Source: Chloroflexota bacterium (GTDB lineage Bacteria > Chloroflexota > UBA6077 > FW602-bin22). From it: DNA of 64,000 nucleotides. The notes beneath the pieces were generated by a model. It was not told the origin of the DNA. It searched no databases and was given only the letters and a program-made list of their open reading frames with translations. Made by a program: the position numbers and the translations under genes. The stretch lies in contig VGOZ01000002.1 in NCBI GenBank assembly GCA_016875715.1, positions 1 through 64,000 on the forward strand, written 5' to 3'. Of the stretch, positions 1-64,000 are shown piece after piece. The stretch's first letter is position 1; every line of letters begins with the position of its first letter.

Positions 1-163
1 CCGGCACGCCCAGGGAGCTCGAGTTCCCAGCCTAGGTGGCACCGCGTGCGAACGCGCGACTGCCAGTTCGCCCGAACCTGCGCTGTCCGGCCGGAGCGAC
101 CGTCCATCCCCTGCACCGGCGCGCATCGGACACCCGCGGACGCCCCGATATACTGCCGCCGCG

Positions 164-1186
164 ATGCGCGGCCGACGCCTGATCTCCTTCGCGCCGATGA
201 CGATGGAACTCCAGGAGTTCGACCTGCCGGACGCGCCCGGCGCGGGGCAGATCCTCGTCGAGGCGCGTACGACCGCCATCTCTGCCGGAACGGAGATCGC
301 CAACTACCGGGGGATCACCACGCAGCGGCAGGCGGTGCGGGACTGGCGCGCCGAACCGTACCTGCCCGGGTACTCCCTGGCCGGTGTCGTCCGCGCGGTC
401 GGGCCGGGGGTCGGCCGGTTCGCGATTGGCGACCGCGTGTGCGGGTGGGGTCCGCACGCCTCGGTCGCGATCGTTGACGCCGAGCGCTTCGAGCGGATTC
501 CGGACGATGTCTCCTTCGACGATGGCGCGATGACCAGTCTCTGCATCATCGCGCTGAACGGTGTGCGCCTGGCACGTATCGCTCTGGGTGAGCGCGTCGC
601 GATCGTTGGCGGCGGTCTGATCGGGCAACTCGCCGCCCAGTTCGCGCGTCTCTCCGGAGGTCGGCCGGTGGCGCTACTCGATCCGATCGAAGTGCGGCGC
701 GAACTCGCTCTCGCCTGTGGCGCCGATCTCGCGATCGATCCCGACGGGGCCGACGTCGCGGAGAGGATCGCCGCCGCGACCGAGAGCCGGGGGTTCCGAG
801 TCGTCTTTGAGGCGACCGGGAGCCCGCACGCCTTCACCCCGGCGCTGAAGCTTGTCGAGCGCCAGGGGCGGATCGTCGCGCTCGGATCGACCCGGGGGAT
901 CGTCGAGCAGTTCGACCTGTACGGCGATCTCCACTTGCGCGGCGTCACCCTCATCGGCGCGCACATGTCCACCGCGCCCGTCCACGAGACCCCGTACAAC
1001 CCCTGGACGCCCGGGAACAACCGCGTGCTGGCGCTGCGGCTCATCGCCGACGAGGAATTGCGCCTGCAACGGCTCGTCTCGCACCGCGCAACGGCGGCGG
1101 AGGGCCCGGCCATGTTCCACCGCCTGGCCACCACGCGGGAGGCGTACTACGGCGTGCTCCTGCGGTGGGAGGCGGAGGCCGGCTGA
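164..1186 (+). CDS. Zinc-type alcohol/threonine dehydrogenase-like oxidoreductase (MDR superfamily)
   Basis: 340 aa; MDR pattern, GERVAIVGGGLIGQLAAQFARLSG nucleotide-binding motif. Confidence 0.85.
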   Translation: MRGRRLISFAPMTMELQEFDLPDAPGAGQILVEARTTAISAGTEIANYRGITTQRQAVRDWRAEPYLPGYSLAGVVRAVGPGVGRFAIGDRVCGWGPHASVAIVDAERFERIPDDVSFDDGAMTSLCIIALNGVRLARIALGERVAIVGGGLIGQLAAQFARLSGGRPVALLDPIEVRRELALACGADLAIDPDGADVAERIAAATESRGFRVVFEATGSPHAFTPALKLVERQGRIVALGSTRGIVEQFDLYGDLHLRGVTLIGAHMSTAPVHETPYNPWTPGNNRVLALRLIADEELRLQRLVSHRATAAEGPAMFHRLATTREAYYGVLLRWEAEAG

Positions 1187-1396
1187 GCGGGCTGGCGGTC
1201 CTCGGGATCGCCAGCATCCGCATCCTCGCTCTCCTCGATGAGGGAGACGGAGCCTCAGCGGTTCGCGACGGATCTCGTCGGTACAGGGATGGTCGCGAGC
1301 GTCGGTGCCGAGAGCAAGGTCCGCACCTACGCTCTTCCCATCCCTGGCGAGCGTGTCTCGTCCGTGAACGTCGCGGCGACGGATGTCAGGCAACCC

Positions 1397-2038
1397 TCAC
1401 CCGCGGGGAGAGGGGACATGATGTCGGCCGCCGATCTCCGTGCGCAGAAGCAGCGGCGGTGGTCTGCACATCCGGATCCGCGTCGCGCTCACCAGCGCTC
1501 GCGGTGAAGGACCTCGTCGAGCCGGCGCCGGTTGACCGAGGAGGACGACGCCGACCGGGTGCACGCCCGCCGGGATTCCCAGCGCGGCGGCGAGGTCGGC
1601 TGGTTCCCGTACGCCGACGAACGACGCGGCGAGCCCCTCCTCCACCGCGGCGAAAAGCAGGAGCACGAGCGCCCCCCCGGCGTCCACGAACCACCACGGC
1701 GCGGAAAACGCGCGCTCGGCCTCTCTGGCTTTCCGCTTGTCCGCTTCGCGGTACCGCGCGCGATAGGTTGCCTCCTCCGCGCACAGCACGACCTGAACGG
1801 GTGCACCGGAGAGGAATGGCGGATGACCCTTCGCCGTATACCACGCTTCCCCGGCGATCCGCGCCACCGCCTGCCGCGTGGCGGAATCCGTGACCACAAC
1901 GAACGAGATCCCCTGGGCGTTCCCGGCCGTCGGCGCGCGGCGGGCCAGATCGATGAGGCGATCGACGGTCGCCGCGGGGACGGGATCGGCCGAGAAGGCG
2001 CGGACCATCCGGCGGCGCCGGACGAGATTTCTCAGCAT
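1397..2038 (-). CDS. Nitroreductase family protein
   Basis: 213 aa; RRRMVRAFSADPVPAATVDRLIDLARRAPTAGNAQ N-terminus typical of nitroreductases. Confidence 0.85.
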   Translation of the reverse strand: MLRNLVRRRRMVRAFSADPVPAATVDRLIDLARRAPTAGNAQGISFVVVTDSATRQAVARIAGEAWYTAKGHPPFLSGAPVQVVLCAEEATYRARYREADKRKAREAERAFSAPWWFVDAGGALVLLLFAAVEEGLAASFVGVREPADLAAALGIPAGVHPVGVVLLGQPAPARRGPSPRALVSATRIRMCRPPPLLLRTEIGGRHHVPSPRG

Positions 2039-2316
2039 GGCCGCGACGCGGAGAGGGGTCCTCGGCGCGCGGTGATTCCCGCATCCATCCAGAGCGGTGG
2101 CGGCGCGTCACTCCGCCGCCCGGTCACCGCGGGCCGATCCAGAGCCATCCACATTCGACGGTGCCGCCTGCCCATGTCGCCTCGCTCCGCGCGATCGCGC
2201 CGTCCGGTGCCGTGTCTCCCGTCCGTTCGCTGGGACAGTGTGCTGCGCTACCGACCATTCCGCGCCGGTAAGCCTATGCTTAGCCGAATGCAGAGAGAGG
2301 CCGAGGGCGCGGCGTC

Positions 2317-3102
2317 GTGAACCTCGAGGTGGGCTTCGACCCGAACTTTGTCGCGCTGGGACCGCTGGTGCTCGGGTGGCACGGCCTGTTCACGGCGCTG
2401 GCGGTCGCGCTGGCGGTGTGGCTGGCGCTCCGCCGAGCCGCGGCGTACGGATTACCGACCGACAAGGTCGGCGATCTCGCGGTCTGGAGCGTTCTGGGGG
2501 GTATGGTCGGCGCGCGGATCTTCCACGTGCTCGATCACTGGGATCAGTACGCGGCGCGGCCCCTGGAGATCTTCGCGGTCTGGCAGGGGGGCATCGCCGT
2601 CTACGGCGCGTTCATCGGCGGCGTCGTCACCGGACTCTTCCTCTGCCAGCGGATGGGTCTGCCGAAATGGACGATGCTCGATGTCGCCGCCCCAGCGATG
2701 CTCGTCGGCCAGGCGATCGGTCGACTCGGTTGCCTGAGCAATGGCGATGCGTGGGGCGGGCCGTGCGATGGCGCGGGGGTGCTCTGCCTCATCTACTCCC
2801 ACCCGAACGCGCTCCTGCCGAACGATCTGCGCGGCGTTCCCACCCACCCGTATCCGCTCTACGAGATGATCGCGGTGGGGTTCACGCTGGCGGTCATCTG
2901 GTTCGCGCGGCGTCGACTCACCGCGCCGGGGCTGATCTTCGTCGTCGCCGGACTTGGCTACGCGATCACCCGGTTCACGCTCACCGTGTACCGGCAGGAG
3001 GCGCAAATGGCGTTCGGCCTCCAGGAAGCACAACTCATTGCGATCGCCACCGCGCTGCTCATCCTCGGCGGGCGCTTCCTGCTGTTCCGCCCCCGGGCCT
3101 GA
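2317..3102 (+). CDS. lgt: Prolipoprotein diacylglyceryl transferase
   Basis: 261 aa membrane protein; GRLGCLSNGDAWG motif; GTG start. Confidence 0.9.
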   Translation: MNLEVGFDPNFVALGPLVLGWHGLFTALAVALAVWLALRRAAAYGLPTDKVGDLAVWSVLGGMVGARIFHVLDHWDQYAARPLEIFAVWQGGIAVYGAFIGGVVTGLFLCQRMGLPKWTMLDVAAPAMLVGQAIGRLGCLSNGDAWGGPCDGAGVLCLIYSHPNALLPNDLRGVPTHPYPLYEMIAVGFTLAVIWFARRRLTAPGLIFVVAGLGYAITRFTLTVYRQEAQMAFGLQEAQLIAIATALLILGGRFLLFRPRA

Positions 3103-3232
3103 TCGGGCCCCGCCGATGCTCGGCCCGCACGACGGCCGGTCCGAAGCCGCTGTCGAGGTTGCCCGATCCCCGTGAGAACGCGCCGCCGGACCTGATTCAG
3201 CGCGCGAATCCCGTGCATGCTCGTGTGCGCGC

Positions 3233-3487
3233 GTGCGGCGCACGACGATCACCCTCCCTGAAACCCTGGTGGAGCGTTTCCAGCGCGAGGCCGATCGGCG
3301 CAGGACGTCGCTCTTGCACGCTGTTCGCGAGACGCTGGAGTCGCGTTTCGGGGGACCGACGCCTCCATCGTCACCCGCGCCCAGCGTCCTGAACACACGG
3401 ACGATCGCGACGCTCGACCATCGTCACGTCTCGGTGGTGCGGCCTCTGCAAGGCGATCGTTTCATTCTCCTGCCTGAGCCGCCCTGA
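3233..3487 (+). pseudogene. Chimeric VapBC remnant: RHH antitoxin N-terminus joined to PIN toxin C-terminal tail
   Basis: 84 aa; MRRTTITLPETLVERFQREADRRRTS (RHH) followed by TIATLDHRHVSVVRPLQGDRFILLP, resembling the end of VapC-type PIN proteins; PIN core absent. Confidence 0.65.
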
Positions 3488-3539
3488 CTTCGCTCCCGCC
3501 AGGGCGCCAAAGGCGGTACGATGCAGCCAGGAGGGAACG

Positions 3540-4187
3540 ATGCCAGGGACCCGCGTGCTGTTCGAGAACGATCGGATCAAGGTGTGGGACATGATCGTGC
3601 CGCCCGATGAGGCGATGCCGGCGCACACCCACACCTTGCCCTACTTCTACACCGTCGTCGAACCGGGGGCGATGCGCTTCGGTGAGAGTTCCTGGCGCCC
3701 GCGCGATGGCGAGACTGCCTTCTATGCCATCGAGGCCGGTCAGCCGAAGCACGATCCGCGAATGGTGAACGAAGGGGCCACCCGCCACCGCGAGATCGTC
3801 GTCGAACTGAAGCTACGCCCGGTCAACGGGTACGACCACTCCAACGTCCACACGGGCGCCCGCCGCGACGGCACGACACCGCCCTCTGACGCTGTGGGAA
3901 CCCATCGCCTGTTCGAGAACGACCGCGTGCGGGTGTGGGACCTGCGCCTGAAGCCGGGGGACCGCCTCGGCCGCCACCTCCACAAGGTCGACAACTTCTT
4001 CGTCATGCTCTCGGGCGGCCTCATCCGGTTCGAGAACCCGGACGACTCCACCGACTTCAAGGACGTGCAGTTCGTCGACGACCGGGTGACCTTCGTCAAC
4101 GTGCCGCCGGAGGGGAAGATCGACAACCGGCTCGAGAACATCGGAACGAAGGCGCACCGAAACCTGCTCATCGAACTCCTGGCCTGA
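3540..4187 (+). CDS. Tandem cupin-domain protein (two homologous cupin repeats)
   Basis: 215 aa; TRVLFENDRIKVWDMIVPPDEAMPAHTHTLPYFYTVV and THRLFENDRVRVWDLRLKPGDRLGRHLHKVDNFFVML are internal repeats. Confidence 0.85.
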   Translation: MPGTRVLFENDRIKVWDMIVPPDEAMPAHTHTLPYFYTVVEPGAMRFGESSWRPRDGETAFYAIEAGQPKHDPRMVNEGATRHREIVVELKLRPVNGYDHSNVHTGARRDGTTPPSDAVGTHRLFENDRVRVWDLRLKPGDRLGRHLHKVDNFFVMLSGGLIRFENPDDSTDFKDVQFVDDRVTFVNVPPEGKIDNRLENIGTKAHRNLLIELLA

Positions 4188-4188
4188 T

Positions 4189-4205
4189 CCGCTCCGCCGG
4201 AGCGG
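4189..4205 (+). terminator. Terminator-like hairpin after cupin gene
   Basis: CCGCTCC-GCC-GGAGCGG perfect 7-bp stem just downstream of the stop; no clear T tract. Confidence 0.35.
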
Positions 4206-4232
4206 CCTTGCGCGAGGGGTCCAGCCTGTCTC

Positions 4233-4478
4233 TTGATTGCCCCAGGTGGCGCGACAGCGAACAATAGGTGCGTGCAACACGGATGGTGGCGCGATCCGCT
4301 CATCACCGAAACGGTGACCGCGACCCTTCTGGCGCTCGGTCTCTCCGCCGTGATCGGCGCGATCTACTACCTCACGACCGGGCATTCGCCCTGGCCGCAC
4401 GTGTTCATCGGCTCGATGGCCGGGCTCGGCTTCGGCATCGCCGCGCTGGCACTGACCTCCCCGCGCCGTCAGAGGTAG
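4233..4478 (+). CDS. Small two-TM hypothetical membrane protein
   Basis: 81 aa; two hydrophobic segments (TVTATLLALGLSAVIGAIYYL; VFIGSMAGLGFGIAALAL). Confidence 0.5.
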   Translation: MIAPGGATANNRCVQHGWWRDPLITETVTATLLALGLSAVIGAIYYLTTGHSPWPHVFIGSMAGLGFGIAALALTSPRRQR

Positions 4479-4530
4479 ATCGGTACGCGGGTGCGACCGG
4501 CGCCCCTCACGAAGGAGCGCCCACCTACGG

Positions 4531-5676
4531 CTACTTCTCGACGATGAGCACCGTCACCATGCCGAACATCCCGGTGGGTGTCTCGGCGTGGGAGAGGATG
4601 TGGCAGTGGAATGCCCAGATGCCCGTTTCATCCGGTTCGACGATCGCGTTTCATCGCTCGCCGGGGGCGATATTCAGCGTGTCGCACAGCCATGGCGGCT
4701 GCGGATAGCCGTCCTTGGCGATGACCTGCTGCGGGAACCCGTGCAGGTGCATCGGATGAATCATCGACCCCTCGTTCATGTACCGGATCAGGATCTTCTC
4801 GCCGACCTTCGCGACCAGCGGCTGGGTCGCCGGGAAACTCTTGCCATTCAGGGTGAAGCCGTGGGGCCCGTCGTTGAGGATCATCAGGTGCTCGCGATCG
4901 ACCTTCGGCATCAGGGCGGGATCCTTCGGCAGCACGATGAACGCGCCGAGGAGGCCGCTCGGGACCTGGACCGAGGAGTTGTGGTGCGAGTGGTACATGT
5001 GGCTGCCGAAGAGCCTTGCGACGAACTCGTAGGTGAAGGTGTCACCCGGCTTGATCGGCGGCTGGGTGATGAAGGGAACCCCGTCCATCTTGTTCGGCGT
5101 TCGCTGGCCGTGGAAGTGGATCGCGGTCGACTCGTCCAGCTCGTTCTTGATGATGACGCGGACGAGGTCGCCCTCGGTGACGCGGATCTCCGGACCAGGG
5201 ACGGTGCCGTTGTAGGCCATGGCGTCGACGCTCTTGCCCGCCTCGATCTCCCACTTCACCTTCTTCGCGGTGATCTCGAAGACCTTGGCGTTGCCGTCCA
5301 TCCGGAAGGGGGGTCGCCCGTTCCCCTGCGCGGCGGTCTTCTGGGGGAACTTCTTGATGCCATCTTCGTGGTGCTTGTCCATCTCGTTCGCTTTGGTGAG
5401 CGCCGAGATCGCCGCGCCTCCGGCGGTGGGGGTATGGGCGGTCGCGGCGTGGGTCGGTGCCAGTGCGGCGGCCGGCTTCGCGGCCGCTGGCGCGGGGGCG
5501 ATGGCTGGTGCGATGGGAGCGGCCGGCGGACCCACGTCCTGCACCGCCGGCAGGCGCGAGCCCCTCCGAGTTCTGGCCGGCCCGGTGACGCAGCCAGACG
5601 CGACCGCGCCGGTGGTCAGTCCCAGGAGCGACACGAGCGCACGGCGCGAGACAAGATGGCGAAGACCCATGACCAT
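4531..5676 (-). pseudogene. Multicopper oxidase (laccase-like lipoprotein) interrupted by in-frame TGA
   Basis: ORF 4651..5676 has HFHG, HSHH and HPMHLHG copper motifs and stops at 4651-4653 (TGA); same frame continues NAIVEPDETGIWAFHCHILSHAETPTGMFGMVTVLIVEK to TAG at 4531. Confidence 0.8.
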
Positions 5677-5965
5677 CCCTCCTCCGGGTCGGCTTGCCCC
5701 GAAACGTAGGGCGCGCCGGCCGGGGTGCCATCAGGAAAAAACCCTCAGTCGGGAGCGGCGGGCGAGGTCTGCGCCCGCGGCGCATCGTCGGAACGGGACC
5801 CGCGGGCTTCCAGCCCACCACGCCCGGTGCGCCAACGTCGCGCTGGCGCCAGACACCGCTCACCTGCACCCTTCCCGCGAGGGGAGAGGGACGAGATGCT
5901 CGCCCACCGCGGCGGTCATGGTCGCGACGGGCGTCAGACGCCCCTCGCCCGCACGTGGGAGAGAG

Positions 5966-5986
5966 GGAGCGAAGCGGAGGGTGAGG
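5966..5986 (+). repeat. Dispersed intergenic repeat, copy A
   Basis: GGAGCGAAGCGGAGGGTGAGG, identical 21-mer (reverse complement) at 29307-29327. Confidence 0.6.
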
Positions 5987-6020
5987 CCCGCCGGTCTTGA
6001 AGCCCTGCGGCCCCGGGTCC

Positions 6021-6851
6021 CTAGCTGAGCGCCTTATTGCCCAGCCACCCGCGCAGCATCTTCGCGCTGCGCGAGACAGCCGGCATCGGATCTTCGCTCG
6101 TCGGCTCGTGCTCGACCGAAACCGCCCCGCTGTAGCCAACGTCGACGAGTGTCTTCACCACCCCCTGGATATCGACGATCCCTTCGTCGTAGCCGCACGA
6201 GTGGAAGTTCCCGTCCGGGAACCGCTTCACCTGCTTGAGATGCATGTGGTACAGGAACGGCGCCAGTTCGCGTGTCGCCTTCACCGCCTCGTAATCGAAC
6301 ATCCCCCAGAACCCAGTGTCCTGCGCGACGCCGATCACGTCGGTGTAGCCCGAAGGCATCGACTTCAGGCGCTCGATCAACTCGTGCGGCGTCTTCTCCG
6401 GGTGGTTCTCGATCGCATACCGGATGCCGTACTCCTTGCCCAGGTCGAAGGCGAGCCTCTCATTGGAGCGGTTGAGTCCGACACCGATGACCGGCGTATT
6501 GATCGCCTTCGCGACCTTGTAGACGCGCTCGGCGTCGGCGCGGGTCATGTCGGGTCGTCCCAGACCGCCGGTGTAGGCGGTGGCGCGCAGGCCGCGTGCC
6601 CTCAGAATCGCGTTCGCCTCGTTCACCATCGAGTCGGTCACGTGGAGCGGATTGAGATGCGCCACCCAGATGTCGATGTTCCGGAAGCCATCGGCGGCGA
6701 TGAGGCCGCACATCTCATCGAACTTCTTGCCGAAATTCGGCCCATGGAAGGCCTCCACGGTCGCCTTGTCGGCGGTGCCCCACACAAACGGATCGAGCGC
6801 ATACCGCGACTCGCGCGCGACGTAGTTCGCGGTGATGAACGTGACGTGCAT
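6021..6851 (-). CDS. Sugar phosphate isomerase/epimerase (AP endonuclease 2-like TIM barrel)
   Basis: 276 aa; AIENHPEKTPHEL, MHLKQVKRFPDG, SVEHEP motifs. Confidence 0.8.
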   Translation of the reverse strand: MHVTFITANYVARESRYALDPFVWGTADKATVEAFHGPNFGKKFDEMCGLIAADGFRNIDIWVAHLNPLHVTDSMVNEANAILRARGLRATAYTGGLGRPDMTRADAERVYKVAKAINTPVIGVGLNRSNERLAFDLGKEYGIRYAIENHPEKTPHELIERLKSMPSGYTDVIGVAQDTGFWGMFDYEAVKATRELAPFLYHMHLKQVKRFPDGNFHSCGYDEGIVDIQGVVKTLVDVGYSGAVSVEHEPTSEDPMPAVSRSAKMLRGWLGNKALS

Positions 6852-7089
6852 GCTTTGTCCTCGCTTCTTCGGGAACCCCGGCGCACAGTGTAGTCATCCA
6901 TCGGCCGCGCTCCGACACGTTGCGAGGGCACGGGGAACCCGCGCGCGGCGGCGGACGCCCTCTCCTGAGAGAGAAGGACGGAGGCAGCCGAGGGTGAGGG
7001 CCGTGGGTGAGACGACGTGGCGCGGTCGCTGCACCCTGGCTCCCGCGACGATCCCGAGCCCGCGATAATTGCCTCGTGTGAAGGTGCGG

Positions 7090-8502
7090 ATGGATCGCGC
7101 GCGTTCCGGTGATCGCCCCCGCCGACTGAATCGCCGCACTCTCCTCGCGGCATTCGCGTCGTCCCCCATCCTCGCCGCCTGCGACACGATCGAGACACTC
7201 GCCCGGGCTGCCCAATTCACCCCGGCCGTGACACCGGTGCCGCCCACGCCGGTTGTCCGCATCGGCTATCCCCGGATCGACTACTACTATTCGTTCAAGA
7301 CCCGTCTGCAGACTGCGGCGCGCGACATGCCGGCCGACCGCCGGTTTGCGCCGGACATCCAGGGCATCAGCCTGGCCATTTCGACCGGCGACAACGACTC
7401 GCTCGACATCCCGCCGCCGATGAAGGATGTGCCCCGGGTCTACGCCCAGCGTGCGAAGACGAGCGCGTTCCCGGCCGACCTCTTGATGGCCGATCCGACG
7501 ACGATCGGTGCGCTGGCGAGCAACGGCGTGCTCCAGGACCTGGGACCACTTCTCGCGCGCGAGGGCTGGTTCCAGACCTCCGACTTCACCGGGGATGTCC
7601 TGCGTGCGTCGACGCACAGCGGCAAGCTCGTTGCCCTGCCACTCGAAATCTCGGTCGAAATGATGTGGCGGAACCGTCCATCGTGGGAGATGCTGGGCCG
7701 CAAGGTGCCGCTCAGCGGCCTGGGATGGGAGCAGTACCTCGAGATCGCGAGGCGGCTGACGCTCGGCGTCGGCCAGCGCCCGGCCTGGGGAGCCTCGATC
7801 ACGGCCACCACACCGAGCCTCTGGTCGCTCGCCTGGCAGCAGGGCGCGGAGATCGTCAGCGCCGATGGTACCCGGGTCAGTCTGACTGAGGGGGCCACGC
7901 AGCGGGTCGCGACCTTCCTCGGCGACCTGATCAACCGGTACCGGATCGCGCCGCCGATCGATGGCGTCCTGCCGTCGGAGGAGGCGCACCTGCTCGCCCG
8001 CGCCTACGGCCTCGGTCAGGGCGGCCCCGGCTTCGCGCGGAGTTTCCCGGCCAATGCCGCGAGCGCCGGAGCCTTCGTGGGCGGCACGACGTGGGGCCGC
8101 CCGATGGATGCTCAACTCGCCGCGCTGCCGACCGAGGGGAGGGGCGGCTCGCTCGGGGTCGCGCCGCTGATGCTTGGCATCCCCCGCACCGCACCCGATG
8201 TGCGCCTCTCGCTGAACGCGCTGCGCTCCTACCTCGATGCCGGCGGCACGACGATGCTGACGCCGACGAAGAAGGCGCTCTCGAACCTGCGGACCGACGC
8301 GATGAACCTCAACGAGGAGGAGGCCGCCGCCCTCCGCACCGCGGTGGAGACGGCGCGGTTCCTCCCCGGCCAGCTACCGCTCTCCGTGCTGCCGATCGTC
8401 CAGCGGGAGTTTGTCGTTCCGGTGCTGCGCAACGAACGCACGCCGGATGTAGCAGCGCGTCTGGCCCGGCCCGCGCTGGAGGAGATCCTGCTGCGGGTGT
8501 AA
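7090..8502 (+). CDS. Extracellular solute-binding protein-like lipoprotein
   Basis: RRTLLAAFASSPILAACD lipobox; long periplasmic binding protein-like body. Confidence 0.7.
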   Translation: MDRARSGDRPRRLNRRTLLAAFASSPILAACDTIETLARAAQFTPAVTPVPPTPVVRIGYPRIDYYYSFKTRLQTAARDMPADRRFAPDIQGISLAISTGDNDSLDIPPPMKDVPRVYAQRAKTSAFPADLLMADPTTIGALASNGVLQDLGPLLAREGWFQTSDFTGDVLRASTHSGKLVALPLEISVEMMWRNRPSWEMLGRKVPLSGLGWEQYLEIARRLTLGVGQRPAWGASITATTPSLWSLAWQQGAEIVSADGTRVSLTEGATQRVATFLGDLINRYRIAPPIDGVLPSEEAHLLARAYGLGQGGPGFARSFPANAASAGAFVGGTTWGRPMDAQLAALPTEGRGGSLGVAPLMLGIPRTAPDVRLSLNALRSYLDAGGTTMLTPTKKALSNLRTDAMNLNEEEAAALRTAVETARFLPGQLPLSVLPIVQREFVVPVLRNERTPDVAARLARPALEEILLRV

Positions 8503-8656
8503 TGCCCGGGATCGCGGGCTTCGGTCCAGCCCTCACCGCCCAGACCGGCATGCGCCGATGCGCCGTGGCTGCGGTGCGGGAGCTGTGCACGCCACGGACT
8601 TCGATGTGGCACTGCCTTCCGCTGCCGAGGGCACGCGATGTTTGCCCGCCGCCCGG

Positions 8657-9880
8657 TCAGGCCCGGGTGTTGGAACCACGACCACGCCGCAGTCCCCGCA
8701 GCGCCACAATGCCGAACGCGTATACCGGCGCGGTGAAGACGAACAGCGCCGGAACCCCGGCCAGCGCCGCGACGACGCCCCCGGCCACCGGTCCGGCGCC
8801 GTTGCCGAGCGCGCTCGCGGTTGCCTGCCAGCCGAAGATGACGCCCCGCCGGCTCTCCGGTGTCAGGTCGGTCAGCACCGCCTGCGCCGCGGGCATGAGG
8901 CCGCCGAGGGCGAGGCCGAGGATGAAGCGGAGCGCGCCGAGCGCGAGCACGCCCGGCGCGATCGCCTGGAACGGCGTCACGATGGCGGCGACCAGGAGCG
9001 CGCCGAAGAGCGTTGCGGTGCGGCCCAGTCGGGCCATAAGCGGGCCAATCGCCAGCGCGCTGAGGATCGAGGCGACGCCGGTCGCGGCGAGGATCGCGCC
9101 GGTGATCGTCGCCACCGGCGCACCGGGCGGGACCATCGCCTCGATGTAGAGCGGCAGCACCGGCGCGGGCGCCATGCTCGCCAGCCGGGTAATCCCGGCC
9201 AGACTCACCAGCCCCACGATCGTCCCACGGCTCACCGCGACCCTCTCGCCGGCCTCGGACGCCGCGCCGCGCGTCGGGACCTCTGCCCGCGGCGGCTCGG
9301 GGACGAAGAACAGGACGAGCAGACCCGCGACAAGGAACAGTCCGCCGGTGGCGGCGAATGCCAGTCGGTAGCCGAGGGCGTCGGCGAACGCGCCGCCGAC
9401 CAGCGGCCCGAGCGAACTGCCGGCGAACATCGCCGCGTGCATGAAGCCGAGCGTGGTGGCCAGGTAGGCGCGCGGCACGGTGAGCGAGACGACCACGCTC
9501 GCCGCGGCCACCACGCCCGTCACCGTTCCCTGGAGAACGCGCAGGACGAGCAACTGCTCCACGTTCGCGACCAGACCCATCGCGCCGATGACGACGCAGG
9601 CGCCGAACAGCGCGCGCAGGATCATCAGCCGCCGCCCGAAGCGATCCGCCACCGCACCCCAGATCGGCGCCATCGCGGCCTGGACGAACGCGAACGCCCC
9701 GGCCATCGCCCCGGCCCAGAGCCCCACCGCGACCGGGTCGGTCACGCCGAGATCGCTCAAGTACAGCGGGATAAACGGCAGCGCGAAGGAGAACGCCAGT
9801 TCGGAGACGACCTGGGCGACCCACAGGATCGCGACGATTCGGAACCACGGCTGGCGGATGAGGGCGAAGGCCGCCCGCAT
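8657..9880 (-). CDS. MFS transporter
   Basis: 407 aa; about 12 hydrophobic segments, GAVADRFGRRLMI motif, PESRRGVIFGW. Confidence 0.85.
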   Translation of the reverse strand: MRAAFALIRQPWFRIVAILWVAQVVSELAFSFALPFIPLYLSDLGVTDPVAVGLWAGAMAGAFAFVQAAMAPIWGAVADRFGRRLMILRALFGACVVIGAMGLVANVEQLLVLRVLQGTVTGVVAAASVVVSLTVPRAYLATTLGFMHAAMFAGSSLGPLVGGAFADALGYRLAFAATGGLFLVAGLLVLFFVPEPPRAEVPTRGAASEAGERVAVSRGTIVGLVSLAGITRLASMAPAPVLPLYIEAMVPPGAPVATITGAILAATGVASILSALAIGPLMARLGRTATLFGALLVAAIVTPFQAIAPGVLALGALRFILGLALGGLMPAAQAVLTDLTPESRRGVIFGWQATASALGNGAGPVAGGVVAALAGVPALFVFTAPVYAFGIVALRGLRRGRGSNTRA

Positions 9881-9909
9881 CCGCCCCGGCCGGGGGGAGT
9901 CGATTGCGC

Positions 9910-11574
9910 TCAGTACGCCGCCGCGGTCGCCTTGAGGAGATCGGCCGATCGCGGGTAGACCGGATCCTCGGCGGTGATGACCTCAAGGAGGGCCACCCGC
10001 CCCTGCCGCGTCTGCTCGATCGCGCGCCGCAGCGCGGGGACGACATCCCCGGGCTTCTCGACCCGCTGCGCCCAGGCACCAAGCCCTTCGGCGACGCGGG
10101 TGTAGTTCCCCGAAAGCATGTTTGACTGATATCGCTCGCTCGCCCGCGGCATGTGGTGGCCGTAGCCGCCCATACGCGAGTTATTAAGGATGACGGTCAG
10201 CGTCGGGATCCGCTCGCGAACGGCGGTCTCGATCTCCATTCCCGCGGTGCCGAAGGCGAGGTCGCCCATGATGTTGATGCACAGTTTCTCGGGGAAGGCG
10301 AGCTTCGCGCCCATCACCAGCCCCAGGCCGGTGCCCAACTGCGTTGATTTGCCCCAGCCGAGGTAGCCGCGCGGCGTCACCGCTTCATAGAACGTGAGCG
10401 TCTGGTCGCGCGGGTTGCCCGAGTCGTGGGTGATCACCGTCGTGGCGCGATCGACCGTGCGGTTGATGTCCCAGACCACCCGGTAGGGGTTGATCGGCGT
10501 GTCCTCGGAGGTGAGCCGGGGTATCCACTCCTTCAGGTACTCCTCGTGTGCCTCACGCAGGCCGGCCGCGACCTCTGGCTTCGCGGCGCCGCGCGCGCCG
10601 CCCCGCCGCAACTCGTCGATCAACTGGCGCGCGACGAGCTTGACGTCGCCGAGGATCGCCGCGTCCACGGCGTACCCCTTGCCGATGTCCCGTTCGTTGT
10701 TGGTGATCTGCACGATTGCGCGGCCGGGTGGAATGGGCGTGACGAAGCCGCTCTTCGAGAGGCCGGTGCCCAGCGCGATGACGAGATCGGTGCGGAGGAG
10801 GCTGTGCGCCGCCCCGCCGGCAAGGGTCAGACCGCCGGTGCCGGCGGAGAGAGGGTGGTTCTCCGGGAAGACGCTCTTGGCGGCCATCGTCGTCATGACG
10901 GGCGCCTGGAGCAGTTCGGCGAGTTCGCGGAGTTCGTCCCACGCCTGCGCCCACAGGACGCCGTGTCCGGCGAGGATCATCGGCCGGGCGGCGGCGAGCG
11001 CTCGCGCGGCCACGTCGGCCACGTCGCTCGGATCGCCGGCGGAGCGAAGGCTCTTCACCGGGGAGTAGGCTAGGTCCTTCTCGTCGATCTCCGCTCCGGC
11101 GACGTCGCGTGGGAGCTCCAGGAGCACCGGTCCCGGCGGGCCGGCGCGCAGATGGGTGAACGCGCGGCGGAGCATCTCGGTGACGCGGCCGGGTGTGCTG
11201 ATCCGCGCCGACCATTTCGTGATGTGCTGGAAGGGTGGGATCGGGTCGAAATTCGTCGGGGAGAAGTGGCGGGCCGGCTCGGGGCCGCCGGGGATGATGA
11301 GGACGGGGATGGAGTCGGCAAACGCCTGCGCCATTCCGCCGAAGGCGTTCTCGATGCCCGGGCCCTCCTGAACGCAGAGGACGGTCGGTTTCGTCCCGTT
11401 CGTCGCCCGGCAGTAGCCGTCGGCGATGTTGATGAGTGTCTTCTCCCCGCGGGCGATGATGGGGCGAATGCCGAGCGCGGCGGCTGAGTCGATGAGCGAG
11501 TTGTTCGGATAGGCGAAGAGGTACTCGACCCCCTCCTGCTTCAGGATCTTCGCGACCGCGTCAACACCTTTCAC
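9910..11574 (-). CDS. Thiamine pyrophosphate-requiring enzyme (acetolactate synthase-like)
   Basis: ThDP enzyme domains; MGDLAFGTAGMEIETAVRERIPTLTVILNNS; GTG start with AGGAGG upstream. Confidence 0.85.
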   Translation of the reverse strand: MKGVDAVAKILKQEGVEYLFAYPNNSLIDSAAALGIRPIIARGEKTLINIADGYCRATNGTKPTVLCVQEGPGIENAFGGMAQAFADSIPVLIIPGGPEPARHFSPTNFDPIPPFQHITKWSARISTPGRVTEMLRRAFTHLRAGPPGPVLLELPRDVAGAEIDEKDLAYSPVKSLRSAGDPSDVADVAARALAAARPMILAGHGVLWAQAWDELRELAELLQAPVMTTMAAKSVFPENHPLSAGTGGLTLAGGAAHSLLRTDLVIALGTGLSKSGFVTPIPPGRAIVQITNNERDIGKGYAVDAAILGDVKLVARQLIDELRRGGARGAAKPEVAAGLREAHEEYLKEWIPRLTSEDTPINPYRVVWDINRTVDRATTVITHDSGNPRDQTLTFYEAVTPRGYLGWGKSTQLGTGLGLVMGAKLAFPEKLCINIMGDLAFGTAGMEIETAVRERIPTLTVILNNSRMGGYGHHMPRASERYQSNMLSGNYTRVAEGLGAWAQRVEKPGDVVPALRRAIEQTRQGRVALLEVITAEDPVYPRSADLLKATAAAY

Positions 11575-11664
11575 CGTTGGTCCTCCTGAACGTGCGCCGT
11601 GGCGCATTATGAACGGTCTGGAGGTGGTCCCGCGCCGGGGTAGGAGGGGATGCCGGGAGCTGGC

Positions 11665-11940
11665 TTAACGACGGCCGACGAGCAGGGTCACCACAACCTC
11701 AACACCCACCTCGTGGCGGCGTGCGACCTCCGACAGAAGCGCCGCCTACGGACTGACTCTCAACGAGTCGTGGTTCGGCACTGTGATGCGGTGCCCGCCC
11801 CGCCAATCGTTCTTCAGCCGCAGGTGACTGCCTTCCTGACGCTGCCGCGTGACGGGCATACCCGAGAGCCCGTACCCGCGTTCGAGTTCGGTTCCCGAGA
11901 CGTCCCGTGGAAGCCTCACTGCCTCGCGGACAACCCGCAT
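11665..11940 (-). pseudogene. HicA-like toxin remnant with in-frame TAG
   Basis: VRLPRDVSGTELE...RQEGSHLRLKNDWRGGHRITVPNHDSLRVSP then TAG (11746-11748), then AALLSEVARRHEVGVEVVV in the same frame to TAA at 11665. Confidence 0.65.
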
Positions 11941-11998
11941 TCGGGAGTCCACCGATACGCCAGGAACCACACCAATCCGGAAAGCCTCGCGCACCCTC

Positions 11999-13027
11999 TC
12001 AGGCCCGGATCGCCCGCTCCAGCCGCGGCAGCGACACGTCGTACCGGTACGGCACGTTGATGTGCCCATCGGGGAACAGTTCGAAGTCGTGGGCGATGCC
12101 GTGGCCGCGCAGTTTCTTCGAGAGCAGGCGATGGCCGATCGCGAAGTTCAGTTCGTCCCACAGGCCGCAATCTAGGTAGACGTACCGGTAGGAGCGAAGG
12201 GCCTCGGAGTAGCGCGGCTCGTCGACCATGCGCACGGGGTCCCACGCCAGCCAGCGCGCCCAGACATCCTCCCGCAGGGTGCCGATCTCCATGTCGATGG
12301 GCATATCGAAGCCGCGCGGCGCGTCCGGGTTGGGCGCGAACGCCGCGCCGTAGCAGAGCATCCCCATCACCGCCCAGAACGGCGTGTGCGATTTCGGCTT
12401 GATCGTCGCGATCTGAGCGATTAACCCCTCCAGCCCGCCGTGGCGCAGCAGGTCCTGGTGGAGCCGGGCCATGTCCGGCAGGTAACCGAACTCGAAGTAC
12501 ATGTCGCCGCTGTGGACCGCCACCGCGCTGAACAGCTCGGGATGGCGCATCGCCTGGACGATGGCGCCGTAGCCGCCGCTGCTCTTGCCGGCGATCGCGC
12601 GATGGCGTCGATCCGGCAGCGTCCGGTAGCGGGCATCGACGAAGGGCAGCACCTCCTGGACCAGGTACTCCTCGTAGGGGCCCAGCGCCGAGGAGTTCAG
12701 GTACTGCGCGCCGCCGAAGATCGTGAAGCAGTCCGGCAGCACGGCGATCACCGGCCCCATATTCCCGTCGCCGATGAGTCGGTCGATCCGCTCCGGGAAC
12801 GACTCGGTCCAGGCGTCGACGTTGGAGAGGAGAAGCGGCCCGCTCCCGCCGTGCCCGGCGAGGATGACCACCACCGGATACCGCCGGGACGGGTCGTCGT
12901 CGTCGTAGCCGGGCGGGAGGTACACGGGGATCATCCGCTCGTGCGGATCGCCGGGCAAGTTCCCCTTCAGCAGCGCGCTCTCGTGCCAGGGCGTCTCGAC
13001 CCGGCCGAGCAGCCGTCGCGGGGGCAT
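11999..13027 (-). CDS. Alpha/beta hydrolase, esterase D-like
   Basis: 342 aa; RYPVVVILAGHGG, AIAGKSSGGYGAIVQAMRHPELF nucleophile elbow. Confidence 0.8.
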   Translation of the reverse strand: MPPRRLLGRVETPWHESALLKGNLPGDPHERMIPVYLPPGYDDDDPSRRYPVVVILAGHGGSGPLLLSNVDAWTESFPERIDRLIGDGNMGPVIAVLPDCFTIFGGAQYLNSSALGPYEEYLVQEVLPFVDARYRTLPDRRHRAIAGKSSGGYGAIVQAMRHPELFSAVAVHSGDMYFEFGYLPDMARLHQDLLRHGGLEGLIAQIATIKPKSHTPFWAVMGMLCYGAAFAPNPDAPRGFDMPIDMEIGTLREDVWARWLAWDPVRMVDEPRYSEALRSYRYVYLDCGLWDELNFAIGHRLLSKKLRGHGIAHDFELFPDGHINVPYRYDVSLPRLERAIRA

Positions 13028-13052
13028 GCCGCCGTCCTACCCGACGCCGTCG

Positions 13053-13379
13053 CTACTGGACGACCGAACGCGGCGTCGACGTGAGTCGGGTCACCTTGAT
13101 CTGGTTCACGTCGATCATCGTGCGTACGCGCGGCCCGAGATCGTTCACCCACGTCGGGTGCTCGTAGACCGCCTTGTAGAGCCGCTCGCGCTCCGCCTCG
13201 CTCTCGAACCGCCGGAGCCAGTAGTAATCCTCCGGGTCGGTCTCGTTGAGCCAGCTGCCGATGATGACCATCCCTTTCGACGACTGGAACGGGATCATCT
13301 CATCCTCGGTGAACTTGACCCACTCGGCTGACTTGCCGGGCATCAGCCGATACTGACGGAACTCGAAGAACACGGGCAT
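13053..13379 (-). CDS. NIPSNAP family protein
   Basis: 108 aa; FFEFRQYRLMPGKSAEWVKF, GSWLNETDPEDYYWLRRFESEAERERLYKAVYEHPTW. Confidence 0.75.
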   Translation of the reverse strand: MPVFFEFRQYRLMPGKSAEWVKFTEDEMIPFQSSKGMVIIGSWLNETDPEDYYWLRRFESEAERERLYKAVYEHPTWVNDLGPRVRTMIDVNQIKVTRLTSTPRSVVQ

Positions 13380-13509
13380 CCCTCCTTCGCCAGGTGGCAG
13401 CATACCGGACCGACACCGATCGCGGCGCTGCTCTGGTGGTGCATCGGCCCGGGTCGCGCGCGGATACACTCGCCGCCCGATCTCTCCACGTACGAAAGGA
13501 CACCACCCG

Positions 13510-14739
13510 ATGGCGAAGATCACCCGCGTCCGTACCATCCGGACGCGCCGGAACGGCGGCTGGCTCATTGTCAAGGTCGAGACGGATCAGCCGGGCCTCT
13601 ACGGCATCGGTTCGGCGAGCGACTGGTACCACAACGATGCCGTCAACGCCGCGATCGAGCAGGGGCTCGGCCCCCGCCTGGTCGGCCGCGAGGTGGGCCG
13701 CATCGAGGATCACTGGCAGTCGGGCAACACCAGCGGCTACTGGCGCAACGGCGCGGTCATGAACACCGCGCTGGGCGGCATCGACATGGCGCTCTGGGAC
13801 ATCAAGGGGAAGGAGGCCGGCAAACCGGTCTACGAACTGCTCGGCGGAGCGAGCCGTGCCGCGGTGCCCTGTTACGCCCACGCCAGCGGGAACACGCTGG
13901 AGGAACTCGTCGAGGACATCCGCCGCTACGTTGCCGAGGGGTACCCGGTGACACGCTGTCAGCTTGGGCCCTACGGCGGCGGCGGCTTCCTTACCCCGGC
14001 CGAGGCCGGGCGGCCCCGCGGCGCAGACACGTTCGCCTCGACGAGTCAGGGCGTCTTCGACGATGAGGCGTACCTCGAGAACGTGCCGAAGATGTTCGAC
14101 TACCTTCGCGCGCAGCTGGGGATGGGCGTCAAGCTCACCCACGACGTCCACGAACACCTGCGACCGCACAACGCGGTCACGCTGGCCAAGCTGCTCGAAC
14201 CGCACCGGCTCTTCTTCCTTGAGGACAACCTCTCGCCGGAGCAGGTCACCTACTACCGGCTCATCCGACAGCAGTGCACCACGCCGCAGGCGATGGGTGA
14301 ACTGTTCGTCAGCCCCCACGAATGGCTGCCGCTCATCCAGGAACGGCTCATCGACTACGTGCGCTGCCGCGTCTCGAAGATCGGCGGTATCTCCGCGGCG
14401 ATGAAGGTCGCCCACCTCTGTGAGGCATACGGCGTCCAGACCGCCTGGCAGGAGGGCGGCGACAACGACCCGGTCAACCAGGCCGCGGCGATGCACGTGG
14501 ATATGACGATCTGGAACTTCGGCATCCAGGAGGAGAACCACTTCCGCCCCGAGGAACTGGAGATCTTCCCGGGCCACGCCCGCCTGGAGGGCGGCCACCT
14601 CTACCCGAACGAGCGCCCGGGCCTGGGGATCGAGATCGACGAGGCGAAAGCGGCCCGCCTGCTCGACGCGGACCTCAACCGCGTGCCGCGGCACATGGCC
14701 GAGGATCGCCGCGCGGACGGGACGGTGGTGCGGCCGTAG
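13510..14739 (+). CDS. Enolase superfamily (mandelate racemase/muconate lactonizing-like) dehydratase
   Basis: 409 aa; GGIDMALWDIKGKEAGKPVYELLGG, LTHDVHEHL, FFLEDNLSPEQ, DYVRCRVSKIGGISAAMKVAHLCEAYGVQTAWQ. Confidence 0.9.
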   Translation: MAKITRVRTIRTRRNGGWLIVKVETDQPGLYGIGSASDWYHNDAVNAAIEQGLGPRLVGREVGRIEDHWQSGNTSGYWRNGAVMNTALGGIDMALWDIKGKEAGKPVYELLGGASRAAVPCYAHASGNTLEELVEDIRRYVAEGYPVTRCQLGPYGGGGFLTPAEAGRPRGADTFASTSQGVFDDEAYLENVPKMFDYLRAQLGMGVKLTHDVHEHLRPHNAVTLAKLLEPHRLFFLEDNLSPEQVTYYRLIRQQCTTPQAMGELFVSPHEWLPLIQERLIDYVRCRVSKIGGISAAMKVAHLCEAYGVQTAWQEGGDNDPVNQAAAMHVDMTIWNFGIQEENHFRPEELEIFPGHARLEGGHLYPNERPGLGIEIDEAKAARLLDADLNRVPRHMAEDRRADGTVVRP

Positions 14740-15086
14740 GCTCCTGCCGCCCGCGACGGCTCAGGCTTCCATCCGCGCGAGGAGCGCCTCGCCCCTCCCC
14801 AGGTGTTCGTCGGCCCGCGCCTCGACTTACCGCGGGACGGGTGCGGCCCAGAGCCAACAGTTGTTGCGGAGTTGAACTCAGCACGTCGAACGCCGGACCG
14901 TAACTGCGCCTGAGCGGAGACGGCACGGCGAGCGATCGAGCGCGACCGGCCGCACAAGTGCCTGTCCACCGACAGCGCCCGCTTGATGAGCTCCCGGGGT
15001 CCCCCGGCGATCTCGATGCGGTTCCCGCGCAGAGTCCCGAAGGGCAGGGGGATTCTGGGGTGGAATGAGAATCCACACTCCGTCGC

Positions 15087-15371
15087 TCAGGCCATAGCCA
15101 CCAGGACGCCATCCAGCGCGTCGTAGGCCGCGTTCATCCCCATCTCCATGCCGGACTGGAGCATGCCATCGCGTTCCCCGGTGGTGTGGAACAGCGAGAC
15201 GTTGACGAGACGGGTGCGGCCGTCGCCGAGATCCTCGAGCGTCAGCGTCTCGACGATGACGTGGCCGGGCATGCCGTCCCACTCGAAGGTCTGCACGATC
15301 CGCTCGGTGTAAATCTCCCGTTCGTGCGGGGTGGTGACGATCGCGCGGTACTGCGTGGGATGGGGCGTCAT
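15087..15371 (-). pseudogene. Internally deleted AHSA1/SRPBCC protein
   Basis: 94 aa; MTPHPTQYRAIVTTPHE start joined to C-terminal half ERIVQTFEWDGMPGHVIVETLTLEDLGDGRTRLVNVSLFH; central region missing. Confidence 0.55.
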
Positions 15372-15600
15372 GTCTCTTCTCCTTGCGTGCGATCCAGGAG
15401 TGCGCCAAGCCGATCGAGCCGCGCGTTCAGCATCGCCTGGTAGCGAGCGATCCAGGTCATCTCGTCGTCGAGGCGGCGCAGACCCAGGCGCGCCGTCCGC
15501 ACGCGCCCGGCCTTCTCCGTCGCGACGAGTCCGGCATCCTCCAGGATCTGGACGTGCCTCTTGACGCCCGTCAGCGTCGTGGCGCAGCGCGACGTGGCAC
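15368..15600 (-). pseudogene. 5'-truncated ArsR-family regulator
   Basis: LTGVKRHVQILEDAGLVATEKAGRVRTARLG...RLGALLDRTQGEET is the C-terminal part of an AHSA1-associated ArsR; N-terminal helices not found upstream; overlaps AHSA1 start (ATGA). Confidence 0.55.
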
Positions 15601-15639
15601 TAACGCCCGTGGTGCAGCGAGCGCTGTACCATCGACCCG

Positions 15640-16872
15640 ATGCGGGTCGCGGTGATCGGGGCCGGTGTGGTCGGCGCGTCGATCGCGTACCGACTCCAGG
15701 CCGGCGGCGCACAGGTGACGCTCATCGATGCCGCCGGGCCGGCGGAGGAGACCACCGCGCGCAGTTCGGCGTGGCTCAACGGCAACGACAAACCACCGCT
15801 GCACTACCAGCAATTGAACGCCGACGGGATCGAGGCGCACCGGCGGCTGGGGCGGGATCTCGGCACGGCACAGTGGCTCCACGAGAGCGGGTGCGTGATG
15901 TTCGAGGCGGAGCAAGCAATGCCCGTTCACGGCGTGGGGCCCGATCGTCTCGCCGATCGGGTCGCGCGCCTCGCCGCTTCCGGGTACCACGCCGAACTGA
16001 TCGATCGCGCGCAGGCCCGAGAACTGGAGCCGACAGTCGACTTCTCCCGCGCCGCCACGCTGGCGTGGTTCGCACGCGAGTGCTGGGCGGATGGTCCCCT
16101 CCTCGTGCGGACGCTGGTCGAGGCCGGTGAGGCGCGCGGCATGGTGACGCGGTTCCACACGGTCGTCTACTCCCTGCAGTCCGAAACCTCGGGTGCCACG
16201 ATGATCCTCCTGCCGGTCGAGCCATCCCGCGGCGCGTGGCCGCGCGCACGGGCGGGCGAGAGCGCCGTGGACGCGATGGGAGATGAGCGCTTCCATGGCG
16301 AGGGCGAACTCTGGGCGTTCGACCGCGTCGTCGTCGCGGCGGGCCGGTTCACCGATCGGGTCGCGGCGCGCGCCGGAGTGCGGGTTCCGCTCGCGCCGAC
16401 GTATGGCCTGCTCGCCGCCACCACCCCGTTCGCCGATCGACCTCGCCGCGTCGTGTACTGCCCGAACGTTCACTTCCGGCCCGAGCCCGGGGGTGGCCTC
16501 CTGCTCCAGGATGACTCGCTGGACCTGACCGTCGGCGCCGCGACACCCGAGTCGCCCCCGCCGCCGGGGTGCGAAGAACTGCTGGCGCGGGCGCGCGCGT
16601 ACGTTCCCGCACTGGCGGACGCAAGCATCGCCTCTGCCCACATCGGTACGCGGCCGATGCCGGCCGACGGGTACCCGATCGTGGGCAACGCGGGATGTCC
16701 CAAATGGCTGACCATCGCGGTAACGCATAGCGGCATGACGCTCGGCCCGCTCCTCGGCGAACTGGTCAGCCGCGAGGTCCTCAGCGGTGCGCCCGAGGAA
16801 CGGCTCGCGCCGTACCGGCTGACGCGCTTCGCGGCCGCGGGCGTGGGTCGGGGATCGCAACGTGATGGGTGA
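15640..16872 (+). CDS. FAD-dependent oxidoreductase (DadA/glycine oxidase-like)
   Basis: 410 aa; MRVAVIGAGVVGASIAYRLQAGGAQVTLID Rossmann motif. Confidence 0.9.
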   Translation: MRVAVIGAGVVGASIAYRLQAGGAQVTLIDAAGPAEETTARSSAWLNGNDKPPLHYQQLNADGIEAHRRLGRDLGTAQWLHESGCVMFEAEQAMPVHGVGPDRLADRVARLAASGYHAELIDRAQARELEPTVDFSRAATLAWFARECWADGPLLVRTLVEAGEARGMVTRFHTVVYSLQSETSGATMILLPVEPSRGAWPRARAGESAVDAMGDERFHGEGELWAFDRVVVAAGRFTDRVAARAGVRVPLAPTYGLLAATTPFADRPRRVVYCPNVHFRPEPGGGLLLQDDSLDLTVGAATPESPPPPGCEELLARARAYVPALADASIASAHIGTRPMPADGYPIVGNAGCPKWLTIAVTHSGMTLGPLLGELVSREVLSGAPEERLAPYRLTRFAAAGVGRGSQRDG

Positions 16873-16899
16873 GTCGTCTCGAACCGAATCAGCCCCGCG

Positions 16900-17955
16900 A
16901 TGAGTGCCGTTCTCGCGCTGGTCCTCCCCGGAGCTGCAGCGTTCGTCTGCCTGCTGTTCGCCGCGCTGGTGTTCGAGCAGTTCCGCCTGCGCCGCCGAGC
17001 GTTCCAGGTACTCTGGGCGCTCGGCCTGCTCTGGTACGGAATCGGCGCGGGGACAGAGTTCGTCGGCGCGGCGTTCGGGTGGTCCGAGCCGATCTACCGG
17101 CTCTGGTATCTGTTCGGCGCGATCCTCACCGCGGCGTACCTCGGCGCGGGGACGGTCACGCTCCTCGCGCGCACCGGGTTCGGCTACATCGCCGCGCTCG
17201 GCCTGATCGTGGGCGGCCTGTTCGCGCTGCTCAGTCAACAGCGTCTGGTACGCGAGGGCACGCCGGCCGATTCCGCAGCCGTGTACGGGACGCTCATGCT
17301 CGCGGTCGCCGCCGGCGAGGTCCTCATCTATGTCACGCTGCGGCACCGTCACCTCGTTGGCCACGTCACGATCGGCATCCTTGCCGCGGCCACTTTCGTC
17401 GCGGCGTGGATGGCGCTCACGGCGCCGGTCGCCCCGCCCGGCTACGCACTCGATCCCTACCACGTCCCGGTCGGGTCGGCCTTCGACCCGAATGTGCGGG
17501 TACTGACCGGGCCGTTCAACATCGCTGGGGCGCTCTGCCTCGTCGGCGGCGCGATCTACTCGGCGTACGTCTACATGCCGAAGCGGAAGATCCTGCGCGC
17601 GCGCCGACTCCCGCCAATCGCGGCGCAGGTGTACGGGTTCGCGACCGTGCTCGTGAACCTCGTCGCGTCCATCCCGTCCGCATGGGGGGCGGCACGCGCG
17701 GGCGCGGTGCATTCGCGGGTGCCCGCGACGCTCCTCATCGCCGTCGGCGGCTTCATTCCCAGTATCACCAGCGGCCTGAACCGGTTCGGCCTCACCTGGG
17801 GCTTCTTCCTCGGCGAACTGCTCGGCGTGCTCTTCATCTTCGCGGGATTCCTCGTCAGCGAGGAGGTATTCCGCGACCGGCGCGTCTCTCTGGGCTCGCT
17901 GGTCCTCTGGCGCGGGTCGGGGTCCCTCGGCGCGCCGTCCGCGCCGCGCCACTGA
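16900..17955 (+). CDS. Hypothetical polytopic membrane protein
   Basis: 351 aa; multiple hydrophobic segments across the length. Confidence 0.65.
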   Translation: MSAVLALVLPGAAAFVCLLFAALVFEQFRLRRRAFQVLWALGLLWYGIGAGTEFVGAAFGWSEPIYRLWYLFGAILTAAYLGAGTVTLLARTGFGYIAALGLIVGGLFALLSQQRLVREGTPADSAAVYGTLMLAVAAGEVLIYVTLRHRHLVGHVTIGILAAATFVAAWMALTAPVAPPGYALDPYHVPVGSAFDPNVRVLTGPFNIAGALCLVGGAIYSAYVYMPKRKILRARRLPPIAAQVYGFATVLVNLVASIPSAWGAARAGAVHSRVPATLLIAVGGFIPSITSGLNRFGLTWGFFLGELLGVLFIFAGFLVSEEVFRDRRVSLGSLVLWRGSGSLGAPSAPRH

Positions 17956-17961
17956 GGAGGC

Positions 17962-18600
17962 TCAGTTCGCGAGCGTGTCCGCGACCTCGACACTGGCGCT
18001 GCGTCGGACGTTCCGCACCTCGTTCCGCATGTCGTCGATCCAGTAGATCCGGTCGGCGCGCGACTGCAGTTCGGTCGAGACCCCGACGCGAAAGACGACC
18101 AGTTCGAACTGCTTGCCCCGCTCGCAGAGGTGCTCGATCGCATCGAGGAGATCGGCGTCGCCCGAGGAGAGGATCAGCGTGTCGTACTCGTCCACGAGCG
18201 CGAGCGCAAGCGTGGCGATGCCCACGTCGACCCCCTTCTGTTCCTGGCGGGAGAGGCGGTGGTCGGGCGCGCCGCGCCCGTGGGGACATTCCAGACTGAC
18301 GTTCTCACCGCACGCCTCGCAGCGCGCCCGGTGGGCGGCGACGTTGCGCAGCGGGTAGAGCTTGGTGATGATTTTCGGCCCGAACGGTGGTGCGCTGCGG
18401 AGCCAGTTGTGAAACGCGGCCTGCTGGTCCGAGACCGGCATGGGTACCGAGTTGAGGAAGTACGCCCGCCAGATCGGGCCATCGTTCTCCACGTGCGCGC
18501 GCAGTTTTCGGTAGTCGAACTGATATCCCGGTTCGACCGACGTCTGTGACGACCAGAGATAGCCGCCGTCGATGAGCCACAGCCCGCGTCTCCGCTCCAC
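17962..18600 (-). CDS. NYN/LabA-like PIN-superfamily protein with zinc-ribbon-like insertion
   Basis: 212 aa; LWLIDGGYLW, KGVDVGIATLALALVDEYDTLILSSGDADLL; CEACGENVSLEC insertion. Confidence 0.75.
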   Translation of the reverse strand: MERRRGLWLIDGGYLWSSQTSVEPGYQFDYRKLRAHVENDGPIWRAYFLNSVPMPVSDQQAAFHNWLRSAPPFGPKIITKLYPLRNVAAHRARCEACGENVSLECPHGRGAPDHRLSRQEQKGVDVGIATLALALVDEYDTLILSSGDADLLDAIEHLCERGKQFELVVFRVGVSTELQSRADRIYWIDDMRNEVRNVRRSASVEVADTLAN

Positions 18601-18675
18601 ATACGCTCCCGGGCCGGCCGCTGCCGGCGGGGTGATCGTAGGGGAGGCGGGCGCCGATCGTGGGCGCCCCGACGT

Positions 18676-19656
18676 TCAGGCGGTCGCGGTGCGTTTCAGT
18701 TCCGGCATCACCTCGCGCGCGAACAGGTCGAAGGTCTCCTCCGACCAGAGGGACGAGGGGTGTGGCCCGTGGGAGATGATGAAATGGTTGATGCCCCAGC
18801 GCACCTGCGTCTGGAGGCCGCGCAGTACCTCATCCGGTGTCCCGATCACGTATCGTCGACGCGCTTCCGACTCGTCGATGCCGCCGTTGATCTCGCGGAG
18901 CATCTCGACCACAGCCGCCACGTCGCTCGTCCGGCGGGACACGATCACGTTGGTGAATGAGGAGATCTCGATCTCGGCGAAGTCGCGCCCGGCTGCCTGG
19001 CACGCGGCGCGGAGGTCGACCAGTTTCGCAGCCAGCGGTTCGCCATCCGGAAAGTTCGCCGCGCCGCCATTCCATCCCGCGGCGTAGCGCGCGGTGAGGC
19101 GCATCATCCGTTCGCCGGTCGCGGCGATCCAGATGGGCACCGGCGGGCTGGGCATCAGCAGGCTGGCGTCGGTGAGGTGATAGTGCTTGCCAGCGAGCGT
19201 GACCCGCTCCCCGGCGAGCAGCCCGGTGAGGATGCGGAGGTATTCGTCGAGGCGGCCGACCCGTGCGTCGAAACCGAGGCCGAACGCGGCGTGCTCGATC
19301 GGCTGGTTTCCCGCGCCGATACCAAGAATGAGGCGCCCCTCGGCCAGTTCCTGGAGTGCTCCGGCCATCTTGGCGAGCATGGCCGGATGGCGGAATCCCG
19401 CGGCCAGGACCATGCTGCCCACCCGCGCCCGCCTGGTTGCCATCACCAATGCGGTCATCGTCGTCCACGCCTCGGGATAGGGGTTCAGGACCCCTTTTGG
19501 CCGCTCGATGAAGAAGTGATCGGGCACCCAGAGCGAGTCGAACCCGAGCTCGTCGGCGCGCTGCCCGTAGCGCACGATCTGGCGGTGGTTCGGCGGCCCG
19601 TATGTCCGCGGGTCGCCCAACCCTCGCGGGATGAACATTCCTACTCTGACCGGCAC
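18676..19656 (-). CDS. LLM class (F420-dependent-like) oxidoreductase
   Basis: 326 aa; luciferase-like GFDSLWVPDHFF; LILGIGAGNQPIEH. Confidence 0.85.
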   Translation of the reverse strand: MPVRVGMFIPRGLGDPRTYGPPNHRQIVRYGQRADELGFDSLWVPDHFFIERPKGVLNPYPEAWTTMTALVMATRRARVGSMVLAAGFRHPAMLAKMAGALQELAEGRLILGIGAGNQPIEHAAFGLGFDARVGRLDEYLRILTGLLAGERVTLAGKHYHLTDASLLMPSPPVPIWIAATGERMMRLTARYAAGWNGGAANFPDGEPLAAKLVDLRAACQAAGRDFAEIEISSFTNVIVSRRTSDVAAVVEMLREINGGIDESEARRRYVIGTPDEVLRGLQTQVRWGINHFIISHGPHPSSLWSEETFDLFAREVMPELKRTATA

Positions 19657-19880
19657 GTGGTTCCCTCCCGGCGCTAGCCTATCAGCGATGTGCGGTCGCC
19701 ATGGCGGCGCGTCGAGGCAGAGGGGGCGGCGATGGCCCGAGCGCCATCGTCCTGACGCGCACCACTCGGGCGTCAGTCCCGCTCAGTGGGTCCGTGAGAA
19801 GCAGATCAGGCCGATGAGAGGGGGTTAGATTCCACGGCAGCGCCGCGGAAACCAGATGTCCTGAGGAGGTGCCGGATCAT

Positions 19881-20057
19881 ATGGCTGAGCACATATCGGG
19901 AGGCACAGCTCACGAAATACCGCACGACCTGGAACATGCTCTTATCTCCGATGCAGATGCACTGGATCGATGGGAGAACCTCACGCCTCTAGCACGTAAT
20001 GAGTGGATTTGCTGGACGATCTCGGTTCGACGGTCGGCCTATTTCCCTGCACCGTGA
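19881..20057 (+). pseudogene. Truncated YdeI/OmpD-associated (bacteriocin-protection-like) protein
   Basis: 58 aa; EIPHDLEHALISDADALDRWENLTPLARNEWICWTISVRR, then stops where the family continues; RBS GAGGAGGT upstream. Confidence 0.5.
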
Positions 20058-20210
20058 AGTCGTGCGACATACCCGCCCTCTCGCCGCTGGGTCATCCGGG
20101 GCGGATAACAGTGGTGGCGCAGCGACTCTTCTCGACCGTCGTCGCCCGGCGGGGTTGACGTGGGTACCCACCTCGGGCGCTACCCTATGCGCTCCGGAGG
20201 TAACCCCCAG

Positions 20211-21236
20211 ATGCGCGCGCTACGAATCGTCGCCGAGAAGCAGGTCATCGTGCGGGATCGGCCGCGGCCGGTGCCCGGCGAGGGCGAGGTGCTCATCAAG
20301 GTGCGCGCCTCCGGCATCTGCGGCAGCGATTTGCACCCGTACCGGCACCCCACGCCCGGTCACCTGACCCAGGACTTCATCCCCGGTCACGAGCCGGCCG
20401 GCGACATTGTCGAGGTCGGCCCCGGAGTGGCCGGGTGGTCGGTGGGCGATCGAGTCGTCGTGTACTTCCGTCGGACCTGCGGCGAGTGCATCAACTGCCG
20501 TACCGGGCGTTCCGAGATCTGTTTCCATCGGATGGGCTCCTACGGGCATCTCAACGGCTACGACGGCTCCGATGCCGAGTTCATGGCCGTGCACACGCGC
20601 TGCCTCCTGCAGCTTCCCGAGTACCTGAGCTACGTCGAGGGCGCGATCATCGCCTGTCAGGCGGGCACCGCCTACTGGCCGCTGAAACGGCTCGGAGTCA
20701 GCGGACGCGACACTCTCGTGGTCTCCGGTCTCGGCCCGGTCGGCCTGCTCGCGATCCTGTTCGCGAAGCCAATGGGCGCGCACATCGTCGGCGTCGATCC
20801 CTCCGCCGGGCGACGCGAGATCGCCGCATCCCTGGGTGCCGACCACACGATCGACCCAACTGCCGGACCGGTCGGCGAGCAGATCCAGGCGATTGTGCCC
20901 GAGCGCGGTACATGCCTGATCGAAACCTCGGGATCGAGCGCCGCCCACGCGGTCATTGGCGAGCTCGTGCGCGCCGGCGGGACGGCCGCGATCGTGGGCC
21001 TCGGCAATCCCGAGTTCAAAATGCCGATGATGATGCTCGCCCACCGCGAATTGACCGTTTTCGGCAGCAGCATCTATCCGGATACGATGTTTGCGGAGAT
21101 CTGCACCTTCATCCGCGATCGCGGCGTCAAACTTGAGAGGGTCGTCAGTCACTACATGCCCCTGGAGAAGGGGCCGGAGGCTTTCCAGATCGCGGAGCAG
21201 GCCACGTCGGGGAAGGTCTGCTTCACCTTCGACTGA
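20211..21236 (+). CDS. Zinc-dependent alcohol dehydrogenase
   Basis: ICGSDLHPYRHP, GHEPAGDIVEVG, CGECINCRTGRSEIC structural zinc site. Confidence 0.9.
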   Translation: MRALRIVAEKQVIVRDRPRPVPGEGEVLIKVRASGICGSDLHPYRHPTPGHLTQDFIPGHEPAGDIVEVGPGVAGWSVGDRVVVYFRRTCGECINCRTGRSEICFHRMGSYGHLNGYDGSDAEFMAVHTRCLLQLPEYLSYVEGAIIACQAGTAYWPLKRLGVSGRDTLVVSGLGPVGLLAILFAKPMGAHIVGVDPSAGRREIAASLGADHTIDPTAGPVGEQIQAIVPERGTCLIETSGSSAAHAVIGELVRAGGTAAIVGLGNPEFKMPMMMLAHRELTVFGSSIYPDTMFAEICTFIRDRGVKLERVVSHYMPLEKGPEAFQIAEQATSGKVCFTFD

Positions 21237-21247
21237 GCGTCCGGGCG

Positions 21248-21889
21248 ATGGGTCTTGAGGCGCGCGCAGCCCTGCTGGTGGACGGCGGCGAGATTGCCAC
21301 CGGTCGGGCACTTCTGGAGACCGACGAGCTGTTCTTTCGCCCTACCGGAGCGCGTCTGCGCATCCCGCTCGCGACGATCCGCGGCGCTTCGGCCGAGGGC
21401 GCGCGACTCAGGATCCAGCGGGACGAAGGCGCGCTCGTGCTCGATCTCGAAGGACCAGCCCAGCGCTGGGTCGATCGTATCTTGCGGCCGCGGTCGCTTC
21501 TCGACCGCATGGGGCTACGCGCCGGGCAGCGCGTCCGCATCGCAGGAGTCACCGATGAGCCCTTCCTGCGCGATGCGCGCCAGGCTCTCGCCGTCGTCGA
21601 CGACGCGGTCGCGCCGATCGATGTACTGATCCTCCAGATCGAGGATCCAGGCGGACTCGCCGGCATGGGCGCCGCGATCGGACCCGTCCCGCCGGCGGCC
21701 ACCTGGCTGATCACACCGCGTGGACGGGCGGGTTTGGGCGACACGGCGGTGCTCGGGGCCGGCCGAGCGCACGGACTCGTCGATACTCGGGTGGCGCGCT
21801 TCTCAGCGACCCACACCGCGACCCGGTTCAGTCGCCCGCACGTGGGACGGGCCGCCTCCGCACCAGACTTGGCCTCGCCCTCCGCCTGA
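21248..21889 (+). CDS. DUF3052-like protein with N-terminal extension
   Basis: 213 aa; C-terminus TWLITPRGRAGLGDTAVLGAGRAHGLVDTRVARFSATHTATRF. Confidence 0.5.
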   Translation: MGLEARAALLVDGGEIATGRALLETDELFFRPTGARLRIPLATIRGASAEGARLRIQRDEGALVLDLEGPAQRWVDRILRPRSLLDRMGLRAGQRVRIAGVTDEPFLRDARQALAVVDDAVAPIDVLILQIEDPGGLAGMGAAIGPVPPAATWLITPRGRAGLGDTAVLGAGRAHGLVDTRVARFSATHTATRFSRPHVGRAASAPDLASPSA

Positions 21890-21925
21890 GGCGCGATCGG
21901 GCGCTCCAGCCGTCGGCGCCCGGTC

Positions 21926-22140
21926 ATGGCGCTGCCCCCTTTCTCCAGCATCTCCAGGTGCTCGAGAGGAGCGGCGTCGTCCGAGTATCCCGGAGCGGCA
22001 GAGCGGGCGCGCACTACCGGGCGGTCGCGCTGCACCCGAACGCCGACAGTCGCGGCCGACACGAGGCGAGGGGTTTCCACGATGGGTGGGGCCAGGCCTT
22101 TGCCCAGATGGTGGAACTGCGGTGCCCCGGACTCGACTGA
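21926..22140 (+). pseudogene. Chimeric ArsR::AHSA1 remnant
   Basis: FLQHLQVLERSGVVRVSRSGRAG (ArsR wHTH) in frame with RHEARGFHDGWGQAFAQMVEL (AHSA1 C-terminus); MALPPF in an adjacent frame suggests a further frameshift. Confidence 0.55.
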
Positions 22141-22262
22141 GGCACCGCGAGCGGGACCGGCGGCTTCCCGCCCGCCCCGCCTGGCTCCGCACCGACCGGT
22201 TCTGACGCACGTCGAGGCCGGCCGTGGGCCGGAAGTCCGCGACTCCCTTCGCGGTACGCCCT

Positions 22263-22664
22263 CTAGCCCATCGTGTTCGCCGCCTCCGGCTTCACCCGGT
22301 AGATGACACGCTGCTCGCCCTCACGGCGGGGGTAGTTGCGGTCGCCCCAGTACTTCTCGCGCAACGAGCAGATGTTGTCAAAGGCGCCTTCCTCGGTCTC
22401 ATCGACCACCTGGCCCCGGATCTGGATGTAGCGGTACGGGTTCTTCGGATCCTGAACCGAAAGCGCGACCTTCGGGTGGCGATGGAGGATGCGGTCCTTC
22501 ACCCGCCGCCGCGCCGTGTTGAAGATGATGTGCTCGCCGTCATAGTCGAACCACATCGGCGTCACGTGGGGCGTGCCGTCCTTCGTCACCAGCGCGAGCG
22601 AGGCGAAAGCCTTCGCCTCGCGCCCGAGGATATCGAGAAACCGCTCTGGAATCGCGTTTGCCAT
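22263..22664 (-). CDS. Pyridoxamine 5'-phosphate oxidase-fold (F420-dependent-like) protein
   Basis: 133 aa; FASLALVTKDGTPHVTPMWFDYDGEHIIFNTARRRVKDRILHRHPKVALSV. Confidence 0.85.
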   Translation of the reverse strand: MANAIPERFLDILGREAKAFASLALVTKDGTPHVTPMWFDYDGEHIIFNTARRRVKDRILHRHPKVALSVQDPKNPYRYIQIRGQVVDETEEGAFDNICSLREKYWGDRNYPRREGEQRVIYRVKPEAANTMG

Positions 22665-22731
22665 GTGATGTCTCCTTCCGCCTGGTAGAGAGGATGAGGA
22701 TAGACACGCGTTTCGCCACGCGCCGCCACGG

Positions 22732-22872
22732 CTATCCCGGCCGGAGGCGGAACTCGTCAAAGCAGGGCCAGCGGGACGCATCCTCACCGGACATCTCGGC
22801 GGCGAACCCGGCGCGGACGGCGTCGGGCGGACGTTCGATCGGGACGCTAACGTGCTTGATCCGGTACGGCAT
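22732..22872 (-). pseudogene. Possible N-terminal SRPBCC fragment
   Basis: 46 aa; MPYRIKHVSVPIERPPDAVRAGFAAEMSGEDASRWPCFDEF resembles SRPBCC N-terminus; then stop. Confidence 0.3.
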
Positions 22873-23226
22873 GAGGCCATCCTAGCCGACGGCCTGCGCC
22901 GGCCGTCTTGAACGAATCGGACACCCGGGCGGCTGCACGCCGCCGCCGTTTTCCGACTTTCTGTTGGAGTCATAGGAACGGGTGTTCTGCTCTGTAAGGT
23001 AGCTAGCGCCAGGGTAGTCGGCTGTGTCGGGAACGCCCCCACGACTAGATTGGCCTTCTCGCAGCGCCCCCAGCGGGAGAAGGAGCACCGACGTCGCCAG
23101 GGCGCGCGCCGCGCACCCGGACGCCGTATCCTGCGCGCGGGCCATCAGTGACCCCGCAACGAGGAGGTTCGGACTTGCTGCGGTCGCTCCACTGGCGGAC
23201 GTGCGCTGCTCGCCGACGACGCGCCC

Positions 23227-24015
23227 GTGCAGCTGGACGAGGTGCGCCGCCGGACGAGCCGGCCAGCGAGCCGCTGCACGACGGGTTCGCCGAGGCCGAG
23301 CTGGCTAGGATGCTACGTCTACGCGCTGCGCGATCCGCGCACCGAGGTCATCTTCTACGTCGGGAAGGGCAAGGGCGACCGCGTCTACCAGCACGCGCGG
23401 CACGCCAAGCGGGTCGACGCGGCAGAAACGCCAGAACAGCTCAAGCTCAGCCGTATCCGCGAGATACTCGCCGGGGGCCACGAGGTCGGCGTCGAGATCA
23501 TTCGCCACGGTATGGACGAGGCGGTCGCCTACGAAGTCGAAGGCGCGGTGATCGACGCCCGCGCTGTGGCCGGCGTCGGTCTCACCAACGCCGTTTCCGG
23601 GCATGGGCTCGCGCGGGGTTGGCGCCCGCTCGACGACATCGTCGCGAGGTACGCGGCAAGACCTGCCGAGATCGCACCCCAGCACCGCGTGATCCTCATC
23701 CGGATCAGGCGGCAGTACAAGGCCGGCATGCCGGCGGACGCGCTCTACGAGGCGACGCGGAAGTGGTGGGCGGCCGCGCCGGCGCGGCGCCGGCCCGAGT
23801 GGGCGTTCGCCGTCCACGACGGGATCGTGCGGGCCGTGTACACGATCGAAGGGTGGGAGCGGCCGCAGGAGCACGAGCGCGTCGGACGACTCAAGAACCG
23901 GTGGGCGTTCTTCGGCCGACGCGACGAACCCATGGAGGATGTGTACCTCTGGACGGACGTATCGCGGTACCTGCCGCGGGGCGCCCAGAACCCCACCCGG
24001 TACGTCCATTGCTGA
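23227..24015 (+). CDS. LEM-3-like GIY-YIG nuclease domain protein
   Basis: 262 aa; GCYVYALRDPRTEVIFYVGKGKGDRVYQHARHA; conserved-looking C-terminal domain ending RYLPRGAQNPTRYVHC; N-terminus may be frameshifted near 23305. Confidence 0.75.
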   Translation: MQLDEVRRRTSRPASRCTTGSPRPSWLGCYVYALRDPRTEVIFYVGKGKGDRVYQHARHAKRVDAAETPEQLKLSRIREILAGGHEVGVEIIRHGMDEAVAYEVEGAVIDARAVAGVGLTNAVSGHGLARGWRPLDDIVARYAARPAEIAPQHRVILIRIRRQYKAGMPADALYEATRKWWAAAPARRRPEWAFAVHDGIVRAVYTIEGWERPQEHERVGRLKNRWAFFGRRDEPMEDVYLWTDVSRYLPRGAQNPTRYVHC

Positions 24016-24046
24016 GCTCGTACGTGGCCGCAGGCGGTTGGCAACG

Positions 24047-25139
24047 TTGAGCGCTCCCGTCGAGCAGCGTCCGGTCGTGCGACCGGAGCACCACCGCGCG
24101 GTGGACTACATGGAATCGGAGGGGTTCCGCGCGGTGATGGCGGTCTTCGACGCGCACCGCGCCGAGACGGGCGGGGTCTATTACCGGCCTGTCGCCGGCG
24201 GGATCTGCGTCATCGACCTGTCGCCGGCCTCGCGAAAGACTCGCATCGGCGTGGGGCGGGCGCCCGTGCGGCCGGGAACAACGGCGGACGAGGTCGCGCG
24301 CGGCATGCCGGCGCGCCTCGCGTACCTGCGTCAGGCGCGCGACCGGCAGGCGCGGGACTCGAAGGAGGTGCAGATCGAGGCCGCCCTCATCGGTCACGCC
24401 CTCGGGGCCGGCTTGCGGTTGCCGGCGCCGTTGGACCCGAGCCTGCGCTTCGTGCACAGCCAATGGCGCATCGAGCCGGCGGCGGGGAAGGGGGCACGTT
24501 TCACCGACCTCATCGCGGTGGACACCGCGACGGCGGCGCTCGCGATTATCGAGCTGAAGAAGCGGCCCGACCCGCGCGCGCTGGAGCAGGCGAGCGGGAC
24601 GCTCGAGCGGAACCTGCTCGCACCGGCGCCGCGCCTGCTGATCGTTCTCGGCGTGGGCGTCTATTACACCGGGTTGTTCCTGTTCCACGTCGCCTCGCTT
24701 CTGACGCTCGCCTTCCTCTTCCTGCACATCAACGTTCGGTGGACGCCGTCCGCTCTGGCGACCACCGGACTCGTTATCGTGCTGGTCGTGCTGTTGAGCG
24801 TCGGATTCGGGATCCTCTCCGCCGCCGTGATGCTGGCGTGGCGCGATGGCTCCCTGGTGATGATCGCGATCAATCGTCCGATGCTGCTGGTGAGCGGCGC
24901 CTACCTCCTGTTACCGACTATTCCCGAGCCCGTTCCGCACGCTCGCCTGGTTCAACCCCCTGGCGTAGGCGGTAGACGCGTTTCGAGGCAGCCTGACCGG
25001 GGTCACCGTCCTTCTGCCGCTAGAGCAGGCGATCGTCGTCCTTACCGTGGCGACGGTTGTGCTGATCGGCGCGGGTATCGCGTTGTTCGAGCACCTCATG
25101 GGCATCTGGTTGCGCACGGGGTCGCTCGACGCCCACTGA
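24047..25139 (+). pseudogene. PD-(D/E)XK-like nuclease domain fused in frame to decayed 3' half of ABC-2 type transporter permease
   Basis: RFTDLIAVDTATAALAIIELKKRPDPRALEQASG then TLERNLLAPAPRLLIVLGVGVYYTGLFLFH...; frameshift near 24933 and TAG at 24966-24968, recovered frame RTLAWFNPLA*AVDAFRGSLTGVTVLLPLEQ...LRTGSLDAH* ends 25139. Confidence 0.65.
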
Positions 25140-25151
25140 CCGGCGACTGAA

Positions 25152-25592
25152 TCAGACCGCGACATCCTCAAGGTGCTGCACGCAACTGAACGACGGCGCG
25201 AGGAGGCGGAACATCCGCTCGTCGGCGGTGACGTAGATGGCGCCATCGCGGATCGCCAGCGCGAGGTGGAGCGCCTCCGCGAACGGCCGATCGTGGCGGC
25301 TCGCCAGGAGCAGCGCCTCATCGGCCAGATCCTCGGAAGGCACGAGCGGGGGCAGGATCGCGTGGAGCACCTGGTGAACCTGCTGCGCGTGGTCGGCCGT
25401 CACCTCACCGGCGCGGACCTTGCGGCGGCAGATGCTCCCCAGTTCGGCGACGAGCACGTCCGGTGCACGGAGGGAGAGCGTCTGCGCTGCCCAGGCGTCG
25501 AAGAGGCGCAGCGCCGTCGCGGAGTCGGTCTCGTTGAAACCCCACTTGGCGACGGTCGCCGCGTCGACGACAACCGGGCTATCGGCCGCCAC
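25152..25592 (-). CDS. PIN-domain toxin (VapC-like)
   Basis: 146 aa from GTG at 25592; VVVDAATVAKW, RAPDVLVAELGSI, FAEALHLALAIRDGAIYVTADERMFR. Confidence 0.75.
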   Translation of the reverse strand: MAADSPVVVDAATVAKWGFNETDSATALRLFDAWAAQTLSLRAPDVLVAELGSICRRKVRAGEVTADHAQQVHQVLHAILPPLVPSEDLADEALLLASRHDRPFAEALHLALAIRDGAIYVTADERMFRLLAPSFSCVQHLEDVAV

Positions 25593-25830
25593 GCTCGGAC
25601 CAGAGGAGCGACGCGCTATCGGTCGTCGCCTGGCCGGGCGCGACGCGCATGCGCAGCGCATCGAGCCGCCTCCGCTGTCGGCCGAGTTGCGCCGCACGCC
25701 GGGTCACCGCGGCGTGCTCGTCCAGTACGCTCACCAGATGCCGGTTGACGCTCCTCCCCTGGTGGTCGGCCTCGCCCCGCAGCGCGTCCAGCGTCGTTTC
25801 CGACAGACCCCGAATCGTCAGTACCGCCAT
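25579..25830 (-). CDS. RHH antitoxin (VapB/FitA-like)
   Basis: 83 aa; MAVLTIRGLSETTLDALRGEADHQGRSVNRHLVSVLDEHA; overlaps toxin start by 14 nt. Confidence 0.75.
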   Translation of the reverse strand: MAVLTIRGLSETTLDALRGEADHQGRSVNRHLVSVLDEHAAVTRRAAQLGRQRRRLDALRMRVAPGQATTDSASLLWSERGGR

Positions 25831-26180
25831 GCCCGCACTCCTGATCGCGATGGCCCCAGAATAGAACAGATGATCTACTTAGTGCAAGCCCCTCTTTCGA
25901 GAGTCGCGGGAGTCCCGCTCGCCTCACCCCGCTGCCCGCGCGCCTCGAGGGCTGAAGACCGTGTCGCGGACTTCTCCCGCAGGCAGAGTCGAAGGGCGAG
26001 GTTGCTCTGCGGGCAGGCCCCCATCCCGGCATTGTCGCGCCGTCCATGCCACGTCCGATGCCGGCACCGGGCGCCCGATGCCCTCACCTCGCGACACGTG
26101 GGCGTCCTCGCGGTGGGAGTGAAACTTCAGCGCACCTGGCAGGGAGTGACGGTCTGCGGGCCGGCTGTTTGCCCCGGTCG

Positions 26181-28142
26181 CTAACCGCGCGGCCTGGGTG
26201 TCCCCGTAGCGGGCGCGACCGTCGGCGTACCGGGGCCGGGAGTGACGGTCGGCGTGCCGGGGCCAGGCGTGGGGGTTGCGGTGCCGGTGAGAGCGATCGC
26301 CGTCGCGGTAGCCGGGTTCGGCGTGCGGGTCGGGAACGGCGTGCGCTGATCGTCTGGCGCCATCCGCACCGGAGGGATCGGCGTGGGCGTCCCCTTCGGG
26401 AAGGCCGCTTCGATGGGCAGCTCCGGCGGTTTGTTCATCGTGCCCACCAGCGTGACGGAGCGTGACGGCAGGTAGTTGCTCTTCATCTTGAGGATCCGCT
26501 TCTCCGGGCCATCTCCGGTCACGGTGCGGCTCAGTTCGACAAAAAATCCATCGCGCGGCGCCTCGATGACGAGCGTGCGTCCCCAGGGCAGCGCCGGATC
26601 CGGCTGTAATACCGGCTCGGGGTCGGGCGCATTCGCGTTGGTGATAATCGGTTTGGCGACCTCGATCTGCCAGCCGGGCTTCCGCCCGTGCAACTCGAAG
26701 ATGATGTTGTCACCCTCCACGCGCGCCTGGATCACGATCGGCGTCTTCGAACTATTGATCCACTTGAAGTCGACGTTGAACTCCTCGTCCACCGTCACAT
26801 CCAGGCCGACGATCCCGCGGGACGCGTAGGAGGGGATCCAGTAGAGGTGCCAGTACCGCTCCTCGAGCGGGTAGCCGGCCCAGAACACCGCCTGAAAGAG
26901 CGTCGTGGAGACCTGGCAGATCCCGCCGGCGATCGAGGGAACGGTGCGGATACCCTCCTCGGAGTTCGTGATGCCGTAGCCCCATTTGAACCCCGCGTCC
27001 AGGGTTGTCGGCCCGACCGCGCGGTTGAACGAGAACACATCTCCGGGCGCGACAACGTAGCCGTTGAGACGGCTCGCCGCCAGGGTCACGTTATGGCGCT
27101 TCTCGGGGATCGCCCCGCCGAGCGGCGTGGAGCCTTTCTCGATCAATTCCGAGACCTCGAGCGATGGCGCGCTGTCCGGGCCGTACCTGGGTGGTATCGC
27201 CCGCACGGGCAGGATGACCAGACGTGACTCCTCGTCGAGCGCCCTCTGGAAGGCCGCCAGCGCGCCATTGTGGTCGAGTTGTTGTCCGGGTTTGCCCGGA
27301 TCGATGACCTTCGCGCGTCCGGCCTCGATGCTGAAGCGCGCGTTGACCGGCTCCGTCTCAATGACCGGCGCGAACTTCTTCAGAAAGGCTTCGAGCACCA
27401 TCTCGTCGGGGACGAGCCGGGCGGGAACGCCGGGTCTCGCGGGCGCGATAGCGAGAACGGAGGCGAAGTCCTTTCGATTGAACGTCCAGAAGCGGTCGTC
27501 TCGCCGCGCGGTGAGGTACGGCGGCGCGCCGTCCAGCAGGCGATTGGCCCGCGCGAATGCCACGGAGGTCAGGTCGTCGGCCACCCGGATCGGCACCGGC
27601 GTCATCGGCAGGTCGGCTCGCGGTTCGGCTCGATCGATCGCTGCCAGGATCCGTTCCCGCGCGAGCGGGCGATCGACATCCTCGCCAGGACGTGCCGGCA
27701 CGCGGGTGACGCGGCCGTCGGCGCTGATGCGCAGGTCCGCGTCGATCGGCTCGCGTCGGCTCGCGCGCGATGCGAGGTCGATCAGTCGGTCCATCGCCGC
27801 GTCGTCGCGCGGGCGGTGGAGGCGCGGCCGGCCCTCCTCATACGCGACGGTGAAGCCGAGTTCCCGCGGGCTAGTACGTAGCTGCACGAGCCCTAGGCCG
27901 ACGGCGAGCGGCCGATCCAGCATCGCGTTCGCGGCGGCGACATCCGGCGTGGGCGTGGCGGGAACAGGAGTAGGCACGAGGGGCTTCGACGCCGAGGACG
28001 ATGCGGCCGCCGTCGCGGTGGCGGCCGCGCCGGGTGGCACGTCGCCTCCCGGCAAGCGGAAGCCTGGCGCACAGGCGAGCGCGCCGGTGATGCCGAGCGC
28101 GGCGATCATCCGCCGCCGTGAGATCGCGTGCCGTCGTCCCAT
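26181..28142 (-). CDS. VanW family protein (exported, Thr/Pro-rich tail)
   Basis: 653 aa; FNRAVGPTTLDAGFKWG...GGICQVSTTLFQAVFWAGYPLEERYWHLYWIPSY; C-terminal TPGPGTPTV repeats. Confidence 0.85.
   Translation of the reverse strand: MGRRHAISRRRMIAALGITGALACAPGFRLPGGDVPPGAAATATAAASSSASKPLVPTPVPATPTPDVAAANAMLDRPLAVGLGLVQLRTSPRELGFTVAYEEGRPRLHRPRDDAAMDRLIDLASRASRREPIDADLRISADGRVTRVPARPGEDVDRPLARERILAAIDRAEPRADLPMTPVPIRVADDLTSVAFARANRLLDGAPPYLTARRDDRFWTFNRKDFASVLAIAPARPGVPARLVPDEMVLEAFLKKFAPVIETEPVNARFSIEAGRAKVIDPGKPGQQLDHNGALAAFQRALDEESRLVILPVRAIPPRYGPDSAPSLEVSELIEKGSTPLGGAIPEKRHNVTLAASRLNGYVVAPGDVFSFNRAVGPTTLDAGFKWGYGITNSEEGIRTVPSIAGGICQVSTTLFQAVFWAGYPLEERYWHLYWIPSYASRGIVGLDVTVDEEFNVDFKWINSSKTPIVIQARVEGDNIIFELHGRKPGWQIEVAKPIITNANAPDPEPVLQPDPALPWGRTLVIEAPRDGFFVELSRTVTGDGPEKRILKMKSNYLPSRSVTLVGTMNKPPELPIEAAFPKGTPTPIPPVRMAPDDQRTPFPTRTPNPATATAIALTGTATPTPGPGTPTVTPGPGTPTVAPATGTPRPRG
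26218..26272 (-). repeat. Tandem 27-bp repeat encoding TPGPGTPTV
   Basis: Two near-identical 27-bp units in the 3' end of the VanW gene. Confidence 0.65.
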
Positions 28143-29119
28143 CAGTAGCCGCGCCCTTTGTCGACCACGTTATGGTAAACACCGCCTTCCACAAGCGCCC
28201 GCAGGTTCGCGATCGCGATGTCGACGCCGCGCTGTCGCGTGCCCGGCGTGCTGGCGCCGTTATGCGGCGTCACGATTGCGTTCGGCAAGTCCCAGAACGG
28301 GCTGTCGGCCGGGAGCGGTTCGGTTGTGTGGGCGTCGAGGCCGCCGCCGGCGATCCATCCCTCGCGGAGCGCGCGCAGAAGCGCCGCCTCGTCGGCGATT
28401 CCCCCGCGCGAAAAGCAGATGTAGAAGGCCGAGCGCTTCATCGCCCGGAACTCCGCCTCGCCGAGCATGCCGCGCGTCTCCGGCGTGAGCGGCGCGGTGA
28501 CGACGACGAAGTCGGAGCGGCCGAGGAACTCGTGGAGCCGCTCCCGGAATCGCGGCGCGCCGGGTCCCGGATACTGCTCGTCGACGTTCGGCGTCGCCGT
28601 ATCGCTTTGCCGCATCCCCAGGACCCGCATGTGGAACGCCTGGCACTTCAGGGCGAGATCCTGGCCCGAATGACCCAGACCGATGATGCCGCACGTGAGG
28701 CCGTTCAATTCGGGGTGGTTCCAGTGGTCCCATCGATGCGCGGCCTGAGCGCGGGCCCATCGCCGCGCATCGCGGTTGAGCATCAGCATCAGCATCATCG
28801 CGTGCTCGGCCAGGGGGATCGCGCCGTTACCTTTGCACGAGGTGACGACGATGGGGCTCGCCACGATCTCCGGGATCATCAATCGGTCCGGTCCGGCCGC
28901 CCAGCTCTGGATGAGCTTCAGCCGTCGCGCGCGGCGGAACGCCTCCGGGCTCAGTTCGGAGCAGACGATCGCGTCGGCCTCCTCGATCGCGGCCTCGAAC
29001 GCATTCTGCTGGGCGAAACGGCGCAGATCGTGATCTGGCAGCGCGGCGACAATCTGGTCCCACTGCGGCTCGGTGAGCGTCCCGGTGATGAGGATCGTCG
29101 CGCGCTGAGCGCCGGCCAC
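28142..29119 (-). CDS. D-isomer-specific 2-hydroxyacid dehydrogenase
   Basis: GIIGLGHSGQDLALKCQAFHMRVLGMR; overlaps VanW start (ATGA). Confidence 0.85.
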   Translation of the reverse strand: MAGAQRATILITGTLTEPQWDQIVAALPDHDLRRFAQQNAFEAAIEEADAIVCSELSPEAFRRARRLKLIQSWAAGPDRLMIPEIVASPIVVTSCKGNGAIPLAEHAMMLMLMLNRDARRWARAQAAHRWDHWNHPELNGLTCGIIGLGHSGQDLALKCQAFHMRVLGMRQSDTATPNVDEQYPGPGAPRFRERLHEFLGRSDFVVVTAPLTPETRGMLGEAEFRAMKRSAFYICFSRGGIADEAALLRALREGWIAGGGLDAHTTEPLPADSPFWDLPNAIVTPHNGASTPGTRQRGVDIAIANLRALVEGGVYHNVVDKGRGY

Positions 29120-29306
29120 CGTGGTCGGTTCCCTCGTTATGGTGCAACGGAGTGTAGGGCGCGCGGCGTGAGGGTGTCGCGAAACGCAGCGTCCAGCCCG
29201 CCTTTCTCCCTCTCCCGTCGCGGCGGGAGAGGGGCTGGGGTGAGGGTGCCTCCGCCAGCGGCGCGACGCAGGCGGTCCACAGCGCACCCGGACGGAGGAT
29301 CGCCGC

Positions 29307-29327
29307 CCTCACCCTCCGCTTCGCTCC
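29307..29327 (-). repeat. Dispersed intergenic repeat, copy B
   Basis: Reverse complement identical to 5966-5986; next to CTCTCCC/GGGAGAG hairpin material at 29205-29245. Confidence 0.6.
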
Positions 29328-29593
29328 ACCCTCTCGGCGGACGCGGGCGACGGCTGTCTGACGCTGTTGGGATGGGCGCCTGTACGGTCCCGTCGTGTCG
29401 TCGGTGACCGAGCGGCTCGCATTCGCGGTTTCCGCCCCACCCGTGGGGGCGACCAGATTCACATGGAGCGCCCCGGTGGCCGCGGCGTCCGTCGCCCGCT
29501 GCACCGGCGCTGTCCGACCCGGTGCCGTGGCCTGGGCCGCTACCCGCCATCGACGACGCACTCGGGTACACTGCGCGCCGCCTGGAGGAATAG

Positions 29594-30595
29594 ATGCAGT
29601 ACCGTGCGCTCGGTGACACTGGCCTGACCGTCTCCGCGATCGGGTTCGGTTGCTGGGAGATGGGTGGAGATCACTATGGCGGCACCGACGACTCCGAGGT
29701 GACGCGCGCAATCCACCGCGCGATCGACCTGGGCGTCACGCTCTACGACACGGCCCCGAACTACGGCTTTGGCGGCTCCGAGATCGTGCTCGGCAAGGCG
29801 CTGGGCGCGAAGCGGAAGGACATCCTCCTCGTCTCCAAAACCTGTATCTCGTGGGACCCTGTCACCTTCACCTCGAAGTTCGACGGGCGCTATTCCACGG
29901 TCAAGCGGCTTAACGAGGAGAGCCTCAAGCGTCTGGGCACCGATTATCTCGACCTGCTGCTCATCCACTGGCCGGATCCGGAGACGCCGGTTGAGGAGAC
30001 GATGAAGGCGCTCGACGAGATCCGCCGTGAGGGGAAGGCCCGCCACATCGGCGTTTCCAATTACTCGCCGTACGAGTTGCGGCGGGGGCGCGCCGCAGCG
30101 CCGATCTGCGCCAATCAGGTCGGCTTCAACATGTTCGACCGGCGGTGGCAGAAAGCGATGTTCCCCACCGCGCGCGAACTGGGCATCGGGATCATGGCGT
30201 ACGGACCCATGGCGCACGGTCTGCTCACCGGCACGATGCGAAAGGGGCACGTCTTCGGCGAGCACGACTGGCGGCGCCACGGCATGCTATTCGGACAGCG
30301 TCTGTTCGGGCCGAACCTCGATCAGAACCTCGACGTCGTCGAGCGGCTCAAGGGAGTGGCCGCTCGGGCGGCGACGACCCTGCCGCGCCTGGCGCTCGCC
30401 TGGGTGCTCCACGATCCGACCGTTTCGGTGGCACTCAGTGGCTGCCGCAACGTGGCCGAGATCGAGGAGAACGTCGAGGCCCTGGCCGTCGCCCTCTCGC
30501 CCGCCGTGCTGGCCGAAATCGACGAGATCCTCAAAGGCGCGGCGGGCCAGGTGGAGGAGATCCCGGGACGACACCACCAGCTGCCAGCGGCCTGA
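29594..30595 (+). CDS. Aldo/keto reductase
   Basis: 333 aa; LGVTLYDTAPNYGFGGSEIVLGKALG, GTDYLDLLLIHWPDPETP. Confidence 0.92.
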   Translation: MQYRALGDTGLTVSAIGFGCWEMGGDHYGGTDDSEVTRAIHRAIDLGVTLYDTAPNYGFGGSEIVLGKALGAKRKDILLVSKTCISWDPVTFTSKFDGRYSTVKRLNEESLKRLGTDYLDLLLIHWPDPETPVEETMKALDEIRREGKARHIGVSNYSPYELRRGRAAAPICANQVGFNMFDRRWQKAMFPTARELGIGIMAYGPMAHGLLTGTMRKGHVFGEHDWRRHGMLFGQRLFGPNLDQNLDVVERLKGVAARAATTLPRLALAWVLHDPTVSVALSGCRNVAEIEENVEALAVALSPAVLAEIDEILKGAAGQVEEIPGRHHQLPAA

Positions 30596-30655
30596 GCCGG
30601 GCGGGGACGGATCGCGCCGCCTGGCGCGAACCGTCCCCCGGGCCGTCGTGGGTGA

Positions 30656-31771
30656 CTACGAGTAGACGAGGACCGATCGGGCGACCTCGCCGCGATCGAG
30701 CAGGTCGAACGCATGGTTGATGTCGTCGAGGCCGAGCCGGCGCGAGACCAGCTCGCGCAGCTTCACCTTCCCGCCCATGAACAGGTCGACGATCATTGGC
30801 AGGTCGACTCGCTGGCGTGAGCCGCCGAACGAGCTGCCGGAGAGCACTCGCTCCTGGACGAGCAGCGAGGGGTCGATCGTGATCTTCGAACCGTGGGGTG
30901 ACACGCCGATGACGTACGCCTCGCCGCCGCGGTGGAGACAATCGAGCATGGTCTCGATGACGCGCGGCGCGCCGATTGCCTCGAAGGCGTAGTCGGCGCC
31001 GAAACCGCCGGTAATCTCGCTCACCCGGCGCACCGGGTCCTCGGTGGACGCATTCACCTGATGGGTTGCCCCGAACTCCTCGGCCAGCCCCAGCTTGTAC
31101 GGCAGGCGATCGACAGCGATGATCCGTCCTGCTCCGGCGAGTTCGGCGGCCTGGATAACATTGAGGCCGACGCCGCCGCAGCCGAAGACGACCACCGTCG
31201 ATCCCGGTTTCACCTTCGCGCGGTTGAGGACAGCGCCCATTCCTGCCGTAACGCCGCAACTCACCAGGCAGATCACGTCCAGCGGCGCGTCCTTGCGGAT
31301 GGGGATGACACCTTCCTGCAGGAGTACCGCACGGGTGGAGAAGGAGGAGACCTGGAGGAAGTGGTTCACCGCCGAGCCGTCGCGACGGCGGATGCGACTT
31401 GTCCCGTCGAGCATCAGATGGCGCGGCCGATCGCGCAGCGCGCACAGGTTCGGCCGCCCGATCGAGCAGTAGTGGCAGGTCCCGCAACTGGGGATATAGC
31501 TCGTCAGCACATGGTCGCCGACGGCACAGGTCGTCACCCCGGGCCCGACCGCCTCGACGACGCCCGCGCCTTCGTGCCCGAGAACGACGGGCAAATCGTG
31601 CCGCATGTCGCCGGTGATCACGTGCAGGTCGCTGTGGCACACCCCGCTGGCGACATAGCGGACCTGCACCTCGCCCGGGCCGGGCGGTAGCACGGCGATC
31701 TCCTCGATGGACAGGGGCGCCTTGACCCGATCGAGAATCGCCGCCCGTCCGGAATACTCTGGCACGGTCAT
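30656..31771 (-). CDS. Zinc-dependent alcohol dehydrogenase (class III-like)
   Basis: GVCHSDLHVITGDM, GHEGAGVVEAVGPGV, CGTCHYCSIGRPNLC. Confidence 0.9.
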   Translation of the reverse strand: MTVPEYSGRAAILDRVKAPLSIEEIAVLPPGPGEVQVRYVASGVCHSDLHVITGDMRHDLPVVLGHEGAGVVEAVGPGVTTCAVGDHVLTSYIPSCGTCHYCSIGRPNLCALRDRPRHLMLDGTSRIRRRDGSAVNHFLQVSSFSTRAVLLQEGVIPIRKDAPLDVICLVSCGVTAGMGAVLNRAKVKPGSTVVVFGCGGVGLNVIQAAELAGAGRIIAVDRLPYKLGLAEEFGATHQVNASTEDPVRRVSEITGGFGADYAFEAIGAPRVIETMLDCLHRGGEAYVIGVSPHGSKITIDPSLLVQERVLSGSSFGGSRQRVDLPMIVDLFMGGKVKLRELVSRRLGLDDINHAFDLLDRGEVARSVLVYS

Positions 31772-31875
31772 CTCTCCTGACGCGGATGTGGCCGCAGAAT
31801 AGACGAGCCAGGGGTGCGGCGGGGCCGGACGACAACGCCGTAGGGGCGCTGCGTGCGCGCGACTACCATGCTCCC

Positions 31876-34239
31876 ATGTCCGGGCCCGATGCGCTCGCCC
31901 GCCTCTACGCCGCAACCGCCTCGCTGGCGAGAGGTAGCACCGACGAGCGGGAGGTGCTCGGACAGATCGCCCGCTCGGCGGCGGAACTGCTGCGCGCGCC
32001 CTACGCAGCGGTCGGGATCGTCGACGATCACGGTGACCTGCGCGAGTTCGTCGTCCACGGCCTGACCGACGATGAGTACGCGCGCCTCAAGGATCACCCA
32101 CCGATCGGGCGCGGCATCCTCGGCGCGCTTCTCCGCGAGGGTAGACCCCTCCGCCTCGACGATCTGACCCGCGATCCTCTCGCGGCCGGCTTCCCGATCC
32201 ATCACCCGCCGATGCGCGCGTTCCTCGGCCTGCCCCTCCATCTCGACGGCCGGGTCATCGGCCGCCTCTATGCGACGCATGCGCGTGCGGGTGTCTTCGA
32301 CGAGGACGACGAACGCCTGGCGATGGGCTTCGCCGCCGCAGCCAGCGTCGCGATCGGCAACGCACGGCTCGCCACCTCGCTCCGCGCCCAGACCGACGCC
32401 GCGGTGCTGGCCTCCAGCCAGTTGTGGGCCGTGCTCGATGCCCTCGAACAGGGCGTCATCGTCACCGATCCCGCGGGCACGATCGTCGTCGTCGGCGACC
32501 GCATCGCCGGACTCGTCGGGGCCTCCTCCCCGCTCGCTGGCCAGAACGAGGAGGTGCTCGCGACGCTTCTCGCCGCGCCAGATGTCCTGCTCTCGGCGAT
32601 CGCGCTCGAGCGCGCTCAGCCCCGCATCACCGATTCGGACGAACTCACTCTCCAGGCGTTTGACCGCACGCTGCGCCGCTACAGCGCGCCGGTGCTCGCG
32701 GTGGACGACACCCTCCTCGGCCGCGTTTCGGTGTATGCCGACGTGTCGCGCGAGAGGATCATCCAGGAGCAGATTGTCTCGGTGGAACGGCTGCGCGCGA
32801 CCGGCGAGATGGCCTCTGGTCTGGCCCACGATTTCAACAACGTCCTGGCGACGATCCTCGGCCGAGTCGAGCTCCTCCTCGGCCAGGTCACCGACGCCAC
32901 GCTCATCGAGAACCTCGCCGCCGTCCAACGCGCGGCGCGCGACGGCGCGGCGACGGTCGCGCGGATGAGGGAGTACGGCCGCCCGCTCGATCAGGCGACA
33001 TTCCAGCCGTTCGCCCTGGCCACAGTCATCGCCGAGGCGATCGAGTTCACGCGGCCGCGCTGGCGCGAGCAGGCGGTGCGCGAGGGCCGGACGATCGAAA
33101 TCGAGACCCATCTGACGCCCACGCGCCCGGCGCTGGGCGAGGCGCCCGCGTTTCGCGATGTGCTCGTCAACCTGATCTTCAACGCGGTGGATGCGATGCC
33201 CCACGGCGGCACCATCGCGATCGGCCTGGCGCCAGCCGGCGGCGGCGCGGAACTGACCATCCGCGATACGGGCATGGGGATGACGCCGGCGCTGCAGCGG
33301 CGGATCTTCGAACCGTTCTTCACCACGAAGGGGGAGCGCGGCTCGGGCCTCGGACTGGCGATGGTGCGCAAGGTGATCGCCTCGCTCGGCGGCCACATCG
33401 ACGTCACCAGCGCCCCGGGCGATGGCACGACCTTCACCATCTGGCTGCCGGCGACGGATCGTCCCGCCCCGACGACGGCGGCCCAGAGCACCGCCGATCA
33501 GCGACCCCGCCGACTCGGGCGTATCGTCCTGATCGATGATCAGACGGACGTGCGGGACACCGAGGCGATGCTCCTGCGCGCCGAAGGACACGACCTGCGC
33601 GCGTTCAGCGATCCTGCCGTAGCGCTCGGCGCGATCGATGAGGACCCGCCCGACCTCGTTATCACGGACCTGGGAATGCCTGGTTTGACGGGGTGGGACG
33701 TGGCGCGGGCGCTCCAGGCGCGCCATCCTGCCCTGCCGGTTATCTTCCTCACGGGATGGGGACGCGAGTTGACGGCGGCGCAATTGCGCGAGGGCGGGGT
33801 GAGCGGCGTCATCCCCAAGCCAATGGATCTCTCCGAGGCGCGAAGGGCGATCGACGCGGCGTTGCCGCACGGCGATCAACCGCTCCGGGTCCTCATCGCG
33901 GACGATTCGGCGGCGTTCGCTGCGGTCCTCGCCCTGCTCTTCCGCCAGGCCGGGCACCACGCTCGGACAGCCGCGACCGCGGACGCGGCGCTCGGGATTC
34001 TCGCCACCGACCGCCACGACCTGATCGTGCTGGATGCCAATCTCCCCGCAGCGCTCGATCTCGCGCGCAAGCCGCACGCCGGCGCGCCTCTCCTCTGCGT
34101 AGCAAGCGGGAGCCCCGAGGGAGAGATGACCGATCTTGTGCCCGGAGCGGCCCTCTACGTCGAGAAAGTGCGCGTCCCGGAGCGTCTGGACGAGATCGTG
34201 CGACGGACCCGTGAGCGCGAGGTGGCGGCACATGTCTGA
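31876..34239 (+). CDS. GAF-domain hybrid sensor histidine kinase with two C-terminal receiver domains
   Basis: GAF region; GLAHDFNNVLATILG H-box; GERGSGLGLAMVRKV; two REC domains (LIDDQTDVRDTEAM..., VLIADDSAAFAAV...). Confidence 0.85.
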   Translation: MSGPDALARLYAATASLARGSTDEREVLGQIARSAAELLRAPYAAVGIVDDHGDLREFVVHGLTDDEYARLKDHPPIGRGILGALLREGRPLRLDDLTRDPLAAGFPIHHPPMRAFLGLPLHLDGRVIGRLYATHARAGVFDEDDERLAMGFAAAASVAIGNARLATSLRAQTDAAVLASSQLWAVLDALEQGVIVTDPAGTIVVVGDRIAGLVGASSPLAGQNEEVLATLLAAPDVLLSAIALERAQPRITDSDELTLQAFDRTLRRYSAPVLAVDDTLLGRVSVYADVSRERIIQEQIVSVERLRATGEMASGLAHDFNNVLATILGRVELLLGQVTDATLIENLAAVQRAARDGAATVARMREYGRPLDQATFQPFALATVIAEAIEFTRPRWREQAVREGRTIEIETHLTPTRPALGEAPAFRDVLVNLIFNAVDAMPHGGTIAIGLAPAGGGAELTIRDTGMGMTPALQRRIFEPFFTTKGERGSGLGLAMVRKVIASLGGHIDVTSAPGDGTTFTIWLPATDRPAPTTAAQSTADQRPRRLGRIVLIDDQTDVRDTEAMLLRAEGHDLRAFSDPAVALGAIDEDPPDLVITDLGMPGLTGWDVARALQARHPALPVIFLTGWGRELTAAQLREGGVSGVIPKPMDLSEARRAIDAALPHGDQPLRVLIADDSAAFAAVLALLFRQAGHHARTAATADAALGILATDRHDLIVLDANLPAALDLARKPHAGAPLLCVASGSPEGEMTDLVPGAALYVEKVRVPERLDEIVRRTREREVAAHV

Positions 34240-34471
34240 GATCCCTGCCGCCGACCTGCGCGCACTCCTGCACGACCTGCACAGTACTGCGGCGCAGGAC
34301 GCCGCGACCGCGCGGATCGCCCTCACGATCTGGCGCCAGGCGCGCGACCGGGGCAATGACGCGCTGGCGAAGACCGCGGCTGCGGATATCGAAGCCGCGC
34401 TCGAGAGCTTGTTCATTGCGCTGGCGCGAATCGAGGCGCGCGGCAAGGAGATCCTTCGTGACCGAGCCTGA
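34232..34471 (+). CDS. Small helical protein overlapping the hybrid kinase gene
   Basis: 79 aa; ATG overlaps kinase stop by 8 nt; MSEIPAADLRALLHDLHSTAAQDAATARIALTIWRQARD. Confidence 0.6.
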   Translation: MSEIPAADLRALLHDLHSTAAQDAATARIALTIWRQARDRGNDALAKTAAADIEAALESLFIALARIEARGKEILRDRA

Positions 34472-34517
34472 AGCGGCTTCGTCGGCCGCGCGTCTCGGAG
34501 CCTGAAGACGAGGCGTA

Positions 34518-34552
34518 CAGGGTACTCCGATCGTTTTAGGGGGTATACCCTG
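34518..34552. promoter_or_regulatory. Inverted repeat and palindrome upstream of DoxX gene
   Basis: CAGGGTA (34518-34524) ... TACCCTG (34546-34552), with palindrome GGGTATACCC at 34541-34550. Confidence 0.4.
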
Positions 34553-34628
34553 AGGAAGAGTGGTCGGTCGATGAGGATCATCAGGGCATCGGTCGAGGCG
34601 AGATCTCTCAGGAGGAGGCAATACTCAG

Positions 34629-35228
34629 ATGGCACAGTTCTCGTCGCTTCTTCGCGGTGGCGTCCACGTCGAGGATCCGCCGATCGCGAAGTTCCTGTTC
34701 AACAGTTCGGTCGCGGCCTGGCTCTGGCTGGTGGTGCGCGTGTACTTGGGCTACCAATGGCTCGACGCAGGGCTCCACAAGGTCGGCGAGCCGGCCTGGG
34801 CGTTCGGCGGCGGTTCGGCGATCCTCGGCTACTGGCAGCGCGCGGTGGCGATCCCCGCGCCGCCGGCACGGCCGCTGATCACCTACGACTGGTTCCGCGC
34901 GTTCCTGCAGTGGCTCATCGATATCCAGGCACAGACCTGGTTCGGCGGCCTGATCGCATGGGGTGAGGTGCTCGTCGGCGTGGGCCTCATCGTGGGTGCG
35001 CTGGTCGGCATCGCGGCATTCTTTGGCGCGCTTATGAACATGAACTTCATGCTCGCCGGCACCACGAGCAGCAACCCGGTTCTGTTCCTCCTCGCGGTCG
35101 GCCTGATGCTTGCCTGGAAGAACGCGGGTCTCATCGGCCTGGACCGGCTCCTGCTCCCGATGCTGGGCACGCCGTGGCCTTCCCAGGAGCAGGCCGCCGC
35201 GCTGAGGTCGGCGACCATCCACGCCTAA
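34629..35228 (+). CDS. DoxX/DoxD-like membrane protein
   Basis: 199 aa; VRVYLGYQWLDAGLHKVG, GWGEVLVGVGLIVG-like core, TM segments. Confidence 0.75.
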   Translation: MAQFSSLLRGGVHVEDPPIAKFLFNSSVAAWLWLVVRVYLGYQWLDAGLHKVGEPAWAFGGGSAILGYWQRAVAIPAPPARPLITYDWFRAFLQWLIDIQAQTWFGGLIAWGEVLVGVGLIVGALVGIAAFFGALMNMNFMLAGTTSSNPVLFLLAVGLMLAWKNAGLIGLDRLLLPMLGTPWPSQEQAAALRSATIHA

Positions 35229-35250
35229 CCGTTCCGCGCTCGCCTCGAAT

Positions 35251-35279
35251 GGCCGGGGTCCCCATCGGGGACCCCGGCC
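35251..35279 (+). terminator. Strong terminator-like hairpin
   Basis: GGCCGGGGTCCCC-ATC-GGGGACCCCGGCC, perfect 13-bp stem followed by TCTTGCT, 23 nt after DoxX stop. Confidence 0.75.
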
Positions 35280-35645
35280 TCTTGCTCTGGAATCGGCAGC
35301 TCTCGGTCTCCGGCTGGAGTCACCGAACGCGAACGCGATAGCCAGTCCGCCCAACCGCCCGGAGCGGGCGCCAGGATCGGACGCACGGCGAGGGACCCAC
35401 CCGGCGCCGTTCGGGGACCCCGCTGGCCGACGCACCGCTCGTGGTGCCGAAGTGTCGACCTTCGCCCGCCGCAGTGGGAGGGATGGAGCGACGCGGAGGT
35501 GAGGGCCGCCCTCAGCCGCCGGCGGACTCGGGTTTTCCCCTGATGGCGCGTCCCCTGAATTCCCGTACCGTCCTCGACACGATCCACAGACAGATGTGAG
35601 GTCGCAGGCGTCCCAGGACGCACACGAGGAGGTGGAGTTCTCACA

Positions 35646-37142
35646 ATGGCAACGATCACCCGTCCCCCGGTCGAGCCCGGCGCGCCCTCCGGTGGACCCG
35701 GTAAGCGAGGCGGCATCTCCGTCGGTCCGCTGCTCGCATTTGTCGGTGTCATCGCGATCCTGCTCATGGCCGCGATGGTGGCGATGAACTACATGCTCCT
35801 CAGCGGCCGGGGCGCAGCCGGGCAGGTCGCCGTGGCCGCGCCGACCACGAAGGTGGGTCCGTCGGCCATCTCAGTCGTTGCTACTGAGTTCAAGTTCACG
35901 CCTGCTGAAGTGACGATCCCCGGGCCGGGCGATCTGACGGCCACGATCGACAACAAGGGTCTCATCGAGCACGACCTGGTGATCGAGGGGATCGATGGGC
36001 GCGTGCTCGCGGCCGGTGGCGCGAAAGCCAGTGGAGTCTTCAAGCTCGCGAAGAACGGCGTCTACAACTTCATCTGCACGATCCCTGGCCACAAGGAGGC
36101 CGGTATGGTGGGTCGGCTGGTTGTGGGCACGCCGGAGCAGACCGCCGCCAAGCCAGATCAGATCGCCTATGGCCCTGGACCGGCCGCAGTGGTCCAGCCC
36201 CCCGTGAGCCTGAAGCCCGCGGACGCCGCCGCGAAGCCGCTGCCGCTCCCTCAGGTCGCAGCGCCAGTCAACCGCACCGCTCCTGCGAACGTGAACGTCA
36301 CAATCGAGACGCAGGAGATCACCGCGAAACTGGCCGATGGCGTCACCTACACGCTCTGGACCTTCGGGGGCACGGTGCCGGGTCCGATGGTCCGCGTGCG
36401 CCAGGGCGATACCGTCACCATGACCCTGAAGAACAACGCCTCCAGCAAGGTGACCCACTCGATCGACTTCCACTCGGCGACCGGTCCCGGTGGCGGGGCA
36501 AAGGTGACCCAGGTGCCGCCGGGTCAGGAGGCAACGTTCTCGTTCAAGGCTCTCAACCCCGGCGTCTACGTCTACCACTGTGCCACGCCGATGGTCGCGC
36601 ATCACATCGCGAATGGGATGTACGGCCTGATGATCGTCGAGCCGCCCGGCGGCTATCCAAAGGTCGATCGCGAGTTCTACGTGATGCAGGGTGAGTTCTA
36701 CCTCGCCGGAAAGCGGGGCCAGGAGGGGCACCACGAGTTCTCGATGGAGAAGATGCTCAATGAGGAGCCGGACTACGCGCTGTTCAACGGCAGCGTCGGT
36801 GCGTTGACCAACGGTGCGATGAAGGCGCGCGTCGGCGAGACCGTGCGTATCTTCTTCGGCGTCGGCGGGCCGAACCTCACGTCCAGTTTTCACGTCATCG
36901 GCGAGATCTTCGATCGGGTCTATCCCGAGGGTGCGAGCGAGTTCATGACCAACGTACAGACGACGCTCGTGCCGACCGGAGGCAGCGCGGTCGTCGATTT
37001 CAAACTGGAGGTGCCCGGCAACTACGTGCTCGTCGACCACAGTCTTGGCCGCCTGGAAAAGGGTCTGGCCGGCATCCTGGAGGTCGAGGGGCCGGCGAAT
37101 CCGGAGGTCTTCAACCCGATCAACCCCTTGCCGAAGCCCTGA
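35646..37142 (+). CDS. nirK: Copper-containing nitrite reductase with N-terminal cupredoxin domain
   Basis: 498 aa; N-terminal cupredoxin ([15 protein letters not shown]) then [44 protein letters not shown] copper ligands. Confidence 0.9.
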
Positions 37143-37260
37143 GCCGATAAGGGCGACGACAGGGAGGTCCGTCCGGGCCTCGCGCCTATCCGGGCAAAAC
37201 CCGGATGCCTGGTGGGCCCCAGCATCGTGCAATCCCGTGGAGAGGGGGGCTTGTCGCAAA

Positions 37261-37634
37261 TGATGCGCCTTGCGGCGATGGTCGTACTCGTCGCACTGCT
37301 CGCGGCCTGCGCTTCGGCGATGCCGCCATCGGCTGCCACGGCGATCCCCGACCTGACGATCACGATCCCGCCCGGCGCGGCGCTCGCCGAGATGTCCGGC
37401 GCGGTCAGCGTCGCCATGCCTTCCACGCTCCGCGTCGTCGTCGGCCAGCGCATCCTGGTGCGGAACGACGACCAGGCGATGCACTATTTCCTGGAGCGGC
37501 CGATCGCACCCGGCGATACGCTCGTCCAGACGTTCGCCAGCGCGGGCACGTTTCGCTTCGCCGGAATGCGCAGTTGCTCCGTAGGGCAGATCTCAAGCCT
37601 GACCGTCGAGGTCCTTCCCGGAGGTGTCGCGTGA
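37261..37634 (+). CDS. Cupredoxin-like lipoprotein
   Basis: LVALLAACAS lipobox; beta-rich domain RVVVGQRILVRNDDQAMHYFLERPIAPGDTLVQTFASAGTFRFAGMRSCS. Confidence 0.55.
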
Positions 37635-38707
37635 GGACGCCGACCCTGCGCGTGCCCGACACAGCTTTCGAGTCCGACAGTCGTGCCCCGGGCCGCGCCA
37701 CGAGGGTGGGGCGATGGATCGTTGCCGCCCTCGCCGCTCTGGCCGGAGCGGCGGCATTGGGCGGGCTGGCCGTCTTGCTCCAATGGGGGCCGTTCGCGCC
37801 GCCCGCGCCGTGGAATGGGGGTGCGATCGACCCGGCCCACGATGTAGGCGCTCTGACTCTCCTGCGCGCCGATGGCGTTCCTTTTCGGGAGACCGACCTG
37901 ATCGGCCGGACGACGCTGTTCTTCTTCGGCTACACCCGCTGCCCGGATGTCTGTCCGCTGGCACTGGCGCACGCCGCGCAGGTGGTGCGCGCGATGGGCG
38001 CGGATGGTGTGGGGCTGGACGTGTACTTTGTGACCGTCGATCCGGAGCGCGATACACCAGACCACCTGCGTGCCTATACCGCCAACTTCGGGCCTCGGGT
38101 CGTCGGACTCACGGGCACTGCCAGCCAGTTGGCCGCGGCCTACCGCGCCTTCGGCGTCGTGTCGGCAAGACGCCCGATCGAAGGACGTGCGGATGACTAC
38201 TCGGTGGATCACAGCACGTACGTCTACCTTCTCGATGCGACGGCGCGCGTTCGCCTGATCTACGGATTCGATCAGAATCCCGCCGGATTGGCGGAGGACG
38301 CGCGCCGGCTGATGCGCGAGCAGGTCGTCCGCGTGACGGGTGGGTGGACGCGAGCGGTCGCCCCGGGGATGACCGCCGGTGGCTTTCTCTTGATAGAAAA
38401 CCGCGGCGCGGCCGATCGCCTCATCGGAGCGCGTTCCGACGTCGCGGACCGGGTGGAGATTCACCGTACGACGATCGAGAACGGGATGGCGCGGATGGAA
38501 AAGGTGTCCGTACTGCCATTGCCGTTCGGTTCCACCCGCCTCGAGCCGGGCGGCCTGCACCTGATGCTCGTGGATGTGCGCCGTGCGCTGGCCGCCGACG
38601 AACGGATCGCGGTGACGCTCACTTTCGAGAACGCGGGAGAACTGCCGGCGGTGCTCGTCGTGCTGCCAGCGGGCGCCGCGATGCCGCCGGCGGGGACGGG
38701 GCGATGA
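37631..38707 (+). CDS. SCO1/SenC domain fused to PCu(A)C copper chaperone domain
   Basis: TTLFFFGYTRCPDVCPLAL (CxxxC), VDHSTYVYLLD; C-terminal GGFLLIENRGAADRLIGARSDVADRVEIHRTTIENGMARMEKV...LEPGGLHLMLVD. Confidence 0.85.
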   Translation: MRTPTLRVPDTAFESDSRAPGRATRVGRWIVAALAALAGAAALGGLAVLLQWGPFAPPAPWNGGAIDPAHDVGALTLLRADGVPFRETDLIGRTTLFFFGYTRCPDVCPLALAHAAQVVRAMGADGVGLDVYFVTVDPERDTPDHLRAYTANFGPRVVGLTGTASQLAAAYRAFGVVSARRPIEGRADDYSVDHSTYVYLLDATARVRLIYGFDQNPAGLAEDARRLMREQVVRVTGGWTRAVAPGMTAGGFLLIENRGAADRLIGARSDVADRVEIHRTTIENGMARMEKVSVLPLPFGSTRLEPGGLHLMLVDVRRALAADERIAVTLTFENAGELPAVLVVLPAGAAMPPAGTGR

Positions 38708-38852
38708 GGGTTCCCACACTCCTCCGGGCGCCGGTGTCCCCCGAGCGCCGCCATCCGGGTAAAGCCCCGACGCCGCGCGCCAGGTGCCTCGCGATGATGC
38801 GACCGACAGGAGTTGCGCGCCGCGAGCGCTCGATCCCAACGGAGGTGCGAAG

Positions 38853-39773
38853 GTGATCCAGGATAGCCGGCACACCATCATCGTCCCGCTCGACGGATCA
38901 GACCTGGCTGAGCACGCATTGGGCGCAGCGCTGCGTCTGGCCCCTCCCATGCGTGCGGCGCTGCTACTGCTCCGCGTCGTGCCCGAGTTTCCGCCCGACG
39001 AGCGCGTGCGTCAGGCAGCATCGGTCGAGGCCGGCGACGCCTACCTCGCGCCGCTCGCTGAGCGGGTCCACGAGTTAGGGCTGCCCGTGCAGATCGTCAC
39101 CTGCGCGGGAAACGCGTGGGAGAAGATCGTCGAGAACGCGATCGCCTGGCACGCCTCCCTCATCGTGATGGGAACGCACGGTCGGGGCGCGGTCGACCGC
39201 CTGCTCCACGGTTCGGTCGCTGATGCGGTCGTGCGTCACTCCGCGATCCCCGTGCTGCTGGTGCCGGCGCGCGCGGAGCATCACGCCACACTGGACGGCG
39301 ATTGCGTGCTCGTGACCGTGGATGGGTCGGCATTCGCCGAACGCGCCCTGAGCGTTGGGGCTGAGATCGCGCGGGAACTGACCGCGCCGCTCTTCATCCT
39401 GCGGGCGTCGTTCTGGGATCCAACGCCGACCAACGGCCTGGCTCCCTCGATGAGCGCGATCGATCTGATGGAGCAGGAATCGAAAGAGTACGTCGAACGG
39501 CTCGTCGACGAAGTGCGCCGCGCGGGTATCGATGCCCGCGGCCGCTCGATCTTCTCACCGGCGGCCCGCGCGATCGTCGAGATGGCCGAGGAAGCAAACG
39601 CGGCGCTCATCGTGATGGCGACGCACGGCCGCAGTGGTCTCAGTCGCCTGACGATGGGCTCGATCGCCACCGAGGTCGTCACCCACGCGCGCCGCCCGGT
39701 ACTGCTCGTGCGGGCGCAGGCCGCCGTCAACCCGATGCCCATCGTCGCCGGTCCCGCCGTGTCAATTCGGTAG
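38853..39773 (+). CDS. Tandem universal stress protein (two Usp domains)
   Basis: Two copies of IVMGTHGRGAVDRLLHGSVADAVVRHSAIPVLLV / IVMATHGRSGLSRLTMGSIATEVVTHARRPVLLV; GGAGG RBS. Confidence 0.9.
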   Translation: MIQDSRHTIIVPLDGSDLAEHALGAALRLAPPMRAALLLLRVVPEFPPDERVRQAASVEAGDAYLAPLAERVHELGLPVQIVTCAGNAWEKIVENAIAWHASLIVMGTHGRGAVDRLLHGSVADAVVRHSAIPVLLVPARAEHHATLDGDCVLVTVDGSAFAERALSVGAEIARELTAPLFILRASFWDPTPTNGLAPSMSAIDLMEQESKEYVERLVDEVRRAGIDARGRSIFSPAARAIVEMAEEANAALIVMATHGRSGLSRLTMGSIATEVVTHARRPVLLVRAQAAVNPMPIVAGPAVSIR

Positions 39774-39779
39774 TCGGGG

Positions 39780-40424
39780 ATGACACGCGTCTTCCTCTGT
39801 GACGACCACGTTCTTCTGCGTGCCGGGCTCCGGGCGCTGCTCGCATCGGAGCCCGGCCTGGAGATCGTGGGCGAGGCCGGCGATGGTGAATCGGCGCTCG
39901 AACAGATCGCTGTCCTGCGGCCGGATGTGGCACTGATCGACATCACCATGCCGGGCATCGATGGGCTCGAGACCACGAGGAGGCTCTCGGCCCGGGCGCC
40001 GGATGTCCGCACGCTCATCCTCACCATGCACGATGACCCGGAGTATCTGTACCAGGCACTCGACGCCGGTGCAGCCGGTTACGTGATGAAGAAGGCCGCC
40101 GAGCGCGACCTCATTGAGGCGATCCATAGAGTGCAGACCGACGGCACATTCCTCGCTCCGGCCGTGCATAGAAAGCTCGCCGCCGACTACATCGCGCGGC
40201 GCGACCGAGGCGAACTGGTTGGCCCGGTCGAGCACTTGACCCCGCGGGAGGAGGAGGTCCTTCGTCTCCTCGCCCAGGGGTACACAAACATGGAGATCGG
40301 CGAGACCCTTGTGATCAGCGTCAAGACCGTGGAGACGCACCGAGCCCATATCCTGGACAAGCTTGGCCTGCGAAAGCGGGCGGAGCTTGTGCGCTACGCC
40401 AGGACGCACGGCCTGCTTGCCTGA
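39780..40424 (+). CDS. NarL/LuxR-family response regulator
   Basis: 214 aa REC plus LTPREEEVLRLLAQGYTNMEIGETLVISVKTVETHRAHILDKLGL. Confidence 0.92.
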   Translation: MTRVFLCDDHVLLRAGLRALLASEPGLEIVGEAGDGESALEQIAVLRPDVALIDITMPGIDGLETTRRLSARAPDVRTLILTMHDDPEYLYQALDAGAAGYVMKKAAERDLIEAIHRVQTDGTFLAPAVHRKLAADYIARRDRGELVGPVEHLTPREEEVLRLLAQGYTNMEIGETLVISVKTVETHRAHILDKLGLRKRAELVRYARTHGLLA

Positions 40425-41602
40425 TGAAGGCTCGGCTCACCGCCACCCGCGACCTGTCCTCAGCGGCGCCGGTGACAGCAATGTCCTGGGCCGACCGCGC
40501 CGCCGCGCTCCTTCGCGTGCCGCTGGCGCTGAAGCTGATTGTTGCCAACGGCGCGCTCTTGCTCACCGTCGCCGGCACCGTCGCCTACGTCGATCGGATG
40601 GCTTTCGGCGCCGCGGTATCCGTGACCGCGGTTCCCGGCATCGCGGTGGTCGCCCTCTTCGGCATGATCGCGGCCACAGGCGTGAACGCGCTGCTCGTGC
40701 GCTGGGCGCTTGCTCCCCTTCGCGAACTGGAGCGTGTGGCCACTGCGGTCGAAAACGGCGACCTGCTTGTGCGCGCCCGGCTCGGTCCGATTCGCGATCG
40801 GCAGACAGAGCGCATCGGGGCGCTGGCAAACCGAATCCTCGATGCCCACGATCAGCACCGCCACCAGATAGAAGCCGCCGCCGCCCAACTCTCCCGGCTG
40901 AGCGCCCGGGAGATGGAAACTCGAGAGGTCGAGCGCGGCGAAGTGGCTATCGAACTGCGTGAGGAGATCGGGCAGGTTCTCACCGCCATCACTGTCGCGT
41001 TGCAGGCGCTCGTCAACGAGATCGACGCCGGCGGCCCGCTCGAATCTGCCCAGATTCGCGATCGGGTCGCCGAACTCATCGTCCTGGCCCGTGATTCGCA
41101 CGAGAGGTGCCTGCGGCGCGCTCAGGGGCTCCGCCCGAGTGTGCTGGATGACCTGGGTCTCGTGCCGGCGCTCCGTTCCGCCATCGCACGCTTCGGTGCG
41201 ACGCACGGCCTGGACATCGTCTTCACCGTGAGCGATCCACCGCCTCGCCCGCCACGTCACGTGGGCACCGCCCTCTATCGTGTTGTGGAGGAGGCAATCG
41301 CCAACACGGTGCGCCACGCCGGCGCGACACACATCGACGTGGACCTCGTCGTCGATGACGGCGCTCTCCGCGTCGCGATCGTCGACGATGGGCAGGGGTT
41401 CGATGCAACGCGATCCCTCGACCCGCGGATGCTGGGAATCGCCGCGATGCGTCAGCGGGTTAAGGCGCTGGGTGGGGAACTCGCTCTCTGGAGCGAGGTG
41501 GGCGAGGGGACCCGCGTTGAGGCAAGCGTACCCGAGGGCGCCTGGATGGGCGACGCTCCCACGCCGCATCACATTTCAGGTGATTCCCCGATCCGTGGGT
41601 AG
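40424..41602 (+). CDS. NarX-like sensor histidine kinase (HisKA_3)
   Basis: 392 aa; HAMP-like region, ALYRVVEEAIANTVRHAGATHIDVDL, overlapping start with regulator stop. Confidence 0.88.
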   Translation: MKARLTATRDLSSAAPVTAMSWADRAAALLRVPLALKLIVANGALLLTVAGTVAYVDRMAFGAAVSVTAVPGIAVVALFGMIAATGVNALLVRWALAPLRELERVATAVENGDLLVRARLGPIRDRQTERIGALANRILDAHDQHRHQIEAAAAQLSRLSAREMETREVERGEVAIELREEIGQVLTAITVALQALVNEIDAGGPLESAQIRDRVAELIVLARDSHERCLRRAQGLRPSVLDDLGLVPALRSAIARFGATHGLDIVFTVSDPPPRPPRHVGTALYRVVEEAIANTVRHAGATHIDVDLVVDDGALRVAIVDDGQGFDATRSLDPRMLGIAAMRQRVKALGGELALWSEVGEGTRVEASVPEGAWMGDAPTPHHISGDSPIRG

Positions 41603-41625
41603 GACTTCTTTCCTACCCTCGTGGC

Positions 41626-41871
41626 GTGGACTTCTGGGATGAGGACCTGATGCTTCGTGCCGGACAGCGCGTTCCGCCGGGGCGCTACATGCGCGTCGAC
41701 GTGCCCACCGCGCGCACGCTGATCCTGGAGGTGGAGGACTTCCTCCCGGCCTCGTGCGACGGACACATCGCCCTCTATCAGCCGGCCGCGTTCTGCATGC
41801 CGGCATCGCGGACGATCGACGTCTATGCGTTCGAGGTGTTCGTCGGCGCGGCGAACCTGGCGGCCGCCTGA
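41626..41871 (+). CDS. Hypothetical small protein
   Basis: 81 aa ORF 24 bp downstream of kinase on same strand. Confidence 0.4.
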   Translation: MDFWDEDLMLRAGQRVPPGRYMRVDVPTARTLILEVEDFLPASCDGHIALYQPAAFCMPASRTIDVYAFEVFVGAANLAAA

Positions 41872-41899
41872 GGGTCGCCCTTGCCGGCGCGCCCCGCGA

Positions 41900-42832
41900 T
41901 CACATCAGTTCGCGGACGAGTCCCTGCGCGAGTTCGGGTGAGATGCCCAGGGAGCGTCGGGCGAGTGCGCCACCCGAAGCCAGGACCGGCTCGAGCTGAT
42001 CCAGACTGGGCAAATCATCGCGCTTCCAGAACAGGCCGATAGGGATCTCATCGCCCCAGATGTACGCCTGTTCCATCGCGGCCTGGAAATCCGACGGATC
42101 GTGGCCGCGATCCTCCAGCTTGTAGGTGCGCTGCTTGAAGAAGTCGTGGGTGTTGTCTCGGTTGAATGTGACGCACGGACTGAAACAGTCGATGAGGGCG
42201 AACCCCTTGTGGGTGATTCCGCCCTTGATGAGCTCGACCAGGTGGCGGATCTGACCCGTATAGCCGCGGGCAACGTAGGTCGCTCCGGCGGCAATCGCGA
42301 CCGGGATCGGGTTGATCGGGTTCTCGACGCTCCCCTGCGGCGTGCTCTTGGTCTTCATACCCTTGATGCTGGTGGGGGAGACCTGCCCCGTCGTGAGGCC
42401 GTAGATCTGGTTATCCATCACGATGTAGGTGAGGTCGACATTACGGCGGATCGAGTGCATGAAGTGGTTGCCACCAATGCCGTAGCCGTCACCGTCGCCG
42501 CCGGTCGCGATCACCTTCAGTTCGTGATTCGCTAGGGCGACCCCGCTCGCCACAGCAAGCGCGCGGCCGTGCAGCGTATGCATACCGTAGGTATTGATAT
42601 AGCCCGGGAGGTTCGAGGAGCAGCCGATGCCGCTGACCGTGACCACCTCGTGCGGATAGAGCTCCAGCTCCACGATCGCCTGCTTCAGCGCGTTGAGGAC
42701 GCCGAAATCCCCACATCCCGGGCACCAATCGGGCTCGGCCTTCCCCTTCAGATCACGCACGGTGAGATGGGGTCGGGCCGAACGCTCCTGCGGCGAGTCC
42801 GCCGGATGGGCGCTGGGTACGACGACACTCAT
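41900..42832 (-). CDS. korB: 2-oxoacid:ferredoxin oxidoreductase beta subunit
   Basis: WCPGCGDFGVLNALKQAI, GIGCSSNLPGYINTYGMHTLHGRALAVASG, GDGDGYGIGGNH. Confidence 0.92.
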   Translation of the reverse strand: MSVVVPSAHPADSPQERSARPHLTVRDLKGKAEPDWCPGCGDFGVLNALKQAIVELELYPHEVVTVSGIGCSSNLPGYINTYGMHTLHGRALAVASGVALANHELKVIATGGDGDGYGIGGNHFMHSIRRNVDLTYIVMDNQIYGLTTGQVSPTSIKGMKTKSTPQGSVENPINPIPVAIAAGATYVARGYTGQIRHLVELIKGGITHKGFALIDCFSPCVTFNRDNTHDFFKQRTYKLEDRGHDPSDFQAAMEQAYIWGDEIPIGLFWKRDDLPSLDQLEPVLASGGALARRSLGISPELAQGLVRELM

Positions 42833-42843
42833 GGACTCTTCCT

Positions 42844-44637
42844 CTAGACTAGGATCTCGTGGGTCGGGACGTAGCGCAGCGTCCCCACCAGGACCTTCTT
42901 CACGCCCTCCACGATGTGGTGGGGCATGAAGGGCTCGCCATCGTATTTGCGGATGTGGCCGTCGGCGACGAGGCCCGTCTCCGAACGCAGGTAGCGCGCG
43001 AACTGGCCGCTGTAGTTGTTCTCGACCATGATCGTGCGCCGGGCCCGACCGAAGATGGCCGCGATCGCGTCGCCGTGGAGCGGCACGATCCACTGCACCT
43101 GAAGGTTGTTCGCCGTGATCCCCTCGGCGGCAAGGTGCTCGATCGCCTCCCGAATCACGCCGCGAGTGGAACCCCACCCGACGAGCGTAACCTGGGCATC
43201 CGCAGGCCCGAATAGTTCGGGCGGGTCGAGGCGCGCGAGCACGCCGTCCATCTTCCGCATCCGCTTCTCGTGCATTGCCTGCCGCTTGAGCGGGTTCGTG
43301 AACTCGTCGGAGATGAGCACGCCATCCTCGTCGTGCTCGTCGGTCGCGACCACGTGGACGTATCCCTCGGTACCCGGGAAGGCTCGAGGGGAGATGCCGC
43401 TCGGGGTGATCTCGTAACGGTTGTAATGGCCGTTGTGCTGATCCGCGGCCGCGCCGTTCGAACTGATCACCTCGCCGCGATCGATCGCGACGTTGAAATC
43501 GAGCGCAGCCGGGTCGATCGAGAAGCGCCCCTCGGAAAGGAGCAGATCGGAGAGGATGATGCCGGGGCACTGGAACCGATCGACAAGATTGAACAGCTTG
43601 GGCACGACCGAGAAGCATTCCTCGATCGAGGTCGGCGCGACGATGATGCGTGGGTAGTCGCCCTGCCCGGCGCCGAGCGCTTGCCACAGGTCGCCCTGCT
43701 CGGTCTTGGTGGGAACGCCTGTCGCCGGACCGGCGCGCTGAACGTCGATACAGACGACCGGAATCTCCATCATCGCCGCCGCGCCGAGAGCCTCGGTCAT
43801 CAACGCGAAGCCACCGCCGGATGTAGCGCACATCGCGCGCACGCCTGTATGCGCCGCGCCGATCGCCATGTTGATGACGCCCAGTTCGTCCTCGACCTGG
43901 CGAACCATGATCCCCAACTGGCGGCCATGCGACGCCATCCAGTGAAGGACGCCGGTGGATGGGCTCATCGGGTAGGCGCAGTAGAACCGCACCCCCGCGG
44001 CCGCACCGCCCATTGCCAGCGCGGTGTTGCCATCAATGAACGCGAGCGGCTTGCCCGTGTCTGGCAGGGGGAAAGGGAACGGCGTGTAATGCGCCGCCGC
44101 ATGGGAGTACCCAGCCCACGCCACGCCCACGTTCTCCTTCACTACGGCCTCGCCCTTGGACCGGAACTGGCGCGTGAGGATTTCTTCGAGGATCGAGAAC
44201 TCCACGCCCATCAGCTGCAGACCCGCGGCCAGCGCGATCGTGTTCTGCACCAGATCGCCCTTCACGTTCGGGGCGAGCCCCTTGACCGAGAAGGGGCATA
44301 ACTGCGCCCCAGGACTCGCCGTGCCCGGCTTGATTCGATCGCCGTTGAACAGGATGGCCGACCCGGCGCCCATCAGCTTCAGGTGCCGATCCATCGTGTC
44401 CTGGTTCAGGCAGATCAGCAGGTCGAGCCGATCGCCGTGGCTGAGGACCGGCGCATCACTCGTCCTGAGCGTGAGGAAGATGTGCCCGCCGCGAATGATC
44501 GATTGGTAGGCGTCGTATACGTTGACGTGCAACCCACGACGCACAAGGATGCGTGCGAGGATATTGCCCGGAGTGGCGATTCCCTGGCCCGCGGCACCAC
44601 CAATCGCGATTGCGAGATCGACCTTACCCACCGACAC
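42844..44637 (-). CDS. korA: 2-oxoacid:acceptor oxidoreductase alpha subunit (gamma domain fused)
   Basis: 597 aa; GGAAGQGIATPGNILARILVRRGLHVNVYD then YPMSPSTGVLHWM. Confidence 0.92.
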   Translation of the reverse strand: MSVGKVDLAIAIGGAAGQGIATPGNILARILVRRGLHVNVYDAYQSIIRGGHIFLTLRTSDAPVLSHGDRLDLLICLNQDTMDRHLKLMGAGSAILFNGDRIKPGTASPGAQLCPFSVKGLAPNVKGDLVQNTIALAAGLQLMGVEFSILEEILTRQFRSKGEAVVKENVGVAWAGYSHAAAHYTPFPFPLPDTGKPLAFIDGNTALAMGGAAAGVRFYCAYPMSPSTGVLHWMASHGRQLGIMVRQVEDELGVINMAIGAAHTGVRAMCATSGGGFALMTEALGAAAMMEIPVVCIDVQRAGPATGVPTKTEQGDLWQALGAGQGDYPRIIVAPTSIEECFSVVPKLFNLVDRFQCPGIILSDLLLSEGRFSIDPAALDFNVAIDRGEVISSNGAAADQHNGHYNRYEITPSGISPRAFPGTEGYVHVVATDEHDEDGVLISDEFTNPLKRQAMHEKRMRKMDGVLARLDPPELFGPADAQVTLVGWGSTRGVIREAIEHLAAEGITANNLQVQWIVPLHGDAIAAIFGRARRTIMVENNYSGQFARYLRSETGLVADGHIRKYDGEPFMPHHIVEGVKKVLVGTLRYVPTHEILV

Positions 44638-44755
44638 AGTCTCCGAGACGTCGTCTAGCGGTCGAGCCGCGGCGGGTCGTGATCCCAGTCGCGTCTATGG
44701 CCCGCTCCAGTTCTGTATGTGACACCGTAGCACAGGGGCCCTTCCCGGGGTGCGT

Positions 44756-45350
44756 TCATCCTGGCGCCGCCGGGTATCCAGCGGCTTCCGCTTCCGCCAC
44801 CGAGGCGTAGCAGCGGGTCGGACGTGCCGCACGGTAGGCGATGTGCAGCGGCGCGTAGTGACGCCGGTCCGTCGCCGAGATGACTGCCTTGACAGGAAAG
44901 GTGCTCGGGCACGTGTCAATCGCGACTGGCGGCATGCCTGCTTCGGATTGACTGTTCCCCATTCGGGGTACCGCCGTCGCACCGCCGAGCGGCGCTAGAG
45001 TGCGGACCGCGGGTAGGGTGGGCAGGCCGGGGCGAGGTACCACGGGCCCTGAGCCCGTCGCGGTGACCCGCCCGGCGAACGCGGGCGTGGCGGTTGACAG
45101 TCGACGTGCGACCGTGACCGTGGGCCGGGGCGTCGCCGCCGGTGGGCCCGTGGCGGCGGTGTCGGGAACTCCGCGCACGAGCGAGACGGTGGTCCGCTGG
45201 GCGGCTGGACGTTCCGGTGTTGTGGGGCGCTCCGGTGTCGGTGACCCGGGTCCGCCTGCGACGAGAACGCCGCGCGTCGACGACCCCGGGGTGATCGGCT
45301 GCGGTTCCGGGGTGCCACACCCGCTCGCGCCCCAGACGAGCGCCACCGTC
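44756..45350 (-). CDS. Lipoprotein with low-complexity linker and C-terminal sunset-like motif
   Basis: LVWGASGCG lipobox; Pro/Thr-rich linker; C-terminus CPSTFPVKAVISATDRRHYAPL...RCYASVAEAEAAGYPAAPG. Confidence 0.55.
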
Positions 45351-45357
45351 ACAAGCG

Positions 45358-46194
45358 TCAGCCAGAACGCGCGAGAAGTCCGGCCAGCGTTCCGCCGAGG
45401 ATCTTCGATCGGTCTTCCTCCGACAGGTGACGCGCCCCCTCGCGGAACGCCTCCAGGCTCTGACGATAGGTCATCGACCGGCGGACGACCGGATAGTCGG
45501 ATCCCCAGCAGAGCCGGTCCGGCCCGTACGCGTCGACGATCGAGCGGAGGAGCGCGAGACAATCCGGATAGGGGAAGCCCCACGCCCGCTCGGAGGCGTA
45601 GTGGAAGCCGGAGATCTTCAGCCAGATGTTGGGGATCGCGGCCGAGCCCAGCACCGCCGCGATGGTGTCGGGTTGCCCGACCCTCGCCGAGCCCATGTGG
45701 TGGCAAAGGAAGGTGAGTTCCGGGAAGTCGCTCGCCAGCCGTCGGAGCATCGGTTGGAGGTGAGCGGGCAGCGCCAGGCTGACGATCTGGCGGTGCGCCC
45801 TAGCGACCGAGAAGAAGGATCGCGCTTCCGGTCCGAGATACCAGGCACCATCGTCCTCGGCTCGTATGTAGTGGGTGAATCCCTTCAGGCTGTAGCGCGC
45901 GATCGCCGACTCCAGGCGGTGTGCGGCGCCGGGTGCCTGGTAGGTCGGCCACCAGAAGCAATCGACATCGGCGAACTGGTCCAGGCGTGCGCCGTGAACG
46001 CGCACGCATGCGTGGCCGTAGTCGTTGTTCTCCGGGTTGTGATCGATGCGCGCGCACACGAGTACCGCGCGGTCGACGCCGCATCGATCCATCTCCCACA
46101 GGAGTTGCTCGACACGACCGCGACTCTCCGGATCGGGGACGGGCGGCTCGTAGGGCCAGCGCCGCCAGGCGTGGCAGTGAGAGTCGACGATCAC
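45358..46194 (-). CDS. Amidohydrolase family protein
   Basis: 278 aa; MIVDSHCHAWRRWPY, LTFLCHHMGSARVG, DRLCWGSDYPVV. Confidence 0.88.
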   Translation of the reverse strand: MIVDSHCHAWRRWPYEPPVPDPESRGRVEQLLWEMDRCGVDRAVLVCARIDHNPENNDYGHACVRVHGARLDQFADVDCFWWPTYQAPGAAHRLESAIARYSLKGFTHYIRAEDDGAWYLGPEARSFFSVARAHRQIVSLALPAHLQPMLRRLASDFPELTFLCHHMGSARVGQPDTIAAVLGSAAIPNIWLKISGFHYASERAWGFPYPDCLALLRSIVDAYGPDRLCWGSDYPVVRRSMTYRQSLEAFREGARHLSEEDRSKILGGTLAGLLARSG

Positions 46195-46463
46195 GCGGCG
46201 GGTCCCGGCGCCACGCGGCGGGAGCGCCGGGGCGTCCAGGCCTGATCCGGCGCCGGCGGTGGGAGATTCTTCGCGACTTCGTCGAGGAGGCGTCGCGTCG
46301 TCGTCACGATCTCCTGGACCGCCGATTCGAAGACCGCCTCGTGGCGGGCGGTCGGCCGCGAGAAGCCGCTCACCTTGCGCACGAACTGCCGCGCGGCGGC
46401 GGCGATGGCGGCGTCATCGCCGATCGCGCCGCCGTTCCGCAGGATCTGAATGCTCCGACACAC
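46191..46463 (-). CDS. DUF2277 family protein
   Basis: VCRSIQILRNGG...AAARQFVRKVSGFSRPTARHEAVFESAVQEIVTTTRRLLDEV. Confidence 0.75.
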   Translation of the reverse strand: MCRSIQILRNGGAIGDDAAIAAAARQFVRKVSGFSRPTARHEAVFESAVQEIVTTTRRLLDEVAKNLPPPAPDQAWTPRRSRRVAPGPAA

Positions 46464-46572
46464 GAGCACATCCCTCCCTCGGTGGTGCATCGTCGCAGGC
46501 AGCCCGCGGCGCGGGCAAGGACCAGGGTCCGCATCCGTGCGCCCCGCCGCGCCGCATCACCCCGCGACCGCG

Positions 46573-47199
46573 CTACCAACCGCGGGCGATCCACTCCGCG
46601 AGGTGAGGGCGCTCGGCGCCGATCGTTGTTTCCCTGCCATGGCCCGGGTACACCCGCGTCTCGTCCGGAAGCACGAACAGGTGTGTCTTGATCTTCTCGA
46701 TGAGGAGAGGGAAGTCACTGCCGGCGCGTCGCGTGTTGCCGGGACCGCCCGGGAAGAGCGTGTCGCCGGCGATCAGGTGGCCCGGGTAGGAGAAGCAAAC
46801 GCCGCCGGCGGTGTGGCCCGGTGTATGGAGCACCAGAAACGAAAGTGACCCGACGGTGAGGAGGTCGCCGTGCTCCAGGTAACGGTCGGGACCGCTGCTG
46901 AGCGCCGCCGCGTCCGCGCGGTGGATCGCCACCGGGACGTCCAGCGCCGATCGGACTGCGTCCAGCGCGCGGATGTGATCGCCATCGCCGTGTGTTTCCC
47001 AGATCGCCTGGACCTTCGTATCGTGGCACGCAGCGAGGATGCGCTCCGCCTCGTCAGCGCAATCGACGATCACACTCTCCCGCGTCGCCGCGTCGATGAG
47101 GATGTAGACGTTGTTGTCCAAACCGCCGACCGAGAGTTTCCGGATGTGCAACCGATCGTCGGCGAATTGCGGATCCGCGTAGCGCGTCGCCACTGGCAC
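46573..47199 (-). CDS. MBL-fold metallo-hydrolase (glyoxalase II-like)
   Basis: WETHGDGDHIRALDAV, LHTPGHTAGGVCFSYPGHLIAGDTLFPGGPG. Confidence 0.88.
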   Translation of the reverse strand: MPVATRYADPQFADDRLHIRKLSVGGLDNNVYILIDAATRESVIVDCADEAERILAACHDTKVQAIWETHGDGDHIRALDAVRSALDVPVAIHRADAAALSSGPDRYLEHGDLLTVGSLSFLVLHTPGHTAGGVCFSYPGHLIAGDTLFPGGPGNTRRAGSDFPLLIEKIKTHLFVLPDETRVYPGHGRETTIGAERPHLAEWIARGW

Positions 47200-47644
47200 A
47201 GCATACGGCCTCGAGGGTGGGGCCGGCGCGGTCAGCACGCAGGACGTCCCCGCCAGGTCGGGGGATTCCCCGACGCATCGCCAGAAAGGAACCGAGAGAC
47301 TGTGAACGCGACGCACAAAGCGGGAGGAGCAAAAGGGGCGGCGCCAGGAAGCCGAAACGCGCGTCGGGGCGCGCGGATGATGGCGAAGCCAGCGGGTCGC
47401 TCGATGGAAGATCGAGCGCGTACCTTCCCTCCCGCGGGAGGATCGGGGCGGCGAGGCTCTCGGTTCTCCCGTCGCGTTTCCCGGTATAACCGGGGGCCCA
47501 GCCCATCCGAGTGGCTTACGCGCCGCGCTGCGGATGCTTGCCCGCGGGGACGCTCGATGCAATATCGCCGGGCGACCGGTGGAGCCGTGTGCAAACCGTG
47601 CTCCCACACGACTCCTGACGCGTGCCAGAACAGTCCCCCAGTCC

Positions 47645-47661
47645 ACTATCCATATGATAGT
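47645..47661. promoter_or_regulatory. Operator-like palindrome upstream of LLM gene
   Basis: ACTATC-CATAT-GATAGT perfect 6-bp arms, AT-rich, 11 nt before ATG. Confidence 0.5.
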
Positions 47662-47672
47662 ATCCGTCTCCT

Positions 47673-48746
47673 ATGGAACTGGGCGTCTACTCCTTCGGCG
47701 AGATCCCCCTGGGAACGGCGACACGACCCGCCGAGGGCCCGGGGAAGCGACTCCGTGACCTGATTGAGGAGATCGTCCTCGCCGATCAAGTCGGACTGGA
47801 TGTCTTCGGCGTCGGCGAACATCATCGGCCCGATTTCGCCGTCTCCGCTCCGGCGGTGGTCCTTGCGGCCGCGGCCGAGCGAACGTCGCGCATCCGGCTG
47901 GGCAGCGCGGTCTCGGTGCTCAGTTCGGACGACCCCGTGCGCGTGTTCCAGCAGTTCGCGACTCTCGATTTGCTCTCAGGGGGTCGAGCCGAGATGATGG
48001 CCGGCCGCGGATCTTTCGTCGAGTCGTTCCCTCTCTTCGGCTACGACCTCAAGGATTACGACGAACTCTTTGCCGAGAAACTTGAACTGCTCCTCCGCAT
48101 CCGCGCATCGGAGCACGTGATCTGGGAAGGCGGCCATCGTCCGCCCATCGCGAACCGCGGTGTCTATCCGCGACCGATCCAGGATCCGCTTCCGCTGTGG
48201 ATCGCGGTTGGCGGCTCACCCAATTCGGCCTTCCGGGCCGGAGCGCTGGGACTGCCTATGGCGCTCGCGATCATCGGCGGGGAGCCTGCCCGATTCGCAC
48301 CGTTCGCGGAAATCCATCGGCGCGGCGCCCGTCAGGCCGGGATGGCGGTCCCGGCGCTGAGCATCAACTCCCACGGCTACATTGCTGAGTCCTCGCAGGA
48401 GGCCGCCGACGAGTACTTCCCTCCCTTCCTTGAACTGATGTCGCGGATCGGGCGCGAACGGGGATGGGCGCCGATGACTCGCGAGGACTTCGAGACATCG
48501 CGGACGCTGCGCGGCGCGAACTTCGTGGGGAGCCCGGCGCAGGTCGTCGAGAAGATCCTCTTCCAGCACGAGATCTTCCATCACCAGCGGTTCACGCTGA
48601 TGTTCAGCGCCGGATCGATGCCCCACGCCGGGGTGATGCGTTCCATCGAACTGTTCGGCACCCGAGTGGTGCCTGAGGTCCGCCGAGCCCTCGCGACGAA
48701 GGCCGATCGGCCTGCCATTCCGCTCGTCGCGCCCGCGGCGAACTGA
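47673..48746 (+). CDS. LLM class flavin-dependent oxidoreductase
   Basis: 357 aa; [75 protein letters not shown]. Confidence 0.92.
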
Positions 48747-48758
48747 CAGGTGTTCGCC

Positions 48759-49307
48759 CTAGACAGGGCGAAGCGGCGCGGCGACCGTCGGGCGTTCGAC
48801 CGCGATCGGATCGCCGCGGTGGACGACACCTCCCCGAAGAACGATCGCCATCACGCCAGCCTTGCGGATGATCTCTCCGCCGGCGTCGCGATCGAGAGTC
48901 GCCGCCATGAGTCCGGTCTGAAGGCCATCGAGCTGCGCGCATGGGTTGCGCAGGCCGGTCAGTTCGATCTCGGCGTCCGCGCCTAGGCGCAGCCGCGTAC
49001 CGGTCGGCAAGCTCAGCAGATCGAGGCCGCGAGTCGTTACGTTCTCCCCCATCACACCAGGTGGGATAGCGAATCCCGCCAGCGCGAGTTCGTCGTGCAG
49101 TTCCCCGTGGATGAGGTGCACCTGGCGGAGGTTCGGCTGGCTTGGGTCGCGCGCCACGCGAGAACGATGCTTCACCGTCGCCCCGCAGTGGGCATCTCCT
49201 TCCAAGCCGAGACCGGCGATCAGGGTGATGGACGCGACGTTCGGCTTCATCATCGTATGGCCCGGTGACAGACTGACTGCCTCGACCACCGCTGCCATCT
49301 CTCTCAC
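48759..49307 (-). CDS. MOSC domain protein
   Basis: 182 aa; QVHLIHGELHDELALAGFAIPPGVMGENVTTRGLDLLSLPTGTRLRLG. Confidence 0.85.
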   Translation of the reverse strand: MREMAAVVEAVSLSPGHTMMKPNVASITLIAGLGLEGDAHCGATVKHRSRVARDPSQPNLRQVHLIHGELHDELALAGFAIPPGVMGENVTTRGLDLLSLPTGTRLRLGADAEIELTGLRNPCAQLDGLQTGLMAATLDRDAGGEIIRKAGVMAIVLRGGVVHRGDPIAVERPTVAAPLRPV

Positions 49308-49370
49308 CCCATACGCGTCGCCGTTCGCGGAATCGTAAACCGCTCCGACCCTGCGGGGGAGCGTGTCGCG

Positions 49371-49703
49371 TCAGTCGAGGTAGCGTCGCTCGGACGGCCA
49401 CCACCGGCCGTATCGGGCGATCTGCTGGCGCACGATGATGCGTCGTGCGGCGCGCAGCTCCTCCTCGAGGCGCTCGCGCCAGCCATCACCGGGCGCGCCA
49501 TCCCGATCGATCCTCGCCCGGGCTTCCGCCACGGTGTCCCGCGCTCGGGCAAGATGGCGACGCAGATCGTGTCCAGGCGCACCGGAGGCGGCTCGGTCCC
49601 AGTCCGTTCGCACGGCCGCGATCTGCCCGGAGGCGAGGCGGAGCGCCCAGAGTTCGGGATCGAATCGCCTGAGTGTCGCGTTCGGAAAGACCACGCCGAT
49701 CAT
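49371..49703 (-). CDS. Hypothetical protein
   Basis: 110 aa ORF MIGVVFPNATLRRFDPELWALRLASGQIAAV... with helical, charged composition. Confidence 0.45.
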   Translation of the reverse strand: MIGVVFPNATLRRFDPELWALRLASGQIAAVRTDWDRAASGAPGHDLRRHLARARDTVAEARARIDRDGAPGDGWRERLEEELRAARRIIVRQQIARYGRWWPSERRYLD

Positions 49704-49799
49704 CGCGCATGCCGCGCTTTGGTGGAGGCGTCCGGCGGCACTACGGCACCGCCCTGGCCCGAGGCGCGACAATAGCGCGACTGTCGCGGGGAGTCGCCG

Positions 49800-50246
49800 A
49801 TGGATCTCGAGCGGGTGGACGTGGATTTCTTGCTCATGGCCGATCGCGCCGAGGCGATCAACGGCAAGCTGTACATGCTGGGCGGCGCCTGGGACCGAAT
49901 CGGTGTGGCCGACTTCCAGAAGCCCATCCTCTTCTCGGTCGCTATCGGCATGCTCGTTCCCTGGAATGCGACGAACATGAGCCACACCGTCCTGTTGACG
50001 ATCCGCGACGCCGACGCGCATCCAGTCAATTTTCGAATCGAAGCGAGTTTCGTGACGGGGCGCCCGCCGCAGCTCAACGGCGAGACCCAGCGCGTTCTCC
50101 TCGCTGTGCCCAACGCTACCGCGTTATTGCGCGGTCCTGGCCAGTACCTGCTGAGCGCGGCGATCAACGGCCGGGAGAGCAAGGTCGTGCGGTTCATCGC
50201 CCACCCCGTCGCGCCCGACGTCCCAGCCCCACCATCGCCGGGCTGA
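49800..50246 (+). CDS. DUF6941-like protein
   Basis: 148 aa; VDFLLMADRAEAINGKLYMLGGAWDRI. Confidence 0.65.
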   Translation: MDLERVDVDFLLMADRAEAINGKLYMLGGAWDRIGVADFQKPILFSVAIGMLVPWNATNMSHTVLLTIRDADAHPVNFRIEASFVTGRPPQLNGETQRVLLAVPNATALLRGPGQYLLSAAINGRESKVVRFIAHPVAPDVPAPPSPG

Positions 50247-50253
50247 ACTCGCC

Positions 50254-50478
50254 TCAGACCGGGCGCATCAGGACGAAAACGACGAACGCAAGCGCGAGCA
50301 CGGCGAACACGGCGACGAACCCTCCGGCCAGGCGCACGACGAGGATGTCCCACGCCCGCCGCCTCGGTTCGCGTCGGCCCGGGCCGCCGTGAATGAAGTC
50401 GACGAAGCGCGGCGCGAGCACCAGTTGGGCCACGCTCAGCGCTAGGAATACGCACAGTGTGGCGAGGAGGATTTCCAT
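50254..50478 (-). CDS. Small membrane protein
   Basis: 74 aa, two TM segments. Confidence 0.5.
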   Translation of the reverse strand: MEILLATLCVFLALSVAQLVLAPRFVDFIHGGPGRREPRRRAWDILVVRLAGGFVAVFAVLALAFVVFVLMRPV

Positions 50479-50498
50479 CGGCCGCGGGCGCGCGATCC

Positions 50499-52124
50499 TC
50501 AGAAGGCGACCGCCGCGCCGTCCTTGCGCGGCTCGCTCGCTGCGGTGAGCACGCCCGAATCGGGGTCGATGAGGATGGCCTGACCTCCGCCAAACGCCAT
50601 TGTCAGCGCTGCCTCGGAGCGCGCATCGTGGCCGCGCGTGCGCAGGCTGTCGACCGTCGCGGTGCCGAAGGTCTCCTCGAGCGCCACGCGCACGCCGTGC
50701 ATCACTCGGAACCGGGGCGCGTCCAACGCCTCCTGCGGGTTCATCCGGAAATCGACCAGGTTGCTCAACACTTGAAGGTGACCCTGCGGCTGCATGAACC
50801 CTCCCATCACGCCGTAGCTAAGCCACGGCCTCCCCTGGCGCGTCACCATCGCCGGGATGATCGTGTGGTAGGGCCGCTTTGCCCCCTCGAGGCGATTGCG
50901 GTGGGTCGGATCGAGCGAGAAGCACCCGCCGCGATTCTGCAGACAGATTCCTGTGTCCCCAGCGGTGATACCGGATCCGAACCCGTGGTACAGGCTGTTG
51001 ATGAAGGAGCAGGCGTTGCCCCGCCCATCGACCGCCGAGAGGTACACGGTATCGCTCGCCGGTGGCATCACCCGCGGGATCGTGCGGGCGCGCGCGGGAT
51101 CGATCGAACGGTAAGCCTGACCGGCGTGCGCGGCCGAGAGGAGTTCGTCCAGGGGCAGATCGACGAAGGCCGGGTCGGCGACGTAGTCGCTCGCGACCTC
51201 GAAACCGATCTTCATCGCCTCGATCGCGAGGTGCTGATGCTCGGCAGAGCCCCAGACGCGCGTGCCCAGATCATCGCGCGCAAGGATGTTCAGAGCCACG
51301 AGCGCGGCAAGCCCCTGCCCGTTTGGCGGGCATTCGTACACATCGTAGCCCCGGTAGCTGATGTGGATCGGCGAATCCCACGTCGAACGATGGTTGGCCA
51401 GATCCTGTTTCGTGATGAGACCGCCTTCACGCTGACTGCACGCGACGATCTGTTCGGCGATCTCGCCGCGATAGAAGGCATCACGTCCGCCTGTCGCGAT
51501 CGCGCGCAGGCTCTTCGCCAGAGCCGGAAGCCGGACGATCTGCCCGGCGCGGGGTGGCTGGCCGTCGAAGAGGTAGTGGCGGGTCGAGTCGGCGTGGCGC
51601 GCCAGTTTGGCCGCCGAGGCTGCCCAGTTCCGCGCGATCAACTCCGAGACCGGATAGCCCTCCTCGGCGTACTCGATAGCCGGGGCAAGGATCTCCGCCA
51701 TTGGCTTGCTGCCAAATCGCTCGATGAGTGCGGCCCAACCATCGACCGCCCCCGGCACCGTGACCGAGTGGATGCCGACCTGGGGCATCGTGCCGAAGCG
51801 TGCGCGGTACTCCTCGACGCTGGCTGCACGCGGCGCCCGTCCGCTCGCGTTCAGGGCGTGCACGGTCGGATCGCCGGCGACGCAGCAGAGCGCGAACGCG
51901 TCTCCGCCGATGCCGGTGGACATGGGCTCGACGACGTTGAGAGCCGCGGCCGTGGCAATGGCGGCGTCGAAAGCGTTGCCGCCGGCCAGGAGGAGGCGCA
52001 AACCCGCCTGTGCCGCCAGTGGCTGACTCGTGGCGACCGCGCCACGCCGGCCGTGTACGGCGGATCGGCGGGAGGGGAACCTCTGCCCGGCGATCCGCCC
52101 GAGGCCGTCGTACGAGGCGCTCAC
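50499..52124 (-). CDS. Gamma-glutamyltransferase family protein
   Basis: GGNAFDAAIATAAALNVVEPMSTGIGGDAFAL; SYGVMGGFMQPQGHLQVLSNLVDFRMNPQEALDAPRFR; GTGA overlap with upstream gene. Confidence 0.92.
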   Translation of the reverse strand: MSASYDGLGRIAGQRFPSRRSAVHGRRGAVATSQPLAAQAGLRLLLAGGNAFDAAIATAAALNVVEPMSTGIGGDAFALCCVAGDPTVHALNASGRAPRAASVEEYRARFGTMPQVGIHSVTVPGAVDGWAALIERFGSKPMAEILAPAIEYAEEGYPVSELIARNWAASAAKLARHADSTRHYLFDGQPPRAGQIVRLPALAKSLRAIATGGRDAFYRGEIAEQIVACSQREGGLITKQDLANHRSTWDSPIHISYRGYDVYECPPNGQGLAALVALNILARDDLGTRVWGSAEHQHLAIEAMKIGFEVASDYVADPAFVDLPLDELLSAAHAGQAYRSIDPARARTIPRVMPPASDTVYLSAVDGRGNACSFINSLYHGFGSGITAGDTGICLQNRGGCFSLDPTHRNRLEGAKRPYHTIIPAMVTRQGRPWLSYGVMGGFMQPQGHLQVLSNLVDFRMNPQEALDAPRFRVMHGVRVALEETFGTATVDSLRTRGHDARSEAALTMAFGGGQAILIDPDSGVLTAASEPRKDGAAVAF

Positions 52125-53221
52125 CGGAGCTTGCCGCGCCCCAGCACCGGCCACACTTGTTCGACCATGCCATCACGGATCGCGTACATCTCATCGTGGA
52201 GGAAGGTGGTCGAGTCGGAATAGCCGGCGATCCATTCGACCCTATCGCCGACCCGCAGGCGATCGTTCGGCTCGGCGAGTTCGATCACGCCGTGCTCGGC
52301 GGAGAGGCTCACCTTTGCGACCGTGCCGAGATCCAGCGGGCGCGGGGTTCCCGCGCTGTTGCTCATCGTCTTCCACCCCGCGTCGGTGACGATCCGGGTG
52401 CCGTTCGGCCGGCTCGTGACGGTCGTGACGATCGTCATGGCGAAGCCGTGGTCTTTGAGCAGGTAATGCTCGGCGTAGTGGACGTCGCCGAAGATCCCGC
52501 CCCCCGCCTGGATCTCGGTGACGCCCGGGATAGTTGACGTAATCCAGTAGGTGCCCGTGCCGCCGCACGAGACGATCTCCAGCGGCAGCCCGGCCTGGCG
52601 CCCCGCTTCGGCTGTCCCGACGAGCTTCTCGCCAACCGCCTCATCGATCGCGACGCGCTTCTGATCGTCGGGCATGTGCAGCGTGTGCGCTTCCCAGGCC
52701 ATGAGGCCGCTCAGCTTGATGCCCGGCAGGTCATGGACCTTCCGGGCCAGGGCCAGCGCCGGCTCGCCGGGATCGACGCCGGCGCGGTTCAAACCCACGT
52801 TCAGCTCGAGCAGGACCCGCACCCGGGTGCCCGCACGCCGCGCCGCGGCGTCGATCTGAAGGGCGTTGTCGTACGAGTCGACCGCGACCATCACGTCGGC
52901 GTGGCGCTGCAGGTGCGCGAGCCGGCTCACCTTGTCGTGGCCGACAATCTGATTGGCGATGAGGATGTCGCGGATCCCGGCGCCGGCCATCACTTCGGCC
53001 TCACCCAGCTTCGCGCAGGTGACCCCGAACGCGCCGGCGGAGAGTTCGCGATGCGCGATCGCGGGGATCTTCTGGCCCTTGGTGTGTGGCCGCCACCCCT
53101 TGCCACCGCGGCGAATGATGGTGTCGGCCATCCGCTGGACGTTCGCCTCCATCGTCGTGAGGTCGACGCAGAGTGCGGGTGTATCCAGTTCGAACTTCGA
53201 TCGGCCAATCGGGGTACTCAT
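52121..53221 (-). CDS. D-threonine aldolase / alanine racemase-like PLP enzyme (DSD1 family)
   Basis: 366 aa; ELDTPALCVDLTTMEANVQRMAD, RPHTKGQKIPAIAHREL. Confidence 0.88.
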   Translation of the reverse strand: MSTPIGRSKFELDTPALCVDLTTMEANVQRMADTIIRRGGKGWRPHTKGQKIPAIAHRELSAGAFGVTCAKLGEAEVMAGAGIRDILIANQIVGHDKVSRLAHLQRHADVMVAVDSYDNALQIDAAARRAGTRVRVLLELNVGLNRAGVDPGEPALALARKVHDLPGIKLSGLMAWEAHTLHMPDDQKRVAIDEAVGEKLVGTAEAGRQAGLPLEIVSCGGTGTYWITSTIPGVTEIQAGGGIFGDVHYAEHYLLKDHGFAMTIVTTVTSRPNGTRIVTDAGWKTMSNSAGTPRPLDLGTVAKVSLSAEHGVIELAEPNDRLRVGDRVEWIAGYSDSTTFLHDEMYAIRDGMVEQVWPVLGRGKLR

Positions 53222-53293
53222 CCGGGCGCTCCTCCTCGGCTGCCCGATACTACACGACCGGTGGTGCCCCTCCGCCGAAGGGAGGGAGTCCGC

Positions 53294-54016
53294 TCAGCCG
53301 ATGACGCGCCGGCGGAGGCGATCGATCGCCGGTGCATCCAGCCCGGCCGCGCTGAGGTATCCCTCGGTTCCGCCGTATCTCTCGCGCAGGTGAGTCAGGA
53401 CGGCAGCAATGGCCGAGGCGGGTGACCCGTACCGGGCACGGTCGGCCTGCCGCTCTTCGACCATCCACTGGGTGATGAGCCGGAAGAGATTGACCTCGCT
53501 CTCGGCGTAGTCGGCCTCGACAGTCGCGCCGGGGACGGCGACGAGGTCGAGCATCATCGCCACGACGATACCGGTCCGATCCTTGCCGGCGTGGCAGTGC
53601 ACGACGACCGGCCCGATGCCCGCGTCGGCGATTGCGCTGAGGATGCGACCGACGTTGGTCGCGAAGTCGTCAACCATCCCGCGGTAGGCGACGTCGATGC
53701 CGTTCGCGGTCCGCAGGCGCTCGATCGCGGCCTCGTTGGCCGTATCGAGAAACGGGAGGTTCGCGTAGCGGGGATCGCCCGGCTGCCTCAATTCCGCAAA
53801 CGGATTCGGGTAGCGCTCCAGTTCATCGTCGTTGCGCAGATCGACGATGAGCGACACGCCCGCGTCCACGACCGCGCGCCGACCGCGCGCCGTGAGCCGA
53901 TGGAGGGAGTCCGAGCGGATGATGGCGTCCGCGCGCGTCGCCGCTCCCAGGGCGGTCACGTAGCCACCGATGTGCCGGGCGTTGTGGCAGTCTTCCCAGG
54001 CGAGGAGTCGATCCAT
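53294..54016 (-). CDS. Tyrosine-protein phosphatase (PTP/DSP-like)
   Basis: 240 aa; NARHIGGYVT, IRSDSLHRLTARGR, VVHCHAGKDRTGIV (CX5R). Confidence 0.92.
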   Translation of the reverse strand: MDRLLAWEDCHNARHIGGYVTALGAATRADAIIRSDSLHRLTARGRRAVVDAGVSLIVDLRNDDELERYPNPFAELRQPGDPRYANLPFLDTANEAAIERLRTANGIDVAYRGMVDDFATNVGRILSAIADAGIGPVVVHCHAGKDRTGIVVAMMLDLVAVPGATVEADYAESEVNLFRLITQWMVEERQADRARYGSPASAIAAVLTHLRERYGGTEGYLSAAGLDAPAIDRLRRRVIG

Positions 54017-54491
54017 GCGCCCGAGTATCGGCGGCGGAAGCGAATCGTGGCGAGGGCTCTTCGGCTTTGCCCGAACCGCATCTGTGCTCGATGAACGGGC
54101 CCCAGCGGCCCGAGATCATGGCCCAGTATCCTGGCTCTAGTCACGGTGTGCGTGCGCACCGACGGGCGCCGGTGACCGCGCCGAGCACGAAGGTCAGCGC
54201 GTGTGTGGACCAGAGTCGCGGCTGCGTTCGCGAGCCGCGCGGCGCCGCTGAGTGACGCTGCCTCGAACGAAAGCTGGCGTGCCGCCATGACGTCCGGACC
54301 GCATCGCGCGCACCGTGCCTCTCATCCATTGTGTGAACGGGCATCGACAATGTGCGGACGACGAAGCTGATTCCGGAAGTGTGCAAAGACGGGAGACGCG
54401 GACTCGTGAATGGAAGTCAGCGGAGCGCTGTACCGCGGATCAGGGACGGCGCTACCCTCCGAAGCCGGATGGCGGGCGTGGCGCGACGGGT

Positions 54492-56358
54492 GTGATCGCG
54501 CTACGTGAACGCGCCGCGGTCGTCGTGGTGCGTGCGATCGCCGCTTTCTTCCGTCTCCATCGACTCGACGAGTATCCCCCCGGGCTGTACCACGACATTG
54601 GGGTCAACGGTCTCGACGCGATCGACATCCTGCACGGAAATCCCGCGATCTTCTTCGAACGAAACCGGCCGCGAGCCTCTCTTTCTCTACTACCAGGCCG
54701 CCCTGCTCAGTTTGCTCGGCTTCCATCCGTTCGTCTTCAACCTTTCCGGCGCACTTGTGAGTCTCCTGGGCGTCGCGCTCTCATACCGCCTCTTTCGCGA
54801 CTGATTCGGGCACGACATCGCGCTCGCGACCACCGCGATCTACTCGCTCAGCCTGTGGCCGATCGTCGCGGGGCGTATCGGGTTGCGGATGACGCTGATC
54901 GCGCCGGTCACCGTCCTGGCACTGCTTCTGCCCCATCGTGCGATGGCGAACACGCACGCACGGATCCCGATGCTCGGGGGTCTGGTCGCCGCCCATTCGC
55001 TCTACGTGCACCTCGCTGGGCGCATCGTACCGGTCATCCTGGCGGCGATCGTGCTCGCGACCCATCCTCCGCGGGCGGTCTGGCCACGGCTGGCGATCGT
55101 CGGCGCGACCTTCATCACAGTCGCCCTACCGCTGGCCGCCTACTTCGCGCTGCAGCCCGATCGTTTCTTCGGCAGAGCGAGCCAGGCGGCGATCGTCGCG
55201 ACGGAATCAGGCGTGGCCGGTGCGATCAGCGCGCTGCGGGAGAGCGCCGAGGGTGTGGCGGGGATGTTCACCACCGCCGGGGACGCACAACGTCGCCACA
55301 ACATCCCCGGCCGCCCCGTTTTCGAATGGCCGCTGAACGTGCTCTTTGTGGCCTGCCTCGTCGTCGCCATCACTCGGTCGGGGAAGGACGATCGATATCG
55401 GCGCTGCCTGATCTGGTTCGCGATCGGTTTGCTGCCGTCGATGCTTGCCACGGAGAGCCCACATTTCCTGCGCGCGATCGGCATTGCGCTCGTGACCATG
55501 CTCTTTCCGGTTCTGGCCATTGATTTCACGCTCCGGGCGTTCGGCGTGACAGCGCTCCGATCCAGACTGCTGCCGGTCGCCGGCGCGCTTCTCCTCGCGC
55601 TTCTGGTTGTGCGGAGCTACTACCTGTACTTCGACGTCTGGGCTCCTCACGTCGACGCGTACGCGTCGTTCGATACCCAGTTTACGGAGATCGCCGACCT
55701 CATCGATGTCCGCGATGAGCCACCCCTTCTCTTCGCGATCGAACGGGACGCCTCTCTCAATGTCCTGTCCGAACGGTCGCGATCCGGCATCTGGCAGCCC
55801 GAATCGAGCGCGGTGGTCACGGTTCCGGCGGTATCGGGCGGACTGCTCATTGCGGCGGAGCGCGACTCCGCCCTGGCCCGCGTCGCACCCGAGACCCTTC
55901 CTGGCCTGCTGGATCTGACCTGATGGCGCCCCGGCCTACGGCCGCACTTTCGGGCGTTCGCCTGGTCGGACGTCGAACGCCGCGCGTTCCTCGGCCGATT
56001 GCGTCCGTTCGACCCCGGCCCCCACTCCGCGGAACCGAACGGGGCGAGGGGCTTCTCGTTTGCCCGTCGGTCCGACGCGCACTTCGATCTGCACATCCTC
56101 TGGAAACTCGATCCGAGACGCCCGTGGACTGTGACCGCGGTCCTCGTACCGGCTCAGGGCCCCTTGATCAGCGTCACCGATCTCTCCGCGCCGCCGCTCA
56201 ACCGGACGGCGAAACCGATCCTGACACTGACGCACGCAGTATTTGCCGCCCCATCCGGTCTTTGCCGTCTCCGAGCGTCGGCTCGGGACGAGTCAGCCGT
56301 GACTCTCGCGTTCGGCGGGCCATTCGTCTCCGAGGCCGAAGCAGACCTTCGGGACTGA
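54492..56358 (+). pseudogene. Glycosyltransferase family 39-like membrane protein, frameshifted and interrupted by in-frame TGAs
   Basis: AIAAFFRLHRLDEYPPGLYHDIGVNGLDAIDILHGNPAIFFE (frame 3), shift near 54660 to ETGREPLFLYYQAALLSLLGFHPFVFNLSGALVSLLGVALSYRLFRD, TGA 54802, FGHDIALATTAIYSLSLWPIVAGRIGLRM continues same frame; TGA 55921, same frame open to 56358. Confidence 0.75.
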
Positions 56359-56394
56359 GCGAGGGCGTTCCGCGTCTTCTGGTACGCTGCACCC

Positions 56395-57570
56395 ATGCAC
56401 GACCTGCTCGTTCGCGGCGGCCACGTCCTCGATCCCGCCTCGGGCCTCGACGCCACGGCCGATGTCGCCGTCGATGGCGACCGGATCGTCGCGATCGGAC
56501 CCGATTTGGCGGCTGGCGGCTGGCGGCAGGTAGTCGAGGCGTCTGGCTTGGTCGTTGTGCCCGGTCTGGTCGATCTGCACACCCACGTCTATTGGGGCGT
56601 GCCGCCGCTGGGGATCGAGCCCGATCCGCACTGCCTCCGTCGGGGTGTCACGACCGCGATCGACGCGGGGTCCTCCGGGTCTTCGACCTTTCCCGGTTTC
56701 CGTCGCTATGTGATCGAAGTGTCGGCGACCCGCATCCGCGCCCTCCTCCATATCGCGTCGATCGGGATGGCCCAGGACAGCGGGCCGGAGGCGGCTCCGG
56801 AACTGGAGGATCTTCGCTGGGCGAACGTCGACCGAGCGATCGAGGTGGCCCGCGCCCATGCCGATCTCATCGTTGGGATGAAGGTGCGCCTCTCCGAGGC
56901 GATGCTCGGGGACAGTGCCGAGACCTGTCGCGAGGCGCTCCGGAGAACCCGCCAGGCCGCCGATGCAATCGGCAAGCCGACGATGGTCCACGTCGGAGGT
57001 ACGGCCATCTCGCTCGCCGAGATCCTGGAGATGCTGAACACCGGCGACATCGTTACTCACTGCTTCCACGGACGCTCCGAGGGCGTCCTCGATGACTCAG
57101 GCGCGGTGCGACCTCAGGTGCGGCGGGCGATGGAGCGCGGCATCGGCTTCGATGTCGGCCACGGCGCCGGCAGTTTCAGTTTCGATGTTGCCCGCCGCGC
57201 CCTCGAGCGGGGACTGATGCCCACGACGATCTCCTCCGACGTGCACGCGTTCAGCGTTGCCGGCCCCGCATACGACCTCGTCACGACGATGACAAAGTTC
57301 CTCCACCTCGGCGTGCCCCTCGCCAAGATCCTGCCCCGCGTTACGAGTGCCCCGGCCCGCGCGGTGGGCATGGCTGGTACGGTGGGCGCGCTCCGGGTGG
57401 GTGGCGTCGCCGACATCACGCTGCTGCGCCTCGAGCGGGGCGATTTCCTGCTCCGCGATGCGCACGGCCACATCGAACGGGGAGAGCGCCGCCTTGAACC
57501 GGTACGGGTGATCCGCGGCGGGCACGTCTATGAGTGTCTTCCCCACCCGGCCCATCATCCGCAAGGCTGA
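56395..57570 (+). CDS. Amidohydrolase/deacetylase family metallohydrolase
   Basis: 391 aa; VVPGLVDLHTHVYWG, THCFHGRSEGVLD, FDVGHGAGSFSFDVARRALERGLMPTTISSDVHAF. Confidence 0.9.
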   Translation: MHDLLVRGGHVLDPASGLDATADVAVDGDRIVAIGPDLAAGGWRQVVEASGLVVVPGLVDLHTHVYWGVPPLGIEPDPHCLRRGVTTAIDAGSSGSSTFPGFRRYVIEVSATRIRALLHIASIGMAQDSGPEAAPELEDLRWANVDRAIEVARAHADLIVGMKVRLSEAMLGDSAETCREALRRTRQAADAIGKPTMVHVGGTAISLAEILEMLNTGDIVTHCFHGRSEGVLDDSGAVRPQVRRAMERGIGFDVGHGAGSFSFDVARRALERGLMPTTISSDVHAFSVAGPAYDLVTTMTKFLHLGVPLAKILPRVTSAPARAVGMAGTVGALRVGGVADITLLRLERGDFLLRDAHGHIERGERRLEPVRVIRGGHVYECLPHPAHHPQG

Positions 57571-57619
57571 CCCGGCGCCGATCACGGAACCAGCCCGCGC
57601 GCGTGCCCATCCCGCCTCG

Positions 57620-59122
57620 TCAGACGTAACGCGCCGTCTCGTCCAGTGGCCAGATCGGCCGCGGGATTCGCTGGTACGGGAACCCATCCAGACGCAAAGT
57701 CGTTGCGCCCGGTGCGTCGGCGGTCACGATCGCCGTCGCCAGAGGCGCGAATCCGGCCCGGAAATGATTGCTTGACTTCACGGCCACGACCTGCCGTTGG
57801 CGGACGTCGATGCCGTGGAGGCGGAACACCTCGTCGTCGAACACCTGCTGGCGCCGACTCGAGACCAGGATCTCGAGGCCTCCCACGACGAGACACGCCA
57901 TCGGTCCCATGTCCACCTGACCGCCGCGACCCATCGGCGTCGTCAGACGGAATCGCCCATTTGTCACCCGCGCCACGCGGGCGGTCACCGCCAGGGGCAG
58001 GCCGTGCAGCGGTTCCCGGCGACCGCCGTCGGACTTGCCCCCAAGACGGAGCGCAAGCTTGGCTCCCTCACCGGCGCGGTGGGCGGCGTCCGCACTCTCC
58101 GGATCGCAGAGGACCCCGAAAGCGGCATCTCGCAGGTTGGCCGCGAGCATTGCCGCCAGCAGATGAGTGCTATCCCCCGGTGCTCCGCCGCCCGGGTTGT
58201 CCGACGTGTCGTTGATGACGACCGGCCCCGCCGGGTGGCGCTGCGCCTCCGCGATCGCCGCGGCGGGCGTCAGGCTGCGCGGCCGAAGCTCCTCGCGCGC
58301 GTCCCACAGCGCCGCCGCCACCTCCCGCGCCGCCTCGCGGGCCGGCTCCACGCTCCCATCCCCGATCGCCACCACCGACACCGCAACCGCGGGGACATCC
58401 GTGTACGCGAAACCGTGGAAGATCGCGCACTCCAGCACGCCCGGGCGCCTCTCCATCTCCCAGCACAGCGTGTTCAAACGCCCCATCGGCTCCAGATCGG
58501 TCGAGAACGTCGGGATCATCATCGGCAGGCGTTCGACCCAGGTATGCGGGCGGATCGCGCCGCCGAACATTCGCTGGAGGAATCCCATCGCCTCGACGCC
58601 GCGCTCGTACATATCGACGTGCGGGTAGAAGTTGACGCCGAACAGACCGTCGCTGGCCTCGGCCATCGCCGCGGTGATGTTGCCGTGCAGGTCGAGCGTC
58701 ACCGCGATCGGGAGTCGTCGGCCCACTCTCGCCCGGATCGCCCGAAGGATGTCAGCCTCGATGTCATCGACCCCTTCGGCCGTCCCCGCGCCGTGCAGGC
58801 TCAGGCAGATCCCGTCCAGACCGTCCGCGGCGGCGATCCGCTCAACCAGATCGTCCCGCATCGTCCGGTACGCGGCCCGCTGGATCGTTCCCGATGGCAC
58901 GGCCGAGGTAACCAGCGTCGGTACGAGCGAGAACCCCTGGGAATCGGCACCGTCGATCATCCCCCCGATGTAGCTGCGAGTCCCCCGATGGGAACGGAGG
59001 ATCTGCGCGCCCGTATGCCAGGCGTGGTCGCGGAACGACGAGAGGGGGGTTGTCTCCGGGCAGAAAGTGTTTGTCTCGTGCGCGATCTCACCGATCGCCA
59101 CGCGATGGACTTGCCCGCTCAC
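57620..59122 (-). CDS. M81 family metallopeptidase (MlrC-like)
   Basis: 500 aa; RVAIGEIAHETNTFCPETTPLSSF, VTLDLHGNIT, GVNFYPHVDMYERG. Confidence 0.92.
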   Translation of the reverse strand: MSGQVHRVAIGEIAHETNTFCPETTPLSSFRDHAWHTGAQILRSHRGTRSYIGGMIDGADSQGFSLVPTLVTSAVPSGTIQRAAYRTMRDDLVERIAAADGLDGICLSLHGAGTAEGVDDIEADILRAIRARVGRRLPIAVTLDLHGNITAAMAEASDGLFGVNFYPHVDMYERGVEAMGFLQRMFGGAIRPHTWVERLPMMIPTFSTDLEPMGRLNTLCWEMERRPGVLECAIFHGFAYTDVPAVAVSVVAIGDGSVEPAREAAREVAAALWDAREELRPRSLTPAAAIAEAQRHPAGPVVINDTSDNPGGGAPGDSTHLLAAMLAANLRDAAFGVLCDPESADAAHRAGEGAKLALRLGGKSDGGRREPLHGLPLAVTARVARVTNGRFRLTTPMGRGGQVDMGPMACLVVGGLEILVSSRRQQVFDDEVFRLHGIDVRQRQVVAVKSSNHFRAGFAPLATAIVTADAPGATTLRLDGFPYQRIPRPIWPLDETARYV

Positions 59123-59395
59123 CGACCCGGATTATGACCGACCGCCGCTCAGGCCGCTCGGCGGCAGCACGACCGGCGTGGAGCGCGCGGGCCCATCGTC
59201 AAACTTCTCCCGTCGAAACGGAGGCCGGGATCGAGACGGTCGGCGATCGCCCGCGCCGCCTCGGGTGCGGTCAGGTGCGCGCGGGAGACGCGCGAGGCCG
59301 CGGCGAGTACCGCCGCGACAATCCAAACGCAGCACTTCCGGCCCGACGAGAACAACCGCTCACCCGCCCTTGCGCCCGCCGCGCCTCCGGACTTC

Positions 59396-61672
59396 CTACG
59401 GGCGCAGCCCCGCGACCGCCGCGCGCGCGTCGGCCGGCCCGTTCTCCGCGAACCCCCGGATCAACGCGACCAGACGCCAGCGATCCTCCTCGGCGATCTG
59501 CTCGCGGAACGCGGGCATCGCAAAGCCGGCGATTCCTTCGGTGATCCAGCCGTACAGCTGGCGCTGCGGGTGATCCATGGCGTGCGCCGACAGGTCCGCG
59601 GGAGGCGGCTGGAGGAACCGTCCGGCCGGACCGTCGCCACGCCCGGTCAGGCCGTGGCACTGCGCGCAACTCTGTTGATACAGGATCCGCGCCCGCTCCC
59701 ATCCCGCGGCATCCATGGCGACCGGATTCTCCCCGCGTGTCGCGATGCGGATCTGCTCGCTCGCCTCGCTCGCACCCAGGTAGCCACCACCCACGATCGA
59801 GACCATGGCGATGCCCAGGACGATGGGCATCGCCCGGCGGCGTCCGCGCGCGATCCGGCCGCGGCCGGCCAGTAGCACCACGCCGAACAGCAGCAACTGC
59901 CCGGCCACGATCGCCGAAGTCGTAATGCGGGGCGCAAACGCGGTCTCGCGCGTGCGGGCGGCCAGCGCATCGAGGATCGTCACCTCGATACGAGCCCGCG
60001 CGTCCTCCATTCCTGTGCGGCGGACCAGCGGCTCGATCCTCCAACGCCCCACCGTCGCGAACTGATTCCCTTCGTGCGCGAACAGATCGGGCCCCTCGCG
60101 CTGCAGCGTGATCTCCGTCTCCCCCATGTCCCGATGATCGAGGTGCTGGATGCGGAGAACTGCCTTTTCGACACCGGTGAGATCCCCGGCGACGTGTAGG
60201 GTCGTCCGATTCCGTCCCGCCTCGCCGGGCGCGATCTCCAGTCGCATCGTCAGTCCGCCCGCCGCAACCTGCCCGGCCACCGACCGAAACGCCACCACGG
60301 CCTCGCGGGCGGGCTGCAGGCCGGTCAAGAGACCGGTCAATCCCAGCACCGCAATCGCGGCGACCAGTTCGACCGCTCCGGTCCAGCGAAAGCGCCTCTC
60401 AACTCGCCGGACGGCCGCGGCCGCGATCTGCCCGCTCAGGCGCGCCAGGCCGAGCAACCGCGGCGCAACCAGCCGCCAGTGGAGGATGCCGAAAAGCGCG
60501 ACGACTCCCGACAGGGCGAGTTTCAGGAGCAGTGCGCGGCCGTACGGGGTCCGCTCCAGCGCCTCGATCGACCCCACGGTGATGAGCGACTGGATGATGC
60601 CGGTCGCGGCGACGATGCCCACGACCCACACCATCCGCCCGAACCGGGTGACGACCCCCGCTACGATCTGCGACGCCATCACCGTGCCGGATCGCCGCAC
60701 CGCGCGCACCATCAGGAGCAGGGTTACCAGTCCGCCGAACCACGCGCCCGCTGCTGCCAGATGCAGGAGATCGAGTGCGATCCGCACGGCCGGCCACACG
60801 AGGGCCGCCGCCCCGTGCGACCCGAGCGCGATGGTGACGAGGATCGCGCCAGCCATCGCCAGCGCGATCACACGGCTGCCGCTCTCGTGGCGGCTCGTCG
60901 CCAGGATCAGCGCGATCGTCACACCCAGCGCGCTGCGGATGAGCAGCAGGTATCCGGCGCGGGTGCCCACCAGAGCCTGAGCGAGCGGATCGCCGATTGC
61001 CTGTATGGGCGTCACTTCCGCGGCGGCAGCGGCCTGCGCCAGCGCCATCGCGGTCGTGCCCCCAAGGACCAGGATCGACCCGAGCACGCCGATCCATCCC
61101 AGCGCGCTGTCCCGCGCCTCGTCGATCGCGCGATCGACCTCCGTACGGCCGCGGCCCCACCGACCGAGCACGAGCGGACCGAACAGCAGCACGCCGAACA
61201 GGCCCAGCGCACCGGCGAAGAGCGCCCCCTTCCCGGCGACGGCCAACGTCGTCGGCTCGTACGCCTGTTGCGCGCCGCGCGCGAGCAGCGCGGCCTCCGG
61301 TCCCGCCACACCCACGGAGAAAGGGATCGTCCCCCGCGTCGTGTGGCCGTCAACTGCCGAGGTGACCCGCCAGGCCAGAACGTAGGTGCCTTCCGGCACG
61401 GTCAAGCCGTCTGCGACGAGGGCGCGTGTATCCCCCGGAACGAGTCGCGGGCTCAGTCGATCGACAGTCGCTCCACGCGCGTCGAGCAGACGCAGATCGG
61501 TCAGGCGCAGTTCGACCGCCTCGGTGTACCAGAGGTAGATCCGCTCCGGCATCGCCGCGATCGTTGAGCCTGCTTCGGGTGCCGACCTTTCGAGTTCGGC
61601 GTGCGCGCGCGCGAGTGCGGGAAGAACGGCGAAGAGAACCAGCGCCGCCAGGACTGCGATCGCACGCACCAC
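59396..61672 (-). CDS. CopC-CopD-FixH-like-cytochrome c fusion protein
   Basis: 758 aa; CopC (HAELERSAPEAGSTI...SAVDGHTTRGTIPFSVG), CopD-like TM region, FixH-like RMEIAP/LDHRDMGETEITL region, C-terminal CAQCHGLTGRGDG heme motif. Confidence 0.85.
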   Translation of the reverse strand: MVRAIAVLAALVLFAVLPALARAHAELERSAPEAGSTIAAMPERIYLWYTEAVELRLTDLRLLDARGATVDRLSPRLVPGDTRALVADGLTVPEGTYVLAWRVTSAVDGHTTRGTIPFSVGVAGPEAALLARGAQQAYEPTTLAVAGKGALFAGALGLFGVLLFGPLVLGRWGRGRTEVDRAIDEARDSALGWIGVLGSILVLGGTTAMALAQAAAAAEVTPIQAIGDPLAQALVGTRAGYLLLIRSALGVTIALILATSRHESGSRVIALAMAGAILVTIALGSHGAAALVWPAVRIALDLLHLAAAGAWFGGLVTLLLMVRAVRRSGTVMASQIVAGVVTRFGRMVWVVGIVAATGIIQSLITVGSIEALERTPYGRALLLKLALSGVVALFGILHWRLVAPRLLGLARLSGQIAAAAVRRVERRFRWTGAVELVAAIAVLGLTGLLTGLQPAREAVVAFRSVAGQVAAGGLTMRLEIAPGEAGRNRTTLHVAGDLTGVEKAVLRIQHLDHRDMGETEITLQREGPDLFAHEGNQFATVGRWRIEPLVRRTGMEDARARIEVTILDALAARTRETAFAPRITTSAIVAGQLLLFGVVLLAGRGRIARGRRRAMPIVLGIAMVSIVGGGYLGASEASEQIRIATRGENPVAMDAAGWERARILYQQSCAQCHGLTGRGDGPAGRFLQPPPADLSAHAMDHPQRQLYGWITEGIAGFAMPAFREQIAEEDRWRLVALIRGFAENGPADARAAVAGLRP

Positions 61673-61681
61673 GCTACGAAG

Positions 61682-62314
61682 TCACCCTCGGGTCGACCGA
61701 AGCGGGCCCGATCGCCACGCGAGCGCGATCGTTCCCGCAATCAAGCCGATCGCCCCCGCGATCGCGCCGCCAATTCCGAGCGATCGCGCCATCGCGATCT
61801 CGCCGCTCAGCGCGTCGATCTGACCCTTCAACTCCAGACCGGAGGGAACCTCTTGAGGGAAGTGCAAAGTCGATGCGGGGGTGATGTCGTTGAAGCGGCC
61901 CGGACCTGATTCAAACCGCTCGTTCACCGTCGTCCCGTCGATGGCGCCGACGAACTGAAATGTGTAGGAGCCCGTCTGCGTGGGAATCAGGTCGGCAGTG
62001 TACGCGCCGGGCATGCCGAACCTGGTGCGCAGCGCGTACTCCTTCGGCGCGCCGCCGCCGGCCGCGACCCGTACCCTCAGCGTATTCTGGACGCCCTCCA
62101 CCGGTGCGTTCCCATCCGTCTTCGTGACTCGGAAGTCAACGCCGTTTGGCTGGCCTTCAATCGCGGGCTCGTTAATGAATCCGACCACCACCGTGTAGGG
62201 ACCGAGCGCACGGCGCTCGTGAGCCGAGGCCAGAGCCGGGAGTAGCGCGGTGAGCGCGAGCGCGAGCAACATCCCGCGCAGGAGAATGAAGGATCGAACC
62301 ATCGCGTTGTTCAC
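61682..62314 (-). CDS. Exported membrane-anchored beta-domain protein, copper-locus associated
   Basis: 210 aa; signal peptide, HERRALGPYTVVVGFINEPAIEGQPNGVDFRV, C-terminal TM. Confidence 0.65.
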   Translation of the reverse strand: MNNAMVRSFILLRGMLLALALTALLPALASAHERRALGPYTVVVGFINEPAIEGQPNGVDFRVTKTDGNAPVEGVQNTLRVRVAAGGGAPKEYALRTRFGMPGAYTADLIPTQTGSYTFQFVGAIDGTTVNERFESGPGRFNDITPASTLHFPQEVPSGLELKGQIDALSGEIAMARSLGIGGAIAGAIGLIAGTIALAWRSGPLRSTRG

Positions 62315-62371
62315 AACCTCTTCTCGGAATAGTGGCGCCGCGCCGGTCGACGCGGCGTGATGGGCGAAGCC

Positions 62372-62743
62372 TCAGGCGAGGTGAGGCTCCGGTGGTGGAA
62401 GAGGCGGTGCGCGGTGGACGCCAGCGGGAGAACGGACAGCCGGGCGAGGCACGACCACGACAGTTGGGGACGGCCGTGACATCGCGATCGCCAGCAGCAG
62501 TGCGCCTACGACGAACAGTGCCCCGGTCGCGGTCAAACCGGGCAGGAGCGTCGGCGCGGACGTGCGCTCCCGCGCCGTGGCGCGTTCGTCGTGGTGGTGG
62601 AGGATCGCCTGCCGCAGGGGAAGGCTTCCCTGCGCGTCGAAGACCGACCAAGACCCGGCATGGTGGTCTGCCAGCGGCAGGATCAACGCCCCGGCGAGCA
62701 TGGCCAGGACGTACGCGCGGGTCACCAGGTTGATCGTGGGCAC
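62372..62743 (-). CDS. His/Pro-rich small membrane protein
   Basis: 123 aa; LPLADHHAGSW, AILHHHDERA, C-terminal RAPPLPPPEPHLA; GTG start. Confidence 0.45.
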   Translation of the reverse strand: MPTINLVTRAYVLAMLAGALILPLADHHAGSWSVFDAQGSLPLRQAILHHHDERATARERTSAPTLLPGLTATGALFVVGALLLAIAMSRPSPTVVVVPRPAVRSPAGVHRAPPLPPPEPHLA

Positions 62744-62983
62744 CGGTCCTTCAGTTATATATCGACGTCCGTTTCGCCGGTTTCTCCTCACGCTCGCTTC
62801 CGCCGTTGGCGCGCGCCGGTCGGTGCACGCCGCGTACATCCCCCGGCGATCTTTCCTATCGTTCCAGCAGTGACGGCCGGACGGAGTCCCGACACGCGCG
62901 CGACGGTATGGGATCGTGAGATGGCCGCCGATGTCGATCGTACGCGGGTCGCCTCGAGCGCGACGCGGGTACACTCCCGGGCG

Positions 62984-63844
62984 ATGGACCGGAGCCACTT
63001 CATCGATACGCGCCTCGTCGGCGATGCGCGGATCACGATGATCCTCGACGGCCACGGGTACTGGGCGCCGGAGCTCCAGGTGCCCGAGGCCGAGTGGCGC
63101 GCCGCGCTGCCCCAGGCGAACGCGGCCGGCGAGGTGGGCATCGACTTCTGCGGCGCCCACATTGCCCTCGGCGACGCGTCGATCCTCATCGACCTGGGGT
63201 TCGATGACATCCCACCCGAGCGCGGCCACTGGGCGACGATGCGCCTGCGGCGCACGCCCGGTGTCGAGGCGGTGCTGGCGGCCATCGGCGTCCGCGCCGA
63301 GGAGATCACCCACGTCCTCATCACCCATGCGCACGGCGACCACATCGCCGGGGCGATCGCCGAGCGGGACGGACGGCCGGTCGCCCGCTTTCCGAACGCG
63401 CGCCACCTGATCGGTCGGGCGGACTGGGAGCGGAACCCCGAGCGGAACAGCCCCGCGTCGCTCGCCGCGATGCACCTGGGCGGTCTGCTCTCCCGCGGCC
63501 TGCTCGAACTGGTGGATGGCGTCCGTCCGGTCGCGCCGGGCGTGACGTTCCGACACGCGCCGGGCGAGTCGCCGGGTCATTCCATCGTCGAGGTCCGGTC
63601 CCGAGGTGAGACCTTCCTGCACCTGGGCGATCTGTTCCACTTCCCCTGCGAGTTCGAGCATCTGGGCTGGATTCCGCCGGGGCGCGACCAGGCGACGACC
63701 ATACTCTCCCGCCGCGACGCGCTCGAACGCGCGCGAGACGCGGGCGCCCTGCTCGCGTTCTCTCACGGGGTGTTTCCGTGCTGGGGAAGGGTTTCGCCCG
63801 AGGGCGAGCCGGCGCACTGGATGTACGAGGTCGCCACGCGCTAA
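62984..63844 (+). CDS. MBL-fold metallo-hydrolase
   Basis: THAHGDHIAGAIAERDG, HAPGESPGHSIVEVRSRGETFLHLGDLFHFPCEF. Confidence 0.88.
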   Translation: MDRSHFIDTRLVGDARITMILDGHGYWAPELQVPEAEWRAALPQANAAGEVGIDFCGAHIALGDASILIDLGFDDIPPERGHWATMRLRRTPGVEAVLAAIGVRAEEITHVLITHAHGDHIAGAIAERDGRPVARFPNARHLIGRADWERNPERNSPASLAAMHLGGLLSRGLLELVDGVRPVAPGVTFRHAPGESPGHSIVEVRSRGETFLHLGDLFHFPCEFEHLGWIPPGRDQATTILSRRDALERARDAGALLAFSHGVFPCWGRVSPEGEPAHWMYEVATR

Positions 63845-64000
63845 CCGACGCCGGCGCGACCGAGGGCCTCGTAGGTACTCGCGTTTCCCGCCGCGACGGA
63901 CGAGGGATGGGGGTAAGGGTCCTATCCCGGGAGCCGCTCCCGCGCCGGATCGGTGAGAACGTCCTCAACCACTCTGGCTATCCCGTCCGCGCAAGCGCCT

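Follow-up and report, generated by a model that had tools for sequence, protein, structure and literature searches.

A premature TGA, probably a recent nonsense mutation, in a type B two-domain laccase-type multicopper oxidase gene of an uncultured Chloroflexota bacterium

An in-frame UGA may be a nonsense codon, a selenocysteine (Sec) codon, a reassigned codon or a site of read-through, and a gene interrupted by one in a genome with Sec machinery offers a worked case for separating these four readings. The window, a 64,000-nt stretch of DNA from an uncultured Chloroflexota bacterium, contains such a gene. Translation, Pfam matches and a structural model identify a two-domain multicopper oxidase (MCO) open reading frame of 341 codons on the minus strand (4651-5676). 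Its C-terminal end reads ...LCDTLNIAPGER*, the first stop being a TGA at codon 342 (4653-4651) that is defined by the translation, the homologue codons and the model. Followed from 5676 to 4459, the frame translates as ...NIAPGER*NAIVEPDETGIWAFHCHILSHAETPTGMFGMVTVLIVEK*. A sequence-only reading of this DNA had reported that the TGA cuts the oxidase, leaving the strand unstated, and that the frame continues for 40 codons with C-terminal MCO sequence. We confirm the cut and the content of the continuation; its length, however, is 39 sense codons (4534-4650, minus strand), followed by a TAG at 4533-4531 that represents the ancestral gene end, as homologue ends coincide with it or lie very near. 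A stop-free run of 39 codons at 68.5% GC has a chance probability of about 0.44, so the openness of the tail frame by itself proves nothing. The content of the tail, in contrast, is beyond chance: with read-through the frame gains an HCH...H...GM block, the Pfam Cu-oxidase_2 score rises from 56 bits at the stop to 90 bits, and 16 conserved columns beyond the stop are all kept, which bears out the earlier description of the tail as conserved. Third-position GC is 0.89 in the body of the gene and 0.87 in the tail. Reading the sequence by eye, we found no in-frame ATG, GTG or TTG between the TGA and the copper motif, which rules out an internal restart for the tail.

The N-terminus of the protein, MVMGLRHLVSRRALVSLLGLTTGAVASGC, resembles a Tat signal and includes a lipobox-like GAVASGC; both identities are putative. 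It is followed by a low-complexity linker (about residues 30-95), a first cupredoxin domain (about 125-250) and most of a second. Matches to Cu-oxidase_3 and Cu-oxidase_2 were obtained from Pfam, and no NCBIfam equivalog matched at its cut-off. The presence of two cupredoxin domains is indicated by Pfam, by the strand pattern and by PDB matches of the model, with domain 2 complete only in the read-through frame. Domain 1 contains the motifs HFHG and HSHH, with a Ser in the place of the T1 Cys; when the stop is read through, the motifs of domain 2 are HPMHLHG and HCHILSH...GM. We take the T1 ligands to be H307, C358, H363 and probably M370, and the HxH pairs to serve the trinuclear cluster. H357, C358, H359, H363 and M370 show no variation among the 83 aligned homologues, and all five lie 3′ of the stop, so the sequence-only reading was right that ligands of the T1 and trinuclear sites are lost. 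A T1 Cys-His-Met set in domain 2, with none in domain 1, is thus present in the read-through frame and missing from the 341-aa product. On these motifs the read-through frame appears to have the type B arrangement of two-domain MCOs, in which the T1 site is in domain 2 and which is defined as a homotrimer with the trinuclear cluster at the subunit interface (PMC13151041). Known type B enzymes share its Cu-oxidase_3 and Cu-oxidase_2 domains and all of these motifs, HSHH with Ser included, whereas the product encoded in the window stops at residue 341, short of the T1-defining HCH...H...M block. The closest solved structures are the two-domain laccases 2zwn and 3g5w; 2zwn is the best sequence match (E 2e-43) and is among the best fold matches to the model (35% identity, rmsd 2.1 Å). 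Both of these laccases, however, have the HCH in domain 1 (YHCHVN), a type C arrangement opposite to that of the family to which the window MCO belongs. AlphaFold modelled both domains of the read-through frame with high confidence, blocks from residue 91 onward mostly scoring 90 or more. Residue 342 falls inside the strand 340-346 and is followed by strands 352-358 and 374-380; in this model the stop cuts into a beta strand and would strip the last strands from domain 2.

To place the stop in its family, we scanned bacterial and archaeal species genomes for homologues, found partly through short query peptides, and obtained 80 loci in Chloroflexota and Gemmatimonadota; within the phylum, 36 of the 61 genomes examined had matches, the genome of the window included. 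Residue 342 is W in 39, Y in 24 and F in 14 of 83 aligned homologues (77/83), and the codons are TGG (39), TAC/TAT (33), TTC/TTT (15) and a few others. None of about 100 matches covering this position has a stop there; this is the outcome of the orthologue comparison that had been proposed. Furthermore, identity reaches 97% or more in 82 columns of the 83-homologue alignment, and all 82 are kept in the window MCO, the 16 beyond the stop among them. These columns comprise about 194 non-synonymous sites, of which none has been hit, limiting neutral drift since the loss to less than about 1.5% per site (95% level), with the caveat that query peptides had helped to retrieve the homologues. The copy does have one peculiarity, a one-codon in-frame deletion next to P328 (4693-4695, minus strand), 14 codons upstream of the TGA, where it reads YPQP-PWLCD in place of YPQPxPWxCD; the deleted position is filled in at least 90% of homologues and in a remnant of the gene in a sister genome. 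No intact nearer orthologue was found among 13 genomes of the order that were searched, and the best full-length relatives, from other Chloroflexota groups and from Gemmatimonadota, have about 61-68% identity over the aligned part. The stop is therefore confined to this lineage, while homologues elsewhere are intact, the pattern expected of a nonsense-allele pseudogene.

The single other genome of the same family that was compared, G001, retains about 80 alignable codons of the oxidase at C36:6449-6715, on a contig of 109 kb; they correspond to residues 294-372 of the window MCO. This remnant has a TAG at the position of W329 in the window and a TGT at residue 342. The sequence-only reading had proposed that the TGA derived from TGG by one transition; this is plausible, TGG being the commonest codon in homologues, but the TGT of the sister remnant leaves it unproven. 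Nothing homologous to the MCO was found upstream of the remnant, and the window DNA matched 20 kb of the sister contig only in the remnant itself, so the two regions are not syntenic. A Tat-signal-like piece resembling residues 1-78, a weak and low-complexity match, lies about 140 bases downstream. In the coordinates of L018, the stretch of C36 that holds them, the C-terminal piece is at 1525-1764 and the Tat-signal-like N-terminal piece at 1902-2126; they have the same orientation and reversed order, and this order suggests a rearrangement. Over 77 codons, few enough for caution and with dS near saturation, the window and the remnant differ by a dN of 0.098 and a dS of 1.09. Before the position of the TGA the values are 0.119 and 1.36 (dN/dS 0.09), and after it 0.067 and 0.79 (dN/dS 0.085). 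Similar ratios on both sides imply that, over most of the period since the lineages split, constraint on the tail matched that on the body; together with the retention of all 82 invariant residues, they indicate that the stop is recent, one of the options that had been put forward. A degenerate tail in close relatives would have spoken against the sequence-only reading, and on this point the result is mixed: in the sole close relative the tail motif is well preserved, but most of the gene has gone. Both known members of the family have decayed, by different stops, which suggests that the oxidase may be dispensable there.

How the UGA is decoded was assessed from the translation machinery of the genome. 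Release factor RF2 was found above its cut-off and TGA terminates 35 of the 50 genes called in the window; TGA is thus a normal stop in this genome. The tRNA-Trp (CCA) has a normal anticodon stem of 5 bp (GCGGT/ACCGC), so the read-through mechanism described for tRNA-Trp variants with a 4-bp stem (PMC13092985) is absent here. RF2, the TGA-ended genes and the unaltered tRNA-Trp rule out reassignment of UGA to Trp. None of 46 tRNA matches was a suppressor tRNA, and the only stop-reading tRNA found besides them was tRNA-Sec; a suppressor or an unusual tRNA-Trp is likewise ruled out. Insertion of Sec at the MCO UGA gains some plausibility from the machinery itself, since SelB and a tRNA-Sec with anticodon UCA both score above their cut-offs and are apparently used, and from the Cys at the aligned position of the sister remnant. 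The Sec-related loci of genome G000 (SelB, tRNA-Sec and formate dehydrogenase; L119, L127, L148) are at C5:61559-62761, C3:409-501 and C21:15868. The formate dehydrogenase has an in-frame TGA (ENQARI*HSATV) and served as positive control: 18 nt past the codon is the loop of a GUUCCC-GGUCU-GGGAAC hairpin of -7.9 kcal/mol, consistent with the bacterial SECIS rules of a hairpin 16-37 nt after the UGA, a G in the loop and a stable stem (PMC13188914). After the MCO TGA, by contrast, no hairpin satisfied these rules at the required energy, the best in range reaching -4.2 kcal/mol; under the same loose rule, some such hairpin also occurs in 87 of the 91 homologues in which the codon is a sense codon, and folding energy is no better than that of shuffled sequences (z -0.45). 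The MCO thus resembles bacterial selenoproteins in that its frame contains a TGA and its genome encodes Sec machinery, and differs from them in having no SECIS element, no Cys in functional homologues and no redox-active role for the position: functional homologues carry an aromatic, non-ligand residue at 342, and among close relatives Cys occurs only in the sister pseudogene remnant. Given the SECIS test and its control, we regard Sec at this codon as effectively ruled out despite the machinery. Leaky read-through by near-cognate tRNA-Trp would yield a little full-length enzyme, with the stop in effect dimming the output. The predominance of Trp at residue 342 in homologues and the undecayed tail would suit it, as would the argument of Belinky et al. 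2021 (PMC7918605) that bacterial read-through of in-frame stops is frequent. Nevertheless, no homologue shares the stop, RF2 is present and the tRNA-Trp stem has 5 bp rather than the 4 bp of the variants in PMC13092985. The read-through option that the sequence-only reading had raised is improbable in light of RF2, the normal tRNA-Trp, the lack of a suppressor tRNA among those found and the lack of a SECIS element, and it is scarcely to be expected that UGA read-through, with Trp or another residue, reaches a useful level and sets the amount of active oxidase in a gene neither dead nor misassembled.

A product of 341 residues might itself function, for instance as a copper-binding cupredoxin, and domain 1 with its histidines is indeed complete; yet the predicted position of the stop within a beta strand, the loss of the last strands of domain 2 and the absence of any similarly shortened homologue in the set make this reading highly improbable. 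More weight attaches to an error of sequencing, assembly or consensus calling, or to an allele of a minority strain that entered the consensus, in which case the population would possess an intact gene for an ordinary 381-aa oxidase. The assembly comprises 171 contigs and is 94% complete with 5.5% contamination; every other invariant residue is intact and constraint is alike on both sides of the stop. Near-perfect preservation is predicted both by a recent real mutation and by a single wrong base. Sampled through one large family, the internal-stop rate of the assembly is low, as 53 of 54 ABC_tran matches have no internal stop and the exception is weak and probably spurious. In addition, the same copy carries the codon deletion that is unusual for the family, and the sister lineage lost the gene. 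Both observations fit real loss and tilt the balance towards it, and we consider an error or a minority allele rather unlikely; we infer that the TGA base is real in the organism's DNA. The explanation that we favor, with a probability of roughly 0.63, is that the gene for a type B two-domain laccase-type MCO of this uncultured Chloroflexota bacterium has recently acquired a nonsense mutation. RF2 would terminate translation at the UGA, and is presumed to do so efficiently. Missing from the product would be the Cys, His and Met of the T1 site and two type-3 His, and the second cupredoxin barrel would be short of its final strands; such a protein should neither fold properly nor accept electrons. 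The gene would then be an incipient pseudogene or, alternatively, a null allele that segregates within the population sampled. The short-lived in-frame stops of bacteria described by Belinky et al. 2021 (PMC7918605) likewise lie in constrained genes with little decay around them, although the stop in the window occurs in one genome only and is not shared among species.

These data suggest that one Chloroflexota family has lost a laccase-type enzyme more than once, and the 341-codon ORF should not be annotated as an active oxidase. In other respects this is an ordinary matter of gene decay or assembly, and the TGA gives no grounds for proposing a novel mode of decoding. Elsewhere in the genome, no close and intact copy of the oxidase was found. 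The window does contain another cupredoxin gene, a copper nitrite reductase with an extra N-terminal cupredoxin domain (35646-37142, plus strand; TIGR02376 above the NCBIfam cut-off). A divergent two-domain cupredoxin protein related to the MCO and to NirK is encoded at C39:27547-28572 of G000 (L116); its last motif is HAH in place of HCH, a substitution common to several of its relatives (L021, L022, L023). Finally, a 793-codon ORF at 15571-17952 (minus strand) has atypical GC at the three codon positions (0.87/0.54/0.72) and no Pfam match, and may be a shadow frame cast by real genes that lie in a different frame or on the other strand.
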